From Fidelibacterota bacterium (lineage in GTDB: Bacteria; Fidelibacterota; Marinisomatia; Marinisomatales; UBA1611), in NCBI GenBank assembly GCA_018658715.1, contig JABHUQ010000089.1, forward strand, positions 1-36,158: a stretch of DNA of 36,158 nucleotides, in the 5' to 3' direction. Below are positions 1-36,158 of the stretch, piece by piece; position 1 is the stretch's first letter, and each line of letters opens with the position of its first letter. A program made the position numbers and the translations under genes. The notes under the pieces are model-generated. The model had not been told where the DNA came from. It did not search any database and worked only from the letters and a program-made list of their open reading frames with translations.

Positions 1-55
1 GCAAATTTATAGTTTTTTTATAATCATCCTAAAAGCATATTCAAGGGATTATGTA

Positions 56-85
56 TTACATCATTGATGTAAATTTTGTTATAAT
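56..85 (+). promoter_or_regulatory. Candidate promoter of the tRNA-Thr gene
   Basis: A perfect TATAAT at 80-85 is preceded, after an 18-nt spacer, by TTACAT at 56-61. Initiation would fall near 92, about 11 nt before the mature tRNA 5' end. The -35 hexamer lies inside a perfect 17-nt palindrome (56-72: 8-nt arms TTACATCA and TGATGTAA around one T). Sigma-70 consensus is assumed; some FCB bacteria use a different -7/-33 consensus, so this is a tentative call. Confidence 0.45.
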
Positions 86-102
86 TTCACATAAACCATT
101 TT

Positions 103-175
103 GCCTCCGTAGCTCAGTTGGTAGAGCACGATATTCGTAATATCGGGGTCAGCAGTTCGATTCTGCTCGGAGGCT
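103..175 (+). tRNA. tRNA-Thr (anticodon CGT)
   Basis: A complete 73-nt cloverleaf can be drawn by hand. The acceptor stem GCCTCCG pairs with CGGAGGC (168-174), the D-arm is GCTC/GAGC with an AGTTGGTA loop, the anticodon stem is CGATA/TATCG, and the T-arm is AGCAG/CTGCT with loop TTCGATT. The seven-base anticodon loop TTCGTAA places CGT at 136-138, which reads the threonine codon ACG. The discriminator is T175 and CCA is not encoded (TCTTTA follows), so CCA must be added after transcription. The gene faces the FKBP gene and ends only 2 nt before that gene's stop codon, with no terminator between. Confidence 0.96.
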
Positions 176-177
176 CT

Positions 178-594
178 TTATTCTACTTCTAATAATTCAA
201 TATCAAATATTAAAGTGGCATTAGGTGGAATTACACCGCCTGCTCCTTGAGCACCATATCCCATATCCGGTGGAATAGTTAATTTCCGTGTTCCACCAAC
301 TTTCATACCCGGGACACCTTCATCCCATCCCTTAATAACAACACCAATGCCTACCGTAAATGAAAAAGGTTCACGGCCCGGATTCTTGGATGAGTCAAAA
401 ACCGTCCCATCACCCAATTTCCCTGTATATTCCACGGTTACTTTATCCAATGCTTTCGCTTCGGCTCCATCACCAATCACAATATCTTCTATAATAAGTA
501 CATCTGTCACAATTCCATCTTCCTCTTTTTCGCAACCAATACTCACGAGGAATATGGATGCCATTATCAAATGTAAAATGTTTAATTTCTTCAT
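178..594 (-). CDS. FKBP-type peptidyl-prolyl cis-trans isomerase, lipoprotein
   Basis: This 138-residue protein should catalyse cis-trans isomerisation of prolyl bonds in the cell envelope. Residues 1-20 form a short lipoprotein signal ending in VSIG followed by Cys21, a good lipobox, so the mature protein is probably lipid-anchored. A single FKBP domain fills about residues 35-138: VEYTGKL (54-60), FDSS (66-69), VIKGWDEG (86-93), the GYG turn near 112-114 and IPPNATLIF (122-130) are classic FKBP core and active-site segments. It resembles the single-domain FkpA/Mip-like group without their dimerisation extension. It is divergent from rarA, with 47 nt between the start codons, and convergent with the tRNA. 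Its physiological clients cannot be read from the sequence. Confidence 0.93.
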   Translation of the reverse strand: MKKLNILHLIMASIFLVSIGCEKEEDGIVTDVLIIEDIVIGDGAEAKALDKVTVEYTGKLGDGTVFDSSKNPGREPFSFTVGIGVVIKGWDEGVPGMKVGGTRKLTIPPDMGYGAQGAGGVIPPNATLIFDIELLEVE

Positions 595-641
595 TAGTTG
601 ATTATTCTTTTCTATTAAAAGGGATGTAAATTTAATCGATT

Positions 642-1946
642 ATGAACCGAACCCAAACGCTCTTCGACACTCATTTGCCTCCATTGGCAGACCGCCTTCG
701 TCCCACTTCCCTTAATGATTATAAAGGGCAATCTCATTTAGTTGGTAATGGAAAGCTCCTTAGGAGAATTATTGAGGAAAAAAAATTATTCTCTATGATA
801 TTTTGGGGACCACCCGGAACAGGGAAAACAACCCTTGCGCGCATTATTGCTCAAACAACCAATGCCGTCATGAAAGAAATATCAGCCGTTTCTAGTGGTG
901 TAAAAGATTTACGTACGGTTATTTCGATGGGAAATACCAATCGAGAAATGGGTAAACAAACTCTCTTATTTATCGATGAAATTCATCGATTTAACAAATC
1001 ACAACAAGATGCCCTGCTCCATGCCGTTGAAGAAGGAACAATCATTCTTATTGGTGCCACCACAGAAAATCCATCTTTTGAAGTGATATCTCCCCTTTTA
1101 TCTCGATGTAGAGTTTTAACATTAAGGACATTGGAAGAATCTCACCTTGAATCCATTTTAGGCCACGCTTTCAATACAGATATCATTTTGAGTCAATTGC
1201 ACATAAAAATAGAAAGCAATATTCAAGGGAAATTAATTCAATCAGCCGGCGGAGATGCGCGAAAAATGCTTAATACATTGGATGTGGCTGTCCAATTATT
1301 GGGAGAAGAAAAAAAGATTACGGATGAAATTCTTTCTGAAGCGATTCAATCTAAAACATTGATTTATGATAAAACAGGCGACTATCACTATGATACGATT
1401 AGCGCCTTTATAAAATCTGTTCGGGGCAGCGATCCAGATGCCGCTATTTATTGGTTAGCTGTAATGTTAGAAGGAGGCGAAAAACCTGAATTCATTGCAC
1501 GGAGACTTATCATTTTAGCTTCAGAAGATATTGGGAATGCTGACCCAAATGGATTAATTATTGCTACATCCGCTTTCCAGGCTGTTCATGTGATTGGTAT
1601 GCCAGAAGCGGCCATTATATTAGGCCAAATAACAACCTATCTCGCCAGTGCACCAAAATCAAATGCGTCGTATAATGCTATTAATCAAGCTCTAAAAAAT
1701 GTGAAAGAAAATGGAACTCCTTCTGTTCCCCTTCATTTACGAAATGCACCTACAGAATTAATGAAAAATTCAGATTATGGAAAAGATTATAAATATCCCC
1801 ATTCCTACCCAGACCATTTTGTGAATGTAAATTATTTACCAGAAAAAAATAATGTATCCTTTTATCGTCCATCTAATCAGGGGCATGAAAAATGGATAAA
1901 AGAAAGATTAAAGTCTTTATGGGGAAACCGCTTTACAAAAAAGTAA
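642..1946 (+). CDS. rarA: Replication-associated recombination protein A (RarA/MgsA family AAA+ ATPase)
   Basis: The 434-residue product is a clamp-loader-like AAA+ ATPase that acts at stalled replication forks and gaps. Walker A is GPPGTGKTT (56-64), Walker B is LLFIDEIHRF (108-117), sensor 1 is GATTENPS (138-145) and an arginine-finger region SRCR follows at 154-157. The C-terminal half carries the RarA-type region with YDKTGDYHYDTISAFIKS, SDPDAAIYWLA and ASEDIGNADP, which separates it from RuvB and DnaX. Length matches the family. The ATG has no clear Shine-Dalgarno sequence, as for many genes here. lptD starts 4 nt after its stop, suggesting co-transcription without implying a shared function. 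Confidence 0.95.
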   Translation: MNRTQTLFDTHLPPLADRLRPTSLNDYKGQSHLVGNGKLLRRIIEEKKLFSMIFWGPPGTGKTTLARIIAQTTNAVMKEISAVSSGVKDLRTVISMGNTNREMGKQTLLFIDEIHRFNKSQQDALLHAVEEGTIILIGATTENPSFEVISPLLSRCRVLTLRTLEESHLESILGHAFNTDIILSQLHIKIESNIQGKLIQSAGGDARKMLNTLDVAVQLLGEEKKITDEILSEAIQSKTLIYDKTGDYHYDTISAFIKSVRGSDPDAAIYWLAVMLEGGEKPEFIARRLIILASEDIGNADPNGLIIATSAFQAVHVIGMPEAAIILGQITTYLASAPKSNASYNAINQALKNVKENGTPSVPLHLRNAPTELMKNSDYGKDYKYPHSYPDHFVNVNYLPEKNNVSFYRPSNQGHEKWIKERLKSLWGNRFTKK

Positions 1947-1950
1947 GACC

Positions 1951-4900
1951 ATGAAGTTGAATAGCATCATTTTATATTTCTTTCTCATCCCTACTTTTCT
2001 ATTTTCGGATAATCGATTACGTTTAAAAAAAGCAGATATTCTTGAAAGTAAAGTTATTAATGGTGAAAAAATCCAGTTCATTTCTGGGAATGTTACATTT
2101 CAAAAAGGAACATTAACCCTTGATTGTGAAAAAGGAAAATATATAGAAAAAAAAGAAATTGCCTATTTATATAATGAAGTTGTAACCACCCAAGAAGGTC
2201 GAACACTTACGTGTGATACACTTATATTTAATTCTAAGTTGGATATGCTTACCAGTCATGGGAATCCACATGTATGGGATAATGATTATGATTTAACGAG
2301 TGATTCTCTCGTTTTTTATACAGAAATAGATAGTGGAATAGCTGTTGGGAATGTCCATTTAAATCAAAAAGGACAAATCATTACTGCTAACCGAATTGAA
2401 TATGTTAAAGGCCCCAATGAAGATGGTGTTTTTTATAAAGCAATTGGTCATGTAACCATCGAAGATTCCACACAAATAGCTTCCTGTGGTTTAGCCATTT
2501 ATGATCGTACAAATGAAAAAACAACACTCAAAGTAAAGCCCGTCATTAAAGAAGGAAAACGTATTCTATCTGGTTCTGAAATCACTTTATCCTATTCCAA
2601 TGAAATATTAGAAAACATAGACATTCCCAAACAAGCTCACGCACAAACCATTACTACCGGTTGGACAAAAATCGGCCCAGATAGTTTAAAGAAAAAAAGA
2701 CCAACTAAATATTCAGATGATATGACAGGAAATCAACTTCGCGGCTTTTTTACAGAAGGCTATTTGGATTCATTGCGATTAGAAGGAATGGCAACTACAT
2801 TATATCACGTTTTTGAAGATTCAATTTATCAGGGGAAAAATCTCGCATCTGGAGATACCATTACAATGCTCTTTGCAGATTCAACGCTAGATCGTATTGT
2901 GATTGTAGGAGGTTCAGAAGGGACATATGCTCCAGACTCATCCGCAAGTGACATTAGCGATCCTGTTAGTTATCATGCCAACATTATTGATTATAATGTA
3001 ATAACAGAAGAAATGGATCTCATCGGTAAAGCATCAATTTTAAATGAAGAGACACATCTTGAAGCAGGATTCATTAATGTAAGTTGGACAACAAATTTAC
3101 TCACTGCCCTTCCTGTTCAATCGGGCGATACTTTAGCTACACCCTTCCAACCTGTGATTAATGAAAAAGGACAAGATCCCATGGAAGGAGATATTCTTAC
3201 GTATAATCTTAAATCCAGAAAAGGGAAAGCTATAAAAGGAAAAACGAAAGCTGATGATGGATTTTATACAGGAAATGAAATTCGAAATGAAACTAAGGAA
3301 GTTTTTTATATTCAAAATAGTACCTATACAACGTGTGATTTAATTGTGCCACATTTTCATTTTAAATCAAAACAAATGAAGGTGATTAATGGAGATAAAG
3401 TAATTGCCCGTCCCATTATTCTAAATATAGGGAAAATTCCTGTATTTGGATTACCACTTGGTGTATTTCCACATAAAGGCGGGGCACGCCACTCAGGTTG
3501 GATTATGCCGTCCTTTGGGGAGCATCGAGGTCGTGGTCAACATTTTGATGGTTTAGGATATTATTGGGCACCAAATGATTTTTGGGGCTCAAAGTTCACC
3601 CTTAGTTTTGGTGATCGACAAGGAATCGTTTTTAGAGCAGATAATCAGTACAATGTTCGATATAAATATAGTGGAAATTTATTTGTAGAGAATCGACAGT
3701 TCCTATCTGGCTCCACCGACATTATTGATTTACCTTCTAATCGTAGCTCGAGTTTCAAAGTAAGATGGAAACACAAACAAGTTATGAGAAAAGAGCAAAC
3801 ATTTAATGCAAATCTCAGTTATTCTTCAAGTGGAAATTATAATCGAGAATATGGGTTAAATCAAGCCACACGTATGGATCAATATGCAGTATCCAATGCA
3901 TCTTATACTAAGCGATGGCCCAAATCGGGAAATTCTCTGAGCTTAAATGTTTCATCCAAACAAGATTTAATGGTAAATGAAAAAGTGGATCCATCATCTA
4001 CTTTTTATCAAGAGCCGACCAGAGCAGGGACACAATTAAATATTATTAATAATACATTACCAAAAATGTCATTTCGTCATGGACAAAGTGCCTTAATCCC
4101 GGCTAAGGGGAAAATATCCAAATGGTATAATAATATTAAATGGAATTATAGTGCGAACTATACAAACAAATCCCGTTTCTATTATGAATCCGTAAAAACA
4201 GACTCAGTTGGATTATATGAATGGGCGAAAATGGATAGTATAGAATTAGAATCTTTTAGTGATATTGACGATGCTTGGAATCATTCTATGACTATTAATG
4301 CACCACAAAAAATATTTAAATATATATCAATTAGTCCAAGTCTCAACTTACGCTCTGCTTGGGTAAACCAAACATTCGTAGGAGAATATGATTCTTCCGG
4401 AGTCATTCAGAAAAAAGAAATTCCGGGGTTTGCTACACGCACAACAGGATCATTTAGCATGAATGGAAATACAAAAATTTATGGACTCTTTCCCATTCCA
4501 ATTGGTCCAGTGAAGGCTATAAGACATATTGCGACCCCTTCCGTTGGATTCTCCTTTACACCTGATTTTTCAAAACCACTTTTTGGGAAAAATCTTGGTT
4601 ATTTCGACACACTATTAGACTCTTCTTCAGGGAGTGAACAGCTATTTGATCGATTTGGTGGAACTATGGCCGGGAATACACCAAAAAGCGAAAGTAAATC
4701 TATGAACTTTTCGCTCAATAATAGTTTTCAGGCAAAGGTTAATAATGGTGAAGATGAAAAGAAAGTAGATCTTCTCACTTGGCGTATGAGTTCTAGTTAT
4801 AATTTTGCAGCAGATTCTCTAAATCTATCTAACCTCCGATCGAGCATTCGATCTAAAATAGCTGGAAAACTTAATTTAGATTTAACATTAACTCATGATT

Positions 4901-5481
4901 TTTACGAATATAATACGCTCACAAATCAACGGATTAATTCATTGAATACAAACCAGTCTGGACTTCCATCACCGCGAATGATAAATGCACGTTTTTCCAC
5001 GAGCTTTCGTTTCTCAGGGAAACGATGGACAGACCAATACGAAGAAGTGGAACTTGAATTAGATACATCTCAAGTTGAAACAGAAATGGATGAATCATAT
5101 CTTAAAAATCCGCTAAATGACATTAAAAAATCATTAAAAGGTGGAAAACTTTGGAATTCGTCTGTTTCTTTGAGTTATGCATACAATGTAGCAAATCCGA
5201 ATAATACAGTTAAAACATTTTGGGTAAATTCTCGATCAACAATACAAATAACAAAAGAATGGCGATTCTCGTATAATGCGCGATTTGATTTAATCAATAA
5301 ATCATTAGTAAGCCACACATTATCTGTATATCGTGATATCCACTGTTGGGAATTATCCTTAAACTGGACACCAAGTGGAATTGGTCAAAGTATCTATTTT
5401 ATATTGAATGTTAAATCCCCCACCCTGAGAGATATAAAGGTAGAAAAAACAGGTGGACGACGAGCTCGCTCACCCTTTTAA
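1951..5481 (+). CDS. lptD: LptD/OstA-family lipopolysaccharide assembly outer-membrane protein
   Basis: This 1176-residue protein is predicted to insert LPS into the outer leaflet of the outer membrane. Residues 1-19 are a signal peptide. Residues about 20-480 contain OstA/LptA-like beta-strand repeats (ISGNVTFQKGTLTLDCEKG, RTLTCDTLIFNS, ITANRIEYVKG), expected to form the periplasmic beta-taco. From about residue 490 the LptD barrel begins, with PVFGLPLGVFPHKG, a GGARHSGWIMP segment, a YYWAPND motif and many alternating aromatic strands. The end of the barrel includes HCWELSLNW, as I recall from Bacteroidetes LptD. Only five cysteines were counted, with no adjacent pair like the one used for disulfide gating in E. 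coli LptD. It is long because of the large N-terminal part. It follows rarA by 4 nt and converges on the next gene. Confidence 0.87.
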   Translation: MKLNSIILYFFLIPTFLFSDNRLRLKKADILESKVINGEKIQFISGNVTFQKGTLTLDCEKGKYIEKKEIAYLYNEVVTTQEGRTLTCDTLIFNSKLDMLTSHGNPHVWDNDYDLTSDSLVFYTEIDSGIAVGNVHLNQKGQIITANRIEYVKGPNEDGVFYKAIGHVTIEDSTQIASCGLAIYDRTNEKTTLKVKPVIKEGKRILSGSEITLSYSNEILENIDIPKQAHAQTITTGWTKIGPDSLKKKRPTKYSDDMTGNQLRGFFTEGYLDSLRLEGMATTLYHVFEDSIYQGKNLASGDTITMLFADSTLDRIVIVGGSEGTYAPDSSASDISDPVSYHANIIDYNVITEEMDLIGKASILNEETHLEAGFINVSWTTNLLTALPVQSGDTLATPFQPVINEKGQDPMEGDILTYNLKSRKGKAIKGKTKADDGFYTGNEIRNETKEVFYIQNSTYTTCDLIVPHFHFKSKQMKVINGDKVIARPIILNIGKIPVFGLPLGVFPHKGGARHSGWIMPSFGEHRGRGQHFDGLGYYWAPNDFWGSKFTLSFGDRQGIVFRADNQYNVRYKYSGNLFVENRQFLSGSTDIIDLPSNRSSSFKVRWKHKQVMRKEQTFNANLSYSSSGNYNREYGLNQATRMDQYAVSNASYTKRWPKSGNSLSLNVSSKQDLMVNEKVDPSSTFYQEPTRAGTQLNIINNTLPKMSFRHGQSALIPAKGKISKWYNNIKWNYSANYTNKSRFYYESVKTDSVGLYEWAKMDSIELESFSDIDDAWNHSMTINAPQKIFKYISISPSLNLRSAWVNQTFVGEYDSSGVIQKKEIPGFATRTTGSFSMNGNTKIYGLFPIPIGPVKAIRHIATPSVGFSFTPDFSKPLFGKNLGYFDTLLDSSSGSEQLFDRFGGTMAGNTPKSESKSMNFSLNNSFQAKVNNGEDEKKVDLLTWRMSSSYNFAADSLNLSNLRSSIRSKIAGKLNLDLTLTHDFYEYNTLTNQRINSLNTNQSGLPSPRMINARFSTSFRFSGKRWTDQYEEVELELDTSQVETEMDESYLKNPLNDIKKSLKGGKLWNSSVSLSYAYNVANPNNTVKTFWVNSRSTIQITKEWRFSYNARFDLINKSLVSHTLSVYRDIHCWELSLNWTPSGIGQSIYFILNVKSPTLRDIKVEKTGGRRARSPF

Positions 5482-5484
5482 TAT

Positions 5485-7341
5485 TTACTTTTCTTCTATT
5501 TTAAAAAGTTTAAAATCTAAAAATGATAATTGGAGTGATACACCTGATTGGAGTTGATAAATCCATAATTGTTCATCCTGCGACTTATTTTCAACATGGA
5601 TGGTTTCATGGGGATTCCCCATTAATATTTCAACTTGAGGGAGCGTAAGACCCACTTTTAACCTCGGTGCCCGAGCTAATGCTTGTTTTTCCCGAGCAAT
5701 ATTCATTTTGTTATCCATCCATTTTCGGGCTTTATGTTCATCTAACAATTCAAGTTTTTGTTTTAATTTTGTTAATAACTTTTCATTTTTTGGCCCTATA
5801 TCTTTAGATAATTCCCGAGCCATTTCTAAGGAATAAATAGCTAATTGAATTTCTTCAAAATCATCAACAGTGCTAGCCAATTCTGCTAATTGAACCCCTG
5901 CTTGGTATTGCAATGCTTGTACTTCGTATTTTAAATCACTATTCATGGATAGCGCTTCACCATAATAATCCATAGCTCGAGAAATAAAACCATATTTTTG
6001 AGCTTTTTTCCCTTTTTCTAATACTGCATAGGAATGGAATCTATTTAATTCATTTTTTCCAAAAATAGAAAAGGCTGCCACTTCTTGTACTAAAGCATAT
6101 GCCTCGGAATAATATTTTTCTTTTAATAATAATTCAGCTCGATTCATCCATTTTCCAGCAATTTGCAATATGCGGTGATCTAATGTTTTTAATATAAGTG
6201 TATCGTTTATAACCAAACTCTGAGCAAGTAAATATCGACCTAAGGCTTCTTTAGTCTTTCCTTGACCATCAAGTTCAATTCCTTCATCCATTATTTGATA
6301 CGGAATCTTGTAATTGCATTTATCAATATATTCTTGAGCCCTATATCGATTTGCATGATGAGGAAATTGCCCAATAAATTCTCTTAATTCTTTTCGTGCT
6401 GTTATATAATCTCTTTTATAGTAATGTTGTTTTCCTCGATCACCGATAGATTTTTGGCCACCATAAAAAGCAGATAAAGTTACATAAACACCATAATTGG
6501 CTAAATCAAATCTAGAAATTGGAGTAACATCGCTTTCGTCAGAAATATTATTTATTTTTGTATAAGAATGGCGTAAATCGATTCCAACTGTAAATCGATT
6601 CATTTTTCCTGGATCAAATATATAACGGAATCCAAGACTCAGGCCCATGGATGTTCCAGATCCTGTTGGGCTATCATCAAACACCTTGTTATCGGTGGTA
6701 TAAAATTTTGCCCTAGCTAATCCATAAGAATAACGAAAATCCAAAAACCAAGAATCAAATCCTTGCCATAACATATGGGTTGTTACAAGGTATTCTATCA
6801 TTTTTGGGGAAAATTTTGTTTTCGTTCCCCAACTTGAGTTTACTGATCCCCACTCTGTATAAGGTACAACAGCTGGCGCAATTAGTCCGCTGGATCTATA
6901 AGTAATACCAGAAACAATATCCATCCAATTACTCTTTACTATTTTATTAGCAAAATTGTAAAGAAGTATATCAGCCTCCATACTTGTACCAATCATTTCT
7001 GTAATATCAGGACGAAAATTTTGTACTTCATCTTCAAATGTGAGCCATTCATTAGAGCTTAATGCATTAGCGGATGGATTTGAAAATGATCCGGATAACT
7101 TTCCATTAAATCCTAAACCATATCTTATTTCAATCGGAATAAAAGTTACAGGAGCGTGGAATTCCCTTCCCCTTAAAATTAAATCGAGCCAATATCCTTT
7201 TTCATATTTTGACTCCATCTCAAATTTGATTAATCCCCAAAGTAATGATACTTTCTTCTTTTCAGATGGGGCTTCTCCCACTAATATCCCGAAAACCATT
7301 AAAAGGCTTATTACAATCTTTAGAAAACGACCATGCATCAT
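5485..7341 (-). CDS. Exported protein: beta-barrel-like region, helical repeats and BamE/SmpA-like C-terminal domain
   Basis: A 618-residue protein that I cannot assign to a named family. Residues about 1-24 form a signal peptide (hydrophobic core IVISLLMVFGILVG). Residues about 30-300 are rich in aromatic, alternating strands with glycine turns (for example IEIRYGLGFNGKLSG, FRYSYGLARAKFY, SLGFRYIFDPG), like a small outer-membrane barrel. Residues about 310-550 are helical and TPR-like (HYYKRDYITARKELREF, AMDYYGEALSMN). The last 59 residues (560-618) contain GLTLPQVEILMGNPHE, then WIYQLQ and a strand pair, resembling the BamE/SmpA/OmlA fold. Its stop lies 3 nt from the convergent lptD stop, and a TGA immediately precedes the start in frame. 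A role in the outer membrane is inferred. Confidence 0.75.
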   Translation of the reverse strand: MMHGRFLKIVISLLMVFGILVGEAPSEKKKVSLLWGLIKFEMESKYEKGYWLDLILRGREFHAPVTFIPIEIRYGLGFNGKLSGSFSNPSANALSSNEWLTFEDEVQNFRPDITEMIGTSMEADILLYNFANKIVKSNWMDIVSGITYRSSGLIAPAVVPYTEWGSVNSSWGTKTKFSPKMIEYLVTTHMLWQGFDSWFLDFRYSYGLARAKFYTTDNKVFDDSPTGSGTSMGLSLGFRYIFDPGKMNRFTVGIDLRHSYTKINNISDESDVTPISRFDLANYGVYVTLSAFYGGQKSIGDRGKQHYYKRDYITARKELREFIGQFPHHANRYRAQEYIDKCNYKIPYQIMDEGIELDGQGKTKEALGRYLLAQSLVINDTLILKTLDHRILQIAGKWMNRAELLLKEKYYSEAYALVQEVAAFSIFGKNELNRFHSYAVLEKGKKAQKYGFISRAMDYYGEALSMNSDLKYEVQALQYQAGVQLAELASTVDDFEEIQLAIYSLEMARELSKDIGPKNEKLLTKLKQKLELLDEHKARKWMDNKMNIAREKQALARAPRLKVGLTLPQVEILMGNPHETIHVENKSQDEQLWIYQLQSGVSLQLSFLDFKLFKIEEK

Positions 7342-7472
7342 TCAACAAAATACCCGCATTTTTCGGTTCACTACAAGAAAAACAGCAAGTGGTTTACCTC
7401 CTGTTTTTTTCTTCCTAACTTTAAAGATTCACACAGGGAAACTTTTATCTCTTTAGTGAATTAAATCATTTT

Positions 7473-8120
7473 ATGAAAAAAGTATTATTTATCTGCATAT
7501 TGTTCTTTTCTGGGATTGGGTTTTCACAACAATTCACCGTTGCTCGTGTTCAGTATAGCGGGGGTGGCGATTGGTATGGAGACCCTAGTAGTCTTCCAAA
7601 TTTATTATCTTATTTGAATGAACAAACCCCCATGAATCCTGCACCAGAAGAAGTTCGCGTCAAATTATCTGATAATGAATTAACCCATTTCCCTTATTTA
7701 TACATGACAGGACATGGGAATATTCGCTTCACAGATGAAGAAATTATTTCCCTAAGGACTGCTTTACAAAATGGTGCCTTTTTACATGCTGATGATAATT
7801 ATGGGATGGATGAATCATTTCGTAGAGAAATAAAACGCGTCTTTCCAAATAAAGATTTAGTAGAACTTCCCCACTCTCATCCCATTTTTTATTCCTATTT
7901 TAATTTGGATTCTGGTCTTCCAAAAGTACATGAACATGATGGAAAACCACCACAAGCATTTGGTTTACTTGAAGGAGAAAAATTACTTCTTATTTATACC
8001 TATGAATCTGATCTTGGTGACGGGTGGGAAGATGAATCGGTACATAATGATCCTTGGCCTATCCGAGAAAAAGCTCTCCAAATGGGTGTAAATATTATTT
8101 ATTTCGCATTAACACAATAA
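7473..8120 (+). CDS. DUF4159-family exported protein (amidotransferase-like fold, probably non-catalytic)
   Basis: This 215-residue protein has a signal peptide (1-19) with cleavage near SQQ. The body matches what I recall of DUF4159: FTVARVQYSGGGDWYGDP at the N-terminus, YLYMTGHGNI (76-85), a GAFLHADDNYG segment (101-111) and a C-terminal region with NDPWPIREKALQMG. The family has a class I glutamine amidotransferase-like fold. At the position of the usual nucleophile elbow this protein has HADDN, with no cysteine, so it is probably a binding or structural protein rather than an amidase. Function is unknown. It opens a six-gene operon, and its TAA overlaps the next ATG by one base (TAATG at 8118-8122). 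Confidence 0.85.
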   Translation: MKKVLFICILFFSGIGFSQQFTVARVQYSGGGDWYGDPSSLPNLLSYLNEQTPMNPAPEEVRVKLSDNELTHFPYLYMTGHGNIRFTDEEIISLRTALQNGAFLHADDNYGMDESFRREIKRVFPNKDLVELPHSHPIFYSYFNLDSGLPKVHEHDGKPPQAFGLLEGEKLLLIYTYESDLGDGWEDESVHNDPWPIREKALQMGVNIIYFALTQ

Positions 8121-11100
8121 TGTCTATACAAAAAGAACTTCATAAAGCCCGCTCAATATTAGTCCAAAAAGATTTTGTTGCGTTTGGGTGGCTTGCTAGT
8201 ATTTTTATTATACTCGATTTGATTCTAGCTATTTATTTGGAATCATTCTTTTACTTTTCAAAAGAAATTAAACTAATGTCTGCATTTATTACGTTAGGGA
8301 TTTTCAGCTTTATCATTGTTTTAGGGACAATTTATTATTTATTTATTCATTATAATAAAATCCATCGCTACTCTTGGTCCCATATCGCTCAACTCTTAGG
8401 AGACAAAGGTATACAGGAAAAACCAGATCGTATTTTGAATGCATTTCAATTAAGTGAAGAAGAAAATCAATCTGAATTAGCAAATGAATATATTTCATCT
8501 ATAACGTGTGTATTGAAAAAGTTTGATTATTCTACCCTATTGATTCACGAAAAACTATCACAATTGAAACATTGGACAGCTGGAGCCATTATCATATTCT
8601 TTGCTTTATTCTTAGTACGGGCTGATGAAAATATTCCTGCTGTTTATAGACTCGCTCACCCAACCACAACTTTTAATATACCTAAACCTTTTAAACTAAT
8701 AAATATGACTGGAGATGTCCATTTATTAGGCGGAGAATCCTCTGAATTTATTGTTCGTTCTGAAGGGAGTAATCCAGATACAGTTTTTGCTGTTCTAACA
8801 CCATCTCAGGTTGATCTGGATTCATTAATAAATCAATCCATAACTTTAAAATCTGAAAGACATGATGACGGATTATATCATTTTAAAATTGAGAATATTT
8901 TTCATGATTATAAGTATAAGGGATTTGTTCCCAGAGAGCATTTTTGGGAAGTTTGGACAGAAGTTGCTACGGATACACATCAAATATATGTAACAGATAG
9001 ACCTATATTCGAATCATTTACGATTTCAATTAATCCCCCTAAATACAGCAGATTGCCTTCAGAAACTCAAAATGGAAATGTTGCAAATATTCAAGGATTA
9101 AAAGGGTCAACGATTCAAATAAATCTTCAATCCAATCGCCATTTGAAAGAATCATACATAATTTTAAATGATACTAAAAAAGATATGAATATTTATGGTA
9201 AAAAAGCTGTGGGACAATTTAAACTAATGGAAGATGGCCAATTCACTGTTCATTTATTGGATTCACGAAATATTTCTAATCGTGATCCTGTCCCCTACCA
9301 TTTGCAAACTATTCCAGACCATTTGCCAATTTTAGATGTGATATCCCCACCTCAAATGGTTGAATTAGGGGATGATATGTCTATTCCATTTTATTTAAAA
9401 ATTGAAGATGATTTTGGCTTTTCTCAGCTTCAAATTGGTTATGAAATAAAAAGGCCTGCCTTCCTTGAGATGGACCCATATGTTTCCATTTTCACTATAC
9501 CTGAATTAAATACGGATACCACATCACAAGAAATTATTATGGATTGGGATTTATCAGACTTTGCCCTTTTGCCCGATGATGAAGTACACTATCATTTTGA
9601 ATTATACGATAATGATAATATTTCTGGACCTAAAAAAATTATATCAGGAACCTTTATTGCCCGCCTTCCTTCTTTGGCTGATCTATATGAAACCATGGAA
9701 GAGCAACAATCCATGGCAATGGATGAAACAGAAGTGAATCTAGAAGCGCTTGACGAACTTCGTGAACAATTAGATAATCTTGAATTGGAAGCTCTTAAAA
9801 CAGATGAAATGAATTGGGAACAACAAAAAGAAGTTAAAGAATTGATTGAAAAAGCATCAGAAGAATTAAAAGCGCTCGAAAAATTAACTGAAGCTATGGA
9901 ATCCATTAATTCCCAAAGTGAAAAGCATCAATTATTTTCTGATGATTTAATGGAAAAATTCAAAGAATTGCAGGAATTAGTTGAGAGTCTCATTCCGGAA
10001 GATTTATTAAAAAACATGGCTGATCTTCAGGATGCATTAGAAGAAATGAACATGGAAAAACTAAAAGATGCTATGGAAAATCTATCTAACAATATGGAAC
10101 AATTAGAATCCGATTTGGATCGATATTTAGATATATTTAAGCGCCTACAAGCGGAACAAAAAATGGATGAAATTGCCAAAAGGTTAGAACAACTAGCAGA
10201 GCAGCAAGATATGTTGGACCAAAATTTGAATCAGGTACCCGATAATGCTGATCCTTCTACCTTTGCTCGCATGGAACAAGAAGAACAACGCAATCTTCAA
10301 GAATTCCAATCTATTGAATCTTTAATGGAAGATGCTTCTGAAATGATATCACCCTATAGCGAATCTGCTTCAGAATCTCTCGAACAAATGGAATCATCAG
10401 ATTTAACAGATGAAACGGAAGAAGCATTATCGCAAGCCATGAGACATATGCGGGAAATGCAAAAAGGAGATGCACAACAACAAAGTATGAATGCTTTACA
10501 AAAGCTTCAACAAATGCAGGAACAGTTTTCCCAAATTCAAAATCAATTTAGGATGGAATCTGTCGCTCAAATGACAGAAAAATTCCAAGTCATGATGCAA
10601 GATGTGCTTTATTTATCAAAGAAACAGGAAAATTTAACTCAAGAGGTAAAAGGGACATCCCGTACATCTCACCGACTCCGCGATTTAACGGCACAACAGC
10701 AATTATTACAGGATCAATTACGTCAAATTATGAACCAAATGATGGAATTATCTCGAGAAACATTTTCAATTACTCCTCAGTTAGGGCAATCTATGGGAAT
10801 GACAGCTGCAATGATGGAGCAAGCAAAAAATGAATTAGCGGATAGAAATAAAATAAAGGCAAATACGAGCCAAAATCACGCAATGCAAAGTTTAAATAAA
10901 GCAGCTCTATCCCTGTTTAATAGCATGAAACAAATGGAAGCTTCTGGCTCTGCAAGTGGGTATGAAGCATTTTTAGAACAGTTACAAAAAATGTCTGGCC
11001 AACAGCAAGGATTAAACAATCAAGGGATGCAACTTTCATTGGGGCAGATGGCTGCCAGCGCACAACAAAAAATGATGCAACAAATGTTGAAAGGCCAAAA

Positions 11101-11536
11101 ACAAATTAAAAAATCTTTAGATCAACTCATGGAAGAAATAAAACAATCTGGTGAAGATGGATTGGGTGATTTGTCTGGTTTAGGTAAAGATATGGAAGAA
11201 GTAATAAAAGACCTTCAACGAAAACGATTTACTCGGAAGACACAAAATAGACAGCAACGCATATTGTCTCGGATGCTCGATAGTCAAAAATCCATGACTC
11301 AAAGAGGGCAGAAAGAAGAACGTAAATCTGAAGTTGCGGATTTCAATATGGTTTTTGAAGGGCCATCAGGACTCCCCGGCGATTTAGGGCAAAGAAGAAG
11401 TTTAGCGCTTGATGCATTAAACCGATCTTTAAATTCTGGTTATCCTAAAGAATATCAAAATATGATAAAAAAATATTTTAACACTATTAGTGAAAGTAAA
11501 ATCCTTTACGAAAAGGGATCAAAAAGTGAAGAATAA
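8120..11536 (+). CDS. DUF4175-like membrane protein with a very long Met/Gln/Glu-rich coiled-coil region
   Basis: I start this 1138-residue protein at the ATG in the TAATG overlap (8120) rather than at an in-frame ATG at 8054, which would overlap the upstream gene by 67 nt. Three hydrophobic helices are visible near residues 19-41, 53-77 and 151-167. Residues about 190-520 look beta-rich (FKLINMTGDVHLLGGESSEF, FTISINPPKYSRLP), plausibly Ig-like and extracytoplasmic. From about residue 525 to beyond 1050 the sequence is helical and extremely rich in Met, Gln, Glu and Leu (LQKLQQMQEQFSQIQNQF). This composition resembles DUF4175 proteins of FCB bacteria. No enzymatic motif was seen. It overlaps the following gene by 11 nt. 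Confidence 0.8.
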   Translation: MSIQKELHKARSILVQKDFVAFGWLASIFIILDLILAIYLESFFYFSKEIKLMSAFITLGIFSFIIVLGTIYYLFIHYNKIHRYSWSHIAQLLGDKGIQEKPDRILNAFQLSEEENQSELANEYISSITCVLKKFDYSTLLIHEKLSQLKHWTAGAIIIFFALFLVRADENIPAVYRLAHPTTTFNIPKPFKLINMTGDVHLLGGESSEFIVRSEGSNPDTVFAVLTPSQVDLDSLINQSITLKSERHDDGLYHFKIENIFHDYKYKGFVPREHFWEVWTEVATDTHQIYVTDRPIFESFTISINPPKYSRLPSETQNGNVANIQGLKGSTIQINLQSNRHLKESYIILNDTKKDMNIYGKKAVGQFKLMEDGQFTVHLLDSRNISNRDPVPYHLQTIPDHLPILDVISPPQMVELGDDMSIPFYLKIEDDFGFSQLQIGYEIKRPAFLEMDPYVSIFTIPELNTDTTSQEIIMDWDLSDFALLPDDEVHYHFELYDNDNISGPKKIISGTFIARLPSLADLYETMEEQQSMAMDETEVNLEALDELREQLDNLELEALKTDEMNWEQQKEVKELIEKASEELKALEKLTEAMESINSQSEKHQLFSDDLMEKFKELQELVESLIPEDLLKNMADLQDALEEMNMEKLKDAMENLSNNMEQLESDLDRYLDIFKRLQAEQKMDEIAKRLEQLAEQQDMLDQNLNQVPDNADPSTFARMEQEEQRNLQEFQSIESLMEDASEMISPYSESASESLEQMESSDLTDETEEALSQAMRHMREMQKGDAQQQSMNALQKLQQMQEQFSQIQNQFRMESVAQMTEKFQVMMQDVLYLSKKQENLTQEVKGTSRTSHRLRDLTAQQQLLQDQLRQIMNQMMELSRETFSITPQLGQSMGMTAAMMEQAKNELADRNKIKANTSQNHAMQSLNKAALSLFNSMKQMEASGSASGYEAFLEQLQKMSGQQQGLNNQGMQLSLGQMAASAQQKMMQQMLKGQKQIKKSLDQLMEEIKQSGEDGLGDLSGLGKDMEEVIKDLQRKRFTRKTQNRQQRILSRMLDSQKSMTQRGQKEERKSEVADFNMVFEGPSGLPGDLGQRRSLALDALNRSLNSGYPKEYQNMIKKYFNTISESKILYEKGSKSEE

Positions 11537-13388
11537 AATTACTACATTAATCGTTGGGCTCCTTTTCGCTATTCTTATCGGACAAGGAACATCGTTCAAA
11601 GCATCCTTTAAAACAGCTCAAATGTTTGAGAGAAAAGGAGATTATAATGCAGCCATCTCCATTTATACTGACCTTTATTCTAAAAATATTAATGATCAAC
11701 GTGTATTTAGATCTTTAATAAATGTGTATAAAAAAAGTGAAAAACTACAAGAAGGTATTACTTTTTTTGAAACTCTGTACCAAAGCAATCCTCTTAATTT
11801 GCAAATTGGATTAACCTTATTTGAGTTTTATTATTTAGGCGGTCATAAACTATTAGCAGAAACTACATTATCTAAACTCGAAGCTCAATTTGGTCATCTA
11901 GAACCGTTTTATCGTGGTATATTACAAATATATATGAATGAAGGGCTTGAAAAAGAAATATTATCTTTAGCTAGAAGAGTAAGGCAACAATTCCACCCCA
12001 CCTTATTTTCACAAGAATTGGGATATTATTATCAGGCGCGACGAGTTTATGATCGAGCGATGGATGAGTATATTTTATATTTAAGCCAAAATAAAGATCG
12101 AGGGTATTACATATCAAAACGTATATTGAAAATGAGCGATGAACCGGAATCAATTTCGATTATAGACAAGAAACTGACTCAATCTTCCCATATTCATGAT
12201 AGAATTATTTTTATCCTAGCTGATTTTTATTTTAAACAGCAACAATATCAAAAAGCATTTCAATTACATGTTCAGTTGGGAGCGATAACTCCAAAAGATA
12301 TGAGTCGCTGGTTTAAATTTGCAAATCAATTACAGAAGGAATTAGCTTATTCGCATTCCATTCATGCATTTGAAATTATTTTAAAAAATTCACAAGATTC
12401 TCATATGCGCGGACAAGCCCTAATTGGGTTGGGGAAATCTTTTGAAGCTCAAATAACACCTACATCCTACACCAATATAATTGATTATTATTATAATGAT
12501 AATTTATTCCTAGATACGCCAATGCTTTCAATAACTCATATTACTAATTCACATTTGAATTCAAGTATTGCATTTTATGATTCTGTATTAACAGGCCATT
12601 CATTTTCTAATCAATCGGCACAAGCTTATTATAGATTAGGAGAAATCCATTATCATGTAAATCAAGATTTTGATAGAGCATTCAGTCAATATCAATCCTC
12701 CTTAAAAAATCACCCAAATCAAAATCTTAAAAAAACACTCCAATTACGAATTGCTGATACATATTTAGCAAAAGGCGATCCACAAAAAGCATTTCGATAT
12801 ATTGATTCTCTCTTTGTAAATCAGCAATCGTCCGACGTTGAAAATAAACGAATACTTATGGCATTTCATACATTACCCTTGGATACTGTCATGGATTTTA
12901 TTGAATCAGCCTTCACCCATATTAATCCCACATCATCATCTTTTAATGATTTAATGGAACTTCGTGAATTAATACAAATTCATTTCATCAAAGGGTCTGA
13001 AATGGATAAAGAAGCATTTCAATTATTCGTAAAAGCTGATTTGAAAATCCGCCAATCAAGATTAATGGAAGCAATTGAAACTATAAATTATCTTCAGGAA
13101 ATATTTCAAAATTCGTCCATATATCCACTCGCTGTATTTAGAAAGTCGCTCGTATTAAATCATTTAAGTAAATCAAAATTGGCTTTAGAATCTCTTGAAT
13201 TACTCAAGGATACATTTATTGAAGATCGTGCTATTATTTTGACTGGACAAATATATGAGTTAAATCAATCCAACATACATAATGCCCTAAAATCTTATCA
13301 TCGTATTTTAGATGAATTCCCTGAATCTATTTATTTTCAACCTGTTCGATATCATATTCGTACATTAGAAGAAAAGATAAAAAGCTAA
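11526..13388 (+). CDS. Exported TPR-repeat protein
   Basis: This 620-residue protein starts with MKNKITTLIVGLLFAILIG, a signal peptide or membrane anchor. Two in-frame GTG codons (11490 and 11526) are possible starts. I prefer 11526 because AAGGGA lies 7 nt upstream, it gives a compact signal peptide, and it leaves an 11-nt instead of a 47-nt overlap with the previous gene. The rest is helical with several TPR-like repeats: AQMFERKGDYNAAISIYTDL near 30-50, then AYYRLGEIHYHVNQDFDRAF, LRIADTYLAKGDPQKAF and ALKSYHRILDEFPES. TPRs mediate protein contacts, so a scaffold for the neighbouring DUF4159, DUF4175 and amidotransferase-like proteins is plausible but inferred. Its TAA overlaps the next ATG (TAATG at 13386-13390). 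Confidence 0.85.
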   Translation: MKNKITTLIVGLLFAILIGQGTSFKASFKTAQMFERKGDYNAAISIYTDLYSKNINDQRVFRSLINVYKKSEKLQEGITFFETLYQSNPLNLQIGLTLFEFYYLGGHKLLAETTLSKLEAQFGHLEPFYRGILQIYMNEGLEKEILSLARRVRQQFHPTLFSQELGYYYQARRVYDRAMDEYILYLSQNKDRGYYISKRILKMSDEPESISIIDKKLTQSSHIHDRIIFILADFYFKQQQYQKAFQLHVQLGAITPKDMSRWFKFANQLQKELAYSHSIHAFEIILKNSQDSHMRGQALIGLGKSFEAQITPTSYTNIIDYYYNDNLFLDTPMLSITHITNSHLNSSIAFYDSVLTGHSFSNQSAQAYYRLGEIHYHVNQDFDRAFSQYQSSLKNHPNQNLKKTLQLRIADTYLAKGDPQKAFRYIDSLFVNQQSSDVENKRILMAFHTLPLDTVMDFIESAFTHINPTSSSFNDLMELRELIQIHFIKGSEMDKEAFQLFVKADLKIRQSRLMEAIETINYLQEIFQNSSIYPLAVFRKSLVLNHLSKSKLALESLELLKDTFIEDRAIILTGQIYELNQSNIHNALKSYHRILDEFPESIYFQPVRYHIRTLEEKIKS

Positions 13389-14638
13389 TGAAACTATTTT
13401 TTATACTTCTTTTTTCTATTTCAATAACCCTTGGGCAAAAATTACTTATTCCTATGGACATAACCCAAAATGATCATTTGAAGGCATATGGTATTGCCTT
13501 TTTAACTCTTAAGAAAGATGTTAATGTAGAATGGTTATTAAATTATAGAGATGGCTCATTCTTAGTAGACCATTATCCCTTCATAGAAAAGGAATGCCAA
13601 GTCCGCGGAGTTACATTTGAAACAGTGGATGGAAATAAAGCATTATCGATTTATGGTGAAATCGAACAGAATAATATGGATATAGTATTATTAGAAAAAG
13701 CACCAAAAGTTGCCATTTATACACCACCCAATAAACAGCCGTGGGACGATGCAGTTACTCTTGCTTTAACCTATGCCGAAATTCCTTACGAAACATTGTG
13801 GGATGAAGAAGTATTAACAAATGGATTGTCCGATTACGATTGGCTTCATCTTCATCATGAAGATTTTACCGGACAATATGGAAAATTTTATCGTAACTAT
13901 CATAATGCGCCGTGGTATCTCAAGCAGCAAAAACAATTTGAAGCAGTTGCGAGGACTTATGGCTATTGGTCCGTCCATGAAGAAAAAAAAGCTATCACCC
14001 AAACAATTAAGTCATATGTAGGGGAAGGTGGATTCTTATTTGCAATGTGTTCTGCCACAGATTCTTACGATATTTCACTCTCTTTAGAAAATGTAGATGG
14101 TGTTCATTCTGTGTTTGATGGGACTCCAGTTGATCCAAAAGTTCAAAGCAAATTGGATTATTCTAAAACATTTGCTTTTACTCAATTTAAATTATTGACA
14201 GATCCAATGGTTTATGAATTTTCTGACATTGATTATCCGCCAAGTCATATTCCAAAAGTAAGAACAGCTGAATCTGATTATTTTTCCCTTTTTGAATTTT
14301 CCGCAAAATATGATCCTGTCCCGACAATGTTAACTCAAAATCATGTAGGTACTGTAAAAGGTTTTATGGGTCAAACTACTGGATTCGATCGAAACAGAAT
14401 TAAGAATCATGTAGTCATTATGGGGGAAGACCCTGCTTCAGACCAAGTCAAATATCTTCATGGTAATTTTGGAAAAGGTACTTTCACTTTTTACGGCGGG
14501 CATGACCCAGAAGATTACCAACATTTTGTCGGAGACCCACCTACAGATTTAACGCTTCATAGAAATTCTCCTGGTTACAGACTCATTCTAAATAATGTTT
14601 TATTTCCAGCAGCTCGAAAAAAAGAACGGAAAACATGA
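13388..14638 (+). CDS. Exported class I glutamine amidotransferase-like protein of unknown function
   Basis: A 416-residue protein with signal peptide 1-17 (hydrophobic core FFILLFSISITLG). I recall similar proteins in FCB genomes carrying the label 'asparagine synthetase B', but no PP-loop synthetase motif or N-terminal nucleophile is present, and an exported synthetase makes no sense. From about residue 107 the pattern resembles a GATase-like Rossmann fold: VAIYTPP, then YDWLHLHHEDFTG (150-162), then GEGGFLFAMCSATDSYD with Cys221 at the nucleophile-elbow position, then GTFTFYGGHDPEDYQ with His372 and Glu375. A Cys221/His372 catalytic pair is an inference. It is coupled to the upstream TPR gene by TAATG and to the next gene by ATGA, so it belongs to the same operon. 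Confidence 0.75.
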   Translation: MKLFFILLFSISITLGQKLLIPMDITQNDHLKAYGIAFLTLKKDVNVEWLLNYRDGSFLVDHYPFIEKECQVRGVTFETVDGNKALSIYGEIEQNNMDIVLLEKAPKVAIYTPPNKQPWDDAVTLALTYAEIPYETLWDEEVLTNGLSDYDWLHLHHEDFTGQYGKFYRNYHNAPWYLKQQKQFEAVARTYGYWSVHEEKKAITQTIKSYVGEGGFLFAMCSATDSYDISLSLENVDGVHSVFDGTPVDPKVQSKLDYSKTFAFTQFKLLTDPMVYEFSDIDYPPSHIPKVRTAESDYFSLFEFSAKYDPVPTMLTQNHVGTVKGFMGQTTGFDRNRIKNHVVIMGEDPASDQVKYLHGNFGKGTFTFYGGHDPEDYQHFVGDPPTDLTLHRNSPGYRLILNNVLFPAARKKERKT

Positions 14639-15069
14639 TAACTATTCGAATAGGGAATTTTAATGAATGTCTAAATCTTTCCGAGTGTATCCCAGAATTT
14701 GAATCTCCACACAAAATTGAAGAATATCAGAATAGGTGCCAAAGCAACTATTTAGCTTTAATTGCAGAATTAAATAACACCATGGCTGGATTTAAAATTG
14801 GATATGATCGGTCTAATAATGGAAGTTTCTATAGTTGGATGGGTGGAGTACTCCCACAATATCGACATAATAATGTTGCTACAACATTAGCAGATTATCA
14901 AGAAAAATGGGCAATAGAAAATGGATATACATCCATAAAATTGAAAACAAGAAACAAACATAAAGCTATGATTTCCTTTTCACTAGACCGTGGATTTACA
15001 ATCACGGAAACCATTGAAAATAAAAATAATTTAGAAACAAGAATTTGGATGGAAAAAATATTGAACTAA
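14635..15069 (+). CDS. GNAT-family N-acetyltransferase
   Basis: This 144-residue cytoplasmic protein has the size and layout of a single GNAT domain. The central strand YLALIAELNNTMAGFKIGYD and the motif A region FYSWMGGVLPQYRHNNVATT (acetyl-CoA pyrophosphate loop, R/Q-x-x-G-x-A type with Asn replacing Gly) are visible. They are followed by the usual helix LADYQEKWAIENGY and strand SIKLKTRNKHKAMISFSLDRGF. The substrate cannot be predicted. It begins in an ATGA overlap with the amidotransferase-like gene and ends in a TAATG overlap with yjbQ, so translation of all three is probably coupled. Confidence 0.87.
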   Translation: MITIRIGNFNECLNLSECIPEFESPHKIEEYQNRCQSNYLALIAELNNTMAGFKIGYDRSNNGSFYSWMGGVLPQYRHNNVATTLADYQEKWAIENGYTSIKLKTRNKHKAMISFSLDRGFTITETIENKNNLETRIWMEKILN

Positions 15070-15488
15070 TGTGGGATCAAAAACAAATATTACTGCCACC
15101 CTTTTCTCGTGGATTCCATCTCATTACAGATGAAATATTGAATCAGTGCCTAGAAATACAAAATATTAATATCGGGCTGTTACATATATTTATAAAACAT
15201 ACATCTGCTTCTCTTACATTAAATGAAGATGCAGACCCAACTGTTCGACAAGATTTTGAATCTCATTTTAACAAAATGATTCCAGAAAATGCGCCATATT
15301 ACCGCCATACATTTGAAGGATCAGATGATATGCCAGCTCATTTGAAAGCATCAATATTAGGTTCATCAGTTAGCCTTCCAATAACAGATGGTAAATTTAA
15401 TTTAGGGACTTGGCAGGGAATTTATCTTTGTGAACACCGAAATCACGGCGGAGGGAGGAGATTGATTCTTACACTTCAAGGAGAGTAA
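15069..15488 (+). CDS. yjbQ: YjbQ family protein (UPF0047)
   Basis: I start at the ATG of the TAATG overlap (15069), giving 139 residues, the usual family length. An upstream in-frame ATG at 15045 would add eight residues inside the GNAT gene. Family signatures are clear: FIKHTSASLTLNEDADP (41-57), DDMPAHLKASILG (86-98) and GTWQGIYLCEHR (113-124), with conserved His and Asp residues that bind metal in solved homologues. Members can show weak thiamine-phosphate synthase activity, but the physiological role is unresolved. It is the last gene of the six-gene operon and ends 3 nt from the convergent mazG stop. Confidence 0.92.
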   Translation: MWDQKQILLPPFSRGFHLITDEILNQCLEIQNINIGLLHIFIKHTSASLTLNEDADPTVRQDFESHFNKMIPENAPYYRHTFEGSDDMPAHLKASILGSSVSLPITDGKFNLGTWQGIYLCEHRNHGGGRRLILTLQGE

Positions 15489-15491
15489 TAA

Positions 15492-16304
15492 TTACTTTTT
15501 ATCCTTTAGCTTTTTTTCATTCCAAAGAGCTTCCATTTCATCTAGCGTTGCATCATCTATTGATTTCCCTTGGGATTCCAACGTTTTTTCAATATAACTA
15601 AATCGGTCAGTAAACTTTTTATTTGTATTCCGCAATGCATCTTCCGAAGATATTTTTAAGAAGCGCCCTAAATTCACAATAGCAAATATTACATCACCAA
15701 TTTCTTCTTCAATATGGTCTTTTGTACCTACTGTTTGCGCTTCTTTTAATTCCATTATTTCTTCATGAACCTTATCCCAGACTTGTTCTACCTTATCCCA
15801 ATCAAATCCAGTATAGCTGGCTTTTTCTTGTAATCGTTGAGCTCGTGTTAAAGCAGGTAAAATAACAGGAACTCCATCTAAGCGAGATTCTCGTTTTTTT
15901 TCTTTATGCTTTGCTACTTCCCAATTTTGTTTAGCAGTAAAGGGTTTATCAGCATTTTTATCCCCAAAAACATGAGGGTGTCGTCTAACTAATTTTTTTG
16001 TAATCTCTTCCAGTGATTCCTCAATGCTAAATCTTTTTTCTTCGGTGGATATTTGAGACTGAAGAACAACATGAAGCATAATATCACCTAATTCTTCTTT
16101 CAATGTGTTCCAGTCCTCATGATCCACACTTTCGATAACTTCATAGGTTTCTTCTAAAAAGTAAGGAAGTAATGATTTATGGGTTTGCTCTTTATCCCAT
16201 GGGCACCCATCTGGACCACGCAGTTTTTCAACAATTTCAATCAATTCCTGAAATTTTTCTCCTGCTTTTTGTTTGTCTATTTTCAAGACATTAATCCCTT
16301 CCAT
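15492..16304 (-). CDS. mazG: Nucleoside triphosphate pyrophosphohydrolase MazG
   Basis: The 270-residue protein has the two tandem MazG domains of the E. coli type. It hydrolyses NTPs and dNTPs to monophosphates plus pyrophosphate and helps clear non-canonical nucleotides. The first domain has RGPDGCPWDKEQTH (29-42), EETYEVIE (51-58) and ELGDIMLHV (71-79), forming the EExxE...ExxD magnesium site. The second has EEIMELKEA (181-189) and EEEIGDVIFAIVNLGR (199-214). The ATG at 16304 overlaps ybeY by 22 nt; a TTG at 16286, overlapping the ybeY stop as TTGA and preceded by GAAGGGA, is an alternative start. It is the last gene of the minus-strand operon. Confidence 0.95.
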   Translation of the reverse strand: MEGINVLKIDKQKAGEKFQELIEIVEKLRGPDGCPWDKEQTHKSLLPYFLEETYEVIESVDHEDWNTLKEELGDIMLHVVLQSQISTEEKRFSIEESLEEITKKLVRRHPHVFGDKNADKPFTAKQNWEVAKHKEKKRESRLDGVPVILPALTRAQRLQEKASYTGFDWDKVEQVWDKVHEEIMELKEAQTVGTKDHIEEEIGDVIFAIVNLGRFLKISSEDALRNTNKKFTDRFSYIEKTLESQGKSIDDATLDEMEALWNEKKLKDKK

Positions 16305-16723
16305 TTTATTTGCTGTAAATAAGTCTCTTCCATTTTACGCATTTGTTTTTGTTCTTTTTCAGTCTGATCATCATAATTTAATAAATGTAAACTTCCATGT
16401 ATAATTAGCCGAGCAATCTCTCTTTCTATTGGTTCATTAAAAAATTTTGCATTTTCTTTCGCTCGAGGAATACTTATATAAATTTCACCCTCCACTTCAG
16501 ACTTAGAATAATCATTTAATCGAAAAGCAATAACATCCGTTAATTGCTCTACATTGAAAAATTCTTTTTTTAGCTGTGCTACCATTTCATCATTTGCAAA
16601 AATAAATGTTATTTCACCATTTTTCACTCGTTGATCATGAAATACAGTTTTTGCTAATAGAGTACAAATATCCGATGAAATCAGAGGAAATGCAGGATCA
16701 GTTTCAGTTTGAATAGTAATCAA
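16283..16723 (-). CDS. ybeY: Endoribonuclease YbeY (rRNA maturation factor)
   Basis: The 146-residue protein matches the YbeY metal-dependent endoribonuclease family involved in 16S rRNA 3'-end maturation and ribosome quality control. The signature is HGSLHLLNYDDQ, with His109 and His113 as zinc ligands. The third ligand, His in E. coli (HGSLHLLGYDH), is Asp119 here, a substitution I recall from Bacteroidetes homologues, so activity is probably retained. LTDVIAFRL (61-69) is the conserved TDVLSF-like segment. It lies 4 nt downstream of the pgpH-type gene; adjacency of these two families is also familiar from Firmicutes (yqfF-yqfG). It overlaps mazG by 22 nt. Confidence 0.94.
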   Translation of the reverse strand: MITIQTETDPAFPLISSDICTLLAKTVFHDQRVKNGEITFIFANDEMVAQLKKEFFNVEQLTDVIAFRLNDYSKSEVEGEIYISIPRAKENAKFFNEPIEREIARLIIHGSLHLLNYDDQTEKEQKQMRKMEETYLQQIKWKGLMS

Positions 16724-16727
16724 TAGA

Positions 16728-19067
16728 TTAAGATACGTCTGCGGAAGGAGTTTTTGTTATCGGATCATCTGGATATTCAACACGAATATGATAAATTCCT
16801 CTAAGAACAGGAAGCATTCCGGTTTTTCCGTCAACTGTTCCTTTAATACGACGAAGCTCATCCATCGTTAATGGACATTCATCTAATTGCCCATCTTCAA
16901 TTCGTGTTTTAATAATTTTATCAATCATGGCATCAATTTTCATAATGTCTGGATTTTTTAATGATTTCACTGCCGCTTCCACAGCTTCGCAAATCATCAA
17001 TATTCCTGTTTCTTTTGTATTAGGTTTTGGACCTGGATATCTAAATTGAGATTCATTTACTTTTGAAATGTCACCACCGGCCTCTTTGACGGCCATCCTA
17101 TAAAAATATTCGACCCGAGTTGTCCCATGATGCATAGGAATAAAATCGCTCACCGCGGCAGGGAGTTTGTATTCTTCTGCCAATCGAAGCCCATCCGTCA
17201 CATGATTTCGTATTATTCTTGCACTCATGACAGACGTCAATTCATCATGTAAATTTTCTCCACTAAATTGGTTTTCAATGAAATAGTCAGATTTTATCAT
17301 TTTCCCAATATCATGATAATATGCTCCAACCCGACATAATAAAGAATTTGCATTAATGGCAGCTGTACAAGATTCTGCAAGATTCCCAACAACAATACTA
17401 TGATTGAATGTGCCGTTGGTTTCTCTTTGGGCACGCTTTAGTAATGGATGGTCAAAATCTAATAATTCAATCAATGTAAGATTAGTTGTAATTCCAAAAC
17501 CAATTTCAAATAAACCAATTAGCCCATATGTTACAATGGGCGCTAAAAAACTGATGACAGCAAGAACTTCTATATCAAATAAGATACTTTGCCAAGCATA
17601 TGCCTTAAAAAAACCCAATCCAACTACTGCAATAATACTCCCTGCTATTAAAGCAAATAATGTAATAAAAAGCTGGCTTCGTTTTCTTAAATCTCGAATA
17701 TTATAAACAGCAACCGATGATGTAAAGAGAGAGACAACAATAAAGTCAAGATTATGACCCATCATGATTCCCATAAGTAATGCAATTGAAGTCGTAGCCA
17801 TAAAACCAATTCTTCCATCAAACAAAATTGTCAATGCCATTGCAGACACAGTGATGGGAATAAAATATTCCGACCAAGAAAATTGAATAACAATAATATT
17901 AGCCAACATTAACTCTAAAGCGAAGATTAAAGAAATTAATAAAACCATTTTCCAATCGTTAAATATCGAAATACGATAAATTAAAAGGAATGTAAAGAAA
18001 AAGGATACAACAACGGAGATAATGATAAATTTCCCAACATAATTAAAGAAACTTTTAGTCCATCCTTTTCTGTTTTCTTGTTGTTCAGTAATGAGTGCTA
18101 ATGAATTTAATTTTTGTAATATATCATCTGTTATTCGTTGATTGGCATCAACAATCATTTCGTTTTCTAAAACGACACCTTGGCTACGGGGGACTTTATT
18201 TAAGGCTTCTTTTTGTCGCGTCTCTGTTGTTTCTCTGTTATAAATCAAATTGGGTTTCATAAACTCAACCACAATATCATTTCCTAATGGTTGGAAGAAT
18301 AATTCTCCTTCATATCGATCTATTACTTCTTTTTTTGCGCGGGTCCAAGCATCTTGAAGGTCATGATAATCTTCTGGTTTAGCCATAATGGGAAGGGCAC
18401 CCTGAATAATAGCAACATCTGAACTAATTATTTCAGAATAAGGTATATCATAAATCCCTTCCGCCCACCGATTTTTACAAACTTGAATAAGTTGTTCTTT
18501 ATGTTCTGTTAAATACTTTTTCTCAATCTTTAAATCTTCAAATAATAAGAATTTTGTCCAAGATCCTTTCCCATTAGTAAATGGATATATTTTATAAAAT
18601 TCTTTTGTTAAAATATCAAGGTTAGCGCTATCAGCAATAAAATCTGACCGCGCTTTTTCATATTGCTTTAGATAACGTCGTTCATATACCAGCCGTTTGG
18701 ATTCTTCAAGGCGCCTTCTTGCATGGCGAATTTCATTAAGGGTTAAGAAGAATTCTTTTAACGCATTTGTCTGAACTTTTACAATAGATTCATCTCGAAA
18801 AAAAATAAAATCAATTGATTTTAATTTTTCATCTAAATCATTATTTAATTTTTTTTCCGTCTTCAATACAGGAAATGTAGCAGGAGCAATCACAGCATTT
18901 TGAGAAATATCATTAAGCTGATATGTATATTTCAATGATTTCCCCCCAGGGAATAAATAAGCTATTATGAGTACTAAAGTTGTAATAATGAGTGCTTGAG
19001 GCCAATATTTTTTGATCGACCCCAATAATCCATCAATCGGAATATCTTTAATCCCTTTTTTTATCAT
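16728..19067 (-). CDS. pgpH: 7TM-HD membrane phosphodiesterase (PgpH family, probable cyclic-di-AMP hydrolase)
   Basis: This 779-residue membrane protein shows the full 7TMR-HD architecture. A first membrane helix lies near residues 20-38, an extracytoplasmic 7TMR-HDED region spans about 45-335, a bundle of seven hydrophobic helices runs from about 340 to 535, and a cytoplasmic HD domain follows. The HD core is VGAYYHDIGKM with His585 and Asp586, preceded by FNHSIVVGNLAES and followed by IIRNHVTDG and FIPMHHGT, giving the metal-binding histidines. Listeria PgpH with this layout degrades c-di-AMP, and that substrate is inferred here from family membership. The start overlaps the acyl-CoA dehydrogenase stop (ATGA), and ybeY follows after 4 nt. 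Confidence 0.92.
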   Translation of the reverse strand: MIKKGIKDIPIDGLLGSIKKYWPQALIITTLVLIIAYLFPGGKSLKYTYQLNDISQNAVIAPATFPVLKTEKKLNNDLDEKLKSIDFIFFRDESIVKVQTNALKEFFLTLNEIRHARRRLEESKRLVYERRYLKQYEKARSDFIADSANLDILTKEFYKIYPFTNGKGSWTKFLLFEDLKIEKKYLTEHKEQLIQVCKNRWAEGIYDIPYSEIISSDVAIIQGALPIMAKPEDYHDLQDAWTRAKKEVIDRYEGELFFQPLGNDIVVEFMKPNLIYNRETTETRQKEALNKVPRSQGVVLENEMIVDANQRITDDILQKLNSLALITEQQENRKGWTKSFFNYVGKFIIISVVVSFFFTFLLIYRISIFNDWKMVLLISLIFALELMLANIIVIQFSWSEYFIPITVSAMALTILFDGRIGFMATTSIALLMGIMMGHNLDFIVVSLFTSSVAVYNIRDLRKRSQLFITLFALIAGSIIAVVGLGFFKAYAWQSILFDIEVLAVISFLAPIVTYGLIGLFEIGFGITTNLTLIELLDFDHPLLKRAQRETNGTFNHSIVVGNLAESCTAAINANSLLCRVGAYYHDIGKMIKSDYFIENQFSGENLHDELTSVMSARIIRNHVTDGLRLAEEYKLPAAVSDFIPMHHGTTRVEYFYRMAVKEAGGDISKVNESQFRYPGPKPNTKETGILMICEAVEAAVKSLKNPDIMKIDAMIDKIIKTRIEDGQLDECPLTMDELRRIKGTVDGKTGMLPVLRGIYHIRVEYPDDPITKTPSADVS

Positions 19068-20221
19068 ACAGAAGAAATCTCATTTAATAACTCTCGAAAA
19101 ATAATCAATCTCTGAATTTCACTTGTCCCTTCACCTATTTCTAGAATTTTCGCATCACGGAAAAAACGTTCTACATCAAATTCTTTTACATACCCATAGC
19201 CACCATGCACCTGAATTGCTTCTGTAGTTGTTTTCATGGCAACTTCACTCGCAAATAATTTCGCCATTGCTGCTTCTTTTACAACTGAAATACCTTGATC
19301 TTTCATCCAAGCAGCATGATAAACTAATAATTTTGATGCTTCAATTTCAGTTGCCATATCTGCGATTTTAAAACTAACGGATTGAAACTTATGTATTGGT
19401 TTTCCAAAGGCTTCCCTCTCTGAAGAATATTGTAATGCTTTTTCATATGCACCTAAGGCGGTGCCAACTGATAAAGCTCCTATTGCAATTCTACCAGACG
19501 TTAAGGTTTTAAGAAATGCCTTAAATCCATCGGAAGGTGTTCCCATCATAGCAGAAGCTGGAATAACCATATCTCTGAAGAATATTTGTCTCGTATCACT
19601 GGCTTTCCATCCCATTTTTTTTTCTTTAGTTGCAATCTCCAAGCCGGGAGTATTTGTCGGAATAATAAAGGCACCGATCCCTTTAAAATTGTCTCCATCC
19701 ATAATACGAGATGTAAAAGATAAAACGCCTGCCTCACCCACATTGGTAATAAAAACTTTTCCACCATTTACAATATATGAATCACCATCTTTCACAGCAG
19801 TCGTTTTAGTCGCGCCCGAATCACTTCCCGCGGATGGTTCTGTTAATCCAAATGCGCCTAACATTTCGCCAGAAGCTAACTTGGGTAAATATTTTTCTTT
19901 TTGTTCATCATTCCCCAGTTGAAGAAGGGGCAGGCACCCTAAAGATGTATGAGCTGTCATTGTAATTGCTACTGATGCATCAACGCGTGCCAATTCAATA
20001 ATAGCTGTTACAAAAGCAACCATATCTAAGCCTGTGCCACCATATTTTTCAGGAATGACTATTCCCATTAATCCAAGTTCGCCCATCTTTGTAACAATTT
20101 CCTGAGGAAATGTCTCATTTTTATCTAACTCAAATGCGATTGGCGCTACTTCTGATTCTGCAAACTCTTGAACCATTTCTTTAATCATCAAATGTTCATC
20201 GCTAAAAAATAGATTATCCAT
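19064..20221 (-). CDS. Acyl-CoA dehydrogenase (short/medium-chain type)
   Basis: The 385-residue flavoprotein is predicted to introduce a trans-2 double bond into acyl-CoA with FAD as cofactor, passing electrons to ETF. Conserved segments are PEKYGGTGLDMVAF near the N-terminus, the FAD-contacting GAFGLTEPSAGSDSGATKT, the GRIAIGALSVG helix, IQVHGGYGYVKEFDVERFFR and EIGEGTSEIQRLI, in which Glu364 is the expected catalytic base. It resembles the butyryl/short-branched-chain group, but chain length cannot be set by eye. It lies 62 nt downstream of recJ and is translationally coupled to the pgpH-type gene by ATGA. No ETF or other beta-oxidation gene is nearby. Confidence 0.93.
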   Translation of the reverse strand: MDNLFFSDEHLMIKEMVQEFAESEVAPIAFELDKNETFPQEIVTKMGELGLMGIVIPEKYGGTGLDMVAFVTAIIELARVDASVAITMTAHTSLGCLPLLQLGNDEQKEKYLPKLASGEMLGAFGLTEPSAGSDSGATKTTAVKDGDSYIVNGGKVFITNVGEAGVLSFTSRIMDGDNFKGIGAFIIPTNTPGLEIATKEKKMGWKASDTRQIFFRDMVIPASAMMGTPSDGFKAFLKTLTSGRIAIGALSVGTALGAYEKALQYSSEREAFGKPIHKFQSVSFKIADMATEIEASKLLVYHAAWMKDQGISVVKEAAMAKLFASEVAMKTTTEAIQVHGGYGYVKEFDVERFFRDAKILEIGEGTSEIQRLIIFRELLNEISSV

Positions 20222-20283
20222 TTATATGTATTCCTATTATCTAGATTTATTGTAGGATTTTATGATATTAATTTACTAAAACT

Positions 20284-21993
20284 TTATGCAAAATTTGATG
20301 GACGAATATCTCTCGCATTCAATTGAATTGTTTCCTGCCCTCGCCATCGATTTATTTCAATAACAAACGCTAAATCTATGGGTTGTTTGTTAATTAAATC
20401 TTCATATTTATGCGCAAGGTTAAAACCTATAACAGGAAAAGACTTGTTACCAGATTTCACTTTAAATCTAATATGATCCCCATTCCCTATAATTTTTGGA
20501 ATTCCATCGACGCTTAAATGAAATGCCCCAAATTTTGGTCTCATATTTTTTGGTCCAAATGGTGATAACTTTTCAAGAAATGTCATGAATCGTGTATTGA
20601 TTTCTTCTAATTTAATCTCACTGTCTAAATATATAGTCGGCTCAAAATCTTTTTGGGTCAATTGATTCTCCACATGAGATAAAAATTCAGAACGAAATGT
20701 TTCAAAGTTATTTGAATGAAGTGATAAACCCGCAGCCATTGGATGCCCTCCATAATTCACTAGTTGAGCACTTGATTTTTTTAATGCGTCATACATATTT
20801 AGTTTTGAAATACTGCGCGCAGACCCTTTTCCGTTTCCTTCTTGGTCAAAACCAATAATAATGGTCGGGCGATGAAATGACTCTTTTAATTTTGATGCTG
20901 CAATACCTACAACGCCTGCATGCCAATTATGAGAGCCTAACACAATTGCATGATCTTTTTTTAAATCAACTTCAGCATTTACTTTTAACATAGCTTCTTC
21001 TACAACTTGACTTTGAATTAATTGCCTTCTTTTATTTTCATTATCTAAATCTAAAGCCACTTCCTTTGCAAATGCCTTGTCGCGCGTTGTTAATAATTGT
21101 ACTGATCTATTTGCATCTCCTAAACGACCTGCTGCATTTATTCTAGGCGCAACATTAAAAACAACCTGTCCGACAGAAACAGTATGATTAATATCGACAC
21201 CAGCCACTTTTAATAATTCTCGTAAACCTGGTCTATCAGACTCTCTTAACACTTTTAACCCATGATAAACAATTATTCTATTTTCATCTATCATGGGGAC
21301 TAGATCAGCTGATGTCCCTAGAGCTGCTAAATCAAATAAATCATAAACAAGGTTAAAAGATAACTTTAGAGTATAAATCAATCCAGTCAATAATTTAATG
21401 GCTACTCCACCACCACATAATTCTTTAAACGGATATTCACAATCTTTTTGTTTAGGATTTAAAATAGCAATCGCATTTGGGAGATTGTCACCTGGAGTAT
21501 GATGGTCAGTAATGATAACATCTATTCCGCTTGCATTTGCATAATCCACATGATCAAAATCATTTGTGCCACAATCACATGTAATAATGAGTTTTGCTTT
21601 GCGTTTTTTGGCTGTGTCAATTCCTAAATCAGATATACCATACCCTTCTTTTTCTCTGTTGGGAATATAGGTAGAAACATTTGCGCCCATATTTAGTAAT
21701 CCAATATATAAAATAGATGCAGCCGTTGTTCCATCTACATCATAGTCTCCAAATACCATAATAGATTCATCTCTTTTAATCGCATTAATAATTCTCTTTA
21801 CGGCTTGATTCATATTCTTCATTAGAAATGGATCATGAAGCAGATTTAGGTTAGGATCAAAAAAAGAATTTGTTTCATCGGTAGATAACAAGCCTCTCTC
21901 TGCTAATATGCTTGCCATTATAGGAGAAATACGATACTGTGCCTGAATCGATAATACTAGTTTAGGATTTGTGTTTGAGAATATCCATTTCAT
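20284..21993 (-). CDS. recJ: Single-stranded-DNA-specific exonuclease RecJ
   Basis: The 569-residue protein is a 5'-3' single-strand DNA exonuclease of the DHH superfamily, used in recombination and mismatch or base-excision repair. Motifs in order are FGDYDVDGTTAA (81-92), TCDCGTND (138-145), ITDHHTPGD (161-169) for the catalytic DHH, CGGGVAIKL (193-201), APRINAAGRLGDA and NYGGHPMAAGLSL from the DHHA1 domain. A C-terminal OB-like part includes IGNGDHIRFKVK. Length fits the family. It lies 38 nt downstream of the RNase P RNA in the same orientation, so part of its message may come from read-through of that RNA. Confidence 0.96.
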   Translation of the reverse strand: MKWIFSNTNPKLVLSIQAQYRISPIMASILAERGLLSTDETNSFFDPNLNLLHDPFLMKNMNQAVKRIINAIKRDESIMVFGDYDVDGTTAASILYIGLLNMGANVSTYIPNREKEGYGISDLGIDTAKKRKAKLIITCDCGTNDFDHVDYANASGIDVIITDHHTPGDNLPNAIAILNPKQKDCEYPFKELCGGGVAIKLLTGLIYTLKLSFNLVYDLFDLAALGTSADLVPMIDENRIIVYHGLKVLRESDRPGLRELLKVAGVDINHTVSVGQVVFNVAPRINAAGRLGDANRSVQLLTTRDKAFAKEVALDLDNENKRRQLIQSQVVEEAMLKVNAEVDLKKDHAIVLGSHNWHAGVVGIAASKLKESFHRPTIIIGFDQEGNGKGSARSISKLNMYDALKKSSAQLVNYGGHPMAAGLSLHSNNFETFRSEFLSHVENQLTQKDFEPTIYLDSEIKLEEINTRFMTFLEKLSPFGPKNMRPKFGAFHLSVDGIPKIIGNGDHIRFKVKSGNKSFPVIGFNLAHKYEDLINKQPIDLAFVIEINRWRGQETIQLNARDIRPSNFA

Positions 21994-22031
21994 TTAGAAG
22001 GAGTCTACGGTTTTGTAATGTTAAATAAAAG

Positions 22032-22404
22032 GAATTGAGTCGGTCTATAAGCCGAGTCCTGTTCACTCATATAAATGAGTTTGATGATCATTCGTCTGGG
22101 ACGATTATTGCCAACCGCCTCGAGCAACCTACCCGCTCCTCAAACAACGCGGATAACGTCTTAGAGCCTATTCGGTCTTGCACTGGGTGGGGTTTACAAG
22201 CTTTCTATGTCGCCACAAAAACTGGTGGTCTCTTACACCACCCTTTCACCCTTACTTCAAAACTAGTTCAAAGCGGTTTACTTTCTGCTGCACTTTCCAT
22301 ATCCTCACGGATTCCCCGCGTTATGGGGCACCCTATCCTGCAGTGCCCGGACTTTCCTCCCAAATAACAATGTTATTAGGGCAATCATCCGACCAACTCA
22401 ATTC
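22032..22404 (-). ncRNA. rnpB: RNase P RNA (bacterial type A)
   Basis: The minus strand carries the RNase P core signature GAGGAAAGTCCGGGC near the 5' side, followed by GGGGAATCC-like and GGGTGAAAGGG segments. The 3' side has GGCTTATAGACCGACTC, the conserved sequence that completes helix P4. The ends are set by a long P1 helix: GAATTGAGTTGGTC (22404 down to 22391) pairs with GACCGACTCAATTC (22045 down to 22032) with one G-U pair, giving about 373 nt. The RNA is the catalytic subunit that cleaves tRNA 5' leaders. It sits 11 nt after the zinc-ribbon protein's stop and 38 nt before recJ, all in one orientation. Ends are accurate to a few nucleotides. Confidence 0.94.
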
Positions 22405-22415
22405 TCAATAATCTG

Positions 22416-23126
22416 TTAAACTTTCTCTTCTTTATCTTTATATAAAAATCGACCACAAGATCCACAATTATGTACCGCTGAAGCATTTTTAATTTCAGAA
22501 ACTGTTTGTATGGGGACAATTGCTCCACATCCCCCACAAGAATTATTTATAATTTCAACAACTGCTAAACCATTTCTTGCATCAATTACTTTCTTGTATA
22601 GTGCTATAATTGGAGGGGTAATCGATTGAACCGCTTCATTTCTTTGAACTTCCAAAACATTTTTTTCTTCTGCTGATTCCGAAATAACACGTTCTAGTTT
22701 TTTTCTACGTTCACCTAAATCTGTCGTTAAAGATTCCAATGATTCTTCTTTTTCAGTTGTAGATGCTTCCAAAGTATCTTTTTCTTGAAGTGATAATAAT
22801 TCTTCTGTTTCAATTCCATCTTTTTCATGCTTCAAATGATCTATTTCATGCATAATGGCATCATATTGTTTATTATTTGTTACAAGAAAAAGTTGATCTT
22901 TATGTTTTTCAATTTTTCCCTTCAGATCTAATAATGTTCCTTCATTCTTCGAACATGATAATTCGATCTGTTTAATTCGTTCTTTATTTTGAGCTACTTC
23001 ATCAATCAATGCCACTTCTTGATTCTTTAATTCTTCAACTTTTAATGGTAAATCACCTAATAATTCATCTATATCAGTTAATTGAGTGTCAATATTTTGA
23101 AGCTTAACCAAATTTTCTGCAATCAT
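22416..23126 (-). CDS. Zinc-ribbon protein with long coiled coil (DUF164/CdsZ-like)
   Basis: The 236-residue protein consists of a long charged antiparallel-type coiled coil (about residues 5-165, rich in Glu, Lys and Leu) followed by a C4 zinc ribbon. The ribbon cysteines are Cys197 and Cys200 (CGGC) and Cys221 and Cys224 (CGSC). This is the layout of the widespread C4-type zinc-ribbon family (DUF164), related to chlamydial CdsZ and H. pylori HP0958. The proposed nucleic-acid or chaperone role is not settled. AGAGGA lies a few nucleotides before the ATG, one of the clearer Shine-Dalgarno sequences here. A strong terminator ends only about 23 nt upstream, and rnpB begins 11 nt downstream. Confidence 0.88.
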   Translation of the reverse strand: MIAENLVKLQNIDTQLTDIDELLGDLPLKVEELKNQEVALIDEVAQNKERIKQIELSCSKNEGTLLDLKGKIEKHKDQLFLVTNNKQYDAIMHEIDHLKHEKDGIETEELLSLQEKDTLEASTTEKEESLESLTTDLGERRKKLERVISESAEEKNVLEVQRNEAVQSITPPIIALYKKVIDARNGLAVVEIINNSCGGCGAIVPIQTVSEIKNASAVHNCGSCGRFLYKDKEEKV

Positions 23127-23149
23127 AATTCCTCTTTAATGCTTTATGT

Positions 23150-23179
23150 AAAAAAAAATGCACCGAAATAGGTGCATTT
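23150..23179 (-). terminator. Intrinsic terminator
   Basis: On the minus strand AAATGCACC (23179-23171) pairs perfectly with GGTGCATTT (23164-23156) around the six-base loop TATTTC, and the run of T continues to 23150. The opposite strand lacks a T tract right after the hairpin, so it works for minus-strand transcription. It would end transcripts from the 68-codon ORF or the tRNA-like relic upstream. It leaves only about 23 nt before the zinc-ribbon start codon, so that gene's promoter must overlap it unless it acts as a leader attenuator. Confidence 0.85.
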
Positions 23180-23220
23180 ACGATAGTTATTTTTTTGAAA
23201 ATAAATCCCAATAGTACAGA

Positions 23221-23239
23221 GATTATCCAACTGAGCTAC
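23221..23239 (-). pseudogene. tRNA D-arm relic
   Basis: The minus strand reads GTAGCTCAGTTGGATAATC, which contains the typical tRNA position 8 to D-loop sequence (TAGCTCAGTTGGATA). The flanks cannot complete a tRNA: the acceptor position is A-rich, the D-stem 3' strand is not GAGC, and no T-arm follows. A weak stem (ATCTC with GGGAT) can be drawn just downstream. A chance match of this length is unlikely in a window of this size, so I read it as debris of a decayed or truncated tRNA gene, with the terminator about 40 nt further on as its possible original terminator. Confidence 0.5.
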
Positions 23240-23333
23240 TTTTTTCTTTTTCTTCCAATATTCCATACGTTTTTAGCCTCTGAATTTAAATCTTTATCAC
23301 AAAAATCCGATAGGTATTCTCGTTGATTGATAA

Positions 23334-23540
23334 TTAGAAATTATTTTGCAATTGTAGATAGTGTGTTACTTTGGCTAGATTGAGTTTTTTGATGAGAAAT
23401 TCTCCATCTGGCGATTCTAGAGTTAAAGTAACCATTCTTTCAATTACTTCAGAAATTCTCCATTCTACATCTTCTATAATAATTCTTTTACCAATCAATT
23501 GGTTCTTTTCATGATTTAAACTGTCATGTTTTAAATTCAT
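23334..23540 (-). CDS. Small hypothetical protein, 68 residues
   Basis: I do not recognise this protein. It is highly charged, and from residue 16 to 63 it alternates hydrophobic and polar residues (LIGKRIIIEDVEWRISEVIE, then VTLTLESPDGEFLIKKLNL) in a way that suggests a small beta-rich domain, perhaps SH3-like. No signal peptide, cysteine or membrane segment is present. It is divergent from gcvP with 145 nt between the start codons, and followed after about 155 nt by the intrinsic terminator. The ordered residue pattern favours a real gene over a chance ORF, but no homology test was possible. Confidence 0.5.
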   Translation of the reverse strand: MNLKHDSLNHEKNQLIGKRIIIEDVEWRISEVIERMVTLTLESPDGEFLIKKLNLAKVTHYLQLQNNF

Positions 23541-23685
23541 AAATATTCTTTCAATTCACTTAAGCTGTTCAGTTATTCTAGATAGAATATAAATTATTTT
23601 GAATTCTGTTTAAATTGAAAGCTGAAGTAATTTTCGTTAACCTTTCACCCTAGAATAATTCTATTTAATTCATTTAAACTGGACT

Positions 23686-26517
23686 ATGGATAAAAATAAA
23701 TCACCACAATATCCGTTCTTAAATCGCCATATTGGCTTAAGAAAAGATGATCAAAATAAAATATTATCAGAGTTAAATCAAGAATCCCTAGATGGATTTA
23801 CTGATGATGTAGTACCTGAAAATATTCAAACACATAAAACTGAAATTTTATCCGATGGAAAAGCTGAAATTGAGGTTATAAAGCAACTTCAATATTTCGC
23901 AAAAAACAATTCAATCTATCGCTCTTTTTTGGGAATGGGGTATTATGGGACTCTAACTCCAGGAATTATTAAAAGAAATATTTTAGAAAATCCCGGTTGG
24001 TATACTGCCTATACACCTTATCAAGCAGAAATTTCACAAGGTCGATTAGAAGCTCTATTAAATTTTCAAACTATGATATCCGACCTGACCGGATTCCCTC
24101 TTGCAAACGCATCATTACTTGATGAAGGTACAGCTGCAGCAGAAGCAATGCTTATGTTTTTCAATCAAACGCGTGATCCTGGAAAAAACACTTTTTTAGT
24201 CTCGGATAAATGTCATCCTCAAACAATTGATGTATTAAAAACTAGGTCTGAGCCTCTTGGTATAATTTTAAAAATTCAAAACCATCATTTTTTTAATTTT
24301 GATAAATCTGTTTTTGGTGCCATTATTCAATATCCTGACACTGAGGGCTCTATTGAAGATTTTAGCCAATTATGTCAAATAGCAAAAAAGAATAATTCCT
24401 ATATATGTATGGCTACGGATCTACTTGCACTTGCACTCTTGAAACCACCTGGAAAAATGGGAGTGGATGTTGCAATTGGAAATTCTCAACGATTTGGTGT
24501 TCCAATGGGCTATGGTGGACCACATGCTGCATTTTTTGCTACTACAGAAGGCTTTCAGCGGAAAATCCCAGGGCGTATTATTGGGATATCTCGAGATGTC
24601 CATGGTGATTCTGCGCTTCGGATGGCACTCCAAACCCGTGAGCAACATATACGACGTGAAAAAGCCACTTCAAATATTTGTACAGCCCAAGTATTACTCG
24701 CAATTATATCAGGAATGTATGCTGTATATCATGGATCAGATGGAATTAATAAAATCGCAAAACACGTTAACAAACTTACTGCTCTTCTTGCTAATTCTCT
24801 GGAATCTTCAGGTTATTTATTGACACATAAATCCTATTTCGACACCATTCGATTTAAAGCATCTGAATGGGAGAACAAGGCTAAATCAGCTGGGTTTAAT
24901 TTCAGAAATTATAAAGATGGGACAGTTGGGATTTCACTAGATGAAACAACCACTGAAATTCATATTGAAAAAATATTATCCATCTTCAATGCTGAGAAAC
25001 AAAGTGAATTTCAAGATACAATTCCTTCTGATCTCATTCGTAAAACTCCTTATTTGGAACACCCAGTCTTTCAACAATATCATTCTGAAACTGAAATGTT
25101 ACGTTATTTGCATCGATTAGAGTCAAAAGATTTATCCTTAAACACAAGTATGATTCCCCTTGGCTCATGCACAATGAAACTGAATGCAACTACAATTATG
25201 GAAGCTATCACATGGCCTGAATTTGGACATATTCACCCATTTGCTCCCGTTGATCAGACACAAGGATATCATGATATGATACATGAATTGGGCCAGTGGT
25301 TAATAAAATCAACGGGATTTAATGCTATATCAATGCAACCTAACTCTGGAGCTCAAGGTGAATATGCAGGATTAATGATCATTCGAGCCTTTCATCAAGA
25401 TAACGGAAATGGGCATAGAAATATTTGTTTAATACCTGCATCAGCTCATGGGACAAATCCAGCTTCTGCTGTCATGGCTGGGATGAAAGTTGTTGTTATT
25501 AAATGTGATAAATATGGAAATATTTCCGAAGATGATTTGAAAAACAAAGTATCTACTTATTCTGACCGCTTAGCGTGTATGATGATAACATACCCTTCGA
25601 CTCATGGTGTTTTTGAACATACAATAAAAGATATATGTCATCTAATTCATGAACATGGGGGACAAGTATACATTGATGGCGCAAACCTAAATGCTATGCT
25701 TGGGCTTTGTTTACCAGGAGAATTTGGGGGAGATGTAATGCATATTAACCTTCATAAAACATTCAGTATCCCTCATGGAGGAGGTGGCCCTGGGATGGGC
25801 CCCATTGTTTGTAAGCAACATTTATCACCATTCCTTCCAAATCATTCACAAATGAATGTTGGAGGAGAAAAAGGCATTTCTGCTATTTCTTCTGCTCCTT
25901 TTGGAAGTAGTAGCATTTTATCAATATCATGGGCATATATGGAACTCATGGGATTGAGTGGACTCAAGAAGGCTACCCAAATAGCTATCCTTAACGCAAA
26001 TTATATGGCAAACAAACTTAAAAAATACTTTCCAATCCTTTATCGTGGTATGAGCGGATTTAATGCTCATGAATTCATCATTGATTTACGCCAACTAAAA
26101 AAAGAGTCTGGAATTTCTGAAGAAGATGTAGCAAAACGATTAATGGATTATGGTTTCCATGCACCTACAATGTCATTCCCTGTCCCGGGAACTCTAATGA
26201 TTGAGCCAACCGAAAGTGAATCTAAACCTGAATTAGACAGATTCTGCGAGGCGATGATTTCAATTCGAAAAGAAATTCAAGATATAATGGACGGAACATT
26301 AGATGCAACTGATAACCCTTTAAAGAATGCACCTCATACAGCATCTGTTGTTACAGCAGATAATTGGGCTCATTCATATTCACGGCAAAAAGCTGCTTAT
26401 CCCACTTCACGGCTATTAGAACATAAATATTGGCCACCTGTTGGGCGAATCGATAACGCTTTTGGGGATCGTAATTTGGTATGCAATTGTCTATCAGTAG
26501 AAATATATAATAATTAA
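23686..26517 (+). CDS. gcvP: Glycine dehydrogenase (decarboxylating), P protein of the glycine cleavage system
   Basis: The 943-residue protein is the single-chain form of the PLP-dependent P protein, which decarboxylates glycine and transfers the aminomethyl group to the lipoyl arm of GcvH. The N-terminal half has NRHIGLRKDDQNKILSEL and FLGMGYYGTLTPGII; the C-terminal half has IPLGSCTMKLNA, QPNSGAQGEYAGL, SAHGTNPASAVMAGM, DGANLNAMLG and NLHKTFSIPHGGGGPGMGP. Lys691 in that last motif is the expected Schiff-base lysine. Length agrees with single-chain GcvP, so it is not the split two-subunit type. No gcvT, gcvH or lpd is nearby. The 145-nt upstream region holds an imperfect pair of inverted CTTTCAATT/AATTGAAAG repeats (23548-23556, 23613-23621) but no recognisable glycine riboswitch. 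Confidence 0.97.
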   Translation: MDKNKSPQYPFLNRHIGLRKDDQNKILSELNQESLDGFTDDVVPENIQTHKTEILSDGKAEIEVIKQLQYFAKNNSIYRSFLGMGYYGTLTPGIIKRNILENPGWYTAYTPYQAEISQGRLEALLNFQTMISDLTGFPLANASLLDEGTAAAEAMLMFFNQTRDPGKNTFLVSDKCHPQTIDVLKTRSEPLGIILKIQNHHFFNFDKSVFGAIIQYPDTEGSIEDFSQLCQIAKKNNSYICMATDLLALALLKPPGKMGVDVAIGNSQRFGVPMGYGGPHAAFFATTEGFQRKIPGRIIGISRDVHGDSALRMALQTREQHIRREKATSNICTAQVLLAIISGMYAVYHGSDGINKIAKHVNKLTALLANSLESSGYLLTHKSYFDTIRFKASEWENKAKSAGFNFRNYKDGTVGISLDETTTEIHIEKILSIFNAEKQSEFQDTIPSDLIRKTPYLEHPVFQQYHSETEMLRYLHRLESKDLSLNTSMIPLGSCTMKLNATTIMEAITWPEFGHIHPFAPVDQTQGYHDMIHELGQWLIKSTGFNAISMQPNSGAQGEYAGLMIIRAFHQDNGNGHRNICLIPASAHGTNPASAVMAGMKVVVIKCDKYGNISEDDLKNKVSTYSDRLACMMITYPSTHGVFEHTIKDICHLIHEHGGQVYIDGANLNAMLGLCLPGEFGGDVMHINLHKTFSIPHGGGGPGMGPIVCKQHLSPFLPNHSQMNVGGEKGISAISSAPFGSSSILSISWAYMELMGLSGLKKATQIAILNANYMANKLKKYFPILYRGMSGFNAHEFIIDLRQLKKESGISEEDVAKRLMDYGFHAPTMSFPVPGTLMIEPTESESKPELDRFCEAMISIRKEIQDIMDGTLDATDNPLKNAPHTASVVTADNWAHSYSRQKAAYPTSRLLEHKYWPPVGRIDNAFGDRNLVCNCLSVEIYNN

Positions 26518-26547
26518 TTTTTTCATTGTAAATAGTTTCTACTCAAT

Positions 26548-27294
26548 ATGCTCATTATACTCTCTCCTTCTAAAACACAAAATTTTTCCAATATTTCATT
26601 AACCAAGGCCAGCGCGCCATTATATATTGATAAAGCAAATGAAATTATATCCGAATTAAAAAAATTATCGTTGGAAGAAGTCACTTCGTTGATGTCCATC
26701 AGTGATAAGTTGGGAAAGGATACATACAAAAATATTCATAATTTTCAAGAATCACCTGCAAATAGATTTACCAAACAAGCGCTCTTTTCATATACAGGTG
26801 AAGTATTTAATAAAATAAATCCTAGGTCTTTTTCTAATGAAGAATTAGCATTTTGTCAATCCAATATTCGAATTTTATCAGGCATTTATGGTTTTTTAAA
26901 ACCATTAGATCAAATTCAACCTTATCGATTAGAAATGGCTTTAAAACTAAAAAATAATCATTCAATGGTTCAATATTGGAAACAAGATATAACTAATGCA
27001 ATAAATAGGGAAGAGAAAGATGTAATTGTTAACTTGGCTTCTAATGAATATGCCAGTACGATTCAAAAAAACCACCTAATCGCAAAATTCATTTCTATTC
27101 AATTCAAAGATGCAAAAAGAGATAAATATAAAGTTGTGGGCATTTATGCTAAACAAGCTCGGGGAGAAATGGTTCATTATATTGTAAAAAATAATATTGA
27201 ATCTCTAGATTCAATAAAAAACTTTGGTCAAAATGGCTATAAATATAATGTATCCCTTTCATCAGATTCTGATTGGATTTTTACTCGGGATTAG
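26548..27294 (+). CDS. yaaA: Peroxide stress protein YaaA (UPF0246/DUF328)
   Basis: The 248-residue protein carries the YaaA signatures MLIILSPSKTQNF at the N-terminus, ALFSYTGEVF (residues 74-83), SGIYGFLKPLDQIQPYRLEM in the middle, NLASNEY, and KQARGEMVHYIVKNN near the C-terminus. E. coli YaaA lowers free iron under hydrogen peroxide stress and binds DNA; the same role is inferred here. It starts 30 nt after gcvP, probably as the second gene of a two-gene unit. Its 3' end overlaps the 3' end of the convergent ABC-F gene by 14 nt, leaving no room for an independent terminator. Confidence 0.93.
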   Translation: MLIILSPSKTQNFSNISLTKASAPLYIDKANEIISELKKLSLEEVTSLMSISDKLGKDTYKNIHNFQESPANRFTKQALFSYTGEVFNKINPRSFSNEELAFCQSNIRILSGIYGFLKPLDQIQPYRLEMALKLKNNHSMVQYWKQDITNAINREEKDVIVNLASNEYASTIQKNHLIAKFISIQFKDAKRDKYKVVGIYAKQARGEMVHYIVKNNIESLDSIKNFGQNGYKYNVSLSSDSDWIFTRD

Positions 27295-29155
27295 ATAATA
27301 ATTCTTCCTGTTCTTCCATCAGTTCTAAATATTCATTTTCTAAGATAGTCATTATAGACATAGTTTTTTGTAATAATTCAAAATTATTCCCATTTTCAGG
27401 GTTTTGACTAATACTTCTCTGATCCTCAATCTCCAAATCAATCGTATTAAATCGTTTTTCAATCCATGCTAATCGATTTTTTACCCTTTTTTGTTCTTTA
27501 TAATCTGATTTTCTTTTTGACTCAATTTTTATTTTAGGTTTTTCAAGTTTACTTTGATTGTTTCCCTGTTTTTTCCATTCATAATATTCATAATTTCCTT
27601 CGAATAAGTGAATGGTCCCTCCTCCAACTTCGCACGTGAGATTTGTCACATTATTTAAAAAATGTCGATCGTGAGAAATACATACAATTGAACCACTAAA
27701 ATGAGTAAGCGCTTGTTCCACTACATTTCGAGTCATCATGTCTAAATGATTTGTTGGCTCATCCAGTAAAAGTAAGTGTGATGGTTGAACTAACATTCTC
27801 GCTAAGGCAACACGTGCTTTTTCACCGCCGGACAAAACTTTAACATATTTTTCTATTTCATCTCCAGAAAACATAAAACTGCCTAAATATGTTCTCATTT
27901 CTGTTTCGCTCCAACCAGGGCTTACTTTTTGAATTGACTCGAATACAGTATCATTTGGCTCTAATATTTCTAATTGATGTTGGGCGTAATAAGCACTATC
28001 GACGTTTGAACCTATCCGCACAGCTCCAGCTGTAACAGATTCTACTCTAGCCAACATTTTCAATAAGGTTGATTTCCCTGCTCCATTTTGTCCAACCAAA
28101 CCAATCTTTTGCCCCCTTTCAACATTGAAATTCATTTCATTAAAAACTTCAATGTCGCCATAATGTTTTGTTACATTTCGACAAGAAGCAACATTTAAGG
28201 GTGGACGATCTGGTTGAGGTAGCCTAAGATTCATAACATGATTATCTTCTGTTGGTTCTTCGATTTTTTCCATTTTATCGAGCATTTTCACTCGACTTTG
28301 AACTTGGGTGGATTTTGTATTCTTATATCTGAATCGTTCTATAAATCTTTCCGTATCCTGTATTTGCTTTTGTTGGTTCTTATAAGCATTGCGGTGTTGC
28401 TCCAATCTCAATGCTTTATCTTCCTTGTATCTAGAATAATTTCCATGATAAAGTGTAATTCTTTTTAAATCGATTTCGAGGATAGTATTCACAGATCTAT
28501 CTAAGAATGCCCTATCATGGCTAATCATAACAAGACCTCCTTGCCACTCAGATAAAAAAGATTCCAACCAAAGTGTTGCTTCTAAATCCAAATGATTTGT
28601 TGGTTCATCTAAAAATATAATATCTGGTTCTTGAAGTAAAATAGTTGCGAGTGTAACTCTCATTCTCCACCCACCACTGAATACATCCATGGATTCGATT
28701 ATTTTATCATCTTCAAAACCTAATCCGCCCAAAATTTTCTTAGCTCGATCTTCAATATTCCATCCACCTAATGCTTCAAAACGTGTTTGAACTTCCCCTA
28801 GTTTTTCAACTAAACTATTATTATCTGGGTTTAATGATATTTCATGTGATAATGAAATAATACTACCCTCTAGATCCCTTATTTCAGGGTAAGCAGAAAG
28901 AACTTCTTCTAAAATTGATTTATCCGATCCAGCAACAATATCTTGAGCTAGATATCCAATAGAGACTCCTTTATCTAATTGGATATTTCCGGAATCTGGT
29001 GACTCCAATCCAAGCATTATACGAAGTAAAGTTGTTTTTCCTGAACCATTTGGGCCAACAAGACCTGCACGCATACCACTTTTTATGGAAACATTTACAT
29101 TATTAAATAAATCACCATCAGGAAATGATTTAGAAATACTTTCAAGGCGAATCAT
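27281..29155 (-). CDS. ABC-F family ATPase (Uup/YdiF-like, ribosome-associated)
   Basis: The 624-residue protein has two ABC ATPase domains and no membrane segments, the ABC-F plan. Domain 1 has Walker A GPNGSGKTT (34-42), signature FSGGWRMRV (159-167) and Walker B IIFLDEPTNHLDL. Domain 2 has GQNGAGKST (355-363), LSGGEKARV (441-449) and LLLLDEPTNHLD. The interdomain P-site tRNA-interaction linker lies around residues 240-310, with a basic segment RFRYKNTKSTQVQSRVKML. A C-terminal charged coiled coil (about 550-624) resembles that of Uup/YdiF. Such proteins bind the ribosomal E site to relieve stalling; the exact subfamily is uncertain. It is followed upstream by mtaB in the same orientation with a 33-nt gap. 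Confidence 0.94.
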   Translation of the reverse strand: MIRLESISKSFPDGDLFNNVNVSIKSGMRAGLVGPNGSGKTTLLRIMLGLESPDSGNIQLDKGVSIGYLAQDIVAGSDKSILEEVLSAYPEIRDLEGSIISLSHEISLNPDNNSLVEKLGEVQTRFEALGGWNIEDRAKKILGGLGFEDDKIIESMDVFSGGWRMRVTLATILLQEPDIIFLDEPTNHLDLEATLWLESFLSEWQGGLVMISHDRAFLDRSVNTILEIDLKRITLYHGNYSRYKEDKALRLEQHRNAYKNQQKQIQDTERFIERFRYKNTKSTQVQSRVKMLDKMEKIEEPTEDNHVMNLRLPQPDRPPLNVASCRNVTKHYGDIEVFNEMNFNVERGQKIGLVGQNGAGKSTLLKMLARVESVTAGAVRIGSNVDSAYYAQHQLEILEPNDTVFESIQKVSPGWSETEMRTYLGSFMFSGDEIEKYVKVLSGGEKARVALARMLVQPSHLLLLDEPTNHLDMMTRNVVEQALTHFSGSIVCISHDRHFLNNVTNLTCEVGGGTIHLFEGNYEYYEWKKQGNNQSKLEKPKIKIESKRKSDYKEQKRVKNRLAWIEKRFNTIDLEIEDQRSISQNPENGNNFELLQKTMSIMTILENEYLELMEEQEELLSNPE

Positions 29156-29188
29156 TATATGTGAAGTGTATTGTACGGTGCTAATATT

Positions 29189-30487
29189 TTATAATGAAAA
29201 ATGACCATCAATATAGCTTCCTTTATTCATAATTAGCGAAACAGGTTGAATTGTATTTATTGCATCAATAGCCCCATCCATTTTTACATGAATATAATTA
29301 TCAGTATGGCCTTGTATTTTTCCATTTTTCATAGTCTCAAAAAGAACTGGACGCTTCTCCCCGATAAACTGGTCATTGAAATATCTTCTTTTTTTATCTG
29401 ATAAAATGTGAAGCATTTTACTCCTATGGGCGCGTTTCATCTTCGGAACAAACTCATTCATCTCCTTTGCGAGTGTATTAGGACGTTCAGAATATGTAAA
29501 TACATGTAAATATGAAATATCGAGTTTATTTATAAATTGGTATGTTTCAAGAAAGTCCTCATCTGTTTCGCTAGGGAACCCAACAATTACATCTACACCA
29601 ATACATGCGTCTGGTGTAACGGATTTTATTTTTTCAACTCTTTCTTCAAAAAGATTGCGCTTATACCTTCTACGCATTTGAGCTAATAATTTATCTGAAC
29701 CTGACTGAAGTGGAATATGGAAATGGGGCATAAATTTTTCTGATTTTGCGCAGAATTCTATAATTTCATCCGTAAGCAAATTTGGTTCAATCGATGATAT
29801 ACGAAACCTATCAATACCATCCAATGTTTCAAGTTCCTGAATTAAATCATAAAAAGATTCATCTCCATCTTGTCCATAGTCCCCAATATTCACACCAGTT
29901 AAAACTATTTCTTTTGTTTGAGTTATAGCTACTTCTTTTGCTACGTTAAGTGTTTTTTTAATAGAGTCATTTCTACTTATACCTCTAGCCATGGGAATCG
30001 TACAAAATGAACATGTATAATCACATCCATCTTGAATTTTTAAAAAGGATCTTGTTCTTTCGCTTGATGAATAAGATGGAGAAAACGTAAGTACATTATC
30101 AATTTCTGACTGAAACACTTGTGTTTCTCCATATAAATCCAGTGAATCTAAATGGTTTAATAAATTGAATTTTTCATCTGCACCTAGTATAACACTAACA
30201 CCATCAATAGATTCAATTTCTTCAGGTCTTAATTGGGCATAACACCCTATGACCGCTACAGATGCATTTGGATTTTGTCGTTTCGCTTGACGAATTAATT
30301 TACGTGCTTCTTTATCGGCATTTTCAGTCACAGAGCATGTATTTAACACATAGATATCTGCTTCATCTTTGAAATTCACTTTCTCGAACCCATGGCGTAA
30401 AAAATCTCGAGATATAGTAGCCGTCTCCGAAAAGTTTAATTTGCACCCCAATGTATGGAATGCGACTCTTTTTGTTAGTGTGCTCAT
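29189..30487 (-). CDS. mtaB: tRNA (N6-threonylcarbamoyladenosine-C2)-methylthiotransferase MtaB
   Basis: This radical-SAM methylthiotransferase converts t6A37 to ms2t6A37 in tRNAs that read ANN codons. I use the ATG at 30487 (432 residues, MSTLTKRVAFHTLGCKLN) because family members start close to this motif; an ATG at 30511 would add eight residues. The UPF0004 domain has Cys15 in TLGCKLNFSET, Cys51 in LNTCSVTENAD and Cys82 in IGCYAQ, which hold the auxiliary cluster. The radical-SAM motif CDYTCSFC (Cys155, 159, 162) follows, then IGVDVIVGFPSETDEDF. A short TRAM-like end has VSLIMNKGSYIDGHF. TLGCKLN rather than a MiaB/RimO-type start supports MtaB. Repeats lie in its leader. Confidence 0.93.
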   Translation of the reverse strand: MSTLTKRVAFHTLGCKLNFSETATISRDFLRHGFEKVNFKDEADIYVLNTCSVTENADKEARKLIRQAKRQNPNASVAVIGCYAQLRPEEIESIDGVSVILGADEKFNLLNHLDSLDLYGETQVFQSEIDNVLTFSPSYSSSERTRSFLKIQDGCDYTCSFCTIPMARGISRNDSIKKTLNVAKEVAITQTKEIVLTGVNIGDYGQDGDESFYDLIQELETLDGIDRFRISSIEPNLLTDEIIEFCAKSEKFMPHFHIPLQSGSDKLLAQMRRRYKRNLFEERVEKIKSVTPDACIGVDVIVGFPSETDEDFLETYQFINKLDISYLHVFTYSERPNTLAKEMNEFVPKMKRAHRSKMLHILSDKKRRYFNDQFIGEKRPVLFETMKNGKIQGHTDNYIHVKMDGAIDAINTIQPVSLIMNKGSYIDGHFSL

Positions 30488-30490
30488 TTT

Positions 30491-30537
30491 ATTAAGTGTT
30501 AAAGTGTTCATGTATTAAAGTATTTCGAACACTTAAG
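30491..30537. repeat. Three TTAAGTGTTC-like repeats (two direct, one inverted) in the mtaB leader
   Basis: TTAAGTGTT at 30492-30500 and AAAGTGTTC at 30501-30509 are direct copies, and GAACACTTAAG at 30527-30537 is the inverse of both. In an mtaB transcript the 5' element CTTAAGTGTTC could pair with either downstream copy (8-9 bp each, mutually exclusive). The second pairing ends three nucleotides before the preferred mtaB ATG at 30487. The same repeats could equally be a protein operator in the mtaB/chorismate mutase divergent region (30512-30604). Confidence 0.5.
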
Positions 30538-30604
30538 AAATTTTGGGTCGGAAATTACATAGAAAATCCTTTCCACTCATAGATTGCCTTGAGTACTTTT
30601 TAAA

Positions 30605-30874
30605 ATGGATACAAAAGAAAAAATAAACCATCTCCGTCAAACTATTGATAAATATGATGACCAAATGCTTGATATATTGGTGAAACGTTTTGAAGTTTCT
30701 TTAGAAATCGGGAAAATTAAATCTTCTGAAAATCTAAAAGTGGGAGATCCCAATCGAGAACAGAATATCATTGATCGATTGAGCGAACGATTATCTGGGA
30801 AATTAGATTCTGAAGATATTGCTGCAATTTTTGGCCCGATTTACCGCATTTCAAAAAAAATACAAAGAAAGTAA
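30605..30874 (+). CDS. Chorismate mutase, AroQ type
   Basis: This 89-residue, all-helical protein is a monofunctional AroQ chorismate mutase converting chorismate to prephenate, the branch point to Phe and Tyr. The active-site residues line up one to one with the E. coli P-protein mutase domain: Arg11, Arg28, Lys39, Arg51 and Glu52, with Gln87 near the final Gln. No signal peptide is present, so it is cytoplasmic, and no prephenate dehydratase, prephenate dehydrogenase or DAHP synthase is fused to it. It is divergent from mtaB and lies upstream of the trp attenuator, so it should be expressed independently of attenuation even if transcribed with trpE. Confidence 0.93.
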   Translation: MDTKEKINHLRQTIDKYDDQMLDILVKRFEVSLEIGKIKSSENLKVGDPNREQNIIDRLSERLSGKLDSEDIAAIFGPIYRISKKIQRK

Positions 30875-30881
30875 AATAAAC

Positions 30882-30911
30882 TTGGTATCTGTTAATACTA
30901 GGTCATAATAT
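30882..30911 (+). promoter_or_regulatory. Candidate trp operon promoter
   Basis: TTGGTA at 30882-30887 and TAATAT at 30906-30911 are separated by 18 nt and lie just after the chorismate mutase stop. Initiation would be near 30918, giving a very short 5' UTR before the leader ATG at 30929. The match is moderate and assumes a sigma-70-like consensus. The alternative is that the leader is transcribed by read-through from the chorismate mutase promoter. Confidence 0.35.
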
Positions 30912-30928
30912 TCCTGCCCATGATATAC

Positions 30929-30988
30929 ATGAATACAAATAATTATTACAGCTGGTATTGGTTTTTTAACTGCGAAGGGGTTACGTAG
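30929..30988 (+). CDS. trp operon leader peptide (aromatic-rich attenuation sensor)
   Basis: A 19-codon ORF encodes MNTNNYYSWYWFFNCEGVT and ends at TAG (30986-30988). Seven of the eight residues at 6-13 are aromatic: Tyr-Tyr-Ser-Trp-Tyr-Trp-Phe-Phe, with Trp codons at 30953 and 30959. An in-frame ATG at 30920 would add three residues. The ORF lies between the chorismate mutase gene and a perfect intrinsic terminator just before trpE, exactly where an attenuation leader peptide is expected. Its last codons (GGG GTT, 30977-30982) contain the sequence able to pair with the terminator's 5' arm, so the ribosome's position would control the RNA fold. No clear Shine-Dalgarno sequence is visible. Confidence 0.82.
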   Translation: MNTNNYYSWYWFFNCEGVT

Positions 30989-31023
30989 TCCTAGGAAATA
31001 CCTATATATGCTGACTGCAATTG

Positions 31024-31052
31024 AACCCCGACATTGATCGGGGTTTTTTTTT
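31024..31052 (+). terminator. trp attenuator terminator with competing antiterminator
   Basis: AACCCCGA (31024-31031) pairs perfectly with TCGGGGTT (31038-31045) around the loop CATTGA and runs into nine T residues (31044-31052), a textbook intrinsic terminator. It ends 7 nt before the trpE ATG. GGGGTT at 30977-30982, inside the leader ORF, is identical to part of its 3' arm and can pair with AACCCC (31024-31029), which would prevent terminator formation. A ribosome at the leader stop codon would cover GGGGTT and allow termination; one stalled at the Trp codons would leave it free. Confidence 0.88.
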
Positions 31053-31059
31053 ACTTAAA

Positions 31060-32544
31060 ATGGATAAAACAAAACTAACATTAGACGAATTTCATAATTT
31101 GGCTTCCAAAGGATACCGAACTATACCTGTATATAAACGTATTTTAGCAGATATGCTTACACCCGTTGCTGCATGGGTTCATCTTTCAAATAAAGCAGAA
31201 TATGCATTCTTACTGGAATCAGTTGAAAAAGGGAATCAATATTCTCGATACTCTTATGTTGGTATCAATCCACAAAAAATTCTAAAACATAAAAATGGCG
31301 TAACTACAGTTACAGAAAATGGGCAAACCATTAATATAGATAAACCTTTTCTAGATTTGCTCAGGGAAATGCAATCCCAATATAATATGACAAAATTACC
31401 GGGTATCCCTTCTTTTACTGGAGGCTTGGTTGGATACCTTGGCTATGAAACTATTGCTTGGATTGAAGATATTCCGATTCATGGTAATTCAGATTTAAAT
31501 GTTCCAGATTCTGTATTTATGCTTTTTGAAGATATGATTGCCTTTGATCATTTGAAAGGATCAGCGCTCGTTATATCTAATGTAAACATCAATTCAAGTT
31601 GTGATTTAAATGAACAATATAATTTGGCAGATGATCGAATTGATGTAATTGGAAAAGCACTTCATTCTAACGTGGATTATCGTACACCTGTTCGCGTCGA
31701 ACAAAGCAGGGTTTCATCAAATTTCAATCAAGACTCCTTTGAGTCTGCAGTATTAAAAGCCAAACAGCATATTACTGATGGTGATATTTTTCAATTAGTT
31801 TTGAGTCAGAGGTTTGAAAGAAAAACTTCAGTAGATCCCACTACACTTTATAGAGCTCTTCGAACTATAAATCCATCACCATATATGTTTCATTTAAAAA
31901 TAAAAGATTTTGATATAATTGGAGCATCTCCTGAATTATTGGTGAAAGTAGAAGAAGGAACTGTTGAAATTCGTCCCATTGCAGGTACACGTCAACGTGG
32001 AGAAACAGAAACGGAAGATAAATTGCTGGCTCTAGATTTAATCAATGATGAAAAAGAATGTGCCGAACATTTAATGTTATTGGATTTGGGGCGAAATGAT
32101 GTAGGACGTGTATCCGAATATGGTTCCGTAACTATTCCAGAAAATATGAAGATTGAGAATTATTCCCATGTAATGCATATCGTTTCTGATGTAAAAGGGA
32201 AGTTGGCTAAAGATAAGGACTCTTTCGATGCCCTTATGAGTGGATTCCCAGCAGGGACCGTCACCGGTGCCCCAAAGATCCGGGCCATGGAAATCATTCA
32301 TGAATTAGAGCAGGAGCGCAGGGATATTTATTCCGGTGCTGTTGGGTTTTTTGATTTTACGGGAAATGTGAATACGTGTATCGCCATCCGAACCATGTTC
32401 ATGAAGGACGGAATAGTTCATTTTCAATCCGGCGCTGGCATTGTACACGATTCAGATCCGACCAAAGAATTTGAAGAAACGGTGGATAAGGCAAAGGCCA
32501 TCATGGCAGCGATTGATTTTGCAGAAAATGGGCTGGTCTCATGA
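31060..32544 (+). CDS. trpE: Anthranilate synthase component I
   Basis: The 494-residue protein converts chorismate and ammonia to anthranilate. I start at ATG 31060; the upstream in-frame TTG at 31021 would translate the terminator hairpin and is rejected. LLES at 51-54 followed by SRYSYVGINP is the region that binds Trp in feedback-inhibited TrpE enzymes, so allosteric control is likely. Catalytic-domain signatures are IIGASPELLV, EIRPIAGTRQRG, DEKECAEHLMLLDLGRNDVG, FPAGTVTGAPKIRAMEIIHE and FQSGAGIVHDSDPTKEFEET. It overlaps trpG by ATGA, so the two subunits should be made in equal amounts. G+C is visibly higher in the last 300 nt than in most of the gene. Confidence 0.96.
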   Translation: MDKTKLTLDEFHNLASKGYRTIPVYKRILADMLTPVAAWVHLSNKAEYAFLLESVEKGNQYSRYSYVGINPQKILKHKNGVTTVTENGQTINIDKPFLDLLREMQSQYNMTKLPGIPSFTGGLVGYLGYETIAWIEDIPIHGNSDLNVPDSVFMLFEDMIAFDHLKGSALVISNVNINSSCDLNEQYNLADDRIDVIGKALHSNVDYRTPVRVEQSRVSSNFNQDSFESAVLKAKQHITDGDIFQLVLSQRFERKTSVDPTTLYRALRTINPSPYMFHLKIKDFDIIGASPELLVKVEEGTVEIRPIAGTRQRGETETEDKLLALDLINDEKECAEHLMLLDLGRNDVGRVSEYGSVTIPENMKIENYSHVMHIVSDVKGKLAKDKDSFDALMSGFPAGTVTGAPKIRAMEIIHELEQERRDIYSGAVGFFDFTGNVNTCIAIRTMFMKDGIVHFQSGAGIVHDSDPTKEFEETVDKAKAIMAAIDFAENGLVS

Positions 32545-33107
32545 TTTTAGTTATCGATAACTACGATTCATTCACCTATAACCTGGTACAGTACATTGGC
32601 CCTATCAACTCAAATGTAAAAGTAGTGCGGAATGATCAGTTTAAATTAGATGATATCAAACAGTGGGATCCATCCCATATAGTTATTTCTCCTGGTCCTG
32701 GTCGCCCGGAAGATGCAGGACATTCAATTGATGTGATAAAAAAATATGGAGCGTCTATTCCCACTCTTGGTGTTTGCCTTGGCCACCAGGCAATCACTGT
32801 AGCATATGGTGGGACAGTAATTCATTCATCAGAAATTGTCCACGGAAAAACAGCAACCATTCAAAATATTGGGTCAACTTTATTTAATGCAGTAGGTAAT
32901 TCTTTCACGGCAACCCGGTACCATTCTTTGGTTGCAGAACGAGACAGTTTACCTAAAGATTTAAAAATTACTGCCGAATTAGAAAATGGACTTATCATGG
33001 GGATCGAACATGAAATTCATCCGGTTTTCGGGGTTCAGTTCCACCCTGAATCGATTGCCACAGAGTATGGGATACAAATAATAAAGAATTTTTTAGAGAT
33101 AAAATAA
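32541..33107 (+). CDS. trpG: Anthranilate synthase component II (glutamine amidotransferase)
   Basis: The 188-residue class I amidotransferase supplies ammonia from glutamine to TrpE. The oxyanion-loop segment ISPGPGRPEDAG (49-60), the nucleophile elbow GVCLGHQAI with Cys79, and FHPESI with His168 and Glu170 form the expected catalytic triad. It is a separate protein, not fused to trpD. Such subunits sometimes serve p-aminobenzoate synthase too (PabA function), and no separate pabA is visible in this window, so a dual role is possible. It starts in an ATGA overlap with trpE and ends in a TAATG overlap with trpD. Confidence 0.95.
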   Translation: MILVIDNYDSFTYNLVQYIGPINSNVKVVRNDQFKLDDIKQWDPSHIVISPGPGRPEDAGHSIDVIKKYGASIPTLGVCLGHQAITVAYGGTVIHSSEIVHGKTATIQNIGSTLFNAVGNSFTATRYHSLVAERDSLPKDLKITAELENGLIMGIEHEIHPVFGVQFHPESIATEYGIQIIKNFLEIK

Positions 33108-34102
33108 TGAAACAAATATTAGAACAAATACTTGATAAACAAAATCTCACTCGAGATGAAGCATTTAATGTAATGTTCTCTATAATGTTGGGTGAATTTG
33201 ATGACCCGCAAATTGCCGGTTTTCTTATGGCGCTCCGTTCAAAAGGTGAAACAGTAGATGAGATTACTGGCTTCGCTCAAGCCATGCGAGAAAAAATGAT
33301 AACTATTCAATTACAAACACCTGCAATTGATATGTGTGGAACCGGTGGTGATGCATTGGGTACTTTTAATATTTCTACTACTGCTACTTTTGTTGTTGCC
33401 GGTGCCGGCGTTCATGTAGCCAAACACGGGAACCGTTCAATGACATCAAAATCTGGTTCGGCTGATGTGCTCCAGGCATTGGGAATTGCCATTGATAAAT
33501 CAGTGGAAGAGTCCACAAAAGATATCGAAGAGATTGGATTGGGATTTATGTTTGCACCGGCCTACCACCCTGCAATGAAACATGCCATCGGTGCTCGGAA
33601 AGCATTGGCCACTCGAACAGTTTTTAATATTTTAGGCCCACTCTGTAATCCCGCCGAAGTAAAGGCCCAGGCCATGGGAATTTTTCATCCGGATTTAACT
33701 GAAGCTCAAGCCCATGTATTAAAAGCACTTGGTTCGACAGATGTAATGGTTTTTCATGGACGTGACGGATTGGATGAAATTTCCACAACTGACACAACCA
33801 AAATCAGTCAAATGCAAAATGGTGAGAATATAAATACTTATGAATTTGATTCAATCGAGTTAGGTTTAAATCGCGTTTCATTGGATGAACTTCAAGGCGG
33901 CGAACCCATTGAGAATGCTGAAATAATAAAATCGATTCTTAATGGCGAAAAAGGACCAAAACGAGATATTGTATTGCTCAATGCCGCTGCTGGGATCGTT
34001 GTGGGCGGGCAAGCTGAAACCTTAAACGATGGATTGGAATCGGCAAAAGAGTCTGTGGATTCAGGCGTGGCGCTTAACATATTAAACCAATTGGTTGGAT
34101 GA
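33107..34102 (+). CDS. trpD: Anthranilate phosphoribosyltransferase
   Basis: The 331-residue enzyme transfers the phosphoribosyl group from PRPP to anthranilate. The small N-terminal helical domain (1-65) is followed by the PRPP site MCGTGGDALGTFNIST (76-91), KHGNRSMTSKSGSADVLQAL (106-125) and the metal-binding region GLDEISTTDTTKI. The segment FAPAYHPAMKHA and RTVFNILGPLCNPA also match the family. Length is standard. It is coupled to trpG by TAATG and to trpC by ATGA. Confidence 0.96.
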   Translation: MKQILEQILDKQNLTRDEAFNVMFSIMLGEFDDPQIAGFLMALRSKGETVDEITGFAQAMREKMITIQLQTPAIDMCGTGGDALGTFNISTTATFVVAGAGVHVAKHGNRSMTSKSGSADVLQALGIAIDKSVEESTKDIEEIGLGFMFAPAYHPAMKHAIGARKALATRTVFNILGPLCNPAEVKAQAMGIFHPDLTEAQAHVLKALGSTDVMVFHGRDGLDEISTTDTTKISQMQNGENINTYEFDSIELGLNRVSLDELQGGEPIENAEIIKSILNGEKGPKRDIVLLNAAAGIVVGGQAETLNDGLESAKESVDSGVALNILNQLVG

Positions 34103-34860
34103 ATATTTTAGAAAAAATATTAAACGTAAAACGTCAGGAAATTCAACAAATCAAAGATTTGGAATTTGGAGAAATGGTTGGCCAAAGTCGTAGCCTTAAA
34201 GATGCCCTTTCCAAACCGGGGATTTCTGTCATTGCAGAGATAAAAATGAAATCACCAAGTGAAGGTGAAATATTTCCTAATGCTGATCCTGCTCAAATTG
34301 CTAAAGGTTATGAATCGGCAGGTGCAGCGGCCATTTCTGTACTGACAGATCAATCCTTTTTTGGAGGCAGTTTGGATATTCTCCAATCTGTCCGGAATGC
34401 GGTTTCTATTCCAGTAATTCGTAAAGATTTTATTATTGATCAAAAGCAAATATCGGAAACAATTCATTATAATGGAGATGCCTTTTTACTCATTGCTGAT
34501 GCACTGGATCAAGATTCATTGCATCAATTAATGAATATCGGGAAAGGGACAGGATTGGAATTTCTCGTAGAATACCACGCTGAAAAACATGCTGAATTTA
34601 TTTTTGCATTGAATCCAGAAATTGTAGGAATCAACTGTCGAAATCTCAAAACAATGTCAACTGACATTACGTATTTTGAAAAAATGATTTCATCTTTACC
34701 ATCAAATTCTGTGAAAGTTGCAGAAAGTGGAATTCAGACTTCTGATGATTTAGAATATGTTTCTGATTTAGGTTACGATGCAGCACTCATTGGCACATCG
34801 CTCATGAAAACAGGCCATCCGGAAAAAGCTTTGGAAACATTGCTTGGAGAACTCTCATGA
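34099..34860 (+). CDS. trpC: Indole-3-glycerol phosphate synthase
   Basis: The 253-residue TIM-barrel enzyme closes the indole ring of CdRP with loss of CO2 and water. The catalytic region is VIAEIKMKSPSEGEI, with Glu47 and Lys51 matching E. coli Glu49 and Lys53 or the nearby catalytic Lys; IPVIRKDFIID carries the second catalytic lysine (Lys109). LEFLVEYH and GINCRNLKT provide the further Glu and Asn, and VAESGIQTSDD and ALIGTSLMK bind phosphate. It is monofunctional, not fused to TrpF as in enterobacteria. It overlaps both trpD and trpF by ATGA. Confidence 0.95.
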   Translation: MNILEKILNVKRQEIQQIKDLEFGEMVGQSRSLKDALSKPGISVIAEIKMKSPSEGEIFPNADPAQIAKGYESAGAAAISVLTDQSFFGGSLDILQSVRNAVSIPVIRKDFIIDQKQISETIHYNGDAFLLIADALDQDSLHQLMNIGKGTGLEFLVEYHAEKHAEFIFALNPEIVGINCRNLKTMSTDITYFEKMISSLPSNSVKVAESGIQTSDDLEYVSDLGYDAALIGTSLMKTGHPEKALETLLGELS

Positions 34861-35489
34861 TTCCAACCAAAATTTGCGGTATTACCAATTTAGTCGATGC
34901 AAAAGTAGCAGTAGAAAATGGCGCATCTGCAATTGGATTTATTTTTTATGAAAAGAGCCCAAGAGCCATTTCTATTGAAAATGCAAAATCAATATCGAAA
35001 CAACTATCCTACTCTGTTGTTCTTGTGGGTGTGTTTGTGAATCAAAATAAAGATTTTATTGATAAAATAATTTCAGAAGTTCAATTAAATATGATTCAAC
35101 TTCACGGTGATGAATCATCAAATTTTTGCAATCAATTTGATGTGCCTGTTTTAAAAGCGGTACGCATAAAAAATGAAGCCAGTTTATCTGTCATGGACCA
35201 ATATAATGTGGCTGGGTTTTTGTTGGATACTTTTTCCAATAAACAATATGGTGGAACGGGAGAAACATTCGATTGGTCATTTATAAATGATCAAATAGAC
35301 ACCCCCATTATTCTTTCTGGTGGGCTCAACCCAGATAATATTTTAGATGCGATTGATTCTGTAAATCCAGCAGCGATTGATGTAAATAGTGGTGTTGAAT
35401 TATCACCTGGAAAGAAAGAACACCAAAAAATTAATTTACTTTTTGAAAATTTAAAAAATACAAACACGTCAGGGTTCCATTTTGGATAA
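34857..35489 (+). CDS. trpF: Phosphoribosylanthranilate isomerase
   Basis: The 210-residue TIM-barrel enzyme performs the Amadori rearrangement of phosphoribosylanthranilate to CdRP. The catalytic general base is Cys7 in KICGIT and the general acid is Asp124 in [16 protein letters not shown] follows, and [10 protein letters not shown] and [14 protein letters not shown] form the phosphate-binding end. It is monofunctional. It begins in an ATGA overlap with trpC, and its last 8 nt overlap the TTG start of trpB. This gene is noticeably more AT-rich than trpD. Confidence 0.95.
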
Positions 35490-36158
35490 ACAATTTAAAG
35501 ATTACAATCTCCCCGATGAACGAGGACACTTTGAAAAGTTTGGGGGCAAGTTTGTACCGGAAACACTCATCCCTGCTTTGGAAGAACTTGAAAATTATTA
35601 CAAAGTCGCAAAAAATGATGAATTATTTCAAGATGAATTAAATAGCCTATTGAATAATTATTCCGGACGTGAAACACCTCTTTATTTTGCTACACAACTA
35701 TCAGAAGAATTGGGATTCAACGTGTGGCTCAAGCGTGAAGATTTGAACCATACCGGTGCTCATAAAATCAACAATGCACTTGGTCAAATTTTGTTAGCAA
35801 GACGTATGGGGAAAAAACGAATTATTGCGGAAACTGGCGCAGGTCAGCATGGCGTTGCCACAGCAACCGTCGCCGCATTGTTTGGATTAGAGTGTATTGT
35901 TTATATGGGAAAAGAAGACATTCGCCGTCAAAAGCTCAATGTATTTCGTATGAATTTATTGGGCACCGAAGTTCGTCCCGTTTCGTCTGGAAGCATGACA
36001 TTGAAAGATGCCACCAGCGAGGCAATTCGAGATTGGGTTACGAATGTTGAATCCACATATTATTTAATCGGCTCAACAGTAGGCCCCCATCCTTATCCCA
36101 TGCTGGTGCGGGATTTTCAATCCATCATTGGTAAGGAAGCAAAAGTGCAATTTGTGAA
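35482..36158 (+). CDS. trpB: Tryptophan synthase beta chain, 5' part (cut by window end)
   Basis: The open frame runs to the end of the window with 225 complete codons. I place the start at TTG 35482, with AGGG 7 nt upstream; no in-frame ATG is close and conserved TrpB sequence begins at once ([20 protein letters not shown]). The PLP lysine is Lys95 in [10 protein letters not shown], followed by [20 protein letters not shown] and [17 protein letters not shown], typical of TrpB1. It condenses indole with serine. The 3' part and any trpA lie outside the window. Confidence 0.95.

Follow-up and report, generated by a model that had tools for sequence, protein, structure and literature searches.

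Results

Gene organization of the locus

The window, a stretch of 36,158 nucleotides, corresponds to contig C36 in the genome of a member of Candidatus Neomarinimicrobiota (Marinimicrobia, SAR406). Its last part carries, all on the forward strand, aroQ, a 22-codon open reading frame (ORF), an intrinsic terminator and trpE, which is followed by trpG, trpD, trpC, trpF and the 5' part of trpB (Table 1). A second contig of the same genome, C95 (locus L113, 1-5906), opens inside trpB and continues with trpA-pheA-tyrA-DAHP synthase-aroA-aroE, with some 25 residues of TrpB missing between the two contigs. Pfam assignments gave the order trpB, trpA, pheA, tyrA, class II DAHP synthase, aroA, aroE and aroC after trpF in relatives, and the single match to class II DAHP synthase in the genome is located on C95. 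Because C95 continues the operon with pheA, tyrA and DAHP synthase, the putative attenuator precedes genes for Trp, Phe and Tyr. The first-pass annotation of this DNA had taken trpEGDCFB as the controlled unit, which is too short for the supraoperon, to which pheA, tyrA, DAHP synthase, aroA and aroE have to be added.

Table 1. Features of the aroQ-trpB region in the window.
Feature	Position	Strand	Remarks
aroQ, chorismate mutase type II (CM_2)	30605-30874	+	Pfam PF01817, E=9e-20; same place in many relatives (synteny)
Leader ORF, MIYMNTNNYYSWYWFFNCEGVT-stop	30920-30988	+	22 codons; inner alternative ATG at 30929; homologous ORFs before trpE at ~55 loci in the phylum
Aromatic control codons, Y Y S W Y W F F (predicted)	30944-30967	+	Basis: 14-member core clade
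Region 2, GGGGTT (Gly-Val codons)	30977-30982	+	Antiterminator 5' half, predicted to lie under a ribosome that has reached the stop codon; 2:3 pairing -10.9 kcal/mol
Intrinsic terminator, GAACCCCGA-CATTGA-TCGGGGTTT plus T-run	31023-31052	+	Stem 31023-31031 with 31038-31046; T-run to 31052
Region 3, AACCCC	31024-31029	+	Terminator 5' arm, also antiterminator 3' half
trpE, anthranilate synthase component I	31060-32544	+	Pfam PF00425/PF04715
trpG	32541-33107	+	Pfam PF00117
trpD	33107-34102	+	Pfam PF00591/PF02885
trpC	34099-34860	+	Pfam PF00218
trpF	34857-35489	+	Pfam PF00697
trpB, 5' part, cut at contig end	35482-36156	+	Remainder on G000:C95 (locus L113)

Leader ORF, terminator and alternative pairing

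The leader had initially been described as a 19-codon ORF starting at 30929. The ORF itself, its TAG (30986-30988) and its Trp codons at 30953 and 30959 were all found again, and the start appears more likely to be the ATG at 30920, since two relatives (L011 and L013) keep the first ATG without the second. In another relative (L021), GTG replaces the first start codon. No Shine-Dalgarno sequence is evident 5' of the leader ORF. From the end of the last Trp codon to GGGGUU there are 15 nt, and a further 3 nt separate the end of GGGGUU from the TAG.

The terminator ends 7 nt 5' of trpE, and no other terminator-like site occurs on either strand of the 620 bases examined, for which shuffled sequences lead one to expect 0.2. 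GGGGTT, the terminator and the AACCCC able to pair with GGGGTT lie where they had been placed in the first-pass annotation. Folding of the whole leader, proposed there as a check, gave a stability that is not unusual relative to shuffles (z = -0.73), and the case for an attenuator therefore rests on conservation and covariation.

Conservation of the aromatic leader across the phylum

We collected the upstream regions of trpE from the 63 genomes of the phylum that carry this gene, except where a contig end cut the locus. A short ORF containing one to four Trp codons, in most cases surrounded by codons for Tyr and Phe, precedes trpE at about 55 loci (some 34 genera, 14 families), and an intrinsic terminator lies 23-43 nt after the leader stop codon. 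The aromatic ORF, its Trp and Tyr codons and the complementarity among regions 2, 3 and 4 are thus kept among relatives, as had been anticipated from the single sequence. When 1.08 Mb of supraoperon loci were scanned on both strands for ORFs in which 6 or more of 8 codons are aromatic and behind which a terminator lies, matches occurred only before trpE or aroQ/DAHP synthase, so that the combination of aromatic leader and terminator is well above chance. Weaker matches with 5 of 8 aromatic codons (L087, L106 on the minus strand, and L163) were taken as chance.

In the core clade of 14 members, the Trp positions never vary (14/14); counted from the first Trp, positions -3, +1, +3 and +4 hold only Tyr or Phe, which interchange with each other (7 Tyr vs 7 Phe at position -3), whereas positions -4, -1 and +5 to +7 are variable. 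Every residue of YYSWYWFF apart from the Ser is either Trp (14/14) or almost only Tyr/Phe in this clade, the leaders of which also contain silent codon changes. Leaders with one Trp and five to seven Tyr/Phe residues, such as FNYYWYY and FFYFWYY, exist as well. No aromatic leader was found within 260 nt upstream of trpE at L029-L032 (family f16) or at L065 and L066 (f26). Hidden leader candidates near aroQ in the leaderless f16 genomes (NNWW..., SNWW...) were rejected, as they have no terminator.

A strong match to trpE was obtained in 63 of the 245 genomes of the phylum, in 31 of the 94 genomes of good quality, and in neither of two same-genus genomes; Trp biosynthesis looks patchy across the phylum. 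One genome (G113) contains two near-identical copies of trpE on contigs C30 and C19 (L052 and L053), each with the leader NQLIWWYNYGGTL, and this duplication may be an assembly artefact.

Covariation of the paired regions

From family to family, regions 2, 3 and 4 vary in concert and stay complementary. Regions 2 and 3 read GGGGUU/AACCCC in the window, GAGGUU/AACCUC in L015, GGGGCU/GGCCCC in L016, ACAGGGUU/AACCCUGU in L051, GGAGUGGG/CCCACUU in L058 and ACGGGGAUGUGA/UCACACGCCCCUGU in L068. With one genome per genus, the native 2:3 duplexes have a mean of -12.0 kcal/mol, compared with -9.3 kcal/mol after exchange of arms from one genus to another; in 20,000 permutations the native 2:3 sum was never reached, and the result was the same with one genus per family. 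Taken by itself in single genomes, the 2:3 duplex falls short of significance (p 0.1-0.5) in L011, L014, L024, L027, L054, L056 and L057, and families f29 and f27 (both Trp-only) and f25 show weak pairing.

Leader composition and operon content

Among genera with phe/tyr genes in the operon, Tyr and Phe account for 0.18-0.75 of the non-Trp core codons (means per genus), with 16 of 18 genera reaching at least 0.40; this count set apart f9 and other lineages that keep the shared aro genes without adjacent pheA/tyrA (0.18-0.32). The corresponding fraction is 0.00-0.30 in the five Trp-only genera, against a background of 0.13. The difference between operons with and without phe/tyr genes gave p = 0.0012 in a Mann-Whitney test that ignores relatedness. 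The Trp-only leaders of families f23 and f29 form one clade in the TrpE tree, and the well-supported branches provide four independent contrasts, of which on average 3.4 go in the expected direction and none against it, which is not significant alone.

Operons limited to the trp genes have leaders that are Trp-only or nearly so (WW or WWW) or poorer in Tyr/Phe codons. In families f23 and f29, trpEGDCFBA forms such an operon, behind the leaders NQWWKRY, NRWWKN, IQWWHF, NNWWWEM, NQNWWWEK and NINWWWQMM, and the leader of f27 reads NNWWWQWL on a contig that is cut in trpB. Two genera (L023 and L036) are exceptions, with Tyr/Phe-poor leaders despite the presence of phe/tyr genes.

In three cases, a Trp-free Phe/Tyr leader with a terminator precedes a separate aro operon (FFYYFYF, YTTYYYF, NYYYFYF). 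Genome G217 of family f29 (L135/L151), in which the trp leader is NINWWWQMM, has elsewhere a DAHP synthase operon preceded by the leader MNNKRYFFYYFYFKELHRKG-stop, which contains no Trp and in which region 2, CGGAAGGGGUA, pairs with GACCCCUUCC of the terminator at -17.6 kcal/mol. In G209 of the same family (L149), with the trp leader NNWWWEM, MPLNYTTYYYFNG... precedes aroQ-tyrA-aroE-aroC-aroKB, and the antiterminator (2:3 duplex) has -23.0 kcal/mol. All five genomes of f9 carry a Trp-centred trp leader (KTWKWYF) and, together with a terminator between trpA and aroQ-DAHP synthase-aroA-aroE-aroC, a second leader, MKNFNYYYFYFR..., MKNFN(Y/N)YYFYFR..., with a 2:3 duplex of -13.2 kcal/mol. Phe/Tyr leaders were not found at the split pheA/DAHP synthase or aro/phe loci of f23, f27, f26 and G008.

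Leader composition thus tends to follow operon content, as judged from the Trp-only operons being poor in Tyr/Phe codons and from the split-off aro/tyr genes having Trp-free leaders of their own. The Trp-free leaders before the departed genes are a stronger test of this rule than the losses in Trp-only operons. The mixed codons of the leader in the window would be explained by the operon making Trp, Phe and Tyr. A mixed aromatic composition, considered unusual at first sight, is the rule in the phylum when Phe/Tyr genes share the attenuator.

Searches for other regulators

The Rfam model Trp_leader (RF00513) gave no match up to E=1 in positions 30000-32000 of the window, and no Rfam family reached its gathering score in six relatives. 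Sub-threshold matches of the leader to Arrc14, NsiR1 and PhrS (E 0.13-0.9) were judged to be chance. T-box elements (RF00230) were found neither in the leader region nor in the whole genome, and TrpR (PF01371) was not found in the genome by a search that detected the E. coli control.

Elsewhere in the same genome, a His-rich short ORF, MNMRRRHNHHHQPFTLKGRSGRAT-stop, lies before hisG (L173, G000:C37) and ends at locus position 1274, with a strong terminator of -22.8 kcal/mol at 1300-1329. In this genome, histidine synthesis is thus probably under leader-peptide attenuation as well.

Discussion

A probable multivalent aromatic attenuator

The locus combines a short ORF rich in codons for the pathway products, an intrinsic terminator before the first gene and a covarying antiterminator that excludes the terminator, as expected of an attenuator; as expected of a multivalent one, Trp, Tyr and Phe codons stand before an operon with trp genes, pheA and tyrA. 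We consider it highly probable that the leader is a ribosome-mediated attenuator operating as an OR gate for scarce charged tRNA-Trp, tRNA-Tyr or tRNA-Phe and controlling trpEGDCFBA-pheA-tyrA-DAHP synthase-aroA-aroE. Ribosome-mediated attenuation, already proposed in the first-pass annotation, gains support from the leader ORF, residues, terminator and covarying pairings conserved in relatives.

With all three aminoacyl-tRNAs plentiful, the ribosome would run to the TAG at 30986 and mask GGGGUU (30977-30982), whereupon the 3:4 hairpin (31023-31046) would form and transcription would end before trpE. If any of the three were scarce, the ribosome would stall within codons 30944-30967 and leave GGGGUU free to pair with AACCCC (31024-31029), and RNA polymerase would continue into trpE. 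With ribosome footprint sizes assumed from E. coli, the distances in the window would fit this scheme: a stall at any codon from 30944 to 30962 would leave GGGGUU exposed, and one at the second Phe codon (30965) is borderline. Translation of the leader, stalling, termination and readthrough in vivo are predicted from the sequence comparisons, and so is the relief of termination by scarcity of Tyr and of Phe, each in its own right, in addition to Trp. Prephenate as the source of both Phe and Tyr fits a sensor in which either of the two codons suffices.

The most serious competitor of the OR gate is an ordinary Trp-only attenuator in which Tyr and Phe codons are incidental, owing to AT-rich sequence or to tolerance of aromatic residues. 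That nothing but Trp is invariant within the aromatic tract of core-clade leaders speaks for it, yet Tyr/Phe codons are three to five times the background (0.13) in most supraoperon leaders, are retained across families while exchanging mostly with each other, drop to 0-0.3 in operons that have lost the phe/tyr genes, and reappear in Trp-free leaders before the departed genes. We therefore regard the Trp-only reading as unlikely. Considerably less probable still is that the hairpin is a plain terminator of aroQ and the short ORF no sensor. Indeed, aroQ lies directly upstream, and a promoter search did not locate that of the trp genes, with five sigma-70-like matches vs 2.9 expected, but the leader and its terminator persist at loci with aroQ in another place (L079, L086 and L089), and the terminator 5' arm changes in step with the 3' part of the ORF. 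The interchange of Tyr and Phe, as though aromatic chemistry counted, would also suit arrest by a nascent aromatic peptide sensing a free metabolite instead of charged tRNA, as in TnaC, an explanation to which we give very little credence, because, unlike in an arrest peptide, families differ freely in how the aromatic residues are ordered and spaced (YYSWYWFF, FNYYWYYQ, FFYYWWF, WKWYF, NWWWQ) and the leader residues match the pathway products instead.

The attenuator read as an OR gate sits between aroQ (chorismate mutase), of the Phe/Tyr branch, and trpE, of the Trp branch. If the promoter lies 5' of aroQ, the attenuator would be an intra-operon one at the chorismate branch point.

Joined and divided leaders

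Beyond the window, we think it likely that the leaders constitute a phylum-wide family of aromatic attenuators, the control codons of which have co-evolved with operon content, with a joint leader for joined genes and divided Trp-only and Phe/Tyr-only leaders for separated genes. If this co-evolution holds, the leader sequence would let one read which amino acids are sensed by the operon of an uncultured organism. In a mostly uncultured marine phylum, a network with three products would apparently be under one leader peptide predicted to sense all three. The split cases, with WWW before trp and FFYYFYF or YTTYYYF before aro/tyr genes, provide a natural experiment tying regulatory codons to operon membership. 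They would supply a testable rule for predicting the amino acids sensed by an attenuator and suggest how specificity is gained and divided as operons break up.

Comparison with known systems

The E. coli trpL leader resembles that of the window in its short ORF with Trp codons, its terminator before trpE and its antiterminator forming upon a stall at the Trp codons. It differs in having Trp as the only control codon, whereas Tyr and Phe codons outnumber Trp codons in the window, where regions 2, 3 and 4 apparently form a three-part control region (2:3:4) and the products of the operon include Phe, Tyr and the common precursors as well. Multivalent leaders with control codons for the products of the operon precede ilvGMEDA and thrABC in E. 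coli; these differ in using branched-chain or Thr/Ile codons instead of aromatic ones, and in their sequences and bacteria. Some attenuators in Bacteroidetes/Chlorobi were reportedly mentioned by Vitreschak and co-workers in 2004.

Supraoperons of trp, tyr and aro genes, some with putative attenuators taken from a database, resemble the window in their gene clusters, and the parts of that account available to us describe no mixed Trp/Tyr/Phe leader (Song et al., 2005; PMC1173090). In the open-access literature, we found no report of a Trp+Tyr+Phe leader or of attenuation in Marinimicrobia. The mechanism itself is already known from E. coli trpL and pheL and from aroR of Corynebacterium glutamicum; what we did not find described is one Trp+Tyr+Phe leader governing the entire pathway, or the splitting of leader specificity together with the operon.

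In E. coli, pheL is a Phe-codon leader attenuating pheA of the Phe branch (PMC11802643), and differs from the window in being restricted to Phe and to a single gene, with no coupling to Trp or Tyr. The aroR leader of C. glutamicum has Phe-Tyr-Phe codons before the aroF (DAHP synthase) operon and responds to limitation of Phe, not of Tyr (Neshat et al., 2014, via PMC11802643). Since aroR ignores Tyr limitation, Tyr codons alone are no proof of Tyr sensing. The aroR leader is the nearest in kind. It belongs to an unrelated phylum, controls the aroF operon only and has no Trp control codons described, and it is very like the Trp-free leaders of G217 and the f9 genomes.
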